DNA of 64,000 nucleotides from Rhodococcus coprophilus NBRC 100603 (lineage in GTDB: Bacteria; Actinomycetota; Actinomycetes; Mycobacteriales; Mycobacteriaceae). The stretch spans positions 186,001 to 250,000 of the forward strand of contig NZ_BDAM01000008.1 in assembly GCF_001895045.1 (NCBI RefSeq). The letters are read 5' to 3'. Below the pieces are notes generated by a model. That model searched no databases, was not told the origin of the DNA, and saw only the letters and a list, made by a program, of their open reading frames with translations. Both the position numbers and the translations under genes were made by a program. Positions 1 to 64,000 of the stretch are shown here, piece after piece. The first letter of the stretch is position 1, and the number at the start of each line of letters is the position of its first letter.

Positions 1-1110
1 GCGACCCGGGTCGAATGCGTCGGGATCGGGGAAGTCCTCGGGGATGCGGTTGGACACCGCGGGTGTGGCGCCGACGAGGTCTCCCCGGCGGATCCGGTAT
101 CCGGCGACCTCGAAGTCGTCGCGCGCGACACGCAGCAGCAGGATCAGCGGCGGATGCAGCCGCAACGTCTCCTTGAGAACCGCTTCGAGCACCGGGATCT
201 GGCGGAGCGCATGGAAACTCACATCCGCACCGTCGGCGTACAGCGTGTCGAGTTCGTCCGTCACCTCGTGCAGGTATCCGGGGTGGCGCAGCAGTTCGAT
301 CAGCGCCCACGCGGCGGTGCCCGACGTGGTGTGGTGCCCGGCGAACATCATCGAGATGAAGATTCCGGTGATCTCGTCTGCGCTGAACCGTTCGGTTCCG
401 TCCTCGTTCTTGATCGACACGAGGACATCGAGCATGTCGCGGTCCTCTTTGCCCTTCGGCGGATTCGCGATGCGCCCGGTCATGATGTCCTGTACGAGCG
501 AGACGAGACCACGCCGCGCTTCGTCACGCCGACGGAAGCTCTCGATCGGCGCATACGGATCGACGAAAGCCAAAGCGTCGGTGCCTTTTTCGAGATCGTG
601 GTAGAGCCGCGCGAAGCGGTCGTCGAGCTGGTCCCGGAACTTCTTGCCGATCAGGCACGCCGACGAGGTGTAGATCGTCAGCTCGGCGAAGAACTCGAGC
701 AGGTCGATCTCGCCCTCGTCGCCCCAGTGCGCGATCATGTCCTGCACTTCCCGGTCGATCGTCGCGGCGTGGCCTTTCATCTGTTCGCCGCGAAGCGCGG
801 AGTTGTGCAGCATCTCCTTGCGCCGCTCGGGGCTCGCATCGAACACGACACCTTCCCCGAACACCGGTGTCATGAACGGATATGCGGCCTGCTGGTCGAG
901 TTCCTCGTCCGCGGCCCGGAAGAAGAACTCGTTCGCCTCGGCGCCCGAGAGCAGCACGACATTCTTGTCGGCGAGTTGGAAGACGCCCACGTTTCCGCAT
1001 TCGTCCCGGACGCGTCGCATGAGTGCGATCGGGTCGGTGCGCAACTCTTCGAGGTGGCCGTGTTCTTGCTCGCCACCGGACACCCGCCTGGGTTCGGCGA
1101 TCGTGGTCAT
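1..1110 (-). CDS. cyp51: Sterol 14-alpha-demethylase, CYP51 (3' part outside window)
   Basis: Cytochrome P450 of the CYP51 family, which removes the 14-alpha methyl group of sterols using electrons from a ferredoxin. The first 370 residues are visible; mycobacterial CYP51 has about 450, so the haem-cysteine loop is off the window edge. Visible hallmarks are the B-C region FMTPVFGEGVVFD (79-91), the I-helix AGHHTT (257-262) and the ExxR motif in KETLR (313-317). The N-terminus and the ERRKEML stretch are very close to M. tuberculosis CYP51 (Rv0764c) as I remember it. The start codon overlaps the stop of the upstream SDR by one base, so it is the distal gene of a TetR-P450-SDR-CYP51 operon. In Rv0764c the ferredoxin gene follows directly; here that position lies outside the window. 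The sterol substrate is inferred from the family. Confidence 0.93.
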   Translation of the reverse strand, partial: MTTIAEPRRVSGGEQEHGHLEELRTDPIALMRRVRDECGNVGVFQLADKNVVLLSGAEANEFFFRAADEELDQQAAYPFMTPVFGEGVVFDASPERRKEMLHNSALRGEQMKGHAATIDREVQDMIAHWGDEGEIDLLEFFAELTIYTSSACLIGKKFRDQLDDRFARLYHDLEKGTDALAFVDPYAPIESFRRRDEARRGLVSLVQDIMTGRIANPPKGKEDRDMLDVLVSIKNEDGTERFSADEITGIFISMMFAGHHTTSGTAAWALIELLRHPGYLHEVTDELDTLYADGADVSFHALRQIPVLEAVLKETLRLHPPLILLLRVARDDFEVAGYRIRRGDLVGATPAVSNRIPEDFPDPDAFDPGR

Positions 1111-1892
1111 CAGGAATCCTTCTTCAGTGGGGCCTCGGGTTGTACCTCGATGAGCACGATGTGGGCGCCCCGCGGAGCCGAGACGACCGCCACGGCAGCA
1201 TCCGCGATGTCCGACGGCCGGAGGAAGTAGGGGTGGCGCGCGAGTCCCCACTTCTCCCAGTCCGCGAGTAGCGGTTCGAGGATTTCCACGGGCGCGCTCA
1301 TCCCCGCCGCGGTCTGGGTGGGGCCCGGACGCACCACCGACGCACGCACTCCGGTGCCCTCGAGTTCCATGCGCATCTCCCGCGCCAGGGCTTCCAGACC
1401 GGTCTTGGCCGCGACGTAGGCGCCCATCCAGGGGCGTGCCACGTCGGCGCAGTCGGAACCGATCACGACGAAATCGCCGCGGCGTCGTTCGATCATTCCG
1501 GGAAGCACCCGGTGGGCCAGTCGCTGGGTGCCCATGAGATGCACGCTGACCTGGAACGCGAACCGGTCGGGGTCCATTTCGTGAGCGAGAGAGAAGTCCA
1601 TGTCGCCGGCGCCCGAGACGACGATCTCGGTGGGGCCGAGCGCGTCCTCCGCGGCAGTGACGAACCGATCGACCGAGTCGGTCGACGACACGTCGAGATG
1701 ATGAGCGAACGCTTCACCGCCCTCGCCGCGGATCTTCTCTGCGACGGCCTCGCACTCGTCGACGCGTCGAGCACCGAGAGCGACGGGGTGCCCGAGTTCG
1801 GCGAGCGCGTAGGCGGTGGCGGTGCCGATGCCGGACGACGCGCCGGTCACGATCGCCGGGCGCCGGCCGGGGTGGGGTTCGAATCTAGGCAT
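1110..1892 (-). CDS. Short-chain dehydrogenase/reductase (Rv0765c-like)
   Basis: Classical SDR of 260 residues with a Rossmann fold that uses NAD(P). The cofactor motif TGASSGIG is at 16-23, the catalytic serine probably at 146, and the YxxxK pair is Y159/K163. The usual NNAG motif is replaced by VSGAG around 92-96. It lies between two P450 genes with an 8-bp overlap upstream and one base downstream, so translation is probably coupled. Position and sequence match the SDR beside CYP51 in mycobacteria. A role in oxidising alcohol or keto intermediates made by the P450s is inferred; the substrate is unknown. Confidence 0.88.
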   Translation of the reverse strand: MPRFEPHPGRRPAIVTGASSGIGTATAYALAELGHPVALGARRVDECEAVAEKIRGEGGEAFAHHLDVSSTDSVDRFVTAAEDALGPTEIVVSGAGDMDFSLAHEMDPDRFAFQVSVHLMGTQRLAHRVLPGMIERRRGDFVVIGSDCADVARPWMGAYVAAKTGLEALAREMRMELEGTGVRASVVRPGPTQTAAGMSAPVEILEPLLADWEKWGLARHPYFLRPSDIADAAVAVVSAPRGAHIVLIEVQPEAPLKKDS

Positions 1893-3111
1893 GTCGATCG
1901 GTGACCTTCATGGGCAGGGCCGCGAAGCCTCGGACGTTGGTGGAGTGCACGCGTTCGCAGCGGTCGACGTCGACGTCGTAGTCGGTGACGCGCCGGGCGA
2001 ACTGTTCGAGCGCGATGGTCGCCTCGAGACGCGCGAGGTGGGCGCCGAGGCAGAAGTGCACCCCGCCGCCGAAACTCGCGATCTTCTGGGAACTGTTGCG
2101 GCCGATGCGGAAGGTGTCGGCATCGTCGAACACTTCCGAGTCGCGGTTGGCGGACCCGATGAGCAGAAGCACCTTGTCGCCGGCGGGGATGGTGGAGCCG
2201 TGCAGTTCGATGTCCTCCGCCGCAGTGCGGGCGACGAGCTGGCTCGACGTGTCGTACCGCAGTGTCTCCTCGACCCATTCCGGCGTGCGCGAGGGATCGG
2301 ACAATACTTGCCGCACTTCCGATTTGTTCTCGGCTCCCCAGAACATCGCGTTGCCGAGCAGCTTCGTGGTCGTTTCGTTCCCGGCCACCACCATGAGGAA
2401 CATGAATCCGATGATCTCGTCGTCCGACAATCGGTCGCCGTCGATCTCCGCCCCGAGCAGAGCCGAGGTGAGATCGGCTGTTTCCTTCGCACGGCGCTCG
2501 GTGATCATCCGGGCGAAGTAGCCGACGAGATTCAACGAGGCGTCCATCGCGGCGACCGGCACGTCGAGCACGCCCTCCTCGCGGTGCACGACGAGGTCGG
2601 CGAGCCTGCGGATCTCGGCGCGGTCGGATTTGGGAACGCCCATCAGTTCGGAGATCACGTCCATGGGCAGCTTGCCGGCAACGTCCGAAATCCAATCGAA
2701 CTCGCCTGCCGCCAAAGCCGGTTCGAGGTATTCGAGGGTGATTTCCAGAATGCGTCCCTCGAGATCGGCGACGCGGCGCGGAGTGAAACCTTTGGATACC
2801 AACTGGCGCATGCGCATGTGCCGCGGGTCGTCCATCGCGAGGAAGGACATGACCTTGTGCGCGTTCGGCCCGTACGCGGAGGGATCGAGCGAGACTCCGT
2901 TGGCGCTCGAGAGCCGCGTGCTGTCACGAAACGCGGCCACCACGTCGGCATGACGCGACAGTGCCCAGAACTCCAGTTCGGGGTTGTAGTACAGCGGCGC
3001 TTCCTCGCGCAGCCGGCGGTAGGTGGGATACGGGTCCTCGTGGAAGGAGTAGTCGTACGGGTTGAACGTCGGCGGGTCGAGCGATGAGGACTCCCGGGAG
3101 GCCTGAATCAT
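1885..3111 (-). CDS. Cytochrome P450, CYP123-like
   Basis: Complete bacterial class I P450 of 408 residues. The I-helix oxygen-activation motif AGNETT is at 243-248, the ExxR motif is in EETLR (281-285), and the haem loop FGGGVHFCLG has its thiolate ligand at C354. It starts 3 nt after the stop of the TetR gene and overlaps the following SDR, so it is second in the operon. In M. tuberculosis the gene in this position is cyp123 (Rv0766c), which supports the family call. The substrate is not known; the neighbourhood suggests a sterol, terpenoid or fatty compound. It needs an external ferredoxin and reductase, not encoded within the window. Confidence 0.9.
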   Translation of the reverse strand: MIQASRESSSLDPPTFNPYDYSFHEDPYPTYRRLREEAPLYYNPELEFWALSRHADVVAAFRDSTRLSSANGVSLDPSAYGPNAHKVMSFLAMDDPRHMRMRQLVSKGFTPRRVADLEGRILEITLEYLEPALAAGEFDWISDVAGKLPMDVISELMGVPKSDRAEIRRLADLVVHREEGVLDVPVAAMDASLNLVGYFARMITERRAKETADLTSALLGAEIDGDRLSDDEIIGFMFLMVVAGNETTTKLLGNAMFWGAENKSEVRQVLSDPSRTPEWVEETLRYDTSSQLVARTAAEDIELHGSTIPAGDKVLLLIGSANRDSEVFDDADTFRIGRNSSQKIASFGGGVHFCLGAHLARLEATIALEQFARRVTDYDVDVDRCERVHSTNVRGFAALPMKVTDRHA

Positions 3112-3114
3112 GCT

Positions 3115-3711
3115 TCACTCCAGTAAAAGTCGGGCTGAGACTTCCAACCTGTCGGCGAGCTTTTCGTATGTCCCGTATCCCATGCCGGCGCGCACGAGGG
3201 CACCGGCGTAGAGAAGTTCGAGTGCTTCGAGTTCGTCGGGGTCCGCGCCCGGTCCGAGCGCGGCGGAGAGCCGCTCTCGAATGTCGAGCCCGATACGTGC
3301 GCGCAGATGCTCGACGTCCGGATCCTGACCGAGCAGGGCACTCGTGACGGCCGCCGCGAGTTCCGGTTCGTCGGCCATGAGCAGCGCGATCCCCCGGAGT
3401 ACTGCCGCCACCCGATCCACACGGTCCGATTCGGCCGGACCGGCTGTGGACTCGACCGCGGGCTCGGTGGCGAGCCGCCGCCAGAACACCTCCGCAACGA
3501 GATGTTCCTTCGACGAGAAGTACGTGTACGCCGTTGCCGGCGCGACGCCCGCGCGCGAGGCAACCATCCGGACGGTCAGTCCTGCAAACCCCTCTTCGCG
3601 CAGCACCTCGACCGCGGCCTGTGTGAGCCGCTGGACGGTATCCGCCTGCCTCTCGGTCAGGCGCCGGCGAGTCGATTCGAGGTTCACATTTCTGGACACG
3701 TGTCTGGACAT
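3115..3711 (-). CDS. TetR-family regulator of the CYP51 cluster (Rv0767c-like)
   Basis: TetR repressor with an N-terminal helix-turn-helix (GLTVRMVASRAGVAPATAYTYF region) and a C-terminal ligand domain. It is first in the TetR-P450-SDR-CYP51 operon. The start is uncertain. The ATG used here lies inside the operator; a GTG at 3771 overlaps the upstream P450 stop; GTG codons at 3699 and 3687 sit downstream of the predicted -10. GTG 3699 is 8 nt after the -10 TAATGT and would fit a leaderless message. The operator at 3691-3710 recurs in the SDR/aldA intergenic region, so this protein probably represses its own operon and both divergent units. The ligand is unknown. Confidence 0.88.
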   Translation of the reverse strand: MSRHVSRNVNLESTRRRLTERQADTVQRLTQAAVEVLREEGFAGLTVRMVASRAGVAPATAYTYFSSKEHLVAEVFWRRLATEPAVESTAGPAESDRVDRVAAVLRGIALLMADEPELAAAVTSALLGQDPDVEHLRARIGLDIRERLSAALGPGADPDELEALELLYAGALVRAGMGYGTYEKLADRLEVSARLLLE

Positions 3712-3713
3712 TA
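3691..3713 (-). promoter_or_regulatory. TetR operator fused to a -10 box (site 1)
   Basis: On the minus strand the sequence TGTCCAGACACGTGTCCAGA (3710 to 3691) contains two direct GTCCAGA units 12 bp apart and is overlapped by a -10 candidate TAATGT (3713 to 3708). The same layout recurs at 7503-7525. The likely effect is autorepression of the TetR gene and of the P450-SDR-CYP51 genes behind it. Confidence 0.75.
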
Positions 3714-3767
3714 CTACGGCAATACCCGTCCGGCAATGCCGACGACAGGCATTGCGCACCGAATTCG

Positions 3768-4991
3768 TCACCCGCGCGGGTAGATCCGGACGGGCATCGC
3801 CTTGATCCCGTTGATGAAGTTCGACCTCAACCGGCGCGCGGGCCCGGCAGATTCGACGCGGTCGAGACGCGACGCCAGAGTCTCGAACATCACGCGCAGT
3901 TCGAGACGCGCAAGATGCGCCCCGACGCAGAAATGGACCCCGCTCCCCCCGAAGGCGACGTGCGGGTTGTGTTCACGCCCGATATCGAAGACCTGTGCGT
4001 TCTCGAAGACCTCCTCGTCCCGATTCGCGCTGGGGTAGTACACGACGACCTTGTCGCCGCGCTCGACGGCCTGACCCCCGACCGACGCCGGACAGGTCGG
4101 GGTGCGGCGGAACCCCAGCACGGGGCTCACCCAGCGCAAGACCTCCTCCACCGCGCTGTCGATCAGTTCCGGCCGCTCCTGCAGTCGCCGCCACTGCTCG
4201 GGATGATCCATGAATGCCTGCATGCCGCCGGAGATCGCGTTGCGGGTCGTCTCGTTGCCCGCGATCACGAGCAACACGAAGAACATGTCGAACTCGACCT
4301 CCGACAAGGTGTCGCCGTTCTCGTCGGGACGAACCAGTTTCGAGATGATGTCGTCGCGTGGTTCGACACGTCTTCTGGCCGCAATCTCGTTGGCGTACAA
4401 GAACACCTCCGCTGCTGCCAGCTCCCCGTCCTCCTGGGAACTCCCGTACTCCGGGTCGTCCCAGCCGATCATCCGGTTCGACCAGTCGTACAGCTTGCCG
4501 ACGTCCTCCGCCGGCGCGCCGAGCAGTTCGGCGATCACCTCGAGAGGCAGGGGCGCTGCCACCAGAGGAACGAAATCGACGACCATGCCGTCGCGGCCGG
4601 CCTCGATCACCTCGTCGACGATCCGGTTGCAGACCTCCCGGATGTGCGCTTCGAGGGTCTTGACCATCCGGGGCGTGAACCCGCGACTCACCAGCTGCCG
4701 CAGCCTGGTGTGGTCCGGCGGATCGAGATTGATGAGCATCGTCGCCTGCTTGAGGCGTGTCTCCTCGTCGAAATCATCGATCTGGGTCGTACCCAGCGCC
4801 GACGAGAAAGTCACACTGTCGCGGGAGACGGCCACGACGTCGGCATGCTTGGTGACCGCCCAGAAACCGGCGCCACCGTCCTCCAGCTGCCGAGGCACCG
4901 GACATTCGCGGCGCATCTGGGAGAAGTACGCGTGTGGAACTCCCTCGAGATAGAGGTCGGGGTTCTTGAGATCGATACGGGAGGTGGTCAT
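3768..4991 (-). CDS. Cytochrome P450, CYP124/CYP125/CYP142-like
   Basis: Complete P450 of 407 residues. The I-helix AGNETT is at 244-249, ExxR is in EEVLR (282-286), and the haem loop FGGSGVHFC puts the ligand at C355. Several blocks (FWAVTKHADV, LDPPDHTRLR, VSRGFTPRMV, AGNETTRNAISGGM, the NGIK end) resemble the actinobacterial P450s that hydroxylate cholesterol side chains and methyl-branched lipids. A role on such a substrate is therefore inferred. It is upstream of the TetR gene, touching it only if that gene starts at GTG 3771, and is divergent from a second TetR gene at 5080. I know no counterpart at this position in the mycobacterial CYP51 cluster, so it may be an addition. Confidence 0.88.
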   Translation of the reverse strand: MTTSRIDLKNPDLYLEGVPHAYFSQMRRECPVPRQLEDGGAGFWAVTKHADVVAVSRDSVTFSSALGTTQIDDFDEETRLKQATMLINLDPPDHTRLRQLVSRGFTPRMVKTLEAHIREVCNRIVDEVIEAGRDGMVVDFVPLVAAPLPLEVIAELLGAPAEDVGKLYDWSNRMIGWDDPEYGSSQEDGELAAAEVFLYANEIAARRRVEPRDDIISKLVRPDENGDTLSEVEFDMFFVLLVIAGNETTRNAISGGMQAFMDHPEQWRRLQERPELIDSAVEEVLRWVSPVLGFRRTPTCPASVGGQAVERGDKVVVYYPSANRDEEVFENAQVFDIGREHNPHVAFGGSGVHFCVGAHLARLELRVMFETLASRLDRVESAGPARRLRSNFINGIKAMPVRIYPRG

Positions 4992-5031
4992 GCCGTCACC
5001 CTCGTCGTGAATATCCGAATGTGTGTGACCT

Positions 5032-5073
5032 TCAAACTACAGGCCTTCGTTTGATGCGGAAGACCCTTAGAAT
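5032..5073 (+). promoter_or_regulatory. Inverted repeat and leaderless promoter of the second TetR gene
   Basis: TCAAAC (5032-5037) and GTTTGA (5049-5054) form an inverted repeat 11 bp apart in the 88-bp gap between the divergent P450 and TetR genes. A TAGAAT -10 box (5068-5073) ends 6 nt before the ATG at 5080, so the message is probably leaderless. The repeat lies about 26-48 bp upstream of that start, where a TetR repressor would block the -35 region. Confidence 0.6.
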
Positions 5074-5079
5074 AACTTC

Positions 5080-5691
5080 ATGGCACGTGACAATTCCCGG
5101 CCCGTCCGGCGACGCACCCTCACGCGTGAGAAGGTGATCGGCGCTGCGCTCGGGATCGTCGAGGATGCCGGCTGGGAACAACTCACCATGAGCACCCTGT
5201 CGGGCAGTCTGGGGATCGCCGCAGCCTCCCTCTACAACCACGTCCGCAACCTCGACGACGTCCGCTCAGCGATCCAGGTCCGCGCCATGACCGATCTCGG
5301 CCTCCACCTCCGCGAGGTGGCGATGGGCCGCAGCGGGATCGACGGCCTGCGCGCCCTGATCGACGCCCACCGGGCCTGGGCGGTAGAGCACCCCCGCCTC
5401 TACCGGGCACTCACCGCGGCACCGGTGGACCGCGATGCGCTCGTCGGCGCGGCACTCGATGCCAACGTCGCCCTGCGGACGATGCTGTCGTCGTGCGGAG
5501 TGCCCGAGGACGAGTCGCTCGAGGTCGCCATCAGCATGTTCGCGGCGCTGCACGGGTTCGCGACGCTCGAAGGCAGCGGATTTCTCGGCAGCGAACCGGA
5601 TCTCGACCAGATCTACGAGACCGTGGTGCGCGGGGTCCTCGCGAGCGTTCCCCTCGGAGATGCGCGCACGGGTCGAAACGAGCCGGTATAA
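5080..5691 (+). CDS. TetR-family regulator with WHG-type C-terminal domain
   Basis: Repressor of 203 residues. The helix-turn-helix lies around residues 16-62 (LTMSTLSGSLGIAAASLYNHV) and is followed by an all-helical domain like the TetR_C_33/WHG type. The ATG has no Shine-Dalgarno sequence but sits 6 nt after TAGAAT, typical of leaderless actinobacterial mRNAs. It is divergent from the CYP125-like P450 and followed 32 nt later by the MpaB-like gene, its most likely targets. It differs from the TetR protein at 3115, and the operator near it (5032-5054) is also different. Confidence 0.88.
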   Translation: MARDNSRPVRRRTLTREKVIGAALGIVEDAGWEQLTMSTLSGSLGIAAASLYNHVRNLDDVRSAIQVRAMTDLGLHLREVAMGRSGIDGLRALIDAHRAWAVEHPRLYRALTAAPVDRDALVGAALDANVALRTMLSSCGVPEDESLEVAISMFAALHGFATLEGSGFLGSEPDLDQIYETVVRGVLASVPLGDARTGRNEPV

Positions 5692-5723
5692 CTGGATTCA
5701 ACCGTCGTCAGATGGAGGACCTC

Positions 5724-6554
5724 ATGCCTGCCATCCGCTCCCTCGGGGATCTGGTCTCGCCGCTCGGCGGCACGATCAATGCGGCGAACGTGATCATGCA
5801 GTTGGCTCTCCCGAGCGTCGGACAGGGCGTGCTCGACAGCACCGTGGATTCCGGTCGCGCCGACCTGCATCCCCTCAAACGCGCCCGCACCACCGGCGCA
5901 TACCTTGCCGTCGCGGCATACGGTAACGACGACGACCGCGCCTACGTCCGAGAATCCGTGCGGCGCATCCACGCTCACGTGGTGTCCCCGCCGGGCGCCG
6001 CTGTGGGTTACAGCGCCAACTCCCCCGCACTCCAGCTGTGGGTCGCCGTGTGTCTACTGAAGTACTTCGTCGACCAGCACGAATTGCTGCACGGACCGCT
6101 GCGCGAGGACGAGTTCCGGCGCGTGCTGCACGACGGCGCGACACTCGGCACCACACTGAACGTGCGCCCGGAGTCCTGGCCCACCACACGCGCGGAGTAC
6201 GACGATCTCTGGCGGGCCGGAGTCGGCAGCATCTCCATGAACGACGACGTCCGCACCTACCTCACCCACCTCGCCGAACTCAGCTTCCTCGAAATCCGGC
6301 TGGGCCGCCTCGGCCGCCTGATCCACCGCGTGTTCGGACGATCGTTCGAGTTGATCACGCGCGGAGCCCTCCCCCCGGAATTCCGGGAGCTCATGCACTA
6401 CGAGTGGACCGCCACCGACCAGCGCAGATTCGACCGTTACCTGGGCAACCTCCGCCGGGTGCATCGCGTCACCCCGGGACTGTGGGGCCTGCCGTGGAGG
6501 GTGTATCTGCTGGACATGCGACTGCGGCGGCGCCTCGGACTGCGCGTCTTCTGA
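5724..6554 (+). CDS. MpaB-like oxygenase (DUF2236)
   Basis: Protein of 276 residues of the DUF2236/MpaB/latex-clearing-protein superfamily, whose studied members are haem b oxygenases. Family-like features are the HPLKRARTTGAYLAVAAYG block near residue 51, RRIHAHV, and a helical segment with LKYF followed by HELLHG. The ATG is preceded by GGAGG at 5715-5719, which fixes the start better than an ATG at 5712. It directly follows the TetR gene and ends 14 bp from the convergent SDR. The substrate is unknown; the P450-rich context suggests lipid or terpenoid oxidation. Confidence 0.78.
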   Translation: MPAIRSLGDLVSPLGGTINAANVIMQLALPSVGQGVLDSTVDSGRADLHPLKRARTTGAYLAVAAYGNDDDRAYVRESVRRIHAHVVSPPGAAVGYSANSPALQLWVAVCLLKYFVDQHELLHGPLREDEFRRVLHDGATLGTTLNVRPESWPTTRAEYDDLWRAGVGSISMNDDVRTYLTHLAELSFLEIRLGRLGRLIHRVFGRSFELITRGALPPEFRELMHYEWTATDQRRFDRYLGNLRRVHRVTPGLWGLPWRVYLLDMRLRRRLGLRVF

Positions 6555-6568
6555 AGTTCCCCCGCGGG

Positions 6569-7492
6569 TTATCGCACCGGAGCGCCCCGGACGAATTCGG
6601 AGATCTCCTCGGGTGTCCACGGCGGCGCCTCATCGTGATCGCGCCACGCGAGCAGAGCCGGCGTCTGCTTGCCGAACCGGCCGACGAAACACCCCGAACC
6701 CGCGAAGATTCCGCCGGTGTCCGGCGACAGCGCACTCGCGAGGTAGACGTAGAGAGGCGCGACGTACTCGGGTGGAGCAGGATTTCGCGAGGCCTCGTAT
6801 GAGACGTCGTCGAGCAGACCGCGGTCGTGCAGGCGCGTGAGCTGCCGCTCGTAGTCGCCACCTGTCGACAAGCGCGTGCGCGCTCCCGGACACACGACGT
6901 TGGCGCGCACACCGTGTTCGCGCAGCTCTGCGGCAATCGCCATGGTCAAGCTGTTCACGGCACCCTTGCCGGCTGGGTATCCCGTCCCGCCGTAATCGCC
7001 CAGAAAAGCGAACGAGCCCGTGTTGACGATCGCACCACCGCCCTGCCCGACGAAGTACGGGGCGAGGACCCGGCAGGTGCGGAAGGTGCCCGTCAAATGG
7101 GCGTCGATCAGGTCGTGCCACTGCCGATCGTCGATATCGAGAATGGACGATCCGGCCGGCTCCGCCGTACCGGCGCAGTTGACGAGCGCTGCCACCGAAC
7201 CGAATTGCGCGAGTGCCGTCTCGAGCAGCCGCTCCGCTACTCCCGGGGCCGCGGATGATCCCGCGACACCGACCGCCCGTACGCCTTCCGCGACCATCTC
7301 GGCGACCGTCGCGTCCACCGCGGCGGGATCGCGGCCGTTGACCACCACACCCGCTCCCCTCGCGGCGAACTCCCGCGCGACCGCCCGGCCGATGCCCCGG
7401 CTCGACCCGGTCACGATCACGCCCCTACCGGACAGCCCGGTCGAATCCGGCTCCCCCATAACGTTCCCCGTTCCGGCCATTGCGTCGTACAT
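6569..7492 (-). CDS. Short-chain dehydrogenase/reductase, divergent from aldA
   Basis: SDR with TGSSRGIG at 28-35, NCAG near 105-108, catalytic S160 and the pair Y172/K176, in a 307-residue reading with an unusually long C-terminal tail. The first ATG lies 8 nt after a minus-strand TATAGT -10 (7506 to 7501), which fits a leaderless transcript from 7492. ATGs at 7480 and 7459 are alternatives, the last with GGGGAA ahead of it. The gene shares a 49-bp intergenic region, with a TetR operator, with the divergent aldehyde dehydrogenase, so both are probably induced together. The substrate is not known. Confidence 0.85.
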   Translation of the reverse strand: MYDAMAGTGNVMGEPDSTGLSGRGVIVTGSSRGIGRAVAREFAARGAGVVVNGRDPAAVDATVAEMVAEGVRAVGVAGSSAAPGVAERLLETALAQFGSVAALVNCAGTAEPAGSSILDIDDRQWHDLIDAHLTGTFRTCRVLAPYFVGQGGGAIVNTGSFAFLGDYGGTGYPAGKGAVNSLTMAIAAELREHGVRANVVCPGARTRLSTGGDYERQLTRLHDRGLLDDVSYEASRNPAPPEYVAPLYVYLASALSPDTGGIFAGSGCFVGRFGKQTPALLAWRDHDEAPPWTPEEISEFVRGAPVR

Positions 7493-7500
7493 CTGCCCGA

Positions 7501-7525
7501 ACTATAGTCCAGACACCTGTCCAGA
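7501..7525. promoter_or_regulatory. Bidirectional promoter with TetR operator (site 2)
   Basis: ACTATAGT (7501-7508) supplies a -10 hexamer TATAGT on each strand. Overlapping it is AGTCCAGACACCTGTCCAGA (7506-7525), which differs from site 1 (3691-3710) only at the first base and one spacer base. The operator covers the start-site region of aldA and abuts that of the divergent SDR, so repressor binding would silence both directions. Confidence 0.75.
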
Positions 7526-7541
7526 ACCGAGGGAACGTCTG

Positions 7542-9011
7542 ATGACACTTCGCCCCACCGACAGCTCCACCCTTCTGATCGACGGCAAGCTCGTACCCGG
7601 CAGCGGCGGCACCTTCGAGGTGTTCGACCCGAGCACCGAAGAACTGCTCGGGCATGCGGCCGACGCCACCGCCGACGACATGGACACCGCGATCGCGGCC
7701 GCGCGTCGCGCGTTCGACGACACCGACTGGTCGCGCGATCACGCGTTCCGCGCCCGATGCCTGCGCCAGTTGCGCGACGCCCTGCGCGGCCACATCGAGG
7801 AACTGCGCGAGATCACCGTCGCCGAGGTCGGGGCTCCCCTGTTCCTCACGTCCGCGGCGCATCTCGAAGGGCCGATCGACGACCTGCTCTACTTCGCCGA
7901 CCTCGCCGAGAGCTACTCGTGGAAACAGGATCTCGGCAATGCCGAGCCGATGGGCATCCCCACGCATCGCTACCTGCTGAAAGAAGCCACCGGTGTGGTC
8001 GGCGCGATCACGCCGTGGAACTTCCCGCACCAGATCAACTTCGCGAAGATCGGGCCGGCGCTCGCGGCAGGCAATACCGTTGTGCTCAAACCCGCCCCCG
8101 ATACCCCGTGGTGTGCGGCGCTCGTCGGAAAGGTCCTCGCCGAGGAGACCGATTTTCCGCCGGGTGTCCTCAATATTGTGACGTCGAGCGATCATCGCCT
8201 CGGTGCGCAGCTCGCCGAAGACCCGCGGGTCGACCTGATCTCGTTCACCGGATCCACCGCGACCGGCCGCTCCGTGATGCGGGCCGCCGCCGAAACCCTC
8301 AAGAAGGTCTTCCTCGAACTCGGCGGCAAATCGGCATTCCTCGTGCTCGACGACGCAGACCTGCGCAGCGCATGCTCCATGGCAGCGTTCACCGTGTCCA
8401 CCCACGCGGGCCAGGGCTGCGCCATCACGACCCGCCTCGTCGTTCCCCGCGACAAGTACGACGAGGCGGTGGCTGCCACCGCGAAGACGATGCGCAATCT
8501 GCGACCGGGCGATCCCCGCGATCCCGGCACCGTCTGCGGACCCTTGATCTCCGAGCGCCAGCGCGCGCGGGTCGAGAGTTACCTCAGGCTCGCCGTCGAC
8601 GAGGGCGGCACCATCGTGGTGGGTGGTGGGCGACCGGCCGAACATGCGCGCGGATACTTCGTCGAACCCACACTGATCTCCGGTCTGGACAACACATCCC
8701 GGACCGCACAGGAAGAGATCTTCGGTCCCGTGCTCGTCGTGATTCCGCACGACGGTGACGACGACGCGGTGCGCATCGCCAACGATTCCCCCTACGGCCT
8801 GTCCGGTGCGGTGTACGGCACCGATCCCGAACGCATCGCTCGCGTCGTCTCGGGGGTGCGCACCGGCACCCTCGGCGTCAACGGTGGCATCTGGTACGCG
8901 GCGGATGCACCGTTCGGCGGATACAAGCAGTCCGGAATCGGCCGGGAGATGGGCGTCGCCGGTTTCGAGGAATACCTGGAAACCAAGCTGGTCGCGGAGC
9001 CCGCGAGCTGA
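7542..9011 (+). CDS. aldA: Aldehyde dehydrogenase (Rv0768-like)
   Basis: NAD(P)-dependent aldehyde dehydrogenase of 489 residues that oxidises an aldehyde to the acid. All catalytic elements are present: N160 in PWN, K183, E259 in LELGGKS and nucleophile C293 in GQGC. The ATG follows GAGGGA at 7529-7534. It heads a six-gene run (aldA, SDR, 3-HIBADH-like, CMD-like, LLM, kinase-like) in which all but the first pair overlap by 4 nt. The first four match the order Rv0768-Rv0771. The natural aldehyde is unknown; oxidation of products made by the cluster P450s is inferred. Confidence 0.92.
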   Translation: MTLRPTDSSTLLIDGKLVPGSGGTFEVFDPSTEELLGHAADATADDMDTAIAAARRAFDDTDWSRDHAFRARCLRQLRDALRGHIEELREITVAEVGAPLFLTSAAHLEGPIDDLLYFADLAESYSWKQDLGNAEPMGIPTHRYLLKEATGVVGAITPWNFPHQINFAKIGPALAAGNTVVLKPAPDTPWCAALVGKVLAEETDFPPGVLNIVTSSDHRLGAQLAEDPRVDLISFTGSTATGRSVMRAAAETLKKVFLELGGKSAFLVLDDADLRSACSMAAFTVSTHAGQGCAITTRLVVPRDKYDEAVAATAKTMRNLRPGDPRDPGTVCGPLISERQRARVESYLRLAVDEGGTIVVGGGRPAEHARGYFVEPTLISGLDNTSRTAQEEIFGPVLVVIPHDGDDDAVRIANDSPYGLSGAVYGTDPERIARVVSGVRTGTLGVNGGIWYAADAPFGGYKQSGIGREMGVAGFEEYLETKLVAEPAS

Positions 9012-9045
9012 TCGCCGCACCCACAGAATCGAAAGGACCGACAGC

Positions 9046-9795
9046 ATGGCCAGATTCACAGACCGTACGGCGATCGTCACCGGCGCAGCGCAGGGCATCG
9101 GGGAGGCCTACGCCCGCGCGCTCGCGTCCGAAGGCGCGAACGTTGTGGTCGCCGATCTGAACACCGAACTCGGTGTGCAGGTCGCCAAGCAGATCGTCAC
9201 CGACGGCGGCAGCGCGACCTTCGTCCCCGTCGACGTATCCGACCCGGTGTCCACGGAGGCCCTGGCCGCGGCGACCGTCGAAAAATACGGCCGCATCGAC
9301 CACGTGGTCAACAATGCCGCGATCTACGGCGGCATGAAACTCGATCTGCTCCTCACCGTCCCGTGGGACTACTACAAGAAATTCATGAGCGTCAACCTCG
9401 ACGGCGCCCTCAACGTCACCCGTGCGGTATGGCCGCACATGTCGGCCGAGGGCGGGTCGATCGTCAACCAATCATCAACGGCCGCATGGGTATATTCCGG
9501 TTTCTACGGCCTCGCGAAAGTCGGGATCAACGGTCTGACCCAGCAGCTCGCCGTGGAACTCGGCGGGTCGAACATCCGGATCAACGCGATCGCACCCGGC
9601 CCCACCGATACCGAGGCCACCCGCAGCACCACGCCGCCCAAGATGGTCGCCGACATGATCAAGCGTCTGCCCCTCAAACGAATGGGTACCCCGGACGACC
9701 TGGTCGGCATGTGCCTGTTCCTGCTGTCGGACGAGGCGAGCTGGGTGACCGGGCAGATCTTCAACGTGGACGGCGGGCAGGTGATCCGGTCGTGA
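9046..9795 (+). CDS. Short-chain dehydrogenase/reductase (Rv0769-like)
   Basis: Classical SDR of 249 residues with TGAAQGIG (12-19), NNAA at 89-92, a serine at 143-144, and Y154/K158. GAAAGGA lies at 9031-9037 ahead of the ATG. Its stop overlaps the GTG start of the next gene. Sequence and position match the SDR of the mycobacterial CYP51/aldA locus. Probably oxidises a secondary alcohol or reduces a ketone in the same pathway as the aldehyde dehydrogenase; the substrate has not been assigned. Confidence 0.9.
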   Translation: MARFTDRTAIVTGAAQGIGEAYARALASEGANVVVADLNTELGVQVAKQIVTDGGSATFVPVDVSDPVSTEALAAATVEKYGRIDHVVNNAAIYGGMKLDLLLTVPWDYYKKFMSVNLDGALNVTRAVWPHMSAEGGSIVNQSSTAAWVYSGFYGLAKVGINGLTQQLAVELGGSNIRINAIAPGPTDTEATRSTTPPKMVADMIKRLPLKRMGTPDDLVGMCLFLLSDEASWVTGQIFNVDGGQVIRS

Positions 9796-10691
9796 GCGAC
9801 CCCGGGGGCCTCCGGATCGGGTACATCGGGCTCGGCAACATGGGCGCGCCGATGGCACAACGCCTGCTCGGCCGGCCCGGTGGACTCACCGTGCTCGACA
9901 CCCGTCCCGAAGCCGTCGCCCCGTTCGTCGAGGCCGGCGCCACTGCCGCTACCGACACGGCAGAACTCGCCGCCGCCTGCGACCTGATCTGCGTGACCGT
10001 GCTCGACGACGCCCAGGTACGCGACGTCGTCGCAGGTACGGGCGGTCTCCTCTCCACCGCGCGCCCCGGAACGGTGATCGCGGTGCACTCCACGATCTCC
10101 GACACCACCGCCACCGAACTCGCGGCCCAGTGCGCCGAGGCCGGCGTCGACCTCGTCGATGCGCCCGTCAGCGGTGGTGCTCCCGGCGCCCGCAACGGCA
10201 CCCTCGCAGTCATGGTCGGTGCGACGGACGAGGCGTTCGCGAAGGTCGCCGAGCCGTTCGGGCACTTCGCGGAGATCGTGATCCACGCCGGTCCGGTGGG
10301 TTCCGGTACCCGTATGAAGCTGGCCCGCAATCTTCTGCACTTCATCTCGTTCACCGCGGCGACCGAGGCACAACGGCTCGCGGAGGCGGCCGGGATCGAC
10401 ATCACCGAACTCGGCAAAGTCGTCCGCCACACCGATGCCATCACCGGCGGTGCGGGGGCGATCATGTGGCGCGACAACACATCCCAGCTCGGCGCCGCGG
10501 ATTCGTGGTTCCCCATCTTCTCCCACGTGCGGGACCTCGGAGAGAAGGACCTGTCGCTCGCACTCGACCTCGGCGAGCGGCTCGGCGTCGAACTACCGCT
10601 CGCCACACGAGCATTGGCCGGACTCGGCGTCGGACTCGGCGTCGGTACCGGCAGCACCGCACAAGCCCACGCCAGCGAGGAGCACGCATGA
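9792..10691 (+). CDS. 3-hydroxyisobutyrate dehydrogenase-like reductase (Rv0770-like)
   Basis: Beta-hydroxyacid dehydrogenase of 299 residues with a GTG start overlapping the preceding TGA. The N-terminal Rossmann motif is GYIGLGNMG (10-18), the substrate-binding signature is DAPVSGG, and the catalytic lysine is in MKLARN. The C-terminus is helical with a Gly/Val-rich stretch (GLGVGLGVG). In M. tuberculosis Rv0770 has the same neighbours. It should act on a 3-hydroxy acid with NAD(P); which one is unknown. Confidence 0.9.
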   Translation: MSDPGGLRIGYIGLGNMGAPMAQRLLGRPGGLTVLDTRPEAVAPFVEAGATAATDTAELAAACDLICVTVLDDAQVRDVVAGTGGLLSTARPGTVIAVHSTISDTTATELAAQCAEAGVDLVDAPVSGGAPGARNGTLAVMVGATDEAFAKVAEPFGHFAEIVIHAGPVGSGTRMKLARNLLHFISFTAATEAQRLAEAAGIDITELGKVVRHTDAITGGAGAIMWRDNTSQLGAADSWFPIFSHVRDLGEKDLSLALDLGERLGVELPLATRALAGLGVGLGVGTGSTAQAHASEEHA

Positions 10692-11059
10692 CCGACGAGA
10701 CCCGCCGCCGCGGACTGGACATGATGACCGCGGTCTACGGCTGGGAAATGCAGGACGGGCCCGGCGACCACTTCGCGGTGACGGCAGATCATCTGTTCGC
10801 CGACATCTGGTCGCGTCCCGGGCTGAGCATCCGGGATCGGCGGCTCCTTCTGCTGGGCGCCCTCACGGCACAGGGGCTCACCGACGTCGCGGAGATCCAG
10901 ATCGGTGCGGCTCTGCACAACGAGGAACTGGACGAAGAGCAGTTGAGAGAGATCTCGCTCTTCCTGTGCCACTACGTGGGGTGGCCACTGGGCACCAAAC
11001 TGGATGCGACGATCGGGAGCGTGCTGCACAAGCGGCGGCGCGCATCCGACCGCTCGTGA
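10688..11059 (+). CDS. Carboxymuconolactone decarboxylase-like protein (Rv0771-like)
   Basis: Small all-helical protein of 123 residues resembling the CMD/AhpD-like fold, with the region LSIRDRRLLLLGALTAQG and a later HNEELDEEQLREI helix as in that family. No CxxC redox pair is visible, so an AhpD peroxidase role is unlikely. ATGA overlap with the previous gene and GTGA overlap with the next place it firmly inside the operon. The mycobacterial counterpart is Rv0771. A decarboxylase or isomerase role on a cyclic acid is only a family-based guess. Confidence 0.82.
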   Translation: MTDETRRRGLDMMTAVYGWEMQDGPGDHFAVTADHLFADIWSRPGLSIRDRRLLLLGALTAQGLTDVAEIQIGAALHNEELDEEQLREISLFLCHYVGWPLGTKLDATIGSVLHKRRRASDRS

Positions 11060-12164
11060 GCATTGCCGGACGGGCCGGTTCGGCGCCCGAGTTCCCCGAA
11101 CTCGGGTTCTATGGCCTGGCCGGGCACTCTCCCGAGCCGCGGGATCTGCTCGACGAGGTCCGCAGTGCCGAACGACTCGGCCTCGGAGCGGTATTCCTGT
11201 CCGAGCGCTTCGACACGAAGGACGCCGCGGCGCTCGCCGGAGCTGCAGCGGCGGTAAGCGAAACGATCGGAATAGGCACCGCTGCAACGAATCCGCACAC
11301 CCGTCACCCGCTCGTCACTGCGACGATGGCGACCACCCTGCACCGGTTGAGCGGCGGCCGGTACGCGTTCGGCCTCGGGCGTGGGTTCGATGCCCTCTTC
11401 GACCTCATGGGCCTGCCGCGCGTCACGTCGGCGAGGCTCGAGGACTCGGCCGGGATCCTCCGCGCCCTGTGGAACGGTGATGCGGTCGCGGGACACGACG
11501 GCCCGGCCGGGTCGTTCCCTTATCTGCGCCGCATCTCCGACGGATCCGATCGCATCCCGATCCTCGCGGTGGCCCTCGGCGACAGGACGCTCGAACTCGC
11601 CGGTCGGATCGCCGACGGCGTCGTCCTGCACACCTTCTTCGCGGATGCCACCGTCGCCCGCGCCGTGAAGATCGTCCGCGACGCGGCGGACGCGGCCGGA
11701 AGAGACCCCGCGTCCGTACGGATCTGGTCGGTGATCGCCACGGTCGAGGACTCGATAGCCGAAGACCGGCAACTGCGCATGCTGGCCGGGCGTCTCGCCA
11801 CGTACCTCCAGGGTTACGGCGACGTGCTGATCCGGGCCAACGACTGGGATCCCGCCGTCCTTCGCCGGTTCCGCGACGACCCCGTCGTGCGCGAGCACCA
11901 TGGTGCGTTCGATGCGTCCGGCAACCCCGACGTTCTGCGGCACATACGCACCCTGCTGCCCGACGAGTGGCTCGCCGCGTCCGCCACCGGTTCGGCCCGG
12001 ACCTGCGCGACACGCATCGCGGATCAGTTCGACGCGGGTGCGGACAGCGTGATTCTGCACGGCGCAACACCCACGGAACTCGCACCCGTCGTGGGAGCAT
12101 GGCGCGAGATACGCAAACCCGACAGCGTCTCACGGCTGCCCGCGAATCCCGGATGGAGCGCTCG

Positions 12165-12168
<4 letters not shown>
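11056..12168 (+). CDS. F420-dependent LLM-class oxidoreductase
   Basis: Luciferase-like monooxygenase fold of 370 residues, like the coenzyme-F420-dependent group found in Mycobacterium and Rhodococcus. Typical blocks are FYGLAGHSPEPRDLL at the start, FLSERFD, GTAATNPHTRHP and the barrel segment GRYAFGLGRGFD. The GTG start overlaps the preceding stop. It would use reduced F420, or FMN in other LLM members, for a hydride transfer or oxygenation. The reaction is unknown; cofactor choice is inferred from family resemblance. Confidence 0.82.
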
Positions 12169-13957
<1,789 letters not shown>

Positions 13958-13974
13958 CGGGCAGGCACGGCGCG

Positions 13975-15063
13975 TCAGACCAGGACGGGGCAGTCCTCGG
14001 TGCACGGATCGCTACCCGCGTATCGGGTGGGCGTCCCCGCATCGCGGAACACCCCGTTCCCTCCCGTCGTGCGCGAGAGGGCATCGGCCGCCAGGATCAC
14101 CGCCGCACTGGTCCACGAGCTGACTTCGACAGGCCAGCGCTTGCCGTCGGTGTAGACCAGGCCGGTCCAGTAGGAGCCGTCGGGATCGCGGAGATGCTGC
14201 ATGTCCGCGAACAGTTCACGGGCACGCGCGCTGTCTCCGAGGCAATCGAGTGCGAGGACAAGTTCGCAGGTCTCGGCGCCGGTCACCCAGGGACGGTGAT
14301 CGACGCAGCGTATGCCCAGCCCGTCGACGACGAAGTCCGTCCAGCGATCCCGGATCCGTTCGTGCGCCTCGGGTCCGCGGAGGGCGCCGCCCAGGATCGG
14401 GTAGTACCAGTCCATCGAGAACTCCGGCTTGGGGGTGAACACCTCGATGTGCCGTCGTAACGTGTGGCCCAACCGGAACAACGCCACTTCCCATTCGGGC
14501 TGCGGATCACCGACGAGATCGGCGAGACGCATTCCGCAGTACAAGCTTTGGTGAATACTCGAGCATCCCGTGAGCAACGCCTCGTCGAACATGCCGCCCG
14601 CGCCGCGTGCCCACGAGATCGAACCGTCGGCCAGTTGCATGTCGAGTACGAGATCGAGCGCACGCCGTACCGTCGGCCACATGCCTTCGAGGAAGCTCCG
14701 GTCACCGGTGACCAGGTGGTGGTGCCACACCCCCACCGCGATGTATGCGGTGAAGTTGCTGTCGATGTCGCCGCTTTCGGGCACTCCCCCGTCGAATCGC
14801 ACCGGCCACGAGCCGTCCTGACGCTGCGTTCGGCGCAACCAATGGAAGGCGGCATCCGCTTCGTCCCGAAGCCCGGTCACGGTCAATGCCATTGCGGATT
14901 CGACGTGGTCCCACGGATCGGTGTGACCTCCCGGAAACCACGGGATCGCGCCGGACCGCTCCTGCATCGCCGCGATGGCATGTCCGGTCGCGAGGCACTG
15001 CTCCTCCGACAGAACTCCCTCGACAGAGGGCATCACCGGCACACGGGAACTACTGGGCCGCAC
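13975..15063 (-). CDS. Alpha/alpha-toroid protein (annotated as prenyltransferase or six-hairpin glycosidase-like)
   Basis: Protein of up to 362 residues rich in repeated helical pairs with aromatic and Trp motifs (RTQRQDGSWPVRF, LDMQLADGSISWA, HLRDPDGSYWTGLVY). Such QDGSW-type repeats recur in squalene cyclases, prenyltransferase beta subunits and six-hairpin glycosidases. A catalytic DxDD motif is not evident, so cyclase activity is not supported. The GTG start at 15063 overlaps the upstream methyltransferase by 14 bp; an ATG at 15033 is possible. It is co-transcribed with the methyltransferase and GT4 genes, so action on a glycan or glycolipid is more likely than terpene cyclisation. Confidence 0.7.
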   Translation of the reverse strand: MRPSSSRVPVMPSVEGVLSEEQCLATGHAIAAMQERSGAIPWFPGGHTDPWDHVESAMALTVTGLRDEADAAFHWLRRTQRQDGSWPVRFDGGVPESGDIDSNFTAYIAVGVWHHHLVTGDRSFLEGMWPTVRRALDLVLDMQLADGSISWARGAGGMFDEALLTGCSSIHQSLYCGMRLADLVGDPQPEWEVALFRLGHTLRRHIEVFTPKPEFSMDWYYPILGGALRGPEAHERIRDRWTDFVVDGLGIRCVDHRPWVTGAETCELVLALDCLGDSARARELFADMQHLRDPDGSYWTGLVYTDGKRWPVEVSSWTSAAVILAADALSRTTGGNGVFRDAGTPTRYAGSDPCTEDCPVLV

Positions 15064-15781
15064 CGGAGATACCCGGCTTTTCGAGATAGAACACGACGCT
15101 CTTGCCCATCACCGGGTCGAGCAGCCGCTCTGCGGTCCGGGTGATCCACGGACCCTTCATCAGATCCCACACCAGCATCCGGTGATACGCCTTGGTCAGC
15201 GGATTGTCGTTGTTGTCGACGCCGACCGCGCACTTGAGCCACCAGTACGGAGCATGCAGAGCGTGGGCGAATCCGGTTCCGGACACCTTCAGTCCGGCAG
15301 AGGTGAGTTTGCCCGCGAGCTCGTCGGCCTTGTAGATGCGGACGTGGCCACCCTCGACCTCGTGATACGCGTCGGACAGTGCCCAGCACACCTTTTCGGG
15401 GAACCAGCGCGGCACGGTGACCGCGGCGACGCCGCCCGGCTTGAGCACCCGCACCAGTTCGGCGATGGCACGCTCGTCCTCGGGCACATGCTCGAGGACC
15501 TCGGAAATCAGGACGATATCGAACGAGGAATCCTCGTAAGGCAGCGCGAGCGCGTCACCGACCTCCGCGCGGGCGAGGGTGCCCTCGGGGACCTGCCCCT
15601 CGAGTTCCATGGCGACGAACATGTCGGCGACCGCCTTCATATCCTCGGCACTGCGATCGAACGCCACCACGTCCACGCCGCGTCGATACAACTCGAACGA
15701 GTGCCGCCCGGCACCCGCTCCGATATCGATGGCGCGCTGTCCTGGTGCGATTCCCAGCCGGTCGAAGTCGACGGTGAGCAT
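15050..15781 (-). CDS. Class I SAM-dependent methyltransferase (Methyltransf_11 type)
   Basis: Protein of 243 residues. Motif I is DIGAGAGRHSFEL (about 19-31), followed by VVAFDRS and the LPYEDSSFDIVLISEVLEH segment with the post-motif LKPGG. The C-terminal part has aromatic stretches (APYWWLKCAVG) that may touch a membrane or a lipid acceptor. Its ATG overlaps the glycosyltransferase stop by one base, indicating translational coupling. Substrate unknown; methylation of a sugar or polyketide-like lipid carrier is inferred from the GT4 neighbour. Confidence 0.82.
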   Translation of the reverse strand: MLTVDFDRLGIAPGQRAIDIGAGAGRHSFELYRRGVDVVAFDRSAEDMKAVADMFVAMELEGQVPEGTLARAEVGDALALPYEDSSFDIVLISEVLEHVPEDERAIAELVRVLKPGGVAAVTVPRWFPEKVCWALSDAYHEVEGGHVRIYKADELAGKLTSAGLKVSGTGFAHALHAPYWWLKCAVGVDNNDNPLTKAYHRMLVWDLMKGPWITRTAERLLDPVMGKSVVFYLEKPGISGAAQ

Positions 15782-17013
15782 CAGTTCGTCCTTCCTTCGT
15801 GTGCGGCGACGGCCTGTTCGTACACGCGCGCGGTCTGCGCGGCCACCGCGGCCCAGCTGTACTTGTCGAGCACCCGTGCGCGCGCCTTGATCCCGAGGTC
15901 CTCGCGTGCGCCGGGATCTTCGAGGAGATCGGCCAGGGCGCCGGCCAACTGCGCGGCGTCACCCGGCGTGACGAGGACACCCGCGTCGCCGACCACCTCG
16001 GGGATCGCGCCGGCGCGACTCGCGACCAGCGGCGTTCCACACGACATCGCCTCCACAGCAGGCAACGAAAAGCCTTCGTAGAGAGACGGAACCGCCGCGA
16101 CCTCCGCGGACGCGAGAAGCGCTGCCAGCTCGGCGTCCTCGATACCGGACACGGTACGCACGACGTCGCCGATCGCGAGAGCGTCAATGAGACGCTCGGT
16201 GGCTCCTCCCGGAGCCAGCTTGGACACGAGAACGAGCTCGACCTCTCGCTCCGTCCGCAGTTTCGCCACCGCCTCGAGCAGGGTCGGCACTCCCTTGAGC
16301 GGAGCGTCCGCGCTGGCGACACACACGATCCGACCCGCGACCCGCGGCGTGGACGGCGGTGCGAAGAGTTCGGTGTCCACCCCCAGCGGGATGGTGTGGA
16401 TGCGTTCCGGCCGGATCCCGAAGGCGGCGCGGATGTCGTCGGCGGAGTTCGCGGACACGGTCAGCAGGGTGCCGATCCGCCGGGCCACCCGCTCCTGCAT
16501 GCGGAGGAAGCCGTACCAGCGACGCAAGGTGATCTTCCGGCGCCACGTGCCGGCGGACGCAAGATCGAGTTCGCGGTCGCGGGTAATCGGATGGTGGATC
16601 GTCGCGACCAGCGGAAACCGCTCGGCGATCTTCAGCAGGCCGGAGCCGAGGGACTGGTTGTCGTGCACGACGTCGAAATCGCCGAGTCGCTCGCGCAGGA
16701 GCCTGGCCGCGCGCAGGCCGAACGTCCGGGGTTCCGGAAATCCTGCCGTCCACATGGTGGCGACCTCGAGAACATCGATCAGATCGCGATATTCGCCGGG
16801 ACGGGGTGTCCGGAAAGGGTCCTCGTCCCGATACAGGTCGAGACTGGGCACCTTGGTGAGGGAAACGCCCGGATCGAGTTCCGGGTACGGCTGCCCGGAG
16901 AACACCTCGACCGTGTGGCCCTGCGCGACGAGTTCGCGACTGAGATGCCGCACGTAGACCCCTTGGCCCCCACAGTGCGGCTTGCTCCGGTACGACAACA
17001 GAGCTATTCGCAC
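15781..17013 (-). CDS. GT4-family glycosyltransferase (GT-B fold)
   Basis: Retaining glycosyltransferase of 410 residues. The N-terminal acceptor domain begins IALLSYRSKPHCGGQGVYVRHL, with the glycine-rich GGQGVYV loop typical of GT4. The C-terminal donor domain has the EX7E signature in EGFSLPAVE plus CGTPLVAS. The start is the GTG at 17013, preceded by GAGGTGG; a longer upstream frame would run through tRNA-Asp and is rejected. It is first in the operon with a methyltransferase and a toroid protein. Donor and acceptor are not identifiable from sequence. Confidence 0.87.
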   Translation of the reverse strand: MRIALLSYRSKPHCGGQGVYVRHLSRELVAQGHTVEVFSGQPYPELDPGVSLTKVPSLDLYRDEDPFRTPRPGEYRDLIDVLEVATMWTAGFPEPRTFGLRAARLLRERLGDFDVVHDNQSLGSGLLKIAERFPLVATIHHPITRDRELDLASAGTWRRKITLRRWYGFLRMQERVARRIGTLLTVSANSADDIRAAFGIRPERIHTIPLGVDTELFAPPSTPRVAGRIVCVASADAPLKGVPTLLEAVAKLRTEREVELVLVSKLAPGGATERLIDALAIGDVVRTVSGIEDAELAALLASAEVAAVPSLYEGFSLPAVEAMSCGTPLVASRAGAIPEVVGDAGVLVTPGDAAQLAGALADLLEDPGAREDLGIKARARVLDKYSWAAVAAQTARVYEQAVAAHEGRTN

Positions 17014-17174
17014 ATTCCACCTCGGGTTGATTCGGACGGGCGTGGACCAGACGGGCACCTGACCGTCGGGTCGCGTAGAGCACCCTAGAACAAGTTCCGC
17101 CGTGTCACGATAGCGGCACGAACCGGATCGAGCCGACCGGCGGGATGCGAATGGGACCGCCGACGACAACACGA

Positions 17175-17208
17175 CGAAGGCCCGGTATCCGTAGATACCG
17201 GGCCTTCG
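17175..17208 (-). terminator. Terminator after tRNA-Asp
   Basis: A perfect 15-bp stem with a four-base CGTA loop (arms 17175-17189 and 17194-17208; GAAGGCCCGGTATC arm) lies just past the 3' end of the minus-strand tRNA-Asp gene. No strong T-run follows. Confidence 0.75.
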
Positions 17209-17215
17209 CCTGATG

Positions 17216-17289
17216 CGACCCTGACGGGACTCGAACCCGCGACCTCCGCCGTGACAGGGCGGCGCGCTAACCAACTGCGCCACAGGGCC
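17216..17289 (-). tRNA. tRNA-Asp (GUC), copy 1
   Basis: 74-nt cloverleaf on the minus strand with acceptor GGCCCTG paired to CAGGGTC, D-loop GTTGGTTAGCGC, anticodon loop CTGTCAC (anticodon GTC), T-arm GGTTCGAGTCC and discriminator G. CCA is not encoded. It differs from the second tRNA-Asp gene (17496-17569) at one D-stem position. Confidence 0.96.
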
Positions 17290-17317
17290 ATGCAGAACCC
17301 CGGGGGTTCCCATAGCA

Positions 17318-17341
17318 GGACCCACCGCATGCGGTGGGTCC
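17318..17341. terminator. Perfect 24-bp palindrome between tRNA-Asp and tRNA-Phe
   Basis: GGACCCACCGCA is followed immediately by its reverse complement, giving a palindrome without a loop that would fold as a hairpin in RNA from either strand. A second hairpin (GAACCCC/GGGGTTC) is at 17294-17308. They probably terminate tRNA-Phe transcription or act as processing sites in a tRNA precursor. Confidence 0.55.
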
Positions 17342-17381
17342 GTCATATGTAATTGAGCGGTTGTTTGCCGGACAACCTCTG

Positions 17382-17455
17382 TGGCCAGGGCCGGGATCGA
17401 ACCGGCGACCTTCCGCTTTTCAGGCGGACGCTCGTACCAACTGAGCTACCTGGCC
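17382..17455 (-). tRNA. tRNA-Phe (GAA)
   Basis: 74-nt cloverleaf: acceptor GGCCAGG paired to CCTGGCC, D-arm AGCTCAGTTGGTACGAGC, anticodon loop CTGAAAA (anticodon GAA), T-arm GGTTCGATCC and discriminator A. It lies between the two tRNA-Asp genes in the same orientation. Confidence 0.96.
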
Positions 17456-17495
17456 GGACGGCACCCGAACCCGAATGCCGATCGTATGTGCTTTG

Positions 17496-17569
17496 CGACC
17501 CTGACGGGACTCGAACCCGCGACCTCCGCCGTGACAGGGCGGCGCGCTAACCAACTGCGCTACAGGGCC
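17496..17569 (-). tRNA. tRNA-Asp (GUC), copy 2
   Basis: 74-nt copy of the tRNA-Asp at 17216 with the same anticodon loop CTGTCAC. The only difference is A instead of G in the D-stem (GTAGCGC versus GTGGCGC). The close identity indicates recent duplication or gene conversion. Confidence 0.96.
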
Positions 17570-17623
17570 ATACTTATTCAGTTCTTTCACCAAAGTACTG
17601 CACACTCCGACAGAGTCGAAGCG

Positions 17624-17696
17624 TACCCCCTACGGGATTCGAACCCGCGCTACCGCCTTGAAAGGGCGGCGTCCTAGGCCGCTAGACGAAGGGGGC
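17624..17696 (-). tRNA. tRNA-Glu (UUC)
   Basis: 73-nt cloverleaf: acceptor GCCCCCT with AGGGGGT, D-arm GTCTAGCGGCCTAGGAC, anticodon loop CTTTCAA (anticodon TTC), T-arm GGTTCGAATCC and discriminator A, as in mycobacterial tRNA-Glu. It is first in the four-gene tRNA array on this strand. Confidence 0.96.
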
Positions 17697-17806
17697 CCGA
17701 TCGGATCTCTCCGAACCGCACCCTCAACGGGTTTGGCGTTTCCGTTGGGAGCTTGGACAGCTTATGCCACGGCATTCGAGAATCACAAATCGCCAGGTCA
17801 CACCCA

Positions 17807-18457
17807 TTATTGAGCACTCGGGTGGGCACTGGGCCAACCACGCTCACGCCACCGTGCGAGCCACTCCTCGGACGCCGTCGCCTCCAGGGGAACCTCGAGG
17901 CAACTTTCGAACCGGGAGCGCACATCCACCCCCGGTGCAGTGAGGTCGGCGAGATAACGCTGACCGGCGAGAGACGAACCGACGGCGCCGACGAAACGCC
18001 GCAGATCCACCCCCGGCCGGAACAGCCCGAGCTCTCGGGCCTGCTCTGCCAACTGGTAGCCGGCCCGCCCCCACACGGCAGTTCCACGCAGACGCGCTTC
18101 GTCGACGAATTCCGGATCGATGACGAGACGGAACTCCGCTGCGATGACGACGTCGTTGTGGAGCGCCTCTCCCAGATCACAGATCATGCCGTGGAGTCGC
18201 TCGAAAGGATCGAGCTCCGTGAAGTCGACCCACCGGTCGACGATGGCCTGGTAATGGTCGAGCCCCTCCTCGAGGACTGCCCGGGCAAGGTCTTCCTTCG
18301 ACTTGAAGTGGAAGTACATCGCACCCTTGGTGGCACCCGAATGTTCGAGGATCAGATTGATCGACGCCGCCGCGAATCCCCTCTTGGCGAATTCGGCCGC
18401 GGCCGACTCGACGATCGCGGCCCGGGTGCGCCGCGCACGCTCCTGCTGAAGTGGCAT
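17807..18457 (-). CDS. TetR-family regulator, gamma-butyrolactone-receptor (ScbR) like
   Basis: TetR protein of 216 residues. The N-terminus (RARRTRAAIVESAAAEFAKRGF, then GATKGAMYFHFKSKEDLARAV) closely follows the ScbR/ArpA/CprB receptors, where the KGAMYFHF helix reads DNA. The C-terminal domain carries the buried aromatic and Trp residues (DRWVDF, VWGRAGY) expected of a butyrolactone pocket. GGAAGG precedes the ATG. No afsA-type synthase, ketoreductase or biosynthetic cluster lies nearby, so it may be an orphan that senses a diffusible signal made elsewhere in the genome. The ligand is inferred from the family only. Confidence 0.85.
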   Translation of the reverse strand: MPLQQERARRTRAAIVESAAAEFAKRGFAAASINLILEHSGATKGAMYFHFKSKEDLARAVLEEGLDHYQAIVDRWVDFTELDPFERLHGMICDLGEALHNDVVIAAEFRLVIDPEFVDEARLRGTAVWGRAGYQLAEQARELGLFRPGVDLRRFVGAVGSSLAGQRYLADLTAPGVDVRSRFESCLEVPLEATASEEWLARWRERGWPSAHPSAQ

Positions 18458-18764
18458 GGGGATTACAGCCTTCCGAGTACCTGTCGCCCCCCTCCGACAA
18501 CTTTAGACTGCTCCGGCCCCTCAGGGCGGTGACTCCGGGCGAGAGCATCGCGTTCTCACGGCGTCGTCGGAGCACGTGTTCCGTCGGTGTCCCAAGAACA
18601 CACCGAGTGGTATTCTTCGTCCGGCTCGGGTGCGAAGCAGGGGGTGAGCACCCGAGCCGTTTCGTGTTCCGGGCCGGTCGCCACGTCGGCGGGAGGGTGC
18701 CGGAACCCGGGACGGTCGGTCCGATACCATCGAGACGCTCGATGTGGTTACATTGTGCGCCCAC
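18458..18764. other. Intergenic region between ScbR-like gene and tRNA-Lys
   Basis: 307 bp without a credible gene. It holds the minus-strand promoter of the ScbR-like gene (TAAAGT is a plausible -10) and a plus-strand hairpin at 18622-18659 (stem CGGCTCGGGTGC, 14-nt loop) followed by TTTCGTGTT. A TATTCT box lies 5 nt before the hairpin. This could be a terminator, or a very short RNA, but nothing upstream on that strand needs terminating. Confidence 0.5.
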
Positions 18765-18840
18765 GCCCCTATAGCTCAGTTGGTAGAGCTACGGACTTTT
18801 AATCCGCAGGTCGTAGGTTCGAGCCCTACTGGGGGCACCA
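18765..18840 (+). tRNA. tRNA-Lys (UUU) with encoded CCA
   Basis: Cloverleaf beginning GCCCCTATAGCTCAG with acceptor partner TGGGGGC, anticodon loop CTTTTAA (anticodon TTT), T-arm GGTTCGAGCC, discriminator A and an encoded CCA at 18838-18840. Unlike the four tRNA genes before it, it is on the plus strand and has its CCA in the DNA. Confidence 0.96.
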
Positions 18841-18841
18841 T

Positions 18842-18882
18842 GCACGACCCGGCGTCCGGATTTCCCGGACGCCGGGTCGTGC
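18842..18882 (+). terminator. Terminator of tRNA-Lys
   Basis: A perfect 18-bp stem (arms 18842-18859 and 18865-18882, GCACGACCCGGCGTCCGG arm) with a five-base loop starts two bases after the encoded CCA and is followed by TGCTTTTC. This is a strong intrinsic terminator. Confidence 0.9.
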
Positions 18883-18940
18883 TGCTTTTCATGGGCACCG
18901 AGCCCGTAACGAATTTCGCGACAAATGGGATCAACGGGTC

Positions 18941-19366
18941 ATGAGACTTCGCGTGCTTGCTCTCGCACCCGCCCTGGTTCTGCTCGCCGCCTGCGGAGGT
19001 GGCGACGGCGGCACCGCCGGCGCGGGGTCCCAGGTCGACTGGAACTACCTCCGTTCCCACCACGCGAACACTCTCGCGAACACCTCTTGCCTGAGCGATG
19101 CGACGACGTCTGCCGTGGACTGCAACCGCGAGCGCCATGAAGGCCTCACCGCCCTGCGCATCGATGCCGAGCGGCTCCCTGAAAGCGCGTCGAGACGCGA
19201 CATGCTCGGCAGCATCGACCGCTGGCAGGAGAAGTACGCCGGTTACACCGGCGACGACTGCATGGGACCGTCCGGCACGCAAGGGGTCACGTGCGCGCTC
19301 GACGAGAGCCTTCTCAACATGACGATGGTGAACATCGAGTCCATCGCGAAGACGTCGGCGAACTGA
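18941..19366 (+). CDS. Small lipoprotein, function unknown
   Basis: Protein of 141 residues with a signal peptide ending in the lipobox LLAAC (C18), so it should be lipid-anchored on the outer face of the cytoplasmic membrane. The mature part is polar and has four further cysteines that could form two disulfides. I recognise no domain. The Shine-Dalgarno is weak. It ends 17 bp from a convergent membrane-protein gene and is not part of an obvious operon. Confidence 0.7.
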   Translation: MRLRVLALAPALVLLAACGGGDGGTAGAGSQVDWNYLRSHHANTLANTSCLSDATTSAVDCNRERHEGLTALRIDAERLPESASRRDMLGSIDRWQEKYAGYTGDDCMGPSGTQGVTCALDESLLNMTMVNIESIAKTSAN

Positions 19367-19382
19367 TTCTGCCCCGGGCCGT

Positions 19383-20027
19383 TCACCTGCCGGTTCGGTG
19401 GGAGCCCGGGGGCACGTCCTCCGGACCGGTACCCAACTCGTCGGCCGCCCGACGTCGCTCTCGCGCGCGCTGTTCCTCGAGTCGCTGCCGCTCGAGGTCC
19501 TCACGCACGTGGTGGAGGTCGCGGCCCCGCTTGCGGTAGCGGTCGACGGCGACGAAAAAAATCACGCACGCCAAGGCCCCGACGATCGCGCCCACCAATG
19601 ATGCGCCCCGGAAACCCGGTGCATCGACATCGAGGATGCGCTCACCGGCGTGTGCGGCGTTGCTGCCACCGAGCACGATGCTCAGGGTCATGAGGTTGGG
19701 CAGCGCGATGACCAGCGCCGCCACGGCGAGAAGGATTTGCAGAGCCCGGTGGTGCTTCCATCGTCGGACCTGCCAGATACAAGCGAACAGGACGAGCGGG
19801 ATCGCGGTGGAGAGAAGACCGAACGCGAGTCCCCACATAATGCCGCGGCCGAATCCACCCTCCGCGAGGCCGGCGATCCGTTGCGCCCACCATCTCGGGA
19901 CGAATGCGGCGAGCACGAAATACGCAATGACGAGCACGGCCAGCGTGGCGACGACGACGAGCGTCTTCTTCGCCCACGGGGGCAAGCCCTGCCGTGCCTC
20001 CCCCGACCGAGTACTTGCGTCCGACAT
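19383..20027 (-). CDS. Predicted membrane protein, function unknown
   Basis: Protein of 214 residues with four predicted membrane segments (starting near TLVVVATLAVLVIAYFVLAA, GIMWGLAFGLLSTAIPLVLF, ALQILLAVAALVIALP and ASLVGAIVGALACVIFFVAV) and a highly charged C-terminal helix rich in Arg and Glu (LERQRLEEQRARERRRA), probably a cytoplasmic coiled coil. GGAGGG lies upstream of the ATG at 20027. Similar small membrane proteins occur in many Mycobacteriales without an assigned role. Confidence 0.72.
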   Translation of the reverse strand: MSDASTRSGEARQGLPPWAKKTLVVVATLAVLVIAYFVLAAFVPRWWAQRIAGLAEGGFGRGIMWGLAFGLLSTAIPLVLFACIWQVRRWKHHRALQILLAVAALVIALPNLMTLSIVLGGSNAAHAGERILDVDAPGFRGASLVGAIVGALACVIFFVAVDRYRKRGRDLHHVREDLERQRLEEQRARERRRAADELGTGPEDVPPGSHRTGR

Positions 20028-20197
20028 CCTGCGGCCCTCCCTGGGTCCTCGATAGACGCGCATCAGCCTACGGATCAGCCGACTTGCCGGCCGTGAATTC
20101 GCTCCCCTGCGTTTCCATCCGGTGACACAGCGCTTCTTTGGATACGGTGAGTCCGCAAAAACGGATTGTCTCGGTTCGTTTCGTTTCGGGGAGGAAC

Positions 20198-20659
20198 ATG
20201 CGCAGCTTCGTGGACCTGGGCCTGTTTCTGGCCGCAGTAGCACTGGGCATCGGGGCGGTGCTGCCCGTCGTCGGAGGTGTGCCGCCGACGCAGATACCGT
20301 TGTCGGGACTGCGTGACGGGTTCGCGAGCGGCGATCTGTCGAGCGTCGCCTCCCCCGGGCTACCGCTGTACCAGTCTCTTGCGGTGCCGCTGGCTGTGTC
20401 GGCCGTCCTGTTGTTGCTCGCGGCATTGTTCGACTCGGTCGTCACCGGGTGGGTCGGAACGATTCTGGGACTCGTCACGGCCATGGCGTTCTGGGTCCAG
20501 ATCCTTTCTGCCCACGGCGAATACGTCCAGGAGAACCGCCGGACGGCGCTGACCAACCAGAACGGGACGGTGTTGTTGCTGAGCGGGATCCTGGTGGCCC
20601 TGCTGTGCTGTCTCGTCGCACTGCGCCGGCCACCGGGCGGCCGCAACACTTTCGACTGA
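20198..20659 (+). CDS. Predicted four-pass membrane protein, function unknown
   Basis: Protein of 153 residues with four hydrophobic helices and short loops. The start is the ATG after GGGGAGGAA at 20189-20197. A longer frame from 20138 lacks a comparable ribosome-binding site. The last helix contains a CC pair (LLCCLVAL). No family is recognised. It stands alone between a convergent gene and the DUF937 gene. Confidence 0.68.
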   Translation: MRSFVDLGLFLAAVALGIGAVLPVVGGVPPTQIPLSGLRDGFASGDLSSVASPGLPLYQSLAVPLAVSAVLLLLAALFDSVVTGWVGTILGLVTAMAFWVQILSAHGEYVQENRRTALTNQNGTVLLLSGILVALLCCLVALRRPPGGRNTFD

Positions 20660-20725
20660 CCGGCCGCCACGCGCACCGCCCGAGTCGTTAACCTCGGCCG
20701 CACAGGCGGCCGCGACGGGACGCCC

Positions 20726-21349
20726 ATGACCAGGCAGGTACTCATGGCAAGTCTCGACGAACTCCTCTCCCGGATCCCCATCGACAGCGTGGCCGAACGT
20801 CTCGGCGTCGACAGGCAGACCGCGGACACCGCGGTCCGGGCTGCGCTCCCCACCCTCGTCGGCGGGTTGGGCGCCAATGCCCGAAATCCGGAGGGAGCGG
20901 CCTCACTGATGTCGGCGCTCGACGAGCATTCCCGTTCGGGCCTGCTCGACGGCGTAGTGAACGTGGACAAGGTCGACACCGATGACGGCGGAAGAATTGT
21001 CTCCAACGTGTTCGGAGAGAAGAAGGACCAGGTCATCAGCACCCTGGGGACGGTGAACGGCTCCGGCGGGAGCACGCTCGTCGCCGATCTGCTCCCGATC
21101 CTCGCGCCGATCGTGCTGTCGTACCTGGCCGAACAGATAAAGGGCGCCGGCGCATCCGCCTCAGGAGGCGAACCTCGCGAGGGGGGCGCGCTCGGCGACC
21201 TTCTCGGCGGTCTGCTCGAGGGAGCATCCGGCCGCTCGGGCGGCGGCGGGGGCGGTATCGGCGACATCCTCGGCAGTGTTCTGGGCGGCAGTTCGGGCGG
21301 CGGACTCGGCGGTCTTCTCGGGGGTCTTCTCGGGGGCGGCAAGCGCTGA
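20726..21349 (+). CDS. DUF937 family protein
   Basis: Protein of up to 207 residues. The N-terminal 120 residues (LDELLSRIPIDSVAERLGVDRQTADTAVRAALPTLVGGL as the opening block) are a DUF937 domain, predicted to be helical. The C-terminal third is almost entirely Gly, Leu and Ser repeats (LGGLLGGLLGGGKR end), a low-complexity tail seen in this family. A start at 20744, giving MASLDELL, fits homologues slightly better and has AGGCAGG upstream. The function is unknown; the tail may drive self-association. Confidence 0.78.
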   Translation: MTRQVLMASLDELLSRIPIDSVAERLGVDRQTADTAVRAALPTLVGGLGANARNPEGAASLMSALDEHSRSGLLDGVVNVDKVDTDDGGRIVSNVFGEKKDQVISTLGTVNGSGGSTLVADLLPILAPIVLSYLAEQIKGAGASASGGEPREGGALGDLLGGLLEGASGRSGGGGGGIGDILGSVLGGSSGGGLGGLLGGLLGGGKR

Positions 21350-21559
21350 GGGCTCGCAGACGCGGACGTCGCCGGCACTCACGTCCGACGACATGCCCGG
21401 CTCGGCCTGTACGGTGACCGGCGGACGATTGTGATCGGCGACACCGATCGGCCCTGATCACGACAGGGCGTTGTACCGCACGACAGGCCGGTACGACATT
21501 TACCTACGGATCCGTAGGCTGACAGAGATCATGTGAAACCACAGGGAGGGTACGAAGGT

Positions 21560-22513
21560 ATGACGCGAGTCCTGACACAGCTGGAGTTGCTGCGAGAGCT
21601 GGAGCCCGTGGCCGAAGCGAACGTCAACCGGCATCTCTCGATGGCGAAGGACTGGCATCCCCACGACTACGTCCCGTGGGACGAAGGACGCAACTTCGCC
21701 GCGATGGGCGGAGTCGACTGGGAACCCGAACAGTCGCAGCTCGGTGAGGTGGCCAAGGCCGCGATGATCACCAATCTGCTCACCGAGGACAACCTGCCCT
21801 CCTACCACCGCGAGATCGCCGAGGCGTTCAGCCGGGACGGCGCGTGGGGCACCTGGGTGGGTCGCTGGACTGCCGAGGAGAACCGCCACGGCATCGTCAT
21901 GCGCGACTATCTCGTCGTCACCCGGGGCGTCGACCCCGTCGCACTCGAGAACGCACGCATGGAGCACATGACGAACGGCTTCGGTTCTCCCAACGAGACG
22001 GGCATGCTGCACTCGGTCGCGTACGTGACCTTCCAGGAGCTCGCCACACGCGTGTCGCATCGCAACACGGGTATCGCGTGCAACGATTCCGTCGCCGACA
22101 AGATGCTGCAACGCATCGCAGCCGACGAGAACCTGCACATGATCTTCTATCGCAACATCTGCGACGCCGCGCTGGACGTCGCTCCCCAGCAGACCCTGGA
22201 AGCGATCGTCGAGGTTCTCCGCACCTTCCAGATGCCCGGAGCGGGAATGCCCAATTTCCGCCGCAACGGTGTGCTCATGGCGAAGCACGGCATCTACGAC
22301 CTGCGTCAGCACCTCGACGACGTGGTCATGCCGGTGCTGCGCAAGTGGCGGATCTTCGAACGCGATTTCGGCACCGGCGGCGCCCAGGCCCTCGACCAGC
22401 TGGGGACGCACCTCGAAGAACTCGAGCGTCAGGCCGTGAAGTTCGAGGAGATGCGCGACCGGTCGCTCGCGCGCGAGGCAGCCAAGCTCGAGCGCGCAGG
22501 CGCCCTGTCCTGA
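21560..22513 (+). CDS. desA1: Acyl-ACP desaturase, DesA1-like
   Basis: Soluble diiron fatty-acyl-ACP desaturase of 317 residues, close to mycobacterial DesA1. The diiron ligands are all visible: E76, E107 and H110 (EENRH), E160, E190 and H193 (DENLH). Blocks such as NRHLSMAKDW, TEDNLPSYHRE and GRWTAEENRH match DesA1 (Rv0824c) almost directly. It introduces a double bond into long acyl chains, in mycobacteria for mycolic acid precursors. GGGAGGG and GAAGG precede the ATG. The next gene is dus, as in mycobacteria. Confidence 0.9.
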   Translation: MTRVLTQLELLRELEPVAEANVNRHLSMAKDWHPHDYVPWDEGRNFAAMGGVDWEPEQSQLGEVAKAAMITNLLTEDNLPSYHREIAEAFSRDGAWGTWVGRWTAEENRHGIVMRDYLVVTRGVDPVALENARMEHMTNGFGSPNETGMLHSVAYVTFQELATRVSHRNTGIACNDSVADKMLQRIAADENLHMIFYRNICDAALDVAPQQTLEAIVEVLRTFQMPGAGMPNFRRNGVLMAKHGIYDLRQHLDDVVMPVLRKWRIFERDFGTGGAQALDQLGTHLEELERQAVKFEEMRDRSLAREAAKLERAGALS

Positions 22514-22674
22514 GTCCCGGCGCCCGGTAGGTCCCTGCGGATTCGGGGCCTACGTCGGCAAACGGTTATCCTGTGCCCGGTGCCCCTGTCGGTACCGGGC
22601 ACAGCCGTCTTCCCGGTGAGATACCACGGGAGACCGCAATTTCACTGAAACACAACTCTTTCCAGAGGTTCCTT

Positions 22675-23817
22675 ATGTCACCCCTTCGCATCGGCTCGCT
22701 CGAACTGAACAGCCCGGTCGTGCTGGCGCCGATGGCAGGCGTGACGAACGTCGCATTTCGCACACTCTGCCGTGAACTCGAACTCGAACGCGCCGGAAGC
22801 ACCTCCGGGCTCTACGTGTGCGAGATGGTCACTGCACGCGCACTGGTCGAGCGGCATCCGGTCACCATGCACATGACGACGTTCGGTCCCACGGAAACAC
22901 CCCGTTCCCTGCAGCTGTATACCGTCGATCCCGACACCACGTATGCGGCGGCGAAGATGATCGTCGACGAGAACATGGCCGACCACATCGACATGAACTT
23001 CGGCTGCCCGGTGCCCAAGGTCACCCGGAAGGGTGGCGGGTCGGCTCTCCCCTACAAGCGTCGCCTCTTCGGGCAGATCGTCGCCGCAGCGGTCCGGGCC
23101 ACCGAGGGAACCGACATCCCGGTGACGGTCAAGTTCCGGGTCGGCATCGACGACGAGCACCACACCCACCTGGACGCGGGCCGGATCGCTGCAGAAGAGG
23201 GCGCGGCCGCCGTGGCCCTGCATGCCCGGACCGCCGCGCAGCGCTACTCGGGCAACGCCGACTGGAACGAGATCGCCCGGCTCAAGGAACACGTCACCAC
23301 TGTCCCGGTGCTCGGCAACGGAGACATCTTCGACGCCGGCGACGCGGAGAAGATGATGACGCAGACCGGTTGCGACGGTGTCGTAGTCGGGCGCGGCTGC
23401 CTCGGCCGGCCGTGGTTGTTCGCAGAACTCAGTGCCGCGCTCAACGGGCGGGAGATTCCCACTCCCCCTTCCCTGGGAGAAGTGACGCAGATCATGCGCC
23501 GCCACGCAGAGCTTCTTGCCGACCATCACGGCGAAGATCGCGGCACACGCGAACTCCGCAAGCACATCGCGTGGTACCTGCGCGGCTTCCCCGCCGGATC
23601 CGAAGTTCGCAGCGGTCTCGCGCGAGTGTCCTCGCTCGCCGAACTCGACGATCTTCTCGGAAAACTCGACGCCGACGTGCCTTTTCCAGCTGACGCGGAA
23701 GGCCCCCGTGGGCGCCAGGGTTCGCCGAGCACCGTCGCTCTGCCCGAAGGGTGGCTCGACGATCCGGAGGACACCTGCGTCCCGGTAGGTGCCGACATCA
23801 TGCACTCGGGCGGGTAA
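22675..23817 (+). CDS. dus: tRNA-dihydrouridine synthase (DusB-like)
   Basis: FMN-dependent enzyme of 380 residues that reduces specific uridines in the tRNA D-loop with NADPH. The N-terminal barrel starts LNSPVVLAPMAGVTN, the catalytic cysteine is in NFGCPVPKV, and KFRVGIDDEH and GNGDIFDAGDAEKMM match the family. The start at 22675 follows AGAGG. A longer frame from 22573 would begin at a predicted -10 (TATCCT 22567-22572) and is less likely. The leader between that box and the ATG contains a hairpin (CTGTGCCCGGT/ACCGGGCACAG, 22571-22604). Confidence 0.9.
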   Translation: MSPLRIGSLELNSPVVLAPMAGVTNVAFRTLCRELELERAGSTSGLYVCEMVTARALVERHPVTMHMTTFGPTETPRSLQLYTVDPDTTYAAAKMIVDENMADHIDMNFGCPVPKVTRKGGGSALPYKRRLFGQIVAAAVRATEGTDIPVTVKFRVGIDDEHHTHLDAGRIAAEEGAAAVALHARTAAQRYSGNADWNEIARLKEHVTTVPVLGNGDIFDAGDAEKMMTQTGCDGVVVGRGCLGRPWLFAELSAALNGREIPTPPSLGEVTQIMRRHAELLADHHGEDRGTRELRKHIAWYLRGFPAGSEVRSGLARVSSLAELDDLLGKLDADVPFPADAEGPRGRQGSPSTVALPEGWLDDPEDTCVPVGADIMHSGG

Positions 23818-23906
23818 TACTCCTTACCCTTCCCACCGTCGGCGCCTCCACATAGTGGAGCCGCCACCGGCCGCGTGTACCGCTTCGGTAACAGACGGTC
23901 AGTATC

Positions 23907-26441
23907 ATGACGGGATCATTGCGCTCCGCCCGTTCGCGGGCGGGGCGCGCGAATGCGGTCGACCCGCGGAGAGGCAAGGCACCGGTGGACGAAGGGCACG
24001 ACTCGGGCCTGCCCGACAATCGCGCTCCCTGGGAACGTCCTATCGCAGATCCGTCCAGCCGGGAAGTTCCGATCTACCGAGAGGCTCCACCGGCTCATCG
24101 AGAGATTCCGGGCGACCGGCGCCCCCGTAGCCGATCCCGTCACTCGGACGCCCCTGCCGCCGACCCGCGCCCCGCACATTCGGACGATGGGTATTCCGGC
24201 GGTGCCCACTCCGCGGAAGCCCGTTCCGAGCGCGACCACGGCGGAGGACGCCGCGCCGATTCCGGCCGCAATCGCCGTGCCGCCGCCGACGGCGACCCCG
24301 ATCGGCTCACCGTTGCGGACCTCGTGGACAAGGTGTCCCGCCGGGACGGTCCGCCTCCCCCCGAACCGCCGGTCACAGCGTCGTCGTCGCTGCCACCCGC
24401 GCATCCCCGTGTCCCGTCGGCCCGCCCGGTGTCTCCACCGACTCCACCGACTCCACCGCCGCCTCCACCGCCGCCCGTGGGACGGCCGGTACCCCCGTCT
24501 CTCCCGTCTGTGCCCCCGGCGGTAACGCCGCCCGCAATGCAGCCGCCCGCAATGCAGCCGCCCGCGGTATCCCCGTCTCTTCCGCCCGCGCCCCCCGCGG
24601 TGCCCCCGCGCGCAGTGCCGCCTGTGCCGCCTGCGCCCCCTGCTCCGGCACGGAGTCCACAACCGACACCACAGCGACCGCCTGCCGTTCCCGTTCGTCC
24701 CGCGGGAGCGCCACCCGGCCCTCCCGCACCGCGGAGAGCCCCGCGCCCCCCGGTCGCGGACAATCCCACCGAGCTCATCGAGCCGGTCGATGACGAATTC
24801 GAAACCGACCTGCCGGACGCCGAAGACATTTACGAGGAGCCCGCCGATCTCCGGGACGGCCGTACGCAGGCCGCACCTCGGGCCGTCGGCACCGACGGGC
24901 TGACCCGGCTCGAATCGAGCAAGAGACGGAAGAACCGGAAACTGCGGGCCGCGGCCCGGACGGCCGTCGCCGCCTTCTCGGTGCTCGCCCTCGTCGGCAC
25001 CGGATCGGTGTGGGGTTACGTGAAGTCGACCGAAGCGGGTTTCTCGCAGATTGCCGCGCTCGACACCGAGTCTTCCGACATCGTCGACGCGGCCGGGCAG
25101 ACGGGTGACGAGACCTACCTGATCGTCGGAACGGACACGCGCGCGGGAGCAAGCGGGGCGGTCGGTGCCGGAACCACCGCAGATGCGGAGGGCGCCCGCG
25201 CCGACACCGTGATCCTCGTCAACATCCCCGCAGACCGCAGCCGTGTGGTCGCGGTGTCGTTCCCCCGCGACCTCGATGTGGAGCGACCGGTGTGCCGCGG
25301 CTGGGACAGCTCGACCGGCGACTACAGCTCGGACACCTACCCCGCGGCGGAGGGCGACAAGCTCAACGCCACGTATGCACTCGGCGGCCCGAAGTGCCTG
25401 GTGAAGGTGATCCAGAAGATGTCCGGTCTGAAGATCGGGCATTTCGTCGGCATCGACTTCGCCGGGTTCGAAGCAATGGTCGACAAGGTGGGCGGTGTGG
25501 AGGTGTGCACGCCGACGCCCCTCGAGGACGGTGAGCTGGGCACCATTCTGGACTCGCCCGGCAAGCACACCCTGAGCGGGAACAAGGCACTCGACTACGT
25601 CCGAGCCCGCTACGTGTTCACCGAGGGCAACGGCGACTACGGCCGGATCACCCGGCAGCAGAAGTTCCTGTCGTCCCTGCTGCGCTCCGCCTTGTCGAAC
25701 AAGGTTCTGCTCGATCCGGGCAAGCTCAACGGCTTCATCGGCGCCTTCACCAGCGCCACATTCGTCGAGAACGTCAACACCGAGTCGCTGGTCAAGCTCG
25801 GTCGCTCCCTCCAGAACGTCGACGCGGGGGCCGTCACCTTCCTGACGGTGCCGACGGCGGGCACGAACGACTGGGGCAACGAGATCCCCCGGCTCGACGA
25901 CATCGAATCGATCTTCACCGCCATCATCGACGACCTTCCGCTCCCCGGCGAGAAGCGCGAGGAGCCCCAGGACGACGCCGCTCCCGTAGCCCCTGAACCG
26001 ATACCGGTCGCGCCGGGACAGACGGCTGTCGACCCGGGCACTGTGAGCGTGCAGGTCTCCAACGCGTCCGGCGAGTCGGGTCTGGCAGCACGGATCGCCG
26101 AAACTGTCGGAGCATACGGCTTCCCCGTCTACTCGGTGGGGAACTACACCAGCACCAGCACCAAGACGGTGATCCGATTCACGCCCGGTCAGGAGACCGA
26201 AGCCATGACGGTCGCCTCCTCTTTCCCGGACGCGGTGCTGCAGGAGGCTCCGCCGTCCGCACAGCTCGGCTCTCTCGTCGAGATCGTGCTCGGCACCAGC
26301 TTCGACGGCACCGTCGTCGCACCCACCCCCGCAGGAACCGAACTCGAGCCGGTGGCGATCGAAGCGTCGTCGAGCAAGGATGCCATCGAGCTGCCCTCCG
26401 ACCTTTACATCACCAATGCCGGTGACGACCTGTGTAGCTGA
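23907..26441 (+). CDS. cpsA: LytR-CpsA-Psr (LCP) ligase with long proline-rich N-terminus
   Basis: Membrane-anchored phosphotransferase of 844 residues, related to mycobacterial CpsA-type LCP proteins (Rv0822c occupies the same position) that attach arabinogalactan to peptidoglycan. Residues 1-345 are cytoplasmic and disordered: first Arg/Asp-rich, then 150-290 mostly Pro/Ala with runs of eight prolines and a repeated PPAMQ unit. A single membrane helix lies near 350-372. The LCP domain begins YLIVGTDTRAG (405) with Arg/Asp motifs AEGARADTVILVN, SFPRDL and YVRARYVFTEGNGDYGRITRQ. A LytR_C domain follows at about 711-800. It precedes phoU without sharing its promoter. Confidence 0.9.
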   Translation: MTGSLRSARSRAGRANAVDPRRGKAPVDEGHDSGLPDNRAPWERPIADPSSREVPIYREAPPAHREIPGDRRPRSRSRHSDAPAADPRPAHSDDGYSGGAHSAEARSERDHGGGRRADSGRNRRAAADGDPDRLTVADLVDKVSRRDGPPPPEPPVTASSSLPPAHPRVPSARPVSPPTPPTPPPPPPPPVGRPVPPSLPSVPPAVTPPAMQPPAMQPPAVSPSLPPAPPAVPPRAVPPVPPAPPAPARSPQPTPQRPPAVPVRPAGAPPGPPAPRRAPRPPVADNPTELIEPVDDEFETDLPDAEDIYEEPADLRDGRTQAAPRAVGTDGLTRLESSKRRKNRKLRAAARTAVAAFSVLALVGTGSVWGYVKSTEAGFSQIAALDTESSDIVDAAGQTGDETYLIVGTDTRAGASGAVGAGTTADAEGARADTVILVNIPADRSRVVAVSFPRDLDVERPVCRGWDSSTGDYSSDTYPAAEGDKLNATYALGGPKCLVKVIQKMSGLKIGHFVGIDFAGFEAMVDKVGGVEVCTPTPLEDGELGTILDSPGKHTLSGNKALDYVRARYVFTEGNGDYGRITRQQKFLSSLLRSALSNKVLLDPGKLNGFIGAFTSATFVENVNTESLVKLGRSLQNVDAGAVTFLTVPTAGTNDWGNEIPRLDDIESIFTAIIDDLPLPGEKREEPQDDAAPVAPEPIPVAPGQTAVDPGTVSVQVSNASGESGLAARIAETVGAYGFPVYSVGNYTSTSTKTVIRFTPGQETEAMTVASSFPDAVLQEAPPSAQLGSLVEIVLGTSFDGTVVAPTPAGTELEPVAIEASSSKDAIELPSDLYITNAGDDLCS

Positions 26442-26460
26442 GGGCTTCCCGCATCCGCCA

Positions 26461-26515
26461 GTTCACCCCCGGTTCACCCGATGCTCGTGACCTGTACTTT
26501 TCCGCACCGTAGGCT
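26461..26515 (+). promoter_or_regulatory. PHO-box array and leaderless promoter of phoU
   Basis: Three tandem 11-bp units, GTTCACCCCCG, GTTCACCCGAT and GCTCGTGACCT (26461-26493), match the direct-repeat PHO box bound by PhoP/RegX3-type response regulators. Sixteen bases later is the -10 TAGGCT (26510-26515), and the ATG follows 8 nt after it, so the transcript is probably leaderless. The third unit covers the -35 position, as expected for activation under phosphate limitation. Confidence 0.85.
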
Positions 26516-26523
26516 TTGCCGTT

Positions 26524-27231
26524 ATGCGCGTCGTCTACAACGTACAAATGAGCGAACTCGGTGACCTTCTCGGAGAGATGGCCGGGCTCGCCGGACTTGC
26601 AATGGAGCGGTCCACCCAAGCTCTCCTCACCGCCGATCTCGGCCTCGCCGAGCAGGTGATCGAAGAGCACGACAAGATCACCGACCTCGCGGTGGTCTGC
26701 GAGGAGAAGGCGTTCCAGCTCCTCGCCCTCCAGGGGCCGGTGGCGGGTGACCTGCGAGCAGTGGTGAGCGGCATCCAGATCGTCGCCGATATCGATCGTA
26801 TGGGTGCTCTCGCCCTGCACATCGCGAAGGCGACCCGTCGCCGGCATCCCAACCACGTCCTTCCGGACGAGGTCAAGGGATACTTCGCCGAGATGGGCCG
26901 CATCGCCGTCGCCCTCGGCGGAGCAACACGGGAGATCCTCGAAACCCGCGACCCCGAGCGCGCGGCGCGTCTGCACCACGAGGACGAAGCGATGGACGAT
27001 CTGCATCGCCACCTCTTCAAGGTGCTCATGAATCCGGAATGGAAGCACGGCGTCGCAGCGGCCGTCGACGTCACGCTGCTGGGCCGCTTCTACGAGCGGT
27101 TCGCAGACCACGCGGTCGAGGTGGGACGCCGAGTCATCTTCCTGGTCACCGGAAAGCTCCCCACCGAAGAAGAGATCCGCGCACTCGGCACCAAGGTCGA
27201 CAAGCTGACGGTGTACCCGACCGAATCCTGA
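26524..27231 (+). CDS. phoU: Phosphate transport regulator PhoU (PhoY2-like)
   Basis: All-helical PhoU protein of 235 residues with two tandem three-helix repeats, each with the E/DxxxD metal-binding pattern ([31 protein letters not shown]). It links the Pst transporter to the SenX3/PhoR-type sensor kinase and keeps the phosphate regulon off when phosphate is ample. There is no ribosome-binding site; the -10 and PHO boxes just upstream indicate a phosphate-controlled leaderless message. It faces pstB across a shared terminator, the arrangement of phoY2 and Rv0820 in M. tuberculosis. Confidence 0.93.
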
Positions 27232-27249
27232 TCATCATCCGAACAAGGC

Positions 27250-27282
27250 GAAGCCCCGGCCGGGATTTCCGGCCGGGGCTTC
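27250..27282. terminator. Bidirectional terminator between phoU and pstB
   Basis: A perfect 14-bp GC-rich stem (GAAGCCCCGGCCGG arm) with loop GATTT lies in the 73-bp gap between the convergent phoU and pst operons and can terminate both. Confidence 0.9.
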
Positions 27283-27304
27283 CGTACATCACATGCTGGT
27301 CGGC

Positions 27305-28081
27305 TCAGCCGAAGCGGCCCGAGATGTAGTCCTCGGTGGCCTTCTGGGTCGGGTTGGAGAAGATCTTCTCGGTGTCGTCGATCTCCACGAGCCTGCCCGG
27401 CCGGCCCGTGGCCTCGAGGTTGAAGAACGCGGTCTGGTCGCTCACCCGCGCAGCCTGCTGCATGTTGTGGGTGACGATGACGATCGTGAAGTCCTGCTTG
27501 AGCTCCGCGATGAGGTCCTCGATCGCGAGGGTGGAGATCGGATCGAGCGCGGAGCAGGGCTCGTCCATCAACAGCACATCGGGCTGGACCGCGATCGCGC
27601 GCGCGATGCACAGCCGCTGCTGCTGACCGCCGGAGAGACCGCCGCCGGGCTTGTCGAGACGGTCCTTGACCTCGTTCCACAGGTTCGCGCCACGCAACGA
27701 CTTCTCTGCGACCTCGTCGAGGAACTTCTTGTCGCGCATGCCCTGCAACTTCAATCCCGCGACCACGTTGTCCCGAATGGACATGGTGGGAAACGGATTC
27801 GGGCGCTGGAAGACCATGCCGATCGTCTTGCGCACACCGACCGGGTCGACGTCCGCGCCGTAGATGTCCTCGCCGTCGAGCAGCACGGACCCCTCGACGC
27901 GGGCGCCGGGGGTGACCTCGTGCATGCGGTTGAGCGAGCGCAGCACAGTGGACTTGCCGCAGCCCGACGGGCCGATGAACGCGGTGACGCTCCGCGGGGG
28001 CACGGAAAGCGTCACGTCGGCTACGGCGTGGAACTTGCCGTAGTAGATGTTGACGTCCTTGAGATCCAGACGCTTTGCCAT
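27305..28081 (-). CDS. pstB: Phosphate ABC transporter ATPase PstB
   Basis: ATP-binding subunit of 258 residues of the high-affinity phosphate importer. Walker A is GPSGCGKST (37-45), the ABC signature is LSGGQQQR, and Walker B is [13 protein letters not shown], followed by the H-loop VTHNMQQ. The ATG at 28081 begins the standard PstB sequence. It is the last gene of pstS-pstC-pstA-pstB, 50 bp after pstA. In M. tuberculosis the equivalent gene is phoT. Confidence 0.95.
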
Positions 28082-28131
28082 TACAGGCTCCCTAATGGTG
28101 AATCGATGTCGTGAGAGAAGTTCATGGGTCG

Positions 28132-29043
28132 CTACTTCCTGGAGCCGACCTGCGAGTAATGGCTGATCACCTTGGCCGCGACGTTCAGCACCGCGATCAC
28201 AAGAATCAGTGTGAGGGCGGCGCCCCAGATTCGTTGCGAACCGGCGGCGGTCGGGTTGTTCATCTCGGCGACCATCACGCCGGGAAGCGAACCCTGCTCG
28301 CCACCGAACAGATCGAAATTGATGAACGGCGCGTAGCCGACGAGGATCAGCAACGGTGCGGTCTCCCCCATGACGCGGGCGAGCGCGAGCATGATGCCGG
28401 TGATGATGCCGGCGATCGAGGTGGGAAGAACGATGCGTGCGATGGTCTTCCACTTCGGGACGCCCAGCGCGTACGACGCTTCACGCAGGTCCTGCGGCAC
28501 GATGCGGAGCATCTCCTCCGTGCTGCGTACCACCACGGGCACCATCAGCAGGACGAGCGCGAGGGACACCGCGAAGCCCGACTTGGGCATTCCGAACGTG
28601 GACACCCACAGGGCGTAGATGAAGAGGGCCGCGACGATCGACGGCACGCCGCTGAGGATGTCGACCATGAAGGTCGTGATCTTGCCGAGCTTCGACCGGC
28701 CCGCGTACTCCACGAGGTAGATCGCGACGAAGACCCCGAGCGGAATCGAGATGATCGCGCAGACGAGGCCTTGCAGCAGTGTGCCGACCAGCGCGTGGTA
28801 GATGCCGCCGCCGGTCGACGAGGCTGTCAGCCCGCTCAGCGAATGGGTGAACCACGTCGCGGACATCAGGGCCGGGAGCCCCTTGGTGACGACTGTGGCG
28901 AGAACCCAGATGAGCGGCACGAGAGCGACGAGGACCGATAGGGTCACCAGCACCGTCGCACCGGCATCGGTGATACGGCGGCGGACGCTGACCCGCTGGA
29001 AGGTGGGTGCCTTGACGGGCGAGTCGAGGGTGGTGGTCGACAT
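28132..29043 (-). CDS. pstA: Phosphate ABC transporter permease PstA
   Basis: Inner-membrane permease of 303 residues with six predicted membrane helices. The cytoplasmic EAA loop is present as [20 protein letters not shown], which docks PstB. It pairs with PstC to form the channel. It starts one base after the pstC stop. Confidence 0.94.
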
Positions 29044-29044
29044 A

Positions 29045-30097
29045 TCAGTCCCTCTTTCCTGCGACGACCATGCGAGCCGCGGCGTTGACCAAGAAGGTCA
29101 GTACGAAGAGCACCAGGCCTGCGGCGATGTAGGCGCCTGCCTGGATCTCGTTGTTGAACTCGGCGTACCCGAGGGCGATCTTGGACGCGATCGTCGCACC
29201 GCCGTCGAACAAGGACCACGAGAACCCCGACGACGTGGTGCGCAGGATCAGGTACAGCGCCATCGTCTCGCCGAGGGCACGGCCGAGGCCGAGCATCGAA
29301 CCGCTGACGTAACCGGACTTGCCGAACGGGATGATGGTCGTCTTGACGACCTCCCAGCGGGTGGCACCGAGTGCGAGTGCGGCTTCGATGTGCGCGACGG
29401 GCGTCTGCACGAACACTTCGCGGCTGACCGCCGCGATCGTCGGCAGGATCATCACCGCCAGGACGATCCCCGCGGTGAAGATCGTGCCGCCGCCCATGAT
29501 CGAACCGCTGCCCGTCGCGAACAGCGGGAACCAGCCGAACGTGGTGTTCAGCCAGGTGGCGACCGGGCGAAGGAACGGCGCGAGGACGAGGACGCCCCAC
29601 AGCCCGTACACGATCGAGGGGACCGCGGCGAGCAGATCGATCACGTAGGCGAGCGGCTTCTTGATCCGGGCCGGGCAGTAGGTGGTCAAGAAGATTGCGA
29701 TACCGAGGGCGACGGGCATCGCGAGGGCGAGCGCGAACAGCGAGACCAGCACCGTGACCTGGAACAGGTCGAGGACGCCGAAGGCCATGTCCTCGATGTC
29801 CTGGGTGATCCACTGGTCGCTCGTGAGGAAGTTGACGGTGTTGCGTTGCAGGGCGGGCACGGCACGCCACACGAGGAATACCGCGATCGCGCCGATGATC
29901 ACCGAGATCAGGATCGCGGACCCGGTGGCCAGCGAACCGAAGATGCGATCGCCCGGCCGCACGACAGTCTTCTGCGTGCGTTCCGAGGGTGGTGTGGTGC
30001 TAATCGTTGCCTCCGTAGTACCGGGGTGACCGCCCGTTCCTGACCGGGTCGGGCCGTCCGACTCCGTCCGAGCCGTTGTCGTGGGCGCGTCACTCAT
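29045..30097 (-). CDS. pstC: Phosphate ABC transporter permease PstC
   Basis: Permease of 350 residues with a 50-residue hydrophilic Thr/Ser/Pro-rich cytoplasmic extension, six or more membrane helices, and the EAA loop [20 protein letters not shown]. Partner of PstA. The gene lies 53 bp downstream of pstS in the same operon. Confidence 0.94.
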
Positions 30098-30150
30098 ATG
30101 CGCTCATATTCTCTCTGGGCTTGTTCATCGGGAACGGGCGGCCCACCGAT

Positions 30151-31275
30151 CTACTCGGACGCGATGGCGTCGATCGACTCGGTCAGGCGCTCCTTGAAGG
30201 TATCCGGCAGCGGCACGTAGCCCTGTTCCCCGAGGCCGTCCTGGCCCTCGTTCGCCGCCGAGGTGAGGAAGGACTTGAGCGCGGCAGCGGTATCGGCGTC
30301 GTATCCGGCGGAGCAGACGATCTCGTAGGTCGCCAGCACCAGCGGGTACGTCCCCTCCTCGGTGGTACCGAAGATCGAGGACAGGTCCAGTGTCAGGTCA
30401 CCTTCGCCGGAGGGCGAGAACCCGGCACCCTCGATCGCTTTGGCAGCGGAGTCCTCGGTGAGTTCCACCGGGCCCGAACCGTTGTCGAGCAGTGCCATGC
30501 TCAGGCCGTTCTGATCGGCGAACGACTTCTCGACGTAGGTGATGGACCCCGGCGAACCGCTGACCGCCTGCGCGACACCGGCCGAGCCCTTCGCGCCTTC
30601 GCCGACGCCGCCGGTGAAGTCGGACCCGGTACCGCTGGTCCATGCGCCGTCCGACGCGACCTCGAGGTACTGCTGGAAGTTGTCCGTGGTGCCCGACGAG
30701 TCGGAGCGCACGATCGGCGTGACGGCGGTGTCGGGCAGGTCCACTCCCTCGTTCAGCGCGGCGATCGCCGGGTCGTTCCAGGTGGTGATCGAGCCGTTGA
30801 AGATCTTGGCGGTGGTCTGCGCGTCGAGCACCAGATTGTCGACGCCTTCCAGGTTGTAGGCCAGCGCGACCGGGCCGAACACCAGCGGAAGGTTCCAGGC
30901 CGGGCTGCCCGCGCAACGCGTGAGCGCCTGCTCGGCCTGGTCACCCTTGATCGCGGAATCCGAACCGGCGAAGTCGATCTGGCTCGCGATGAACTGTGTG
31001 CGGCCGTCACCCGAACCGGTCGGGTTGTAGGCCACGTTGACCGTCTTGCCCTTCTGCGAGCACACGGCGATGTAGATGGCGACGAACTCGTCCATCGCAT
31101 TCTTCTGCGCGGACGAGCCGGCAGCCGACAGGTTGGGCTTGCCCTCGCAGGTCGCGCGGGACGCGGAAGCATCGACGTCGATCGAACCCGAGTTGTCGTC
31201 GGATCCACACGCGGTGAGCGTGAGAGCGCCGACAGCCAATGCGCCCAGCAGGGCACCATTGCGCTTGAGGTTCAC
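30151..31275 (-). CDS. pstS: Phosphate-binding lipoprotein PstS
   Basis: Solute-binding protein of 374 residues that delivers inorganic phosphate to PstCAB. The signal peptide ends in lipobox LTAC, so the protein is lipid-anchored outside the membrane. The phosphate-site motifs SAAGSSAQ, FAGSDSAI and RSDSSGTTDNF are present. The start is the GTG at 31275, eight bases after GGAGG; an in-frame start at 31299 lacks support. It heads pstSCAB, with PHO boxes and a -10 about 100-150 bp upstream. Confidence 0.95.
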   Translation of the reverse strand: MNLKRNGALLGALAVGALTLTACGSDDNSGSIDVDASASRATCEGKPNLSAAGSSAQKNAMDEFVAIYIAVCSQKGKTVNVAYNPTGSGDGRTQFIASQIDFAGSDSAIKGDQAEQALTRCAGSPAWNLPLVFGPVALAYNLEGVDNLVLDAQTTAKIFNGSITTWNDPAIAALNEGVDLPDTAVTPIVRSDSSGTTDNFQQYLEVASDGAWTSGTGSDFTGGVGEGAKGSAGVAQAVSGSPGSITYVEKSFADQNGLSMALLDNGSGPVELTEDSAAKAIEGAGFSPSGEGDLTLDLSSIFGTTEEGTYPLVLATYEIVCSAGYDADTAAALKSFLTSAANEGQDGLGEQGYVPLPDTFKERLTESIDAIASE

Positions 31276-31371
31276 CTGTAGTCCTCCGGAGTTCACCACC
31301 GCTGACCGAAGGCAGCGGAATCGAGGCGCGGGTGATCCCTGCGCCGGGCCGTCGCAGCGACCCGTATGGAA

Positions 31372-31426
31372 AAACTAGGTGCTCCCGGTTGACTGAGGGA
31401 CGACCGAAGGTGAACGGAGGATGAAC
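31372..31426 (-). promoter_or_regulatory. PHO-box array and promoter of pstSCAB
   Basis: On the minus strand three tandem 11-bp units, GTTCATCCTCC (31426-31416), GTTCACCTTCG (31415-31405) and GTCGTCCCTCA (31404-31394), are followed after exactly 16 bases by the -10 TAGTTT (31377-31372). Unit number, unit length and spacing to the -10 are the same as at phoU. Transcription would start about 90 nt before the pstS GTG. Confidence 0.85.
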
Positions 31427-31503
31427 AGACCGGATACACCTGGCAGGCTGTTGCGACCGTCACTCCGGCATTGCTCCGCCGCTGTGATGCGACACACGGG
31501 CGG

Positions 31504-32412
31504 TCAAGGTCGGGCGTAGGCGACGTCAACGTGGAAGCGCTCGAATCCCAGCTTGCCGTAGGTGTTGAGTGCGGCGGTGTTGTCGCCTTCGACGTACAGC
31601 AACACGGTGCGGAGACCCCGGTCGCGGAGATGATGCAGTCCGGCCAGGGTGAGCAGCCGGCCCAGTCCCCGGCCCTGTGCGGACGGGTCGATGCCGACGA
31701 CGTAGACCTCGCCCAGCGCGTCGTCCGTCTCGGTGGCCGGATGCACCTTGGTCCAGTGGAAGCCCAGAAGGACGTCGGGCTCGGCGGCGTCGAACGCGAG
31801 GAACAGACCTTCGGGATCGAACCACGCCTCGGCGCGCCGTTCCTCGACATCTACTTCGGCCCAGCGTCCTTGCTCGGGATGCCATGCGAAGGCTGCTGCG
31901 TTGACCCGGAGAAGTTCCGCGTCGTCGCTCGGCCCGCGATAGGTGCGCAGCACGATCGAGTCGGGTACCTCGACGGCGGGAAGTGCGGGAACGTCCAGGG
32001 GGCGGCGCAGTTGCAGTAGTTCGCGTACCCCCGTCAATCCGAGTCGGTGCGCTACCGCGCGGGCGGCCGGGAGATCCCCGTGGGCCCAGACCCGGGCGCC
32101 GTCACCGCCGGCTGTCAGCGCGGCCTCGACCAGTTCGCCCCCGAGGCCCCGACCCCGGTGTCCGGGATCGACCACCACTTCGGCCATCGCGGGATGCTCG
32201 TCGTGCCCTGGCACGAGATTGGCGTATCCGACGACTACATCGTCGGAGACCTCGACGAGGTGCAGGGCGTCGCCGTCGCGGGTGAGCGAATGAATCACTT
32301 GTTCCGAGACCGGTGCGGTCCCGTCCACGGCGTCGGCTCGGCCGATGAGGTCGCGCACCGCCTGCGCTCGTTCGGAGGACGGACGACCGGAGAACTCGGA
32401 GACGATGCTCAT
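31504..32412 (-). CDS. mshD: Mycothiol synthase MshD
   Basis: Two fused GNAT acetyltransferase domains in 302 residues. The enzyme acetylates the cysteine of Cys-GlcN-Ins with acetyl-CoA, the last step of mycothiol synthesis. The N-terminal domain has the acetyl-CoA loop [16 protein letters not shown], and the C-terminal, catalytic one has [18 protein letters not shown]. Mycothiol is the main thiol of actinobacteria, which supports the taxonomic call. The ATG overlaps the glnR stop (ATGA), so the two are coupled, as in mycobacteria (Rv0819/Rv0818). Confidence 0.93.
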
Positions 32413-33140
32413 TCGGCGAATTCTGCCTCGGCCTCTTCCGTTTCCACAGCCATACCCCCGCCTTTGTTGCGGGACGACGGTCGAACAGCCTTGTAACCGA
32501 CGTTCCGCACCGTGCCGATCAGGGATTCGTACTCGGGCCCGAGCTTCGCGCGCAGTCGCCGGACATGCACGTCGACCGTGCGAGTGCCACCGAAGAAGTC
32601 GTAACCCCACACCTCCTGAAGGAGTTGCGCGCGGGTGAACACGCGGCCCGCGTGCTGAGCGAGGTACTTGAGTAGCTCGAATTCCTTGTAGGTGAGGTCG
32701 AGGGGACGGCCGCGCAACCGGGCGGTGTAGGTGCCTTCGTCGATCGACAGCTCGCCGAGCGTGATCTTGCCCGAGCTCTCGGTGCTGACGAGGCCGCCTG
32801 CCCGCCCGACGAGGAGACGCAACCGCGCATCCAGCTCGGCGGGGCCGGTGGTCGTCAGCAAGATGTCGTCGAGGCCCCATTCGGGATTTACTGCGACGAG
32901 CCCACCCTCGGTGAGCACCGCGATAACCGGAATTGCCGACCCTGTACTGCCCAGTAGACGACACAGTCCACGTGCTGCCGCGAGGTCGCTGCGGGCGTCG
33001 ACGATCGCGATATCGGCAGAACTGGCCTCGAGCAGCGACGATACCTCCGTCGGGGCCGGCCGGACCGAGTGTGCCAGCAATGCCAGCGCCGGCAGGACTG
33101 CGTCCGGGTTCGGGTCGGAGGTCAGAAGGAGAAGCTCCAC
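32409..33140 (-). CDS. glnR: Nitrogen regulator GlnR (OmpR-type)
   Basis: Orphan response-regulator-like protein of 243 residues. The N-terminal receiver-like domain ([20 protein letters not shown]) lacks the usual acidic pocket of phosphorylated regulators, as in GlnR. The C-terminal winged helix ([40 protein letters not shown]) is nearly identical to Streptomyces and Amycolatopsis GlnR as I remember them. GlnR activates ammonium uptake, glutamine synthetase and nitrate assimilation. The GTG start follows GGAGG. mshD is co-transcribed downstream; lmeA-like is divergent. Confidence 0.9.
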
Positions 33141-33316
33141 TGGGCCTCCAGTTCCTCGCGCTACCAGCGCGGATCAGGTGCGTAAACGACGTGCTACAGA
33201 TTAACGCCCTATTTGTTACCGACATGTAAGCAGGACGTCGCAGGTAGAGCGATTCCCACATTCCGGACACGCTGCTCATGGGCGCGGGCGGCAAACCCGG
33301 GGCTTCGTCGGCCACA

Positions 33317-34108
33317 ATGGTGGGCGTGCGCAAACTGATCTTCGGTCTCGTGGTCCTGCTCGGAGTCGCCGTTCTCACCGACTTCGGCGCGGCAGCGTGG
33401 TCCGAGTACCGCGTCTCCCGCGCGCTGCGCGAGGGCGGTGTACTCGAGTCCGATCCCGCGGTCACCATCCACGGTTTCCCGTTCCTCCTGCAGGCCCGCA
33501 ACGGCCACTACGAGAACGTCGAAATCGTCGCCGACGGTGTCCACACCGACATGCTCGGGGACATCACCGTCGAAGCGAACCTCATCGGGGCGCATGCCGC
33601 CGCGGGCGAATTGCTCGACGGGTCGATCCGCACCGTGCCGGTGGACCTGCTGTACGGCCGCGTCATGATCGACGCGACCGAACTCGGGCAGCTTTACAAC
33701 ATCCCTGACCTGCAGATTTCTGCTCCCCCGGAGAGCAAGTCCGACGGAACGGGCGGGTCGGGAGGGTCCGGCCCGACGACGGCCGGTGGCGTCGTGCTCA
33801 CCGGCACCGTGCCGATCGGGCCCGAGCCTGCGACGGTGAGCGTGCAGGCCGACCTGGTCCTCGACGGAGACCGCGTGCACATCGTGGCGTCGGACCTGTA
33901 TTTCGGCCGGGAAGGACGCGCGGACTTCACCGTGCCCGACGCGCTGAAGCCGGTCGTGCTCGGCCTGTTCACCACGACGATCGAACCGCAGGATCTTCCG
34001 TTCGGCGTCAAGCCGACATTCGTGGAGGCACGCGGGTCGCGCATCGTCATCGAAGGCGAGGCCCACGACACCGTCATCGATCTCACCGAGGTACAGACCG
34101 CGCCATGA
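33317..34108 (+). CDS. lmeA: LmeA-like periplasmic lipid-binding protein (DUF2993)
   Basis: Exported protein of 263 residues with one N-terminal membrane helix ([18 protein letters not shown]) and a DUF2993 domain. In mycobacteria the gene at the same place, Rv0817c, is LmeA, needed for elongating the mannan of lipomannan. A Gly/Ser-rich linker (TGGSGGSG) interrupts the domain near residue 150. The ATG at 33317 is used here; a GTG at 33326, 7 nt after CACAAT, could be a leaderless start. The stop overlaps the thioredoxin-like gene (ATGA). Confidence 0.82.
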
Positions 34109-34524
34109 CCGCACTCGCAGTACTGGTCCTAGTGATCGTGGCCACACTTGCCGTCGGGGTGACGATGCGCACACGATCCGGCAAGGTCCGTGCGACGGCG
34201 TCGGACGATTCCGCGCGCGGCGTCGACCCCGCCCTCACGGCGGTCGGGGTCGGCAACGGCGTACCCGTGATCCTGCATTTCTCCGCTCCCTGGTGCGGAC
34301 CGTGCGCGTCGGTGCGACGCGTGGTCGCCCGGGTTCTCGAAGACCGGCCCGACGGCGCGCTCGACGTCGAGCTCGACCTGGACGACAATCCCGTTCCCGC
34401 AAGACAACTCGGTGTGATGTCGTTGCCGACGACGTTCGTGTTCGACGCTGCCGGGCGCGAGCGTTATCGCGTGTCGGGGGTGCCCGAAGTCGCCGACCTC
34501 CGCACCGCCCTCGCAGCGCTGTAG
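34105..34524 (+). CDS. thiX: Membrane-anchored thioredoxin-like protein (Rv0816c/ThiX-like)
   Basis: Thioredoxin-fold protein of 139 residues with an N-terminal membrane anchor (ALAVLVLVIVATLAVGV) and the redox motif WCGPC (C64, C67). The cis-proline is in MSLPTTFVF. It probably reduces disulfides at or near the membrane. It is translationally coupled to the LmeA-like gene and lies just before the sulfur operon, in the same order as Rv0817c-Rv0816c. Confidence 0.87.
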   Translation: MTALAVLVLVIVATLAVGVTMRTRSGKVRATASDDSARGVDPALTAVGVGNGVPVILHFSAPWCGPCASVRRVVARVLEDRPDGALDVELDLDDNPVPARQLGVMSLPTTFVFDAAGRERYRVSGVPEVADLRTALAAL

Positions 34525-34556
34525 ACCCGCTGGTCCTATTTCCCCGAATCTTCGGT

Positions 34557-34562
34557 TAAACT
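34557..34562 (+). promoter_or_regulatory. -10 box of the leaderless polycysteine uORF
   Basis: TAAACT ends 6 nt before the GTG at 34569, placing the predicted transcription start on the first base of the start codon. There is no ribosome-binding site. This is the promoter of the DUF4395-rhodanese-sseC unit. Confidence 0.8.
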
Positions 34563-34568
34563 CCTCGC

Positions 34569-34655
34569 GTGCCCACACGCCAGGAGCTGATGCTCACACG
34601 ACGCCGCGCAGTCGATCTGTGCCGCCTCGGCGCGTGTTGTTGTACCTGCTGCTGA
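34569..34655 (+). CDS. Leaderless polycysteine upstream ORF (cysteine-responsive attenuator)
   Basis: A 28-residue ORF starting GTG CCC ACA CGC and ending in GACCCTCC, then TGA: five of the last six codons before the stop are Cys apart from one Thr, and another Cys lies seven residues earlier. Polycysteine leaderless uORFs ahead of sulfur genes have been shown in mycobacteria to act as cysteine-sensitive attenuators, where ribosome stalling at Cys codons opens the downstream ribosome-binding site. The location here, 168 bp before the DUF4395-rhodanese-SseC operon, is the same. A perfect palindrome (34691-34706) and a hairpin (34761-34779) in the gap are candidate switch elements. The peptide itself probably has no function. 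Confidence 0.88.
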   Translation: MPTRQELMLTRRRAVDLCRLGACCCTCC

Positions 34656-34823
34656 CCTGTAGCTACTGACCCCGCACCAGCGACCTCCGTTCCGTCGATC
34701 GACGGACCCCGTCCCGCCCGGTCACTGCTGCCGTCGTCACCGATGCGATTCCCCGCGGTCGTTCGCCTTTTCGGCGAACCCGAATTCCGCTCGACAATCT
34801 CGGATCACAGCAGGAGCACTCTC

Positions 34824-35288
34824 ATGTCCGTTCCCGATTCCACCCGTACCGGTCACCAGGTCGACGTCCGCGGTCCACGCTTCGCCGCGTGGGTCACCAC
34901 CGCCGTGCTGACCGTGGTGCTGCTCGTCGCGACCGCCTCGGACACCGTCGCGGGCATCGTGCTCGGTGTGCAGGCCGTCGTCTTCGCGCTCGGTGCAGCG
35001 TTCGGTCCGCGGCGCAGCCCCTACGGAGCAGTGTTCGCCCGCCTCGTCGCACCCCGCCTGAGTGCACCCACCGACGTCGAACCCGTTGCACCCCTGCGTT
35101 TTGCGCAGTTGGTCGGGTTCGTTTTCGCGGCGATCGGCACCGTCGCCTTTCTTCTCGGAGCCGGAACGGTCGGGATCGTGGCCACCGGTTTCGCGCTGTT
35201 CGCGGCTCTCCTGAACGCCGCCTTCGGATTCTGCCTCGGTTGCCAGATCTACCCGCTGGTCGCCCGGTTGCGTCCGATCGCCGCCTGA
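34824..35288 (+). CDS. DUF4395 membrane protein of the sulfur operon
   Basis: Integral membrane protein of 154 residues with four hydrophobic segments and a C-terminal FCLGCQIYP motif whose two cysteines may be redox-active or bind metal. The start is the ATG at 34824 after CAGGAGC. DUF4395 proteins often sit with rhodaneses and thioredoxins; a part in moving or processing reduced sulfur across the membrane is inferred. First structural gene after the polycysteine uORF. Confidence 0.82.
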   Translation: MSVPDSTRTGHQVDVRGPRFAAWVTTAVLTVVLLVATASDTVAGIVLGVQAVVFALGAAFGPRRSPYGAVFARLVAPRLSAPTDVEPVAPLRFAQLVGFVFAAIGTVAFLLGAGTVGIVATGFALFAALLNAAFGFCLGCQIYPLVARLRPIAA

Positions 35289-35340
35289 TTCTCTTCACCG
35301 GCTTCACCCACTTCACGTACCACCACCGAAAGGACTATCC

Positions 35341-36174
35341 ATGGCTCGCTCCGACGTCCTGGTCTCCGCCGACTGGGCAGAGCAGAACCTTCATGCACCG
35401 AAGACGGTGTTCATCGAGGTCGACGAGGACACCAGCGCCTACGACGGCGGCCATATCGAAGGCGCCATCCGGCTCGACTGGCGCAAGGATCTGCAGGACG
35501 GGATCCGCCGCGACTTCCTGAACCAGGAACAGTTCTCGGCGCTGCTGTCCGCCAGGGGTGTCGCCAACGACGACACCGTCGTGCTCTACGGCGGCAACAA
35601 CAACTGGTTCGCCGCGTACGCGTACTGGTACTTCAAGCTGTACGGCCACCAGGACATCAAGCTGATCGACGGCGGTCGCAAGAAGTGGGAACTCGACGGC
35701 CGTCCGCTGTCGAAGGACGAGGTCACCCGCCCCACCACCGAGTACAAGGCGCAGGCGCCCGACAACTCGATCCGCGCCTTCCGCGACGAGGTCATCGCCG
35801 CGATCGGCACCAAGAATCTCGTCGACGTGCGGTCGCCCGACGAGTTCGCCGGCAAGATCCTCGCCCCGGCACATCTTCCGCAGGAGCAGGCGCAGCAGCG
35901 TGGCCACGTGCCCGGCGCCGTCAACATCCCGTGGAGCACCACCGCCAACGAGGACGGCACCTTCAAGTCCGACGAACAACTCACTGCGCTCTACGCGGAG
36001 AAGGGATTCGACGACAGCAGGGAAACCATCGCCTACTGCCGGATCGGCGAGCGCTCGAGCCACACCTGGTTCGTGTTGCAGGAGATCCTCGGCAAGCAGA
36101 ACGTCAAGAACTACGACGGCAGCTGGGTGGAGTACGGCTCGCTCGTCGGCGCACCGATCGAGTTGGGAGCATAA
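35341..36174 (+). CDS. cysA2: Thiosulfate sulfurtransferase (CysA2/SseA-like rhodanese)
   Basis: Two-domain rhodanese of 277 residues that transfers the sulfane sulfur of thiosulfate to cyanide or a thiol. The N-terminal domain has degenerated and the C-terminal one carries the catalytic loop YCRIGERSSHTW with C233. CysA2/CysA3 of mycobacteria (Rv0815c) have the same CRIGERSSHTW loop. AAAGGA precedes the ATG at a suitable distance. It is followed after 2 nt by sseC. Confidence 0.92.
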   Translation: MARSDVLVSADWAEQNLHAPKTVFIEVDEDTSAYDGGHIEGAIRLDWRKDLQDGIRRDFLNQEQFSALLSARGVANDDTVVLYGGNNNWFAAYAYWYFKLYGHQDIKLIDGGRKKWELDGRPLSKDEVTRPTTEYKAQAPDNSIRAFRDEVIAAIGTKNLVDVRSPDEFAGKILAPAHLPQEQAQQRGHVPGAVNIPWSTTANEDGTFKSDEQLTALYAEKGFDDSRETIAYCRIGERSSHTWFVLQEILGKQNVKNYDGSWVEYGSLVGAPIELGA

Positions 36175-36176
36175 AT

Positions 36177-36482
36177 ATGTGCGGAGCACCTGTTCAGAGC
36201 CAGAACCTGCCTGCGGGCGTGGATGTCGAGAAGGAAACGGTCATCACCGGTCGCGTCCTCGACGCCTCCGGTGAGCCCGTCGGTGGCGCGTTCGTGCGTC
36301 TGCTCGACGGCACCGACGAATTCACTGCCGAGGTCGTCGCCTCCGCTACCGGCGACTTCCGCTTCTTCGCCGCACCCGGGGACTGGAAGATCCGCGCGCT
36401 GTCGAGCACCGGCAACGGCACCTCGACCGTGAGCCCGACCGCTCCCGGCGTGCACAACGTCGACGTGACGGTCGCCAAGTAG
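36177..36482 (+). CDS. sseC: SseC-like DUF1416 protein
   Basis: Protein of 101 residues opening MCGAPVQ and containing one carboxypeptidase-regulatory-like beta domain ([22 protein letters not shown]). Matches SseC (Rv0814c), always paired with a CysA-type rhodanese. The early cysteine is conserved in the family. It probably assists sulfur transfer; the mechanism is unknown. It starts 2 nt after the rhodanese stop. Confidence 0.9.
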
Positions 36483-36502
36483 CGCGTCCGGCACGAGCCA
36501 CG

Positions 36503-36541
36503 AAGGGCCTCGCTCCCCGATCGCCGGGAGCGGGGCCCTTT
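36503..36541 (+). terminator. Terminator of the sulfur operon
   Basis: AAGGGCC-TCGCTCC pairs with GGAGCGGGGCCCTT around a short loop (one G-U pair), ending in TTT. It closes the transcript after sseC and before the next leaderless promoter. Confidence 0.85.
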
Positions 36542-36566
36542 GTCGTGGAGCGGAGGGCGTGCAGTC

Positions 36567-36572
36567 TAGAAT
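36567..36572 (+). promoter_or_regulatory. -10 box of the small membrane peptide/nitrobindin unit
   Basis: TAGAAT ends 6 nt before the GTG at 36579, the same geometry as at 34557, 5068, 61828 and 61864. The mRNA is predicted to be leaderless. Confidence 0.7.
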
Positions 36573-36578
36573 GGCGCC

Positions 36579-36677
36579 GTGGTCATCTTCTTCGAAGTTT
36601 TGCTGGTCCTGGCAGCGGTGCTCATCACCTGGTTCGCGCTGTACACCATCTATCGCCTGGTCTCCGACGGGTCATGA
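36579..36677 (+). CDS. 32-residue single-pass membrane peptide
   Basis: Starts GTG GTC ATC TTC TTC and encodes one hydrophobic helix ([20 protein letters not shown]) with a short positive tail. It overlaps the nitrobindin gene by ATGA and is preceded by a leaderless -10 box, so it is very likely translated. I believe similar tiny ORFs precede the nitrobindin gene in other Mycobacteriales, but could not check. The function is unknown; a role in coupling translation of the next gene is possible. Confidence 0.72.
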
Positions 36678-37339
36678 CGGACCAGTCGGACGGCGGCACT
36701 CGGCGTAGCGGCGACGAGGCGATTGCGCGCGCAGCAGAGCGGGCGCAGGTCACCTCCGAGCTGAACATCCCCGTCCTGTCGGGTCTGCCCGGCGCCGACG
36801 ACACCGCGAATCTGCGGCACGGCGCCGATCTGAACCCTGCCCTGCTCGCGCTCCTCCCGCTGGTGGGCGTGTGGCGCGGCGAGGGTGAGGCACACGACCC
36901 GGAGACCGCCACCGACTATCCGTTCGGGCAGCAGATCGTCGTCGCGCACAACGGCGGCGACTATCTCGTATGGGAAGCCCGCTCGTGGCGTCTCGACGAG
37001 AACGGCGAATTCGTCGCCGAGGATCGCCGGGAGAGCGGGTTCTGGCGCGTCGCCGGCACCGGTGGCCCCGACAGCGACGATCCCGAAACCCTCGAGTTGC
37101 TGCTCACCCACAGTTCCGGTGTCGTCGAGTTGTACTACGGCACGGCGCTGACCCAGTCGTCCTGGGAGCTCGCCACCGACGTGGTCATTCGCACCCGTTC
37201 CGGTGAAGTCGTGGGTGGCGCGAAGCGCCTGTACGGCATCGTCGAGGGCGGCGACCTCGCCTACGTCGAGGAACGAGTCACCCCGGACGGCGACATGCGG
37301 CCGCGCATGTCTGCGCGGCTCGCCCGCCACGTCGGCTAA
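36674..37339 (+). CDS. Nitrobindin-like haem-binding protein (Rv0813c-like)
   Basis: Ten-stranded beta-barrel protein of 221 residues of the nitrobindin/FABP-like family. The signature GxWxGxG is present in [14 protein letters not shown] near residue 60, and further barrel strands are alternately hydrophobic. Family members bind ferric haem and isomerise peroxynitrite. The N-terminal 45 residues are polar and probably flexible. The stop overlaps the convergent BCCT stop by 4 bp. Rv0813c has the same neighbours (SseC, aminodeoxychorismate lyase nearby). Confidence 0.87.
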
Positions 37340-39102
37340 CGAGCCGACTCCACTTCCTCGCCCGCGCGGATCTCCGCCCCGGGCGCCGATCCGTTGCCTG
37401 CGCCCGCCGAGGAGCTTTCACGCTCGTCTCGTCCGCCGTCGTCTCCGTCGGTCTCGTCCGGAATCGCACGTGTCACGACCACGACTTCCGGCGCCGGTCG
37501 GCTTTCGGCAGCCTCGAGGTCTTCGGCGGTGTTCACTTCGGTCCACTGCCGAGTTACCGGCTCGGGAAGCTCCCCGAGGTCCTCACGGATACCGCGCACC
37601 AGGCTGTACATCATCACGAAGCCCATCACGAAGAAGGGCAGACCGACCACGGTGATCACCTGCTGTAACGCGTCCAGACCGTCTTTGCCGGTCGCGACGA
37701 GCATGGTGGCAGCGACCAGGCCCATGAGCGCGGCCCAGAACAGACGCTGATGGATCGGGGCCTTCTCTTCTTTGCCTCCGGCCATCATGTCCAGCACCAT
37801 GGCGGTGGAATCGACCGAGGTGACGAAGAAGATCACCACGAGCACGATCGCGAGTCCCGACACCAGGCCCGCGAGCGGGAAGTTGCCCAGGAACTCGAAC
37901 AGCGCGCCGGGAATGTCGCCGGAGTCGACGACCCGTTCGACGAGTCCACCCTCGCCCTGAAGCTCGATGTGGAACGCGCCCATGCCGAAGATGCTGAACC
38001 AGACGACGGAGAAGAGCACCGGCAGAGCCAGCACACCCGCGACGAATTCCCGCACGGTCCGGCCACGGGAGATACGGGCGATGAAGATACCCACGAACGG
38101 CGACCAGGTGATGGTCCAGGCCCAGTAGAACACCGTCCAGGTGTTCTGCCAGCCGGAGTCGGCGAACGTGTCGTTCCAGAATGCAAGACTCGGAAGAGCT
38201 TCGGCGTAGATGCCGACCGACTCGATCATCCCTTTGAGCAGGAACAGGCTCGGGCCGGTGACGAGAACGAAGGCCAGCAACATCATCGCCATGCCGATGT
38301 TGAGGTTCGACAGCCGCTTGATGCCCTTGTCGAGTCCGAGAGCCACCGAGATGCCCGCCATGACGGTGACGACGGCGATGAGGGCGATCTGGATGATGCC
38401 GGATTCCTCGAGACCGAAGAGCTGCGCCAGGCCGGCGTTGATCTGCAACGTGCCGAGCCCGACCGACGTCGCGACGCCGAAGATCGTGCCGACGATCGCG
38501 ACCACGTCGATCGTCTTGCCGATCGGTCCGTAGATGCGCCCGCCGAGTACCGGCGCGAAGATCGAGCTGACACGGGGTGGGAGCTTGCGCTTGTAGATGA
38601 AGTAGCCGAAGCACAGGCCGGGCAGGGCGAAGATCGCCCACGTGTGGAATCCGAAGTGGTAGAGCGTGAAGCCCATCGCCTCGCGGGCGGCCGCTTCGGA
38701 CTCCGGAGCTGCCTCCTGAAGCGGGGGGTTCGCGAAGTGGGAGATGGGTTCTGCAACGCCCCAGAACATCAGGATCGAGCCGATCCCTGCCGCGAAGAGC
38801 ATCGAGAACCACGCGAGCGTGGAGTGCTCGGGACGTTCCTCGTCACCACCCAGCCGGACGCGCCCGTAGTGCGTCAGCGCGATGACCACCAAGAAGATCA
38901 GGAACGTGGTGACGCCCAGGATGTAGAACCATCCGAGGTTGGTCATGATCCAACCGGAAGCGGTGCTGAACACGTCGTCGACCGTGGTGGTGAAGGCAAC
39001 CGTGACCACGACGAACAGCAGAGATATCAGCGCGGAAGTGAAGAAGACACCCGGTGAGGTGCGAAGACGCAGTGCGTCATGGGCTTTTGTCAGGATCGGC
39101 AC
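37336..39102 (-). CDS. BCCT-family betaine/choline transporter
   Basis: Secondary transporter of 588 residues with twelve predicted membrane helices. The signature [20 protein letters not shown] with the aromatic box tryptophans, the glycine stretch [15 protein letters not shown] in helix 3, and [13 protein letters not shown] are diagnostic. Substrates are usually glycine betaine, choline or ectoine taken up with Na+ for osmoprotection. The C-terminal 90 residues are acidic and Ser/Gly-rich and could be the osmosensing tail known from BetP. Monocistronic by layout. Confidence 0.92.
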
Positions 39103-39224
39103 GTCAGGGGTTACCCCCGATTAGTCCGAATCTACACATGCGACGCTCGTCACCACCGCGACTGCGCCCCGGCGTCACCTGCGATGCGGGGAACTCAGCG
39201 GCACGCGGGCTCGCACCGACCCGG

Positions 39225-42200
39225 TCACGCCGCCATCGTCGGTGCGATCGCCTCCATCTGTTCGAGCACCAACTTGATTGCCCCGGTCTGCTTGTCCGGC
39301 GGGTACTTGTAACGCGTCAGCAGTCGCTTCACCTGTGACCGCAACTTCGCTTTGACGTCCTCGCGCACCTTCCAGTCGGTCTTGACGTCACGCCGCATGA
39401 CGCCGACGAGTTCGCGCGCGATCTGGGCGAGAGTGTCCTCCCCCATCCCGTCCAGTGCCGATTCGTTCTGAGAGACAGCGTCGTAGAAGGACAATTCGTG
39501 ATCGCCGAGAGGAGGATCGAAGCGTTGCCCACGCTGCGACTCGGCCTGCACTTCTTTGGCAACCTCGACGAGCGCTGCGATCACCTCGGCCGAAGTGAGT
39601 TGACTGTTGGTGTACTTGATCATCAGTTCCTGCAGTTTCTGTGAGAACGCCCGCTGACGAACCAGGTTGTGGCGTGCCACCTTGCGGGATTCCTCAGAGA
39701 CCAGTTTACGCAGCGCCTCGATCGCCAGGACGGGGTTCTTCGCCTGCACGGCGCGATCGAGGAAGTCGGCATTGAGATCGGCGAGCGACGGCTTCGGCAT
39801 ACCTGCCGCGTCGTAGATGTCCAGTACCTCACCGGATTCCACCGATGCAGCCATGAGTGCGCGGAGAGCACGCTTGACATCCTCGGGCACCGCGGCGCCA
39901 CTCGCCTGCCTGTCTGCGGCGTCGAACTTGGCCATGTACACGCGCACTTCTTCGAAGAAGCGCGCATCGGCCGCAAGTGGGCGGACCTCCTCGTGTGTAC
40001 CGCAGATGGCCCACACGCGCGACAACTGTGACGCGTTCTCCCGGTATCGGGTTGCGAGCGTCTTCTGCCCTTCGCCGACCTTGTTCTCGGGGTTCTTCGG
40101 ATCGCGAAGGTAGGCAACGGTTGCCAGCACCGCGTCCAGCCATCCGCGTGGCCCCGGTGCCCGGCGGCGTTCGCGCCAGTCGAAACCGTGAAGCATGTTG
40201 CCCAGGACCGTCATGAGGTTCTTGACAGCGTCCACCGCTTCTTCGACAGGCCGGCCGAGAGGTTTGGTGGTGCGGTCCGACGCGGTGTACTCGGCCAGTG
40301 CATCCGCAAGATTGTCGGCGACCGGCGCGTAGGCGACGAGCAGACCGTCACTCTTGCCGCGGAAGGTGCGATTGACGCGGGCAAGCGTCTGCATCAGCAA
40401 CGCACCTTTGAGTGGACGGTCGAGATACAGCGTGTGAAGCGGGGGTGCGTCGAAACCGGTGAGCATCATGTCCTTGACGATCACCAGTTCGAGTTCGTCG
40501 TCGATGTCCTTGAGCCGCTTCTTGATTGCTGCGTTCTCGGAGTCGCGTCGCACATGATTGCTGACCGGCGGCCGGTCACTGGCGTCACCGGAATACACCA
40601 CCTTGATGCGGCCGGCGGAAAGATCGTCGGAATGCCAGTCGGGGCGAAGCTTGGTGATCTCGCCGTAGAGATTGGCGCAGATCTCCCGTGTCGCGCAGAC
40701 GATCATCGCTTTTCCGGGTGCAGTCGGGTTCTCCTCCGACCCCACGAACTTCGCCATCTGGGAGCGGCGATTCTCCCAGTGCGCGACGAGATCCTCCGCG
40801 AGCATCTGCAGCCTGGCCGGCGTGCCGTACACGGCGTTGATGACCGCCACGGACTTTTCGATGCGGGTGCGTTCGGTGTCGTCGAGACCGGCCGTGAGTT
40901 CGTCGGCCGACGCGTCGATCTGCTCCTCGGTGATCTCTCCCGCGAACGCCACCTTCACGAGACGGCTCTCGAAATGGACGGGCACGGTCGCTCCGTCGTC
41001 CACGGCGCGGGTGAGGTCGTAGATGTCGATGTAGTCACCGAACACGGCTCGCGTGTTGCGGTCCTCGAACGAGATCGGTGTTCCGGTGAAGGCGATGAGG
41101 GTGGCGTGCGGAAGCGCGTCGCGCAGGTGGCGCGCGTATCCGTCGAGATCGTCGTAGTGGCTGCGGTGCGCTTCGTCGACGACCACGATGATGTTGCGTC
41201 GTGCGGACAACTCGGGGTGGCTGAGCCCCGCTTCGCGTTCGTCGCGACTCTTCCCGAACTTCTGGAGGGTCGTGAAGTAGATGCCACCGGTGGTACGTCC
41301 GGAGAGTTCCTGGCGGAGTTCTTCTCGTCGGCGAATCTGTTTGGGCTGCTCGGGAAGCAGCTGCGAGCGGGCGAAGGTTTCGTAGAGTTGGCCGTCGAGT
41401 TCGTTGCGGTCCGTGATCACAACGATTGTCGGATTGGCGAGCGCTGGATGGCGGATCACCTGATTCGCATAGAGCTCCATCTCCATCGACTTTCCGGAGC
41501 CCTGCGTATGCCACACGACCCCGGCCTTGCCTCCGGAGCCCACGGCGACCACCGTGGATCCCACCGCTTTGGCAACGGCGAAGTACTGGTGCGGTTTGGC
41601 AATTCGCTTGACGAGGCCGTTCTCGCTCTCGTCGAACGCGGTGTAGTTGCGGAGAAGTTGCAGAAACCGCTCCTGGTTGAACAACCCGTACAGTGCGGTG
41701 TCGAGGGGATGGTGCTCGCCGCTGGGTTCGACGGGAGCACCGTCGTCGTCGACGTTCCATGGTGAGAAATGCTCGAAGGGCGTGAACGGGGTGCCGTAGG
41801 ACGCGGTGATCCCGTCCGACACCAACGCCATCACTGCGTATCGGAAGGCCAGAGGAAATTCGCGCAGGTAGGTCTGGAGCTGGGCATGGGCGTCGGTGAG
41901 GCTCGCGTACTGGCTGCCTGCGTTCTTCAGTTCCACGACGGCGACCGGCATACCGTTCATGTACAACACGAGATCGAAGCGACGCTCGTAGTCGCTGCGG
42001 ATCACGGTGACCTGGTTGGCGACGAACCAGTCGTTGTCGTCGGGCTCGACGGAAACGAGCCGGATGGTGGGGGTGACCTCGACGCCCGCGTCGTCGGTGT
42101 AGGAGATCTTGCGTAAACCTTCGGTCAGGTACTCGTGGACGGTCCGGTTCTCCGCGATGGCGTCGGTCGACCCGGCAGTCGCCACGAGTGCGACCGCATC

Positions 42201-42419
42201 GTCGACAGCGCCGGCAGGCAGTTTCGGATTCAGATTCACGATGGCCGCGCGCAAGCGTGAAGGGATGAGGAGATCGTCCCACGACGTGCGCTCACCCGAG
42301 CCGGGTGCGATCTCCGCACCGGGGATGTATCGCCATCCGAGCTCGCCCAACGTATCGAGGGCCATCTGCTCCCACGCCGATTCGGTGAGGCGGCCGGGGA
42401 ATTCCAAAACGTCTGCCAT
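39225..42419 (-). CDS. hsdR: Type I restriction enzyme, subunit R (HsdR)
   Basis: Motor and nuclease subunit of 1064 residues. The N-terminal PD-(D/E)XK nuclease has D149 (RRFDLVLY) and E163/K165 (VVELKNAG). The helicase core has Walker A TQGSGKS (305-311), DEAH (415-418) and FTGTPI. The C-terminal third is helical and should dock HsdM. It translocates DNA and cuts away from unmethylated target sites. The start is the ATG at 42419, 6 nt after TAAGTT, hence probably leaderless. The gene is 5.5 kb from hsdS/hsdM in the same direction, with unrelated genes between, and shares a palindrome with their promoter. Confidence 0.95.
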   Translation of the reverse strand: MADVLEFPGRLTESAWEQMALDTLGELGWRYIPGAEIAPGSGERTSWDDLLIPSRLRAAIVNLNPKLPAGAVDDAVALVATAGSTDAIAENRTVHEYLTEGLRKISYTDDAGVEVTPTIRLVSVEPDDNDWFVANQVTVIRSDYERRFDLVLYMNGMPVAVVELKNAGSQYASLTDAHAQLQTYLREFPLAFRYAVMALVSDGITASYGTPFTPFEHFSPWNVDDDGAPVEPSGEHHPLDTALYGLFNQERFLQLLRNYTAFDESENGLVKRIAKPHQYFAVAKAVGSTVVAVGSGGKAGVVWHTQGSGKSMEMELYANQVIRHPALANPTIVVITDRNELDGQLYETFARSQLLPEQPKQIRRREELRQELSGRTTGGIYFTTLQKFGKSRDEREAGLSHPELSARRNIIVVVDEAHRSHYDDLDGYARHLRDALPHATLIAFTGTPISFEDRNTRAVFGDYIDIYDLTRAVDDGATVPVHFESRLVKVAFAGEITEEQIDASADELTAGLDDTERTRIEKSVAVINAVYGTPARLQMLAEDLVAHWENRRSQMAKFVGSEENPTAPGKAMIVCATREICANLYGEITKLRPDWHSDDLSAGRIKVVYSGDASDRPPVSNHVRRDSENAAIKKRLKDIDDELELVIVKDMMLTGFDAPPLHTLYLDRPLKGALLMQTLARVNRTFRGKSDGLLVAYAPVADNLADALAEYTASDRTTKPLGRPVEEAVDAVKNLMTVLGNMLHGFDWRERRRAPGPRGWLDAVLATVAYLRDPKNPENKVGEGQKTLATRYRENASQLSRVWAICGTHEEVRPLAADARFFEEVRVYMAKFDAADRQASGAAVPEDVKRALRALMAASVESGEVLDIYDAAGMPKPSLADLNADFLDRAVQAKNPVLAIEALRKLVSEESRKVARHNLVRQRAFSQKLQELMIKYTNSQLTSAEVIAALVEVAKEVQAESQRGQRFDPPLGDHELSFYDAVSQNESALDGMGEDTLAQIARELVGVMRRDVKTDWKVREDVKAKLRSQVKRLLTRYKYPPDKQTGAIKLVLEQMEAIAPTMAA

Positions 42420-42425
42420 GCACAC

Positions 42426-42431
42426 AACTTA
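42426..42431 (-). promoter_or_regulatory. -10 box of hsdR
   Basis: TAAGTT on the minus strand, then GTGTGC and the hsdR ATG at 42419: a leaderless arrangement that supports this start over a GTG at 42425. Confidence 0.65.
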
Positions 42432-42463
42432 GAAGCTCCGGTGAGCGGGAGCGAGAGCATTTT

Positions 42464-42481
42464 CGATAACAGGGGTTATCG
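42464..42481. promoter_or_regulatory. Palindromic operator upstream of hsdR
   Basis: CGATAAC-AGGG-GTTATCG, a perfect 7-bp inverted repeat with a 4-bp spacer, centred 54 bp upstream of the hsdR start. The same palindrome, with one mismatch, lies ahead of the hsdM operon at 52794-52811. It is likely the binding site of a regulator shared by both units. Confidence 0.7.
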
Positions 42482-42553
42482 ACGAAGAAATGGTGACTGA
42501 TACCCGGTCCGGCGCACGATTCGAGCGTTCCGATTACCGAGCAGGAGATCGCC

Positions 42554-43048
42554 GTGACCCTTCAGTTCCTCCCCGCGACCAGCACATCCGGCCGTCGCAC
42601 CGACGACCACGGCCACGGCACCCGTTTCTGGCCGGGATTCTCGGTGGGCGTGTGCGCCGCGACGGTGACCGGGGCGCTCATCGCGACCGGTTCCCTCGTG
42701 GCAGATCGCGTAGCGAGCGTTCCCCTGTTCGAGATCGGAGGCACCGTCACCCTCGTCGACGGCTCCACCCACAGCGACACACCGGGATTCGAATGCGAAG
42801 GCGACCGCGGGTACGACGACATCTCGCCCGCCGCCGCCGTTCGTGTGACCGCGGAAACCGGAAAGTTGCTTGCGGAAGGGTCGCTCACCCGCAGTGTGCG
42901 CGAAGGCGACTTCTGCACATTCTTCTTCACCGTCCCCGACGTGCCGCGCGGCGCGACGTTCTACGACGTGGAGATCTCCTATCGCGGATCGATCTCGTTC
43001 GACGAGAACGAGGCCCGATCGGGAGTGCACCTCACTCTCGGCCGTTGA
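42554..43048 (+). CDS. Predicted secreted or membrane-anchored protein, unknown
   Basis: Protein of 164 residues. One hydrophobic segment at about 27-50 ([23 protein letters not shown] as two parts of one helix) acts as signal anchor. The remaining 110 residues form a beta-rich extracytoplasmic domain with two cysteines (FECEG, FCTFF) that may pair. GTG start after GGAG. No family recognised. First of three consecutive small envelope genes inserted between hsdR and the rest of the restriction locus. Confidence 0.65.
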
Positions 43049-43086
43049 TCCGCATTCCCCGCCTCACCTACGAAACGAGACCTGTC

Positions 43087-43788
43087 ATGACCATGCCCAA
43101 CCATCCCGACCCGCAGATTCAGCAGCCGGCCCCGCAGTACCCGATGCAGCCGGCCGGCGGGTTCGCGCCTCCCGAGCCGAAGAAGCGCAAGAAGTGGCCG
43201 TGGATCGTCGGCGCGTTCGTTGCACTGTTCGTCGTCACCTCCGTGGCGGGCGGTGGCAACGAGGACGAGCCGACCGCAACGGCGTCGCGCGGTGCGGATT
43301 CGGGCAACGCCGCGCCCCTGGCCGAGTCGCCTGCCGCCGATTCGGGCAACGCCGCGCCTCCGGTCGAACCGCCTGCCGCCGAGGAATCCTCGGCAACGAT
43401 GAACATGCCGGTTCGCGACGGGAAGTTCGAATTCGTCGTGACCGGTGTCGAGGCCGGGCTGACGTCGCTCGGCGACAATCCGTTCCTCGCGGAGGACGCA
43501 CAGGGTCAGTTCGTGATCGTCACGATGACGGTCAGCAACATCGCCGATGAGCCGAAGGGGCTGAGCCCGAGCAATCAGAAACTGATCGACGCGCAGGGCC
43601 GAAGCTTCAGCCCGGATACGGCTGCGGCACTGAACCTCGACTCGGATGTGACGTTCTGGGACGAGATAAATCCCGGTAACACCGTCACGATGCCGCTCGT
43701 GTTCGACATGCCCGTGGACGCCGTTCCCTCGGCGATCGAACTGCACGACTCCATGTTCTCCGGCGGCGTCACCGTCTCACTGCGCTAG
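43087..43788 (+). CDS. DUF4352-type membrane-anchored protein
   Basis: Protein of 233 residues: a Pro/Gln-rich cytoplasmic start, Lys/Arg cluster KKRKKWPW, one membrane helix, a low-complexity linker in which ADSGNAAP occurs twice, then an immunoglobulin-like DUF4352 domain ([19 protein letters not shown]) typical of Telokin/MPT63-like extracellular modules. Function unknown. The internal linker repeat is a sign of recent slippage. Confidence 0.75.
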
Positions 43789-43802
43789 TTCCACCCCGAA
43801 CC

Positions 43803-43837
43803 GCTGGTGCGCCCGACGAGGGGCCGGGCGCACCAGC
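43803..43837 (+). terminator. Terminator between the DUF4352 and DUF2510 genes
   Basis: 13-bp stem (GCTGGTGCGCCCG/CGGGCGCACCAGC) with a 9-nt loop followed by CTTTTC. Confidence 0.8.
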
Positions 43838-43867
43838 CTTTTCACCCGTCCTGGAAGGACCTTTTCG

Positions 43868-44473
43868 ATGTCGAACGAGAATTCTCCGGCACCTGCCGGT
43901 TGGTATCCGAATCCTGCTGGAGGACAGCGCTACTGGGACGGCGCGTCCTGGCTTGCCCTGCCCGATCCCGACGACGACCAGGACCCCACTCCGAAGCGGA
44001 AGATCCCCACGAAGGCGATCGTGGCCACGCTCATCGTCCTGGCGCTCGCCGCGGTAGGCGGTACGGTGACCTGGAAGGTCAACCACGACGCACAGGTCGC
44101 CGCACAGGTTGCTGCAGCGGAAGAGGCTGCCGACCTGGAAGCGGAACGCATCGCAGCGGAGAAGGCCGAACAGGAACGCCAGGATTCCGCTGAGCGCGCG
44201 TCGCGGGCGCGGAGCGTGTCGGGCATCGAATCGAGCATCGAGGAGATGGCGACCGACCACATCGCCGACGGCATGTACGAGGGTCCGGTGCTGTCCGTGA
44301 CCTGCTCACCGGTCAACGGCGGTTCCACCGACAACCTGAACGAAACCACCACTGTATTCGAATGTTTCGTGGGGACCGAGGACCTCGGTAACGGACGTAT
44401 GCGCGGTCGCACGTACCACGCGACGATGAACTGGACCAGCGGCGAATACACGTACGGGTTCGGAGCGCCGTAA
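43868..44473 (+). CDS. DUF2510 membrane protein with coiled coil
   Basis: Protein of 201 residues: an N-terminal DUF2510 motif (GWYPNPAGGQRYWDG), a Lys-rich stretch, one membrane helix (AIVATLIVLALAAVGGTV), an Ala/Glu/Gln coiled coil (about 75-110) and a small extracytoplasmic domain with two cysteines (VTCSPV, FECFVG). DUF2510 proteins are common in actinobacteria with unknown roles. GGAAGGACC upstream is a plausible ribosome-binding site. Confidence 0.75.
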   Translation: MSNENSPAPAGWYPNPAGGQRYWDGASWLALPDPDDDQDPTPKRKIPTKAIVATLIVLALAAVGGTVTWKVNHDAQVAAQVAAAEEAADLEAERIAAEKAEQERQDSAERASRARSVSGIESSIEEMATDHIADGMYEGPVLSVTCSPVNGGSTDNLNETTTVFECFVGTEDLGNGRMRGRTYHATMNWTSGEYTYGFGAP

Positions 44474-45201
44474 CCCTCCCGCCGAGCACAACTAGAACGT
44501 TCGTTCGAGTTGACGGTATCCGGCACTCATGGGAATATCCCTCCACCGACCTTGAAAATAGGTCGACCCCGGCAGGTGCTACCAACACCGAACCGGGGTC
44601 TGGGCACACGACAGAAAGAGCTGTCATGCACCGTAGGGTGGATTCTATCCACACGCCCCATAGAGGCGTACACCAGCAACAGGCCCCGAGCGCGTTCTCC
44701 TGCGCCGGCCCTCATCTCGCCTGGCCACCAGGTTCGTCAGCGACGTCCTGACCTTCACGCCCCTCGATCCTGCTCCGGCAGGCGATCGAGGGGCTCGAAG
44801 CGTTTTCCCGTCTGCATCGGTGTGAGCAAGGGCCGTTTCGGCAACCACGGCACACCGGGTAGGCGTCGTCGCTCGTCTCCCACAGTCCGACGTCAGCGCA
44901 TCGACGCTGCGGACCCGGGTGCCATTCCCGCGGTCCGAAACCGACTGGGCGCCAGTATCCCTCGTCTCCACAGCTGGTGGTGGAGCACCCGATCGTGAGG
45001 GTCGACACGAACGACCGGGTCCAGTACACGCCACACGTCGTTTCCGACGTGGGGCCAGAAGTGCTGGCCGAGACGGTCTATCGGGGTATGGCGACCGGGC
45101 AGCGTTGGGGAAGGGGCCGAAGGCAAGCTCAGGGACCCGTAGGGTCTCCATACGGTCGAGGGCAGCCGCCCGCAGGGCGCCCTACTTCTGACGTAGGCAT
45201 C
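44474..45201. other. Unassigned 728-bp region in the restriction island
   Basis: No frame here has both a ribosome-binding site and a recognisable protein. Three overlapping minus-strand frames (44645-45151, 44712-45029, 44893-45126) contain patches such as VLHHQLWRRG that could be a frameshifted remnant, but I cannot assign a family. A hairpin CCCCTCGATC/GATCGAGGGG at 44760-44793, followed by a short T-run, looks like a plus-strand terminator. The region probably holds gene debris or an uncharacterised RNA. Confidence 0.4.
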
Positions 45202-45990
45202 TCAGCGACAGCCTGCGAACTCGACTTCCTTGACGACCGACAGCAAAGCCTCACCCTCGCCGACCACCGCGCCCGCAGAAGGTTGCTGTCCGACGACGAT
45301 CCAGTTGCGGTCCTGCACCTGCATCCGGCCTTCACCCGTCGCATCGACACTTCTCGAATAGAACACGCCCGCAGCCTGAATCGTGTCCTGCGCTGTTTGA
45401 AGATCCATGCACTCCACATCCGGCATGACGGCGCTGGTGCCCGCGGCCGCTGCGTTCGCCGTTGTTGTCGATACTGCCGCGGGCGCGGACGTCACGACCG
45501 GAACTGTGGCGGCAGCACTCGTCGCCGACGGGGCCGGAGTGGTCGAGCCCGGCGTAACTCGCGCGGAGGTCTGCGGCGTCGTCGTCGCGTCGTTCCCGGA
45601 CGGCGCGTCGAGCCCATCCGAGATGTCGCCGATGATCCCGATGAGCACGAACGCCGCTGCGACCAACGCGGCGATCAAGACTCCACGTCGCATTTTCGGA
45701 GGTGGCGACGGCTCCGGCGGGGGTGCGAACGCGGCCGACCGGTCGCCGGCAAGGAACGCCTGATGGCCCGCTTCGGCACGTGCCGCGAGCGCAGCGCGAT
45801 CTGCCTCGACGCGTGCATGCCGGTCGCGCAAGGGTTTACCGATGGCCAAGTAACCGAGCCCGACGAAGAACAGCAGCTGGATGAGCGACTCGGCGACGTT
45901 ACCGTGGATGATCTCGACGATCGCGAGCCACAACGTGACACCGGCGAACAGCCCCGCGAGAACCCTCAGATAGGGGACGACGGGCTTCAT
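45202..45990 (-). CDS. Membrane protein with C-terminal PASTA-like domain
   Basis: Protein of 262 residues. Two N-terminal membrane helices (VLAGLFAGVTLWLAIVEII; LIQLLFFVGLGYLAIG) are followed by a cytoplasmic charged loop, a third helix (GVLIAALVAAAFVLIGIIG), a long Thr/Ala/Pro linker and a 70-residue domain starting MPDVECMDLQTAQDTIQAAG. That pattern (PxV...A...L...G) matches PASTA domains that bind peptidoglycan fragments; cysteines near both ends may form a disulfide. GGAGG at 7 nt favours the ATG at 45990. The role in the restriction island is unknown. Confidence 0.75.
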   Translation of the reverse strand: MKPVVPYLRVLAGLFAGVTLWLAIVEIIHGNVAESLIQLLFFVGLGYLAIGKPLRDRHARVEADRAALAARAEAGHQAFLAGDRSAAFAPPPEPSPPPKMRRGVLIAALVAAAFVLIGIIGDISDGLDAPSGNDATTTPQTSARVTPGSTTPAPSATSAAATVPVVTSAPAAVSTTTANAAAAGTSAVMPDVECMDLQTAQDTIQAAGVFYSRSVDATGEGRMQVQDRNWIVVGQQPSAGAVVGEGEALLSVVKEVEFAGCR

Positions 45991-46148
45991 TTGCATTCCT
46001 CCAACTCGTGCGCACTACGCGGTGCTAAGTGCCTGACGCCCACTAGTCGGATTCGAGCATTCGGTTGTTACACCCGGGCTCGGCAGAGCGGGGGTTGGTG
46101 TCGAACGAATCGTCGGGAGTGGTACCAGAACGCCGGGACGTCGAAGAA

Positions 46149-46189
46149 ATGGTGGGTTATTGCCCGGCTACCGGGCAATAACCCACCAT
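46149..46189 (-). terminator. Hairpin of repeat copy A
   Basis: Perfect 19-bp stem (ATGGTGGGTTATTGCCCGG arm) with loop CTA, identical to the hairpin after hsdS. In this copy it follows only a 41-codon hsdS remnant. Confidence 0.85.
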
Positions 46190-46206
46190 CTTTGCCAAAG
46201 CACTCG

Positions 46207-46337
46207 CTACAACACGTTTTCCACGACCCTCTCCGCGTCGCGCACGCGGAGTTCGCCGGACATCAGAGGTGGGAGGAGGGTATCGCGCATCGCGACGAGG
46301 CTCATCGATTCCGAATCCACAGATTCCTGTAGCTTAA
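46207..46337 (-). pseudogene. Remnant of hsdS (last 41 codons or so)
   Basis: Encodes KLQESVDSESMSLVAMRDTL and the rest of the HsdS C-terminus to the stop, identical in protein to the end of the intact hsdS at 47894. Sequence further upstream (46338 onward) is unrelated to hsdS. No start codon or ribosome-binding site of its own; the frame continues to 46470 by chance. Confidence 0.85.
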
Positions 46338-46454
46338 TGTGACCAGAGCAAACGACACATCCCGGGGGATTTGGACCTGCGTGCGAGGTCGAAATGCGTC
46401 CCACTATGGCCGCAGGGTGCGTGCCGATCATGATCGAGACTTCAAGGAGGTGCG

Positions 46455-46619
46455 ATGTCGCTACAGACACACGCGCCGCGCGCGTGGGCGAATGCCGTGC
46501 TCGCGGACGGTGCGGCCTGCATCGTCCATGTGGAAACCAGCGGGCTGGACAGGTCTGTCGAGATACATCGATTTCGTCACGGGGTCGTCAATGCCCAGGG
46601 ACAGTGCACCGCACAGTGA
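46455..46619 (+). CDS. Short ORF, possible truncated DEDD exonuclease N-terminus
   Basis: 54 residues starting ATG TCG CTA after an excellent AAGGAGGTG Shine-Dalgarno. The segment CIVHVETSGLDRSVEIHRF resembles the ExoI motif of DnaQ-like 3'-5' exonucleases (vDvETtGLd) with the first aspartate replaced by histidine. Full family members are about 180 residues, so this is either a truncated relic or an independent small protein. It lies between the 216-bp repeats, opposite in direction to the SUKH-like gene. Confidence 0.45.
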   Translation: MSLQTHAPRAWANAVLADGAACIVHVETSGLDRSVEIHRFRHGVVNAQGQCTAQ

Positions 46620-46707
46620 AGATCGACAAGATACGCCACAGATTGACGAACAATGGGCGCGGCGGCGGTGCATGTCAATATAGGGATACATCGCAGTAGT
46701 GGTCGTT

Positions 46708-46747
46708 GCGGGGTTCGACCACATGAAGCGTGGTGGTCGAACCCCGC
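46708..46747 (-). terminator. Terminator of the SUKH-like gene
   Basis: 15-bp perfect stem (GCGGGGTTCGACCAC arm), 10-nt loop, starting 8 bp after the stop codon at 46755. No strong T-run. Confidence 0.75.
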
Positions 46748-46754
46748 TAGGCGT

Positions 46755-47696
46755 TCACCTTGTGCGTGACCAGGTCAGACCTTCGCGGAGCTCTGGTCGG
46801 TACTTCCCCTGTAGCAGGGATTCGTCCGAAGTCAGGACGGTGATCACATCACCTACCATCACTCCGATCGACGGCCACAACGCCTCGGATCCCCCCATGC
46901 TGGTGCTGAATTCACTGACGCAGCCATTCAGCTTGCCGTCACGAGTATCCACGACCAAAACAGCACCGGTGTTGTCTTCGGCAATCGGGATGAATTGCGG
47001 AAGAAAGCGATCCGCCGGTGATCCCGCTGGACGCTCGGCATCGGCTGCGGCTGGAGGGATCTCTGCGTCCTGTTCCTCTACGAACTCCTCCGCATCGAAG
47101 AACAACTGCTGGACCTCGAGTACGCGATCCAGACCCAACAGCTCGAATCCAGGGACCAATTGAAGTCCACCGCTTTGCTGCGTGAACAGCATCCGCACTT
47201 CGGGCGTCCACCGCGTTCCCGTCTCACCCTCCACTCTCGCAACGTCCTGCAGGGATGCACCACTGTCTATAGAGACATCTGCGACCAAGCCTCGCAACGT
47301 CTGCCACGCTGTTGCGAAATCCACAGACTCAGCCCTGCCTCGGGAAGACGCCTCAGCCCGCCACTTGACCAATCGTTCAGGTTGGCCCAACGGCCGCTGC
47401 TTCTGGGATTGACGATGCGCCCGCTCCAGGGCTGCCTGCTCTACCATCTCGTCGAGCGACAGCGATCCGTCGAGACCGATGATCCTGTAGTAGTCGTCCT
47501 CGTTGTCGAGCTGAAGAGTTGCATTGCTACCCAGGGTCCTGCCGAACTTCTCGGCCCAGGCCCGCGCACTGGCTAGGGCATCACCGATGAAATCCCGCAG
47601 TGTGCTTGGGGATGTGCTGCCCTCCAGTGTCACGAGTCGTTGTTGGGAAACACCTTCCTGGATGGTATTGATGGTGATCCGCCAGTTTGTTGTCAC
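46755..47696 (-). CDS. SMI1/KNR4 (SUKH)-like protein
   Basis: Protein of 313 residues (341 if read from 47780). The N-terminal 110 residues are an unassigned alpha/beta domain. The rest has the SUKH layout: W-containing helix (TAWQTLRGLVAD), GASLQDVARVEGETGTRWTPEVRMLF with its buried charge pair, then QFIPIAEDNTGAVLVVDTRDG and the closing hydrophobic strand. Bacterial SUKH proteins are often immunity partners of contact-dependent or polymorphic toxins; no toxin gene is visible nearby. The start GTG at 47696 has GGAG upstream. Flanked by 216-bp repeats, so it is probably mobile cargo. Confidence 0.68.
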   Translation of the reverse strand: MTTNWRITINTIQEGVSQQRLVTLEGSTSPSTLRDFIGDALASARAWAEKFGRTLGSNATLQLDNEDDYYRIIGLDGSLSLDEMVEQAALERAHRQSQKQRPLGQPERLVKWRAEASSRGRAESVDFATAWQTLRGLVADVSIDSGASLQDVARVEGETGTRWTPEVRMLFTQQSGGLQLVPGFELLGLDRVLEVQQLFFDAEEFVEEQDAEIPPAAADAERPAGSPADRFLPQFIPIAEDNTGAVLVVDTRDGKLNGCVSEFSTSMGGSEALWPSIGVMVGDVITVLTSDESLLQGKYRPELREGLTWSRTR

Positions 47697-47808
47697 GTGG
47701 TCGAGTCTCCTCAGCCGGCTGGAGGTGTTCCGGTGGCCGGCGACACGTAGAATGGGTCGTCCTTCAGGACACGATTCCAATGGTAGAACCAGCGAACGGA
47801 AGACCCTC

Positions 47809-48024
47809 GTACCAGAACGCCGGGACGTCGAAGAAATGGTGGGTTATTGCCCGGCTACCGGGCAATAACCCACCATCTTTGCCAAAGCACTCGCTACAAC
47901 ACGTTCTCCACGACCCTCTCCGCATCGCGCACGCGGAGTTCGCCGGACATCAGAGGTGGGAGGAGGGTATCGCGCATCGCGACGAGGCTCATCGATTCCG
48001 AATCCACAGATTCCTGTAGCTTAA
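47809..48024. repeat. 216-bp direct repeat, copy B (within and after hsdS)
   Basis: Copy B covers the last 131 bp of the intact hsdS and 85 bp beyond it. It matches 46122-46337 at 214 of 216 positions; the differences are T/C and G/A in the last codons of hsdS and are silent or near-silent. Confidence 0.93.
47836..47876 (-). terminator. Terminator of the hsd operon
   Basis: 19-bp perfect stem with a 3-nt loop, 18 bp after the hsdS stop. Reading out of hsdS it ends the hsdM-hsdS transcript before the SUKH-like gene. Confidence 0.85.
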
Positions 48025-49021
48025 GCAATGGTTGAACATCCGATGTAAACCTCTCGATCTCGCGGATCGAAGGCATCAAGACCTTTCTCTTTAGAGCCTG
48101 CGATCGATTCAATCCCGGTACGGCCGAATCTGAATTGAAGTCTGCCCAGTCGAGTGATCGCAGGAGGTAATAGCAATACTCCAACGTCACCCGCTCAGAA
48201 TTTGGTCGCACAAAGAATGTGGTATCGATGGGAAAACACGGCCCATTGGACCAGTGAACAGCACCAATGGTCCCCTTGCGTCCGACGATTACCGCCGGAC
48301 CTTCCAACAAGGACTCATTGTGCGAACCAACGACGCCGCCGCTGCCATAGACAGCACTCAGTCCATGAACCCTCTGCGAGGCAGGAAGAGCCTTCCCATA
48401 TTCGAGCGAAAGCACTTCACCCATAAGTTCCGCGGGTGAATTAACGTTATCAAGTCGTGCAAATAGAGACGTAGCCAATGCGTCAGCAGTTGTGGCCAAC
48501 TTGCGGTTTGCGGCGATCTTATCGTCGAGGGCGCCGAGGACCTCGGCGATCGCGCACTGCGTTTCAAGCCCCGGCAGTGGCGGAAGTTCGAAGGCTCTAA
48601 TGTCCGCGACGTTCAGATGCGCAACCGTCGAACCTGCTGCACGCTCCAGGACTCGCCTCTGCACTACCGGAGATCCAAGAAGGTAAAACAAGAAGGTCGA
48701 GTTTACGACTTCAGGATTCGGACGCATAAGAACTGTGCGCTGCCCTGGCGCCACATTCTCCTCAATCGGAATTCTCACGAGCGGTCCAACTGGAGCTTCG
48801 CGAGCGAAGAGTAAATCACCGTGGCGAGGCGCCAACCGACGGGTCCACTTCATGAATGTCTCTTTGGAAATTCGGCGAGCTTGAGAAAAGTCAATCACAC
48901 CGTCTCGCATTGCGGGCGTCCCGACGGCAAAAAAGTCGCCGGATTCGTCGATCGGAGCAGTTCTATGCTCGCAGTCGACGATATAATCGCAGGCTTCGTA
49001 CAGGGGCACCGACTCCTTCAT
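47894..49021 (-). CDS. hsdS: Type I restriction enzyme, specificity subunit (HsdS)
   Basis: Specificity subunit of 375 residues with two target recognition domains (about 1-150 and 200-335), each followed by a helical spacer (CAIAEVLGALDDKIAANRKL; SVDSESMSLVAMRDTLLPPL). Typical TRD strands GDLLFAREAPVGPLVRIP and GPAVIVGRKGTIGAVHW are present. It defines the bipartite DNA site methylated and guarded by the complex. It overlaps hsdM by ATGA. Codon use and base composition of this gene are visibly less GC-rich than those of hsdM, as expected for exchangeable TRDs. Confidence 0.94.
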   Translation of the reverse strand: MKESVPLYEACDYIVDCEHRTAPIDESGDFFAVGTPAMRDGVIDFSQARRISKETFMKWTRRLAPRHGDLLFAREAPVGPLVRIPIEENVAPGQRTVLMRPNPEVVNSTFLFYLLGSPVVQRRVLERAAGSTVAHLNVADIRAFELPPLPGLETQCAIAEVLGALDDKIAANRKLATTADALATSLFARLDNVNSPAELMGEVLSLEYGKALPASQRVHGLSAVYGSGGVVGSHNESLLEGPAVIVGRKGTIGAVHWSNGPCFPIDTTFFVRPNSERVTLEYCYYLLRSLDWADFNSDSAVPGLNRSQALKRKVLMPSIREIERFTSDVQPLLKLQESVDSESMSLVAMRDTLLPPLMSGELRVRDAERVVENVL

Positions 49022-50631
49022 CCCACCCTCCCCAACTGCTCACGCACAACAGCCTGGAGCCGGGTCGACTCGTCGAACTGCTCGAACAGTTCCTTCGTCA
49101 ACCGCGCAATCTTCTCCTCGATCGGCTCGCCGTCATCTTCGATCGCAGCCGCACCGACGTAGCGACCAGGGGTCAGCGCATAATCAGCCTCCTTGATCTC
49201 GGCGAGGGTCGCCGAATAGCAGAACCCCGCCTCATTCGCGTACTCGGCGCCCTTCGCGGATTCCGTTCCCCGCCAGGCATGGAACGTGCCGGCGATCTTC
49301 GCGATGTCGTCGTCCGACAACGCCCGCTCCGCACGATCGACCATGTAGCCGAGGTTGCGGGCGTCGATGAACAGCACCTGCCCACGACGGTCGATCGAAC
49401 CCTTCACGCCCGCCGACTTGTCTTTCGCGAAGAACCACGTGCACACCGGAATACCGGTGCTGCGGAACAACTGGGTCGGCAGTGCCACCATGCACGACAC
49501 CAGATCGGCCTCGACCAACCGCGCGCGGATGTCGCCCTCACCACCGGAGTTCGACGACATCGTTCCGTTCGCCATCACCACACCGGCACTGCCCTTTTCG
49601 GCAAGCTTCGAGATGATGTGCTGAATCCACGCATAGTTGGCGTTGCCTACCGGCGGGACACCGTACTTCCAGCGCTTGTCGTCCTCCCGGCGCGTCCAGT
49701 CCTTGATGTTGAACGGCGGGTTGGCCATCACGTAGTCGGCCAGGAGGTCCGGGTGCTTGTCTTGGGAGAACGTGTCTTCCCAACGGTCACCGAGTTGCGC
49801 GTTGATGCCGTGGATCGCGAGGTTCATCTTCGCCATCCGCCACGTGCGCTCGTTGTGTTCCTGGCCGTAGACAGCAATATCCGTCGCGTTGCCACCGTGG
49901 TGTTCGATGAACTTCTCGGCCTGGACGAACATGCCGCCCGAGCCACAGCACGGGTCGTACACGCGTCCGTTGTACGGCTCGAGCATCTCCACCAGCACGC
50001 GCACAACACCTGCGGGAGTGTAGAACTCGCCACCGCGCTTACCCTCCGCGCGGGCGAACTTCTCCAGGAAGTATTCGTACACCTCCCCCAGGAGGTCCCG
50101 GGCTCGGCGTGCGCCGTCACCGGTGAACCGGGTGTCGTTGAACAGATCGAGCAGCTCGCCGAGACGGCGCTGATCAATGTTGTCCTTGTTGAACATCGTC
50201 GGCAACGTGCCGGCGAGGGTGGGGTTTTCGTCCATCAATCCGCGCATGGCGGCGTCGATCAGCTGGCCGATGGTTCGGAATTCGACCCCGGACGATTCCT
50301 GGATGCCCTTTGCGTTCTGCGCAAGGTACTCCCACCGGGCTTCCTCCGGCACCCAGAAGACGGTGGAACCGAGGTATTCGTCGCGGTCGTCGATGAGCGA
50401 CGCGACACCTTCCTCATCCAGCCCGTCTGCGATCAACTCGGCTTCGAGTTGCCGGCGACGCTCGTCGAACGCGTCCGAGACGTACTTGAGGAACACCAAC
50501 CCGAGGATGACGTCCTTGTACTGGGACGCATCCATGGAGCCGCGCAGTTTGTCGGCGGCCTTCCACAGCGTGTCCTTCAGTTCCTTCATGGTCGACGGTG
50601 CTGTGTCCGTCGCCCTCTTCCTCGGTGGCAT
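49018..50631 (-). CDS. hsdM: Type I restriction enzyme, methyltransferase subunit (HsdM)
   Basis: N6-adenine methyltransferase subunit of 537 residues. The N-terminal helical domain (about 10-180) reads DNA methylation state. The SAM motif is DPCCGSGGM (226-234), the catalytic motif IV is NPPF (304-307), and GQEHNERTWRMAKMNL follows the family closely. It forms M2S with HsdS. The start at 50631 lies two bases after the stop of the upstream fusion-like protein, with GAGGAAGAG ahead, so the three genes form one operon. Confidence 0.95.
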   Translation of the reverse strand: MPPRKRATDTAPSTMKELKDTLWKAADKLRGSMDASQYKDVILGLVFLKYVSDAFDERRRQLEAELIADGLDEEGVASLIDDRDEYLGSTVFWVPEEARWEYLAQNAKGIQESSGVEFRTIGQLIDAAMRGLMDENPTLAGTLPTMFNKDNIDQRRLGELLDLFNDTRFTGDGARRARDLLGEVYEYFLEKFARAEGKRGGEFYTPAGVVRVLVEMLEPYNGRVYDPCCGSGGMFVQAEKFIEHHGGNATDIAVYGQEHNERTWRMAKMNLAIHGINAQLGDRWEDTFSQDKHPDLLADYVMANPPFNIKDWTRREDDKRWKYGVPPVGNANYAWIQHIISKLAEKGSAGVVMANGTMSSNSGGEGDIRARLVEADLVSCMVALPTQLFRSTGIPVCTWFFAKDKSAGVKGSIDRRGQVLFIDARNLGYMVDRAERALSDDDIAKIAGTFHAWRGTESAKGAEYANEAGFCYSATLAEIKEADYALTPGRYVGAAAIEDDGEPIEEKIARLTKELFEQFDESTRLQAVVREQLGRVG

Positions 50632-50633
50632 CT

Positions 50634-52703
50634 TCACTCTTCCTCTGGGACGTGCGGGTTGCGCGATGTGACGGACAGGACTCCGCGAGTCACGCCGTCG
50701 ATCATTGTGTCGGTCAGTTCGTTCACGCTGTCGAGCAGGTTCTGGGCTTCGCGGCGTCGCGCGTCGAGTTCCCTCAGGGCTTCGCGGATTGCATCGACGC
50801 GAGCCGGGGCGATCGCCGGGACGGTCCAATCCTTCCATCGCCGTCCGGAGCGAATCGCACCCGATGGCTTCTCCACCTCCGCGAGTTGCTTCAGGTGCCG
50901 GGCGATCACTTCGGGTATGAGACCGTCGGCATCCGCGTTGCGAACCCGCAGCACCCGGGCCGGAGCGAGGACGAGGGAACCGCCGTCGCTGTCGACGGCG
51001 ATTCCGAACCGCGGCGACGTGCAGAAAACGATGTCGCCAGGCTTCGTGCGTCGGCTGCCCGAGTATCTCTCGGCATGCACCAGTCGGTCGATCCCTCGGT
51101 CGCCGATTACTCTCTCCCCCAGCAATTCTGCGGGCCCTATCACCCGCACCTGTCCGCCGGTTTCGATATCGTCCGGGTCGACCCGAGTACCGGGAAGCAG
51201 CGCGAGCTTCCGCTGCGAGACGAGTTCGCCCGCGGTGGGCAGGACGGGCGCTTCCGAACGGTGGTGGGCGACCGCCACACGAAGGTCACCCCTGAGACTC
51301 TGTGCGTGGCGGTTCGCATCGTCGACCAGCGACGTCACCCGGCTTGCGACGTCGACTCCGCGCCCGGCGGGTCGCGCGGATCTGGTTGCGACGAGCCCTC
51401 GGGCGGTGTCGGCCAGCAGATCCGCGGTCCGGTGGACCGCTCCGAAGTGAAATGCGTGCGCGCGAACCGAATCCGCTGTGCCCATCGATGCGACGACATC
51501 GGACACGACACCGTCGATCGCAGCGTTGTCGAGAGCCCGATGGCTGATGTCGGCGAGCACCGTCCAGCGGTCCGTGGGTGCGATGCGCACGTCGGCCGCG
51601 CCCAGCACCCATAAGGCCATCGACGTTCCGGGCTTCGTCACGAGCAGGCCCTCCGGAAGCCGGATCGCCGCGCAGAGGCGGCCGGACTGCACAATCCCAG
51701 ACCGGATCGACAGCGTGTGGCGGTCGGGCAGCGGATCGACGAGGACCGCTGCCGGCGCGATCACCACGGCGTAATGCTCGCCGCTCATCTGCACGGTGAT
51801 GTTGTCGATCTCGGTGAGCACCTCGGCCGGCGAGGCCCCCAGCGTTGACGGCGACGGGTACTGGGTGAGGAACAGAGCGAGCCGATCGATCGAGAAATCT
51901 GCGTCGAACCCTTCGGCGGGTGCCGGGTGGCGTCGCCACCGATGCACCGCGAGACGACGACGCGCGAGCCTCGCAGACGGGGTGTCGGCTCGTCCGGTGA
52001 TCGCGATCGGCTCGGTGTCTTCGGACAGTTCCTTCCGCAGGGCGACGAACAGATCGCTGCCGTCGACCGACGGGTCGACGAAGAACGCGCGGTCGTCGCA
52101 CACCAGCGCCGTCGCCACCCGGGTGCACAACTCGATGGCACCGCCGGCGAGCGTCGAAGCAGCCAACTCCCGCATCGGAATCCGAAAACGCTGCGCCATC
52201 AAGGCTTCGAAGGCCCGCTCGGTGGTGTACGCAGCGTCGGCCATGCGGTCGGCGTGCCGGGCATAGGTGACGAGATACCCGCCGAGGGCCTCGAGTTCGC
52301 GATACAGATACGCGTCGTCGGGATCGACGTCGTCGGCCTCGTCGAGAATGTCGTCGTGGTCGAGATCGGTCAGCGGGATTCCGAGCTGCGATTTGAGGCA
52401 CAGTAGCGCCGTGAGGCCCGTGAGCGCTGCGTCAGGGCCGGCGCCGGTGGGATGGTCGAGCGCGGCATGGATCGCCACGTCTTCGGCGAGGGTGTCGCTG
52501 TTGCCGAGCTTTCGCTCTCGAAGCCAGCCGACCACGTCGTCGGCAGCAAACTTCTCCTGTTGGGCGTCGATGCGGACGGGTTCCGGAAAGGGCCGGTCGG
52601 TGCCGGCGTAGCGGCTACGCCACACGGAGACGACCGGTCTTTTCACTCCCGCGAGCGATGCGATATCGCTCTTGGTGAGGAGGAGGGCCGGTTCGTCGGT
52701 CAC
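50634..52703 (-). CDS. HTH / degenerate N6-MTase / HsdS-like TRD protein, first gene of the hsd operon
   Basis: Protein of 689 residues, not a standard type I subunit. Residues 9-65 resemble an excisionase/MerR-like helix-turn-helix (TKSDIASLAGVKRPVVSVW). Residues about 170-370 follow HsdM in order but with broken motifs: DPSVDGSD (210-217) where DPxCGSGG is expected, the GRADTPSARLARRRLAVH helix, and QYPSPS (281-286) in place of NPPF. Residues about 490-635 resemble a single HsdS TRD (GDIVFCTSPRFGIAVDSD), then a coiled-coil spacer (REALRELDARRREAQNLL). It should bind DNA and perhaps HsdM but not methylate. The GTG start follows GGAAGGG; the stop is 2 nt before hsdM. It may be a regulator of the shared palindrome, or an accessory recognition subunit. 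The architecture is inferred by eye. Confidence 0.75.
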   Translation of the reverse strand: MTDEPALLLTKSDIASLAGVKRPVVSVWRSRYAGTDRPFPEPVRIDAQQEKFAADDVVGWLRERKLGNSDTLAEDVAIHAALDHPTGAGPDAALTGLTALLCLKSQLGIPLTDLDHDDILDEADDVDPDDAYLYRELEALGGYLVTYARHADRMADAAYTTERAFEALMAQRFRIPMRELAASTLAGGAIELCTRVATALVCDDRAFFVDPSVDGSDLFVALRKELSEDTEPIAITGRADTPSARLARRRLAVHRWRRHPAPAEGFDADFSIDRLALFLTQYPSPSTLGASPAEVLTEIDNITVQMSGEHYAVVIAPAAVLVDPLPDRHTLSIRSGIVQSGRLCAAIRLPEGLLVTKPGTSMALWVLGAADVRIAPTDRWTVLADISHRALDNAAIDGVVSDVVASMGTADSVRAHAFHFGAVHRTADLLADTARGLVATRSARPAGRGVDVASRVTSLVDDANRHAQSLRGDLRVAVAHHRSEAPVLPTAGELVSQRKLALLPGTRVDPDDIETGGQVRVIGPAELLGERVIGDRGIDRLVHAERYSGSRRTKPGDIVFCTSPRFGIAVDSDGGSLVLAPARVLRVRNADADGLIPEVIARHLKQLAEVEKPSGAIRSGRRWKDWTVPAIAPARVDAIREALRELDARRREAQNLLDSVNELTDTMIDGVTRGVLSVTSRNPHVPEEE

Positions 52704-52793
52704 GTTGCAGGCCCTTCCAGTAGTTGCGGCAGCACTCCGCCGAGTTCGTTCCAAGAATCTATCGGTGCGATCGGACACGAACATTACGCATTG

Positions 52794-52811
52794 CGATAAC
52801 CCCCATTATCG
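52794..52811. promoter_or_regulatory. Palindromic operator between the hsd operon and RNase H-like gene
   Basis: CGATAAC-CCCC-ATTATCG, matching the hsdR palindrome with one mismatch. It lies 91 bp upstream of the hsd operon GTG and 71 bp upstream of the divergent RNase H-like ATG. A -10 candidate TAATGT (52786 to 52781) on the minus strand would place the palindrome over the -35 region. Confidence 0.7.
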
Positions 52812-52881
52812 GGGTATTGCTCGCCCTCCTCCGCTGGTCCCGCGCACGATGACGGCAGCCGATCACGAGGAGGAACACCAC

Positions 52882-53730
52882 ATGCTCGCCGCCATCCACA
52901 TCCGCCAGATCCACGCCGGTCCCAAGCCGATGACCTGTGCTGCACTCGCCACCGACACCGATTCGGCACTGTTCCTCCGGGAGGGCCACGACCAGACCGA
53001 CCGGAGTCTGGCCGGCCTCGAAGCCTTCGCCGCCCTGTACGAGCAGGCGAAGTGTTCTCCGGTTCGGCTCCATATCTCGGATGCCGGTCTCCGCAGCACC
53101 CTCGAAGCGGTATCGGACTCCTTCCCCGCCGTCGACTTCGTCGCCACCCCGTTCGGCCCGCTCGGCACTCTTCTGCGCCGGGCGTCCGACACCATCGGCG
53201 CACACGTCGTCACCCTCGCCGCCGAAGAAGAGGCGCGGCGTGACACCGAACGCGCCCAGCTTCCGCCCCTGGCTGTTGCCACCGATGCCTCCAAGGCCAG
53301 GAGATTTCGGGGAACCGGTCTCGGCTGCGTTTCCGAGAAGGGCGTCCACCGGATGCTCATGGCGCCCGACGCGCGCTCGATCCTGGAGGGCGAACTGCTC
53401 GCCATCGAGATGGCCACGACAAAGTTCCCCGACCGCGACCTGCACATCCTCACCGACAGCCGCCTCGCGATCGCTTGCCTCGCAGGCACATACAAGGGAC
53501 GGCCCGCTGTTTCCGGGGTAGTCGACCGCATCCACCGCTCGATTCAGGGTCGATCGGTGCGATTCGACTGGGTGCGCGGTCACGACGGACACCCGCTCAA
53601 CGAAGCCGCACACCGGCTCGCGGTAGCGGCACGGCGTTGCTACGACGCGAAGGTTTCGCCCGCAGTGGCAGCAGAGATCGCGAGAAACATCGTTGCGTCG
53701 CTCGACGAATCGCGCACGCTATCAGCATGA
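52882..53730 (+). CDS. RNase H-like domain protein
   Basis: Protein of 282 residues. The N-terminal 115 residues resemble no family I know. The C-terminal 150 residues are an RNase HI fold: first Asp in AVATDAS, Glu in EGELLAIE, second Asp in LTDSR and WVRGHDGHPLNEAAHRLA, where the usual fourth Asp is His. The enzyme would cut RNA in RNA-DNA hybrids; loss of the fourth carboxylate need not abolish activity. GAGGAGG at 9 nt supports this start over an ATG at 52849. Divergent from the hsd operon, sharing its palindrome, so possibly regulated with it. Confidence 0.75.
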   Translation: MLAAIHIRQIHAGPKPMTCAALATDTDSALFLREGHDQTDRSLAGLEAFAALYEQAKCSPVRLHISDAGLRSTLEAVSDSFPAVDFVATPFGPLGTLLRRASDTIGAHVVTLAAEEEARRDTERAQLPPLAVATDASKARRFRGTGLGCVSEKGVHRMLMAPDARSILEGELLAIEMATTKFPDRDLHILTDSRLAIACLAGTYKGRPAVSGVVDRIHRSIQGRSVRFDWVRGHDGHPLNEAAHRLAVAARRCYDAKVSPAVAAEIARNIVASLDESRTLSA

Positions 53731-53780
53731 GCACGCCCGAACCGACCCCCGGTCGGTCCACGAATTCGAAAGGATCTCCC

Positions 53781-54308
53781 ATGAATGCACCTGCAGGCTG
53801 GCACCCTGACCCTCAGAACCCCAGCATCGAACGTTGGTGGGACGGTCAGCAGTGGGCCGAGCAGACTCGACCTGCCCCCACGCTCCGGGCGTCTGCCGGC
53901 GACCGACGGTACACAGCCAATCTGATCGCTGCGCTCGTCGCGAGCCTCGGCATCATCATCGGCAGCCTCGGCCCGTGGGCGAGCTTCTTCGCGTTCACCA
54001 AGAACGGAGTGGAAGGCGACGGCGTCATCACGCTGGTTCTGGGTGTGATCGCTGCGGTTGCGTTGTTCGTGCGGCTCTCCCGAGGTTTGGGTGGATGGGC
54101 AGCACTTCGATGGGGTGTCCCCGTCATCGGGGTCGTCTGTGTGGCGATCTCCGTCTACGACCTGTTCGACGTCACCTCGATCACCGCCGAGTTCTTCGGA
54201 GAGCCCGTCGGCGTCCAGGTCGGGTGGGGATTGTGGCTGCTGCTGATTTCCTCTGCGGTGCTGTGCCTGACTTCCTCCAGCGTCGTGAAGCGCCCACGGA
54301 AGCCGTGA
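53781..54308 (+). CDS. DUF2510 four-pass membrane protein
   Basis: Protein of 175 residues. DUF2510 motif GWHPDPQNPSIERWWDGQQW at the N-terminus is followed by four membrane helices (LIAALVASLGIIIGSLGPWA; ITLVLGVIAAVALFVRL; WGVPVIGVVCVAISVYDLF; VGWGLWLLLISSAVLCL). AAAGGA at 7 nt supports this start; an ATG at 53727 overlaps the RNase H stop. A second DUF2510 gene is at 43868. Function unknown. Confidence 0.75.
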   Translation: MNAPAGWHPDPQNPSIERWWDGQQWAEQTRPAPTLRASAGDRRYTANLIAALVASLGIIIGSLGPWASFFAFTKNGVEGDGVITLVLGVIAAVALFVRLSRGLGGWAALRWGVPVIGVVCVAISVYDLFDVTSITAEFFGEPVGVQVGWGLWLLLISSAVLCLTSSSVVKRPRKP

Positions 54309-54684
54309 TCGGGTTTTCCCACCATTGGTAACTCGCAGACGCGGAGACGCGGACTGCCCCACGCGACTCATGACGTTCGTCATCGAGCAAGGCCTTTGCC
54401 CCCCGCGCGATCGCCGCCGGAGAGAACTACCGCGTGGACGCCGACGAACTCCACCGGATCGCGATCAACTGAACGAGTAGGGCGGCGAAGCGTCACTTCG
54501 CTGACTGAGGAGGGTCCGATACACGAACGACCCCCGAGTCGTCTCGGCGAGCCGGTGAGAGCCGGAACTCGGCGAGCCCGGTGGGACTATCCGGGGACTC
54601 GGGGGTCGGGTGACTACCTGGTATTCGCCGGCCGCTCGCGGTCGGAGAATGCTGTGGTCGACGAGCGGCTAGCGGGTAGCCACC
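54309..54684. other. Gap between the restriction island and cydC
   Basis: 376 bp without a credible gene. A 27-codon stretch ending at 54472 (GENYRVDADELHRIAIN) reads like the tail of a protein without its start and may be a relic. A GC-rich inverted segment (GACTCGGGGGTCG surroundings) near 54530-54610 contains repeated CCCGAGTC-type words but no clean terminator. Confidence 0.4.
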
Positions 54685-56430
54685 TCACATGTCCGAAGAT
54701 AACTCAATTTCAGACCACCTCCTTCCTCGTGTACCAGCGAAGGTACGCCCGGCATCGGCGGTCGGCAACGTATTTTTCTCGACGTGCACCACGGCGTCCG
54801 CTGCGGTGTCCGGAGGCAGCTGATGCGTCACCACCACGACGGTGCGTGCCGGGTCGACGAGTCCGGCGTTGCGGTCCAGAAGGCGGCGTTGCAACTGCGC
54901 TCCGTCGTCCGCGTCGAGATGTTCGGCCGGTTCGTCGAGCAGCAGTATCTGCGCAGGTGAGAGCAGCGCACGCGCAAGCAGGAGTCGTCGGCGCTGGCCT
55001 CCGGAGAGTGCTCGCGCGCCCGAATCGAGCACGGTGTGGACGCCGTCCGGCAACGCTGCGATCCAGGGGCCGAGCCCCACTGCGTCGAGCATCGCGGACG
55101 CCTCCGCCTCGTCGATGTCGCCGCGCGCCACACGCAGGTTCTCGAGCACGGACGTGCCGAAGATGTGCGCGTCCTCGGCGAAGAACCCCACACGACGGCG
55201 CAGCGCTTCGGGATCGAGTTCGGCGAGCGGCACTCCGTCGAGCGTCACGCTTCCGGAGACCGGAGTGAGCAACCCTGCCAGGGTCATGAGGGTGGTGGTC
55301 TTGCCGCTGCCGCTCGCCCCGACCAGGGCCACGCGGGCACCGGGGGGCAGGTCGAGGCTCACGGGACTGGTAGCAGCGCCGCCTGGCCATCCGCTGCGCA
55401 CAGCGTCCGCGCGCAGCCGGCCGGGGCCGTCGACAACCTTGTCGCCCCGCGGGACTGGCCGGTCGGCCCGGTCGAGCAGGTCGTCGATTCGCCGAGCCGC
55501 GATCCGCGCCCGCACGAGGGTCTGCGCGGCCGCGGGCAGCACCGAGGTCGCTTCGAACGCCGCGAGCGGAAGCAGCACGAGCACCCCGAGCGTGGTGGGG
55601 CTCATCGCGTCCGGACCGGAACCGAACACGGTGATGCCGATGAGCAGTGCCCCGAGGACACTCGCTCCGACCGCGAGCGGCGCGGCGGCGTCGGCGAACG
55701 CCGAGGGCACGGCGGATCGGTCGATCGCGCGCACTGCGGCGACACCCGACGAACGCGCGCGGCGCGTGGCACGGTCGAGTTGCCCGGACACCCGCAGTTC
55801 CGCGGCGTGATCGAGAACGGTGACCGCGTCGTGGGTGAAGCGGTTGCGCGCGGCATCGCTGTCCGTCTCCGCCTGCGTGGCGGCACGAGCAGACAGCCAC
55901 GGAGCGAGCACCCCCGCGACGAGCAATGCGACGGCGAGCACGACCCCTGCGGCCGGGACGATCACCGCGAGGGTGACGACGGCGGCGAGAGAGAGCACGA
56001 CCGCGACGGCGATCGGGACCAGCGCCCGCACCACGACGTCACCGAGCGCATCGACGTCTGCTCCGGTGCGGGCGAGCAGATCTCCACGTCGCAGTCCCGC
56101 CGACGCCGCGGGGTCTCCGTCGGCGAGACGCTGATACAGCCGCGCACGTGCGGATGTCATTCCCCGCAAGGCGGTTTCGTGTGTCGCGAGGCGTTCGAGG
56201 TACCGGAAGAGTCCGCGTGCGACGCCCAGTGCACGCACCGCGACGACCGCGACCGTCAGATCGAGCACCGGGGGCATCTCCCACGCCCTGATGATCAGCC
56301 ACGCCGACAGTCCGGACAGCAGAAGTGCACTGCCGAGCGTCGCGACGCCCGCCAGAATCGCCCGGGCCACCCGGCGCGGTTCGAGTTCGAGAAGGGTCAT
56401 TGCCCGGCGCAGGTCGGACGTAGCACTCAT
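54685..56430 (-). CDS. cydC: Cysteine/glutathione ABC exporter subunit CydC
   Basis: Half-transporter of 581 residues: six-helix membrane domain (about 20-310) and ATPase domain with Walker A GASGSGKTT, signature LSGGQRRR and Walker B ILLLDEPAEHLD. With CydD it exports low-molecular thiols and is needed for assembly of cytochrome bd. Translationally coupled to cydD by an ATGA overlap. The C-terminus has an unusual Thr/Gly/Arg tail of about 25 residues. Confidence 0.93.
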   Translation of the reverse strand: MSATSDLRRAMTLLELEPRRVARAILAGVATLGSALLLSGLSAWLIIRAWEMPPVLDLTVAVVAVRALGVARGLFRYLERLATHETALRGMTSARARLYQRLADGDPAASAGLRRGDLLARTGADVDALGDVVVRALVPIAVAVVLSLAAVVTLAVIVPAAGVVLAVALLVAGVLAPWLSARAATQAETDSDAARNRFTHDAVTVLDHAAELRVSGQLDRATRRARSSGVAAVRAIDRSAVPSAFADAAAPLAVGASVLGALLIGITVFGSGPDAMSPTTLGVLVLLPLAAFEATSVLPAAAQTLVRARIAARRIDDLLDRADRPVPRGDKVVDGPGRLRADAVRSGWPGGAATSPVSLDLPPGARVALVGASGSGKTTTLMTLAGLLTPVSGSVTLDGVPLAELDPEALRRRVGFFAEDAHIFGTSVLENLRVARGDIDEAEASAMLDAVGLGPWIAALPDGVHTVLDSGARALSGGQRRRLLLARALLSPAQILLLDEPAEHLDADDGAQLQRRLLDRNAGLVDPARTVVVVTHQLPPDTAADAVVHVEKNTLPTADAGRTFAGTRGRRWSEIELSSDM

Positions 56431-58154
56431 GACGCCACTTCCCGGTGAACCTCGACGATGCGGTCGGCGATGGCGAGCAGACTCGGCCGGTGAGCCACGA
56501 CGACCACCGTGCGACCTTCGCGGGCGCGTGCGCGCAGGCCGTCGAGCACCGTCGCCTCGGTCTCCGGGTCGAGGTGCGCGGTGGGCTCGTCGAGCAACAA
56601 CACCGGGCGGGGCGACGCGAGCGTGCGGGTCAGGGCGAGTCGTTGCCGCTGTCCCAGCGACAATCCGGTTCCGCCGGCGCCGACCACGGTGTCCCACCGG
56701 TTCGGCAACTCCGCCAGAACTGTGTCGAATCCTGTTGCTGCGCACACTCTGTCGAGCGCAGGAGATTCGGGGTCGACGCCAGTCAACCGAAGATTGTCCG
56801 CGAGCGGGCCCGGCAGCAGCACCGGGTGCTGCGGGAGCCAGGCCACCTCACCCCACCACGACTCGTCGCCCGTGACAGGGCGTCCGTCCACGGTGATGGT
56901 TCCTTCGGAGAGATCGGTCAGCCCGAGAAGGGCGAGCAAGGCGGTGGATTTCCCGGAGCCGTTCTCACCGGTCAGGACGGTGATCTCACCGGGTCGGCAC
57001 ACCGCGTCGAGTCGGTGCGGAGCGCAGCCGTCGCGACCGGCGACGCCCACTCCCCGGAAGACGATTTCGTGCCCGCCTGCGACGGGTTCGTCACGTCGTT
57101 CGTCCGGATTCGTTGCCGACGACGCGTGTTCGGTGACGGTTCGCCGCTGAGGGGCGACGGCCAGGATCGCGAATGCTCGTTCCGCTGCGGCGGTGCCGTT
57201 CTCCGCGGCGTGGAACTTGGCTCCGACGGTGCGGAGCGGGAAATATGCCTCCGGCGCGAGGATCAGAGCGATGATGCCGGCTTCCAGCGGCATTCCGCCG
57301 TAGACCAGTCGCATGCCGATCGTCACCGCGACGAGAGCCACCGAGAGCGTTGCAAGAAATTCCAGCACCGTGCCGGACAGGAACGCCACGCGCAGCGCCG
57401 ACATGGTGGTGCGCCGGTGATCCTCCCCGAGTTCGCGCACCCGTTCGGCGGGACCTTGCTCGCGGCCGAGCGCGCGCAAGGTGGGCAGTCCGGCGACCAG
57501 GTCGAGCAACTGGGACGAGAGGGTGGTCATCGCGTCGAGCGTGCGGTCGGCTTTGCCCTTGGTGAGCAGTCCGATGAGGATCATGAAGATCGGGATCAGC
57601 GGCAGGGTGACGACGATGATGATCGCCGACGTGAGGTCGTGCAGGGCGATGACGACGATCGTGACCGGTGTGAGCACGACGGCGAGCACCAGCGCCGGCA
57701 GGTAGCCGGTGAGGTAGTCGCGCAGGCCGTCGAGGCCCCGGGTCAGGACCGTGGCGATCTCGTCGCGGCGCGGATCGAGTTCACGGGGCGGCAGCGTGGC
57801 GGCCGCGTCGAGAACTTCGCTTTCGAGTTCGGCGATGACCCGGCTCGCCGAACGGTGCGCGTACCGGGAGTGCAGCCAGGTGGCGACCGCACGAACGGCC
57901 ACGGCCCCGGCGAGGACGGTGAGTTCGGTGCGCCAGTCGCCTAGGTTGCGAGCGTCGGTGGTGATGACCCCTGCCAGCACGGTGCCGATCATCAGTGCGC
58001 TGACGACCACCATCACGACGTCGACCAGCGACGTCAGAACCGTGAGGACGAGGTATCCGCGTGCCGATGCCGAGTAGCGCCACAGCCGGGGGTCGATCGG
58101 TCCCCGCCGGCGCTTCTCGGCGCCGGCGGGGACGGTGACAGCGGCAGCCGTCAC
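56427..58154 (-). CDS. cydD: Cysteine/glutathione ABC exporter subunit CydD
   Basis: Half-transporter of 575 residues with an N-terminal six-helix domain and ATPase domain: Walker A GENGSGKST, signature LSLGQRQR, Walker B VLLLDEPTAHLD. GTG start overlapping the cydB stop (GTGA). Partner of CydC; order cydA-cydB-cydD-cydC matches other actinobacteria, where some species fuse the last two genes. Here they are separate. Confidence 0.93.
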   Translation of the reverse strand: MTAAAVTVPAGAEKRRRGPIDPRLWRYSASARGYLVLTVLTSLVDVVMVVVSALMIGTVLAGVITTDARNLGDWRTELTVLAGAVAVRAVATWLHSRYAHRSASRVIAELESEVLDAAATLPPRELDPRRDEIATVLTRGLDGLRDYLTGYLPALVLAVVLTPVTIVVIALHDLTSAIIIVVTLPLIPIFMILIGLLTKGKADRTLDAMTTLSSQLLDLVAGLPTLRALGREQGPAERVRELGEDHRRTTMSALRVAFLSGTVLEFLATLSVALVAVTIGMRLVYGGMPLEAGIIALILAPEAYFPLRTVGAKFHAAENGTAAAERAFAILAVAPQRRTVTEHASSATNPDERRDEPVAGGHEIVFRGVGVAGRDGCAPHRLDAVCRPGEITVLTGENGSGKSTALLALLGLTDLSEGTITVDGRPVTGDESWWGEVAWLPQHPVLLPGPLADNLRLTGVDPESPALDRVCAATGFDTVLAELPNRWDTVVGAGGTGLSLGQRQRLALTRTLASPRPVLLLDEPTAHLDPETEATVLDGLRARAREGRTVVVVAHRPSLLAIADRIVEVHREVAS

Positions 58155-59188
58155 TTCGTGCCTATCTTCAATCCGATGGACGGCGGGATGTGCGACGTCG
58201 AGATCCGCTGGCGGAACACCCAGTACGTCCACCCCTGGTAGAGCAGGACCACAGGCGTGACCGCCACGGCAGCCCACGTCATGATCTTCAGCGTGTAGGC
58301 GCTCGACGATGCGTTCTCGATGGTGAGCGACCACGCCGGATCGAGCGTGGACGGCATGACGTTCGGGAACAACACGGAGAACAGCAGCGCGATCGTCGCC
58401 GCGATGGCCACGGTGGTGAACACGAAAGCCCAGCCCTCGCGCTCGGCGGCGGCCAGCGCGACAACCGCGAGCAGTGCGGCCGCAGCGACTGCGACGAGGA
58501 TCAGCGTCCACGTCTTGCCGTAGGCGAGCTGGGTCCACACCACGAACGCCCCCGCGACCAGAACGGTCGGGATGGACAGCCGGCGCGACAGCTTCACCGC
58601 GTCGGTGCGGATGTCACCGGAGGTCTTCAGCGCGATGAACACCGCGCCGTGCAACGCGAACACCAGGGCCGTGGTGGCACCGCCCAGGAGCGCGTACGGG
58701 TTGAGGAGCGCGAAGAAGCCGCCCACGTACTGCTTGTCGGCGTCGATCGCCACGCCGCGCACGATGTTCGCGAACGCCACGCCCCACAGCACCGCCGGCA
58801 CCCAGGAGCCGAAGATGATGCCCCAGTCGCAGCGGCGACGCCATACCGGATCGTCGATCTTGCCGCGCCACTCGATCGCGCAGACGCGCACGATCAGCGC
58901 CAGCAGGATCAGCAGCAACGGAAGGTAGAACCCGGAGAACAGGGTTGCGTACCACTCGGGGAACGCGGCGAACAAGGCACCGCCGGCGGTGATGAGCCAC
59001 ACTTCGTTGCCGTCCCACACCGGCCCGATGGTGTTGAGCAGCACACGCCGACGGGTGTCCGCGCTCTCGGTCTTACCGCGGCCGAGCACAGGGAAATGCA
59101 TACCGACACCGAAGTCGAAGCCTTCGAGGATGAAGTATCCCGTGAACAGAACCGCGATCAGGATGAACCAGACTTCTTGGAGTCCCAT
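58151..59188 (-). CDS. cydB: Cytochrome bd oxidase subunit II
   Basis: Membrane subunit of 345 residues with about nine helices, including the opening EVWFILIAVLFTGYFILEGFDFG block and GPVWDGNEVWLITAGGA, conserved across CydB. It supports the haem-bearing CydA. It lies 12 bp after cydA. Confidence 0.95.
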   Translation of the reverse strand: MGLQEVWFILIAVLFTGYFILEGFDFGVGMHFPVLGRGKTESADTRRRVLLNTIGPVWDGNEVWLITAGGALFAAFPEWYATLFSGFYLPLLLILLALIVRVCAIEWRGKIDDPVWRRRCDWGIIFGSWVPAVLWGVAFANIVRGVAIDADKQYVGGFFALLNPYALLGGATTALVFALHGAVFIALKTSGDIRTDAVKLSRRLSIPTVLVAGAFVVWTQLAYGKTWTLILVAVAAAALLAVVALAAAEREGWAFVFTTVAIAATIALLFSVLFPNVMPSTLDPAWSLTIENASSSAYTLKIMTWAAVAVTPVVLLYQGWTYWVFRQRISTSHIPPSIGLKIGTK

Positions 59189-59200
59189 CAGAGATCTCTC

Positions 59201-60703
59201 CTAGTACGCGAAGGACAACTGCTTCGGCTGTGTGTCGTCGTCGGATCCGTCGTCGGAACCGGGTGGTTGCGCGTCGTGCGGCTGCGGGCCTTCCTTCGCG
59301 TACTTACGGATCAGCCAGAACCAGACGACACCGAGTGCCGCATAGACGGCGGTGAATGCGATCAGCGACGCCAGGACGGTAGCGGGGGCATGGTCGGAGA
59401 CACCCTGTTCGACGGTGAGCCGGATCATGTCCACTCCCGTGGGGTTCGGGTGCACGACCCAGGGCTGACGCCCCATCTCGGTGAAGATCCAGCCCGCACT
59501 GTTCGCCAGGAACGGGGTGGGAATCGCGACGAGCGACAGCACCGAGAACCACTTCTGGTCGGGCACGCGGCCGCGTCTCGTCACCCACAATCCCGCGAGT
59601 GCGAGTGCGGCGGAGCCGGCGGCGAGGCCGATCATCGCGCGGAAGGACCAGTAGGTGACGAACAGGTTGGGGGTGTAGTTGCCCGGGCCGAACTGTTCCT
59701 CGTACTGCGCCTGGAGGTCTTCGACACCCTGCAGCGTCACGCCCGAGAATTCGCCCTGGGCGAGGTACGGCAGCACGTAGGGCACCTCGAGCACGTGGAC
59801 GACGCCGTCACAGTTGTTGTGCGTGCCGAGCGTCAGAATCGAGAAGTTCGGGTCAGTTTCGGTGTTGCACAACGACTCTGCCGAGGCCATCTTCATCGGC
59901 TGCTGCTCGAACATCAGCTTTGCCTGGATGTCTCCGGTGACGAACAGGGCGACACCCGAGATGAGCATCACCACCAGGCCGAGACGCGTCACCGGGCGGA
60001 ACAGTCCCCGGGCGTCGTTCTCGAGTCGCTGGGCTTCCTCCGGCTCGGACGACCTGATCTGCTTGGCACGTCGCATGTTTCGTACCATCCACCAACCGCC
60101 GATGCCGGCGATGAATGTGGCGGCAGTGAGGAACCCACCGGCCACGGCGTGCGGATATGCCGCCAGCGCGGTGTTGTTGGTGAGCAGTTCCCAGATACTC
60201 GTCAGCTCGGCGCGCCCGGTTTCCGGGTTGTAGGTCGCGCCGACCGGATGCTGCATGAACGAGTTGGCAACGATGATGAAGTACGCGGAGGCGTTCACAC
60301 CGATGGCGACGAGCCAGATGGTCGCCAGGTGGACGAGTTTGGGCAGGCGCGACCAGCCGAAGATCCACAGTCCGAGGAAGGTGGATTCCAGGAAGAAGGC
60401 CACCAGGCCCTCGAGGGCGAGTGGTGCCCCGAAGACGTCACCGACGAACCGAGAGTATTCGCTCCAGTTCATGCCGAACTGGAACTCCTGCACGATGCCG
60501 GTGGCGACGCCGAGCGCGAAGTTGATCAGGAACATTTTCCCGAAGAACTTGGTGAGCCGGTACCAGTGATCCTTCTTGGTCACCACCCACATCGTCTGCA
60601 TGATCGCGACCAGCGGCGCGAGACCGATGGTGAGCGGGACGAGGATGAAGTGATACACCGTCGTGATCCCGAACTGCCACCGGGACAGATCCAAGACATC
60701 CAT
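59201..60703 (-). CDS. cydA: Cytochrome bd oxidase subunit I
   Basis: Quinol oxidase subunit of 500 residues that reduces oxygen to water at high affinity without pumping protons. Haem ligands by alignment with E. coli: H18 (b595), H185 in YPHAVAGG and M358 in YWSFRAMIG (b558). The GRQPW motif is present and the Q-loop is of the short type. The start ATG at 60703 follows GGAG; upstream GTG 60709 is possible. First gene of cydABDC, downstream of an inverted-repeat operator. Confidence 0.95.
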   Translation of the reverse strand: MDVLDLSRWQFGITTVYHFILVPLTIGLAPLVAIMQTMWVVTKKDHWYRLTKFFGKMFLINFALGVATGIVQEFQFGMNWSEYSRFVGDVFGAPLALEGLVAFFLESTFLGLWIFGWSRLPKLVHLATIWLVAIGVNASAYFIIVANSFMQHPVGATYNPETGRAELTSIWELLTNNTALAAYPHAVAGGFLTAATFIAGIGGWWMVRNMRRAKQIRSSEPEEAQRLENDARGLFRPVTRLGLVVMLISGVALFVTGDIQAKLMFEQQPMKMASAESLCNTETDPNFSILTLGTHNNCDGVVHVLEVPYVLPYLAQGEFSGVTLQGVEDLQAQYEEQFGPGNYTPNLFVTYWSFRAMIGLAAGSAALALAGLWVTRRGRVPDQKWFSVLSLVAIPTPFLANSAGWIFTEMGRQPWVVHPNPTGVDMIRLTVEQGVSDHAPATVLASLIAFTAVYAALGVVWFWLIRKYAKEGPQPHDAQPPGSDDGSDDDTQPKQLSFAY

Positions 60704-60966
60704 TGCCACTCCGAGGTAAGGCCCGAATACGAGGAAGTCCGGATGCAGGGCGCGGGTCGCTCCTATTCCCGGACACATGGCCGCGCAGAAAGCACCACTC
60801 GGCCCTGTTACTACGAAATGTAGTAAAGGTTTCGGGGTCCGGCCAGCGGCCGTGTCGTCGGACACACAAGATCCATCTCACACTACGCCGCGAAGGTGGT
60901 TCTCTCCACGAAAAATTGGTGCAATTGTGCCTTTCGGCGCAGGTAGAAGGGCCTTTCTGCCTTCAC
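60704..60966. other. cydA promoter region
   Basis: 263 bp between cydA and the pabC-like gene, which ends at 60967 and reads toward cydA. It holds the 19-bp inverted repeat at 60808-60826 and no other clear element. A -10 inside the repeat (TAGTAA on the minus strand) is possible, giving a leader of about 90 nt. Confidence 0.55.
60808..60826. promoter_or_regulatory. Inverted-repeat operator upstream of cydABDC
   Basis: TTACTAC-GAAAT-GTAGTAA, perfect 7-bp arms, 105-123 bp upstream of the cydA ATG. The half-site TACTAC/GTAGTA is like operators of BlaI/CopY-type winged-helix repressors (from memory of mycobacterial BlaI), though the spacer there is usually 4 bp. It probably controls cytochrome bd expression. 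Confidence 0.65.
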
Positions 60967-61821
60967 TCAGGGCGCGGCGTCCACGGCCTTGTCGACCAAT
61001 TCCTCAACCGTGCCGACGAGTGAACCCACCGACAGCGGGTGCCCGTCGAGCGTGTGCACCCGGGCGGCGCGCGCCACACTCGAAACAAGCCACACTCCGT
61101 CCGCCACGATCAGGTCGGCGGGACGCAACGGCTCGTAGCGCACGGAGAAGTCGTAGTCTCCCGCGAGGTCGAACAGCGCCCGCTGCGTGGTGCCCGGCAG
61201 GACACCCATCTCGGGGGGCGGAGTGAGAAGGGTGCGTCCCCGTGCGATCACGACCGTCGACCGGGGACCTTCGAGCACGTACCTCTCACTGCTCGTATAG
61301 ATCACATCGTCGACGCCCAGCGCCTCCGCGTGACGCAAAGCCGCCATGTTCGTCGCATAGGACAAGGTCTTGGCCCCGACTAGCTGCCACGGGGCGGTCC
61401 GCGCGATGTCGACGGAGAATCCGCGTTCGAGTGTCACCACCGACACGCCCTCGCGGCGAGTCCGCTGCACCCGCTCGGGGACTTCGGTCACCAAGAGGAA
61501 CGCCGTCGGCGAGCCGGCCCCTTCACGACCGCGCGTGTAGATGAGCCGGAGGATCCCCTCCCGGTCGCTGCCCCACTCCTCCGCAGCGAGGTCGACTGCT
61601 GCGCGCCACTCCTCGGGGTCGGGTTCGGGGAGGTCGAGGGCATCTGCGGACGCGGCCAGCCGGGCAAGGTGCAGTTCGACCGCGCATGCGCGTCCCCCGC
61701 GCACGAGCAGCGTCTCGAACACCCCGTCGCCCCGCAGGACTCCGATGTCGTCTGCGTGGACCAGAGGCGCATCGGGGTCCCGCGCCTCACCGTCCAGCGT
61801 CATCAGCACCCGGTCAGCCAT
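60967..61821 (-). CDS. pabC: Aminodeoxychorismate lyase-like PLP enzyme (Rv0812-like)
   Basis: Fold-type IV PLP enzyme of 284 residues. The PLP lysine is K151 in LVGAKTLSYATNM; LHLARLAASADAL near 51 and GTTQRALFDLA in the C-terminal half are typical. Close to aminodeoxychorismate lyase (4-aminobenzoate for folate) and branched-chain or D-amino acid transaminases; Rv0812, next to the YgfZ gene, is annotated both ways. ATG is 6 nt after a TAGGGT -10, so leaderless. Divergent from ygfZ. Confidence 0.82.
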   Translation of the reverse strand: MADRVLMTLDGEARDPDAPLVHADDIGVLRGDGVFETLLVRGGRACAVELHLARLAASADALDLPEPDPEEWRAAVDLAAEEWGSDREGILRLIYTRGREGAGSPTAFLLVTEVPERVQRTRREGVSVVTLERGFSVDIARTAPWQLVGAKTLSYATNMAALRHAEALGVDDVIYTSSERYVLEGPRSTVVIARGRTLLTPPPEMGVLPGTTQRALFDLAGDYDFSVRYEPLRPADLIVADGVWLVSSVARAARVHTLDGHPLSVGSLVGTVEELVDKAVDAAP

Positions 61822-61827
61822 GGTCTT

Positions 61828-61869
61828 ACCCTAGCGAGTGGCGATCCCCCGGCGACTTCCCCATAGACT
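61828..61869. promoter_or_regulatory. Divergent leaderless promoters of pabC-like gene and ygfZ
   Basis: Minus strand: TAGGGT (61833 to 61828), 6 nt, ATG 61821. Plus strand: TAGACT (61864-61869), 6 nt, GTG 61876. Both genes start in the same 54-bp region with the same spacing. Confidence 0.75.
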
Positions 61870-61875
61870 GGGAGC

Positions 61876-63006
61876 GTGACCGAGATTCCGATCGTGTCAA
61901 AGAGCCGTCTCCTCACCGTTCCCGATGCTGTCGCGTCACCCCCCGGTTCCCCCGACGAAGGCGTCGCCTGGCATTACGGCGATCCACTGGGTGAACAGCG
62001 CGCCGCACTCACCGGCGCTGCGATCGTCGACCGGTCCGACCGATTCGTCATCGCCGTCTCCGGTCCGGAACGGTTGTCGTGGCTGCACACCATTTCGAGC
62101 CAGCATGTCGCAGCGCTCCCACCCGGCAGCTCGGCCGAGAACCTCAGCCTCGACGTGAACGGCCGCGTCGAACACCACTTCGTGCTCACCGACCTGGACG
62201 ACGTCACCTGGATCGACACCGAACCGGACCGCGGACCCGATCTCCTCGGGTTCCTGACCAAGATGGTGTTCTGGGCCAAGGCCGAACCGCGAGCCGGAAA
62301 CGAACTGGCCGTCCTCTCACTCCTGGGGCCCGACGCAGGGAGCCCGGCGATACTCGGAGCGCTCGGCATCGACGCGCTGCCCGCGACGCCCTACGCCGCG
62401 GCCGCCTTGCCGGGCGGCGGGTTCGTCCGGCGCATGCCGTGGCCGACCGACGACTCCTACGACCTGCTGGTGCCTCGTGATCGCCTCGTCGAGATCTTCA
62501 CCGCGCTCCAGTCCGCCGGCGCGCGCCCGGCGGGAACGTGGGCCTTCGAGGCGCTCCGCGTGGTCGCCCTGAGTCCCCGCATCGGCATCGACACCGACGA
62601 CCGCACCATCCCGCACGAGGTGCGCTGGATCGGCGGGCCCGACGAGCACGGCGCCGTCCATCTCGACAAGGGCTGCTACCGCGGCCAGGAGACCGTGGCG
62701 CGCGTCCACAATCTCGGCAAGCCGCCGCGCCACCTCGTGCTGCTGCACCTCGACGGATCGGCGGACGGCCGGCCCGAGACCGGCGATGCCGTTACCGCCG
62801 AGGGCAGGACGGTCGGACGGATCGGCACCATCGTCGATCACTTCGAACTCGGCCCGATCGCGCTCGCCCTCGTCAAGCGCACGATCACGCCGGAGACACC
62901 GCTCGTCGCAGGCCCGTGCGCGGCGGCGATCGATCCCGACTCGATACCCGCAGACGACGCCGTGCAGGCCGGAAGGCAGGCCGTCGAGCGACTGCGCGGC
63001 CGGTGA
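61876..63006 (+). CDS. ygfZ: YgfZ/GcvT-like folate-binding protein
   Basis: Protein of 376 residues with a GcvT-like tetrahydrofolate fold; the diagnostic motif KGCYRGQE is at about 265-272. YgfZ helps repair or assemble certain Fe-S proteins in a folate-dependent way. GTG start, leaderless promoter. Its stop overlaps the MOSC gene (GTGA). A folate-linked function matches the divergent pabC-like gene. Confidence 0.9.
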   Translation: MTEIPIVSKSRLLTVPDAVASPPGSPDEGVAWHYGDPLGEQRAALTGAAIVDRSDRFVIAVSGPERLSWLHTISSQHVAALPPGSSAENLSLDVNGRVEHHFVLTDLDDVTWIDTEPDRGPDLLGFLTKMVFWAKAEPRAGNELAVLSLLGPDAGSPAILGALGIDALPATPYAAAALPGGGFVRRMPWPTDDSYDLLVPRDRLVEIFTALQSAGARPAGTWAFEALRVVALSPRIGIDTDDRTIPHEVRWIGGPDEHGAVHLDKGCYRGQETVARVHNLGKPPRHLVLLHLDGSADGRPETGDAVTAEGRTVGRIGTIVDHFELGPIALALVKRTITPETPLVAGPCAAAIDPDSIPADDAVQAGRQAVERLRGR

Positions 63007-63659
63007 CCACCGGCCGAGTCGACGCCGTGTGTGTCGTCCATGCCCTCCGCGACACCGGGTTGCGACGCGTTCCGCTCACCGGCATCGACAAGCGTCCCGT
63101 CGGCGGTGCGGTCCACGTCGGCGAATCCGGCCTGGCCGGTGACCGCCAGTGCGACACCGCCTACCACGGCGGCCGGTACAAAGCGGTCTACGCGTACGGC
63201 GAAGACGAGGCGCTGCGCTGGGCGGCCGAACTCGGCCGGGACCTTCCCGTCGGGTGGTTCGGCGAGAACCTCCGGGTGAGCGGCCTGTCGCCCACCGACG
63301 CCGTCATCGGTGAGCGGTGGCGGGTCGGCGACGACGGACTGCTGCTCGAGGTGACCGGGCCGCGCACGCCCTGCCGCACGTTCCGCAACTGGTCCGGCGA
63401 ACCGAACTGGGGGGCGCGGTTCACCGAGCGCGCGGACACCGGCGCATATCTGAAGGTCGTCACCGAAGGATCGGTGCGGGCATCCGACACGATCACCGTC
63501 GAATCCGTCCCCGGGCACGGCGTGACGGTCCGGGACCTGTTCACCGGGCGGGACCCGGAGCGACTCGCCACGATGCTCGAGCAGCAGGAAGATCTTCCGC
63601 CGAAAGTGGCGGAGAAGGCACGCCGGCGGATCGCCGGCCGGAAGGCGGAACAGCAGTGA
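63003..63659 (+). CDS. MOSC-domain protein (YiiM-like)
   Basis: Protein of 218 residues. The MOSC beta-barrel has GLAGDRQCDTAYHGG (metal/ligand loop), GWFGENLRVSGL, and the cysteine in TGPRTPCRTF, the probable sulfur carrier or molybdenum cofactor ligand. YiiM-like proteins reduce N-hydroxylated bases. GTG start overlapping ygfZ; stop overlapping the asparaginase start. Confidence 0.87.
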   Translation: MTTGRVDAVCVVHALRDTGLRRVPLTGIDKRPVGGAVHVGESGLAGDRQCDTAYHGGRYKAVYAYGEDEALRWAAELGRDLPVGWFGENLRVSGLSPTDAVIGERWRVGDDGLLLEVTGPRTPCRTFRNWSGEPNWGARFTERADTGAYLKVVTEGSVRASDTITVESVPGHGVTVRDLFTGRDPERLATMLEQQEDLPPKVAEKARRRIAGRKAEQQ

Positions 63660-64000
63660 GCGTGGAACTGGTCGAGGTCGTGCGCTCCGGATTCCGGGAG
63701 TGCGTCCACCGCGGGTCGTTGATCGTGCTCGACCCGCGTGGCGAGGTGGTGATCTCCCTCGGAGAGGTGCACACCCCGATCTACCCGCGCTCGTCGAACA
63801 AGCCGCTGCAGGCTGTCGCGATGCTGCGGGCGGGTTTCTTGCCGCGCACCTCAGCGGAACTGGCAATCGCCACGGCGTCGCACGAGGGTCAGGCCGACCA
63901 CATCGAACTGGTCGAGGACCTGCTCACCGAGCACGGGTTCGACGAGCAGGCGCTGCAGTGCCCCGCGGATCTGCCCGGCAACGAACTCGCCCGCGCCGAG
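63656..64000 (+). CDS. Asparaginase II family protein (5' part)
   Basis: First 115 residues of a protein whose opening (VELVEVVRSGFRECVHRGSL, YPRSSNKPLQAVAMLRAG, ATASHEGQADHI) matches the asparaginase II family, unlike the E. coli AnsA/AnsB fold. The rest is outside the window. GTG start with GTGA overlap, last gene of the ygfZ-MOSC operon. It presumably hydrolyses asparagine. Confidence 0.88.
   Translation, partial: MSVELVEVVRSGFRECVHRGSLIVLDPRGEVVISLGEVHTPIYPRSSNKPLQAVAMLRAGFLPRTSAELAIATASHEGQADHIELVEDLLTEHGFDEQALQCPADLPGNELARAE

Follow-up and report, generated by a model that had tools for sequence, protein, structure and literature searches.

A methyltransferase-derived protein predicted to act as a dedicated transcriptional controller of a type I R-M system

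Type II R-M systems include HTH-fused methyltransferases that autorepress, as well as small C proteins, according to a review (PMC12707154) that reports little on the regulation of type I systems. For a type I island of Escherichia coli, a 2025 publication (PMC12255303) describes RptR, a 9-kDa, single-domain repressor with TAGCTA repeats over the -10. Nothing like the protein analyzed here was found in searches of open-licence PMC papers, in agreement with the initial annotation of this DNA, which knew of no type I system characterised as having a subunit of this kind; RptR is a different, small regulator. The protein, encoded by a gene here called X, consists of an HTH, a dead HsdM-like methyltransferase and a single HsdS-like TRD. 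From its sequence and that of its relatives, X is quite probably a dedicated, methyltransferase-derived transcriptional controller of its own type I R-M system, with predicted binding to an operator.

The window, a 64,000-nucleotide stretch of DNA, belongs to a 4.5-Mb genome, and the named relatives used for comparison are Rhodococcus. Gene X is located on the minus strand at 50634..52703 and encodes 689 residues, with a GTG start at 52703 and the stop codon at 50634. Only 2 nt separate this stop from the ATG of hsdM (50631) on the same strand, and the coordinates confirm the earlier description of X as adjoining hsdM and heading a type I R-M operon. The hsdM gene (49018..50631) encodes HsdM_N and N6_Mtase domains, hsdS (47894..49021) encodes two TRDs, and hsdR (39225..42419, with the ATG at 42419 preferred) lies about 5.5 kb beyond hsdS. 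All three have the minus-strand orientation, and their assignments come from Pfam, PADLOC and NCBIfam. An RNase H-family gene (52672-53730, plus strand) diverges from X; it is found beside X in most same-genus loci, and was not seen in genome G010. A 216-nt direct repeat (99%; 46122-46337 and 47809-48024) covers the 3′ end of hsdS and a GC-rich palindrome and flanks a 341-aa gene, and an SMI1/KNR4 (SUKH-1) family gene (46755-47780, minus strand) is located between hsdS and the duplicated hsdS 3′ end. SMI1/KNR4 (SUKH-1) proteins are often immunity-type.

Compared alone with the Pfam, PADLOC and NCBIfam family models, X has zero matches at E ≤ 1, and Pfam detects no HTH in X itself. Structure models and profile comparison nevertheless support the order HTH, HsdM-like, half-HsdS-like for its domains, all on the minus strand. 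The modelled winged HTH (52509..52682; residues ~8–65) has helices at residues 11–18 and 22–31 and strands at 44–46 and 49–53, with VKRPVVSVW as its recognition helix; among the 37 X members, HTH families are matched by two proteins for MerR_1, one for HTH_17 and one for an AsnC-type HTH, the protein of the window not being one of these. The HsdM-like fold (51372..52502; residues 68–444) is made up, as in HsdM, of a helical N-domain and a methyltransferase domain, and carries DPSVDGSD (52053..52076; residues 210–217) as a ruined motif I and QYPSPS (51846..51863; residues 281–286) as a ruined motif IV. A single TRD and a long helix, resembling half an HsdS, occupy residues ~485–680 (50664..51251); the TRD is followed by the conserved helix, as in type I HsdS, and no second TRD, such as a two-TRD HsdS has, is present in the structure models. 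The initial annotation had read the same domain sequence (HTH, then HsdM-like domain, then TRD plus spacer) and the same two ruined motifs from the DNA, and both observations hold; the neighbouring HsdM keeps its motifs intact.

The association of X with hsdM is close. Among 101 relatives, 15 genomes have a match to X, and in 12 of these the match extends over the greater part of X. The 12 are the own genome, seven same-genus genomes, G038 and G042, together with G066 and G047, which are more distant. hsdM is directly next in each of them; the remaining three matches are confined to the HTH region and belong to intact-type proteins. An order-wide search of 397 genomes found, in 33 of them, 34 HsdM matches with at least 61% identity over nearly the full length, and X is upstream of hsdM in 31 of the 34. 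These 31 include G415 and G419, where X and hsdM are parted by an insert of 2.4–3.1 kb that carries a transposase-like gene in G419; the exceptions are G260 and G110, with an HsdS-like gene in the X slot, and a single copy in G122 that is truncated where the contig ends. All loci of the other 15 HsdM matches from the order-wide search were fetched, and no separate X was found there. Distances between X proteins and between HsdM proteins are correlated over 28 genomes (Mantel r 0.82, 0/2000 permutations). A phylum-wide search of 396 genomes added four X matches at E ≤ 1e-40; the helix of one, L207, is of the intact type. Start codons of relatives were chosen mechanically, and the X of L091, masked by an overlapping ORF, was taken from L015.

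Upstream of X is a palindrome (operator 1), GATAATGGGGGTTATC in X orientation (52795..52810, minus strand), located 33 nt from a predicted -10 box, TAGATT (52756..52761, minus strand), of the X-hsdM-hsdS promoter. Alignment of the DNA upstream of X from ten loci revealed one conserved block, GATAAYnGGGGWTATC (GATAG once), in otherwise little conserved sequence, and TAnnnT is found at 33 nt from the operator in the ten nearest loci (10/10). A TGATAA-N5/6-TTATCA palindrome with at most two mismatches precedes 35 of 39 X operons, compared with 25/7800 mononucleotide shuffles. TAnnnT is placed 31–36 nt from the best site in 31 of the 39 operons and is lacking there in eight, and the two features occur together in 29/39 against 1/7800 shuffles. 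This count takes in G243 and G299, in which another gene stands before X, with the palindrome ahead of it; both were scored upstream of this additional gene. A related gene is found ahead of X in two genomes (L103, 12002-12640; L100, 5861-6694), again with the operator upstream of it, and Pfam gave no match for the protein from L103. The -35 regions are weak, with a mean match of 2.7 of 6 in 31 promoters and a background of 2.3. In two members that came to light once the motif had been defined, the site is 33 nt (L204) and 32 nt (L205) from a -10. Of the four phylum-wide finds, L206 (genome G681) has the GATAG form of the site and an HTH split over two frames, and at L207 an operator was looked for and none was found.

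A second copy of the palindrome (operator 2), GATAACCCCTGTTATC in hsdR orientation (42465..42480, minus strand), lies upstream of hsdR, again 33 nt from a predicted -10 box, TAAGTT (42426..42431, minus strand), with the ATG 6 nt further. Wherever hsdR forms a separate unit, the operator is present (12/12: G000, G003, G005, G009, G010, G011, G012, G013, G015, G017, G038 and G042). Its distance from the -10 is 33–35 nt in ten of these genomes, and 84 nt in G003 and 110 nt in G038, with neither displacement a clean multiple of the helical turn. The alignment of G010 starts inside hsdR, and its operator was taken from the pattern-site search; G016, which has only an hsdR fragment (residues 365–1066), was left out of the count. 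G005 and G011, both draft assemblies (G005 being 75% complete), have hsdR with an operator and no X or HsdM match. In the two genomes with X and hsdM split (G415 and G419), hsdM has an operator copy of its own (2/2), with the 5-bp spacer that the X operator of these genomes also has, and with a -10 box 33 nt away. The operator is absent from 15 of 15 hsdM loci that lack X, with just ~0.8 kb visible upstream of hsdM in one of them (L208), from hsdR genes that directly follow X-hsdM-hsdS on the same strand (G047 and G066), and from the hsdR of X-less systems (G070 and the second G038 match). At L099 and L101, hsdM genes of this subfamily have an HsdS-like gene replacing X; L099 is without an operator, and L101 has one two-mismatch match of unlike sequence.

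A strict form of the pattern gave 30 sites in 17 of the 101 genomes, and a reversed control gave three. Ten of the 30 sites are before X, eight before hsdR, and 12 elsewhere. The own genome contains exactly two strict-pattern sites, before X and before hsdR, and a relaxed pattern with up to two mismatches returned the same two sites only in the window, where 0.17 are expected. Upstream of 414 ORFs from twenty loci (every ORF of at least 200 aa in L086–L105, with X, hsdM and hsdR included), 38 matches with at most two mismatches were obtained; by reading of the list, all but one (L088) are the sites of X, hsdM or hsdR, picked up either from the genes themselves or from ORFs that adjoin or overlap them. 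Perfect palindromes number 31 in the 397 genomes of the order, 11 of them at X operons and 20 elsewhere. Six of the strict sites away from X and hsdR (L109, L110, L111, L115, L118 and L131, all in same-genus genomes) are GATAATCGGGGTTATC, and since some of them share flanks (L109 and L111), these six may be a repeat element; six more are at L106, L107, L112, L119, L127 and L128. A mobile-repeat origin was rejected for the operator at X and hsdR, since each transcription unit there has a single copy, at a distance that is mostly constant, even in genera that have diverged.

In the sequences compared, the operator and the recognition helix of X change together. Three of the four members with a changed operator (L044, L045, L050 and L053) have Lys22, with Gln or Asp at position 23 in two, and Arg22 is invariant in the other 33 X members. 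The palindrome is a different one in L044, L045 and L050, and the site of L053 is one base off per arm; these sites were identified post hoc. L044 and L045 are alike in both helix and site, such that these represent about three independent cases. Among divergent pairs of the other 33 members, conservation is highest in the recognition helix (0.68, versus 0.26–0.35 for the methyltransferase, TRD and C-helix), and in the changed-operator members the loss of identity is limited to the HTH and is sharpest in the recognition helix (from 0.68 to 0.52). The GATAA site is absent from the promoters of three intact relatives (genes of L021–L023).

Compared with the known systems, X would share with regulatory type II methyltransferases (PMC12707154) an N-terminal HTH on a methyltransferase and a binding site upstream of its own gene, both HTH and operator being predicted from sequence in the case of X. 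These enzymes are active methyltransferases, whereas X, judged by motif, is not; moreover, its system is type I, a half-HsdS is present, and its predicted operator, placed ahead of the promoter, recurs before hsdR. C proteins of type II systems are likewise dedicated regulators with an operator before their own gene and the endonuclease gene, an arrangement that the predicted operators before X and hsdR reproduce. Unlike these small stand-alone HTH proteins, X is a 689-residue protein derived from a methyltransferase, with HsdM and HsdS folds. RptR resembles X in being a dedicated regulator encoded by the first gene of a type I R-M operon, but X is large, its predicted fold and predicted operator differ, and it is not a protein of the RptR type.

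By simple patterns, motif IV is missing from 35 of the 37 X proteins, several of which have lost it outright, and motif I is missing from 31; X of the window has neither the DPxCGSG nor the NPPF of an active HsdM. The HsdM proteins adjoining X have both motifs in 28/28 genomes, a count in which the presence of motifs I and IV was itself the criterion for choosing the HsdM frame, with one frame obtained per genome. The motif losses support, on sequence grounds, the earlier description of X as catalytically dead, and it is very improbable that X still methylates using unusual motifs, even though L055, the only one of the 37 members with both motifs, would be compatible with it. X is kept under purifying selection, including its dead methyltransferase domain, with dN/dS values of 0.15–0.23 for X (four pairs) and 0.10–0.16 for this domain alone. 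Such a protein could also be a dead M-S subunit of the restriction complex that takes the place of one HsdM or half an HsdS, changing the choice of target or preventing cleavage. The modelled HsdM and half-HsdS folds, the M1M2S complexes present in the PDB (PacII entries) and the conserved gene neighbours of X fit such a role, which is nonetheless unlikely: HsdS already has two TRDs, and the operators and their covariation with the HTH would be left unexplained. The TRDs themselves behave differently. In ten loci, TRD1 and TRD2 of HsdS have mean pairwise identities of 17% and 15%, with isolated pairs at up to 84–85% that point to TRD swaps, whereas the X TRD has a mean of 57.5% (pairwise 45–86%) and tracks ancestry; the plainest case is G017 versus G015, with 97% identity for HsdM, 86% for the X TRD, and 14% and 10% for the HsdS TRDs. 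Free swapping of HsdS TRDs even between near relatives, set against an X TRD that follows ancestry, argues against X reading the HsdS target, and the proposal of the initial annotation that X may compete with or augment HsdS is not supported. Specificity switching through the extra TRD of X was rejected on the same comparison.

The operator might instead be read by the TRD of X. A bipartite palindrome is the expected target of a half-HsdS dimer, and GATAA-N6-TTATC has this form; however, the TRDs diverge to a mean identity of 0.35 while the operator is constant, and at the odd operators the change sits in the HTH and most sharply in its recognition helix, which makes this reading rather improbable. 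Binding of the palindrome by another host regulator, with X merely travelling along, would account for the similar sites elsewhere in some genomes and is compatible with binding by X being a prediction, but is quite improbable given that the site follows X across genera, is missing from every X-less hsdM locus, and changes along with the recognition helix of X. A more serious possibility, though the less favoured one, is that X represses both promoters, by an autorepression relieved by infection or HsdM. Type II HTH-methyltransferases autorepress (PMC12707154) and RptR represses its type I island (PMC12255303); the operator here is not over the -10 but upstream of the -35 region, at ~-46 to -61 from starts that are inferred. 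Since it ends ~33 nt above the -10 and upstream of weak -35 regions, activation is somewhat favoured over repression, a preference drawn from operator position, which by itself is no proof of activation.

The reading of X as a DNA-reading controller of the system, which the initial annotation had also offered, is well supported: one operator is common to the transcription units of X, hsdM and hsdR, and it covaries with the HTH. Its origin may be reflected in the intact HTH-N6_MTase-TRD proteins of L160, L161, L164 and L167, which share the domain order and gene slot of X and match it by profile over the full length. HsdM (by Pfam) directly follows the intact protein in all four, and an HsdS after that HsdM was identified in three of the four loci (L160 and L167 by Pfam, L161 by BLAST). 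In contrast to X, they have strong N6_Mtase matches (E values of 1.7e-33 for L161, 1.1e-31 for L160, 5.5e-32 for L164 and 6e-40 for L167), and intact relatives such as L160 and L164 have the helix VGRAAVSNW instead of VKRPVVSVW. L160, L161, L164 and L167 represent a four-part type I arrangement whose first protein is an apparently active HTH-N6_MTase-TRD. A GTCAA-type palindrome is found near the start codon of the intact relatives L161–L165, L169 and L171, often together with the helix VGRAAVSNW or a close variant, suggesting self-regulation. The likely ancestor is a self-regulating HTH-N6-methyltransferase-TRD protein heading an hsdMS operon, and other genomes still have intact relatives immediately ahead of HsdM genes. 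On the X branch, the catalytic motifs would then have degenerated, with purifying selection preserving the fold.

From the anatomy, linkage, operator distribution and covariation computed here, we infer the binding, direction and signal of control by X as follows. Each subunit of an X dimer would place the recognition helix of its N-terminal winged HTH in one of the two GATAA half-sites of TGATAA-N6-TTATCA; the half-sites are 11 bp apart from centre to centre, about one turn. X would thereby control the X-hsdM-hsdS promoter, its own gene included, and the separate hsdR promoter. The dead methyltransferase/half-HsdS body is probably a dimerisation scaffold; that it also acts as an input, for example by sensing free HsdM, is a guess. 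Dimer scaffold, HsdM sensing and second-site reading are thus the candidate roles of the retained methyltransferase and TRD. Together, these data suggest a dead methyltransferase turned gene switch that would recognise one short DNA site and control the genes of its own R-M system, a defence against viruses.

A broader and decidedly tentative view is that a branch of type I methyltransferases became transcription factors. One operator would be read by a pseudo-methyltransferase carrying a half-HsdS, which would switch on hsdMS and hsdR together, its M/S-like body measuring free HsdM or the methylation state of the DNA. If X does sense in this way, restriction would not be expressed before protection. 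The family would also document the conversion of an enzyme into a regulator with surviving intermediates, such as L055, whose operon has the same operator although both motifs are retained; members with intact, partly decayed or completely decayed motifs, all occupying one gene slot, would form a clear series from enzyme to transcription factor. X is therefore a candidate dedicated type I controller that comes with a predicted operator, a predicted regulon (X-hsdM-hsdS and hsdR) and natural variants of operator and helix.
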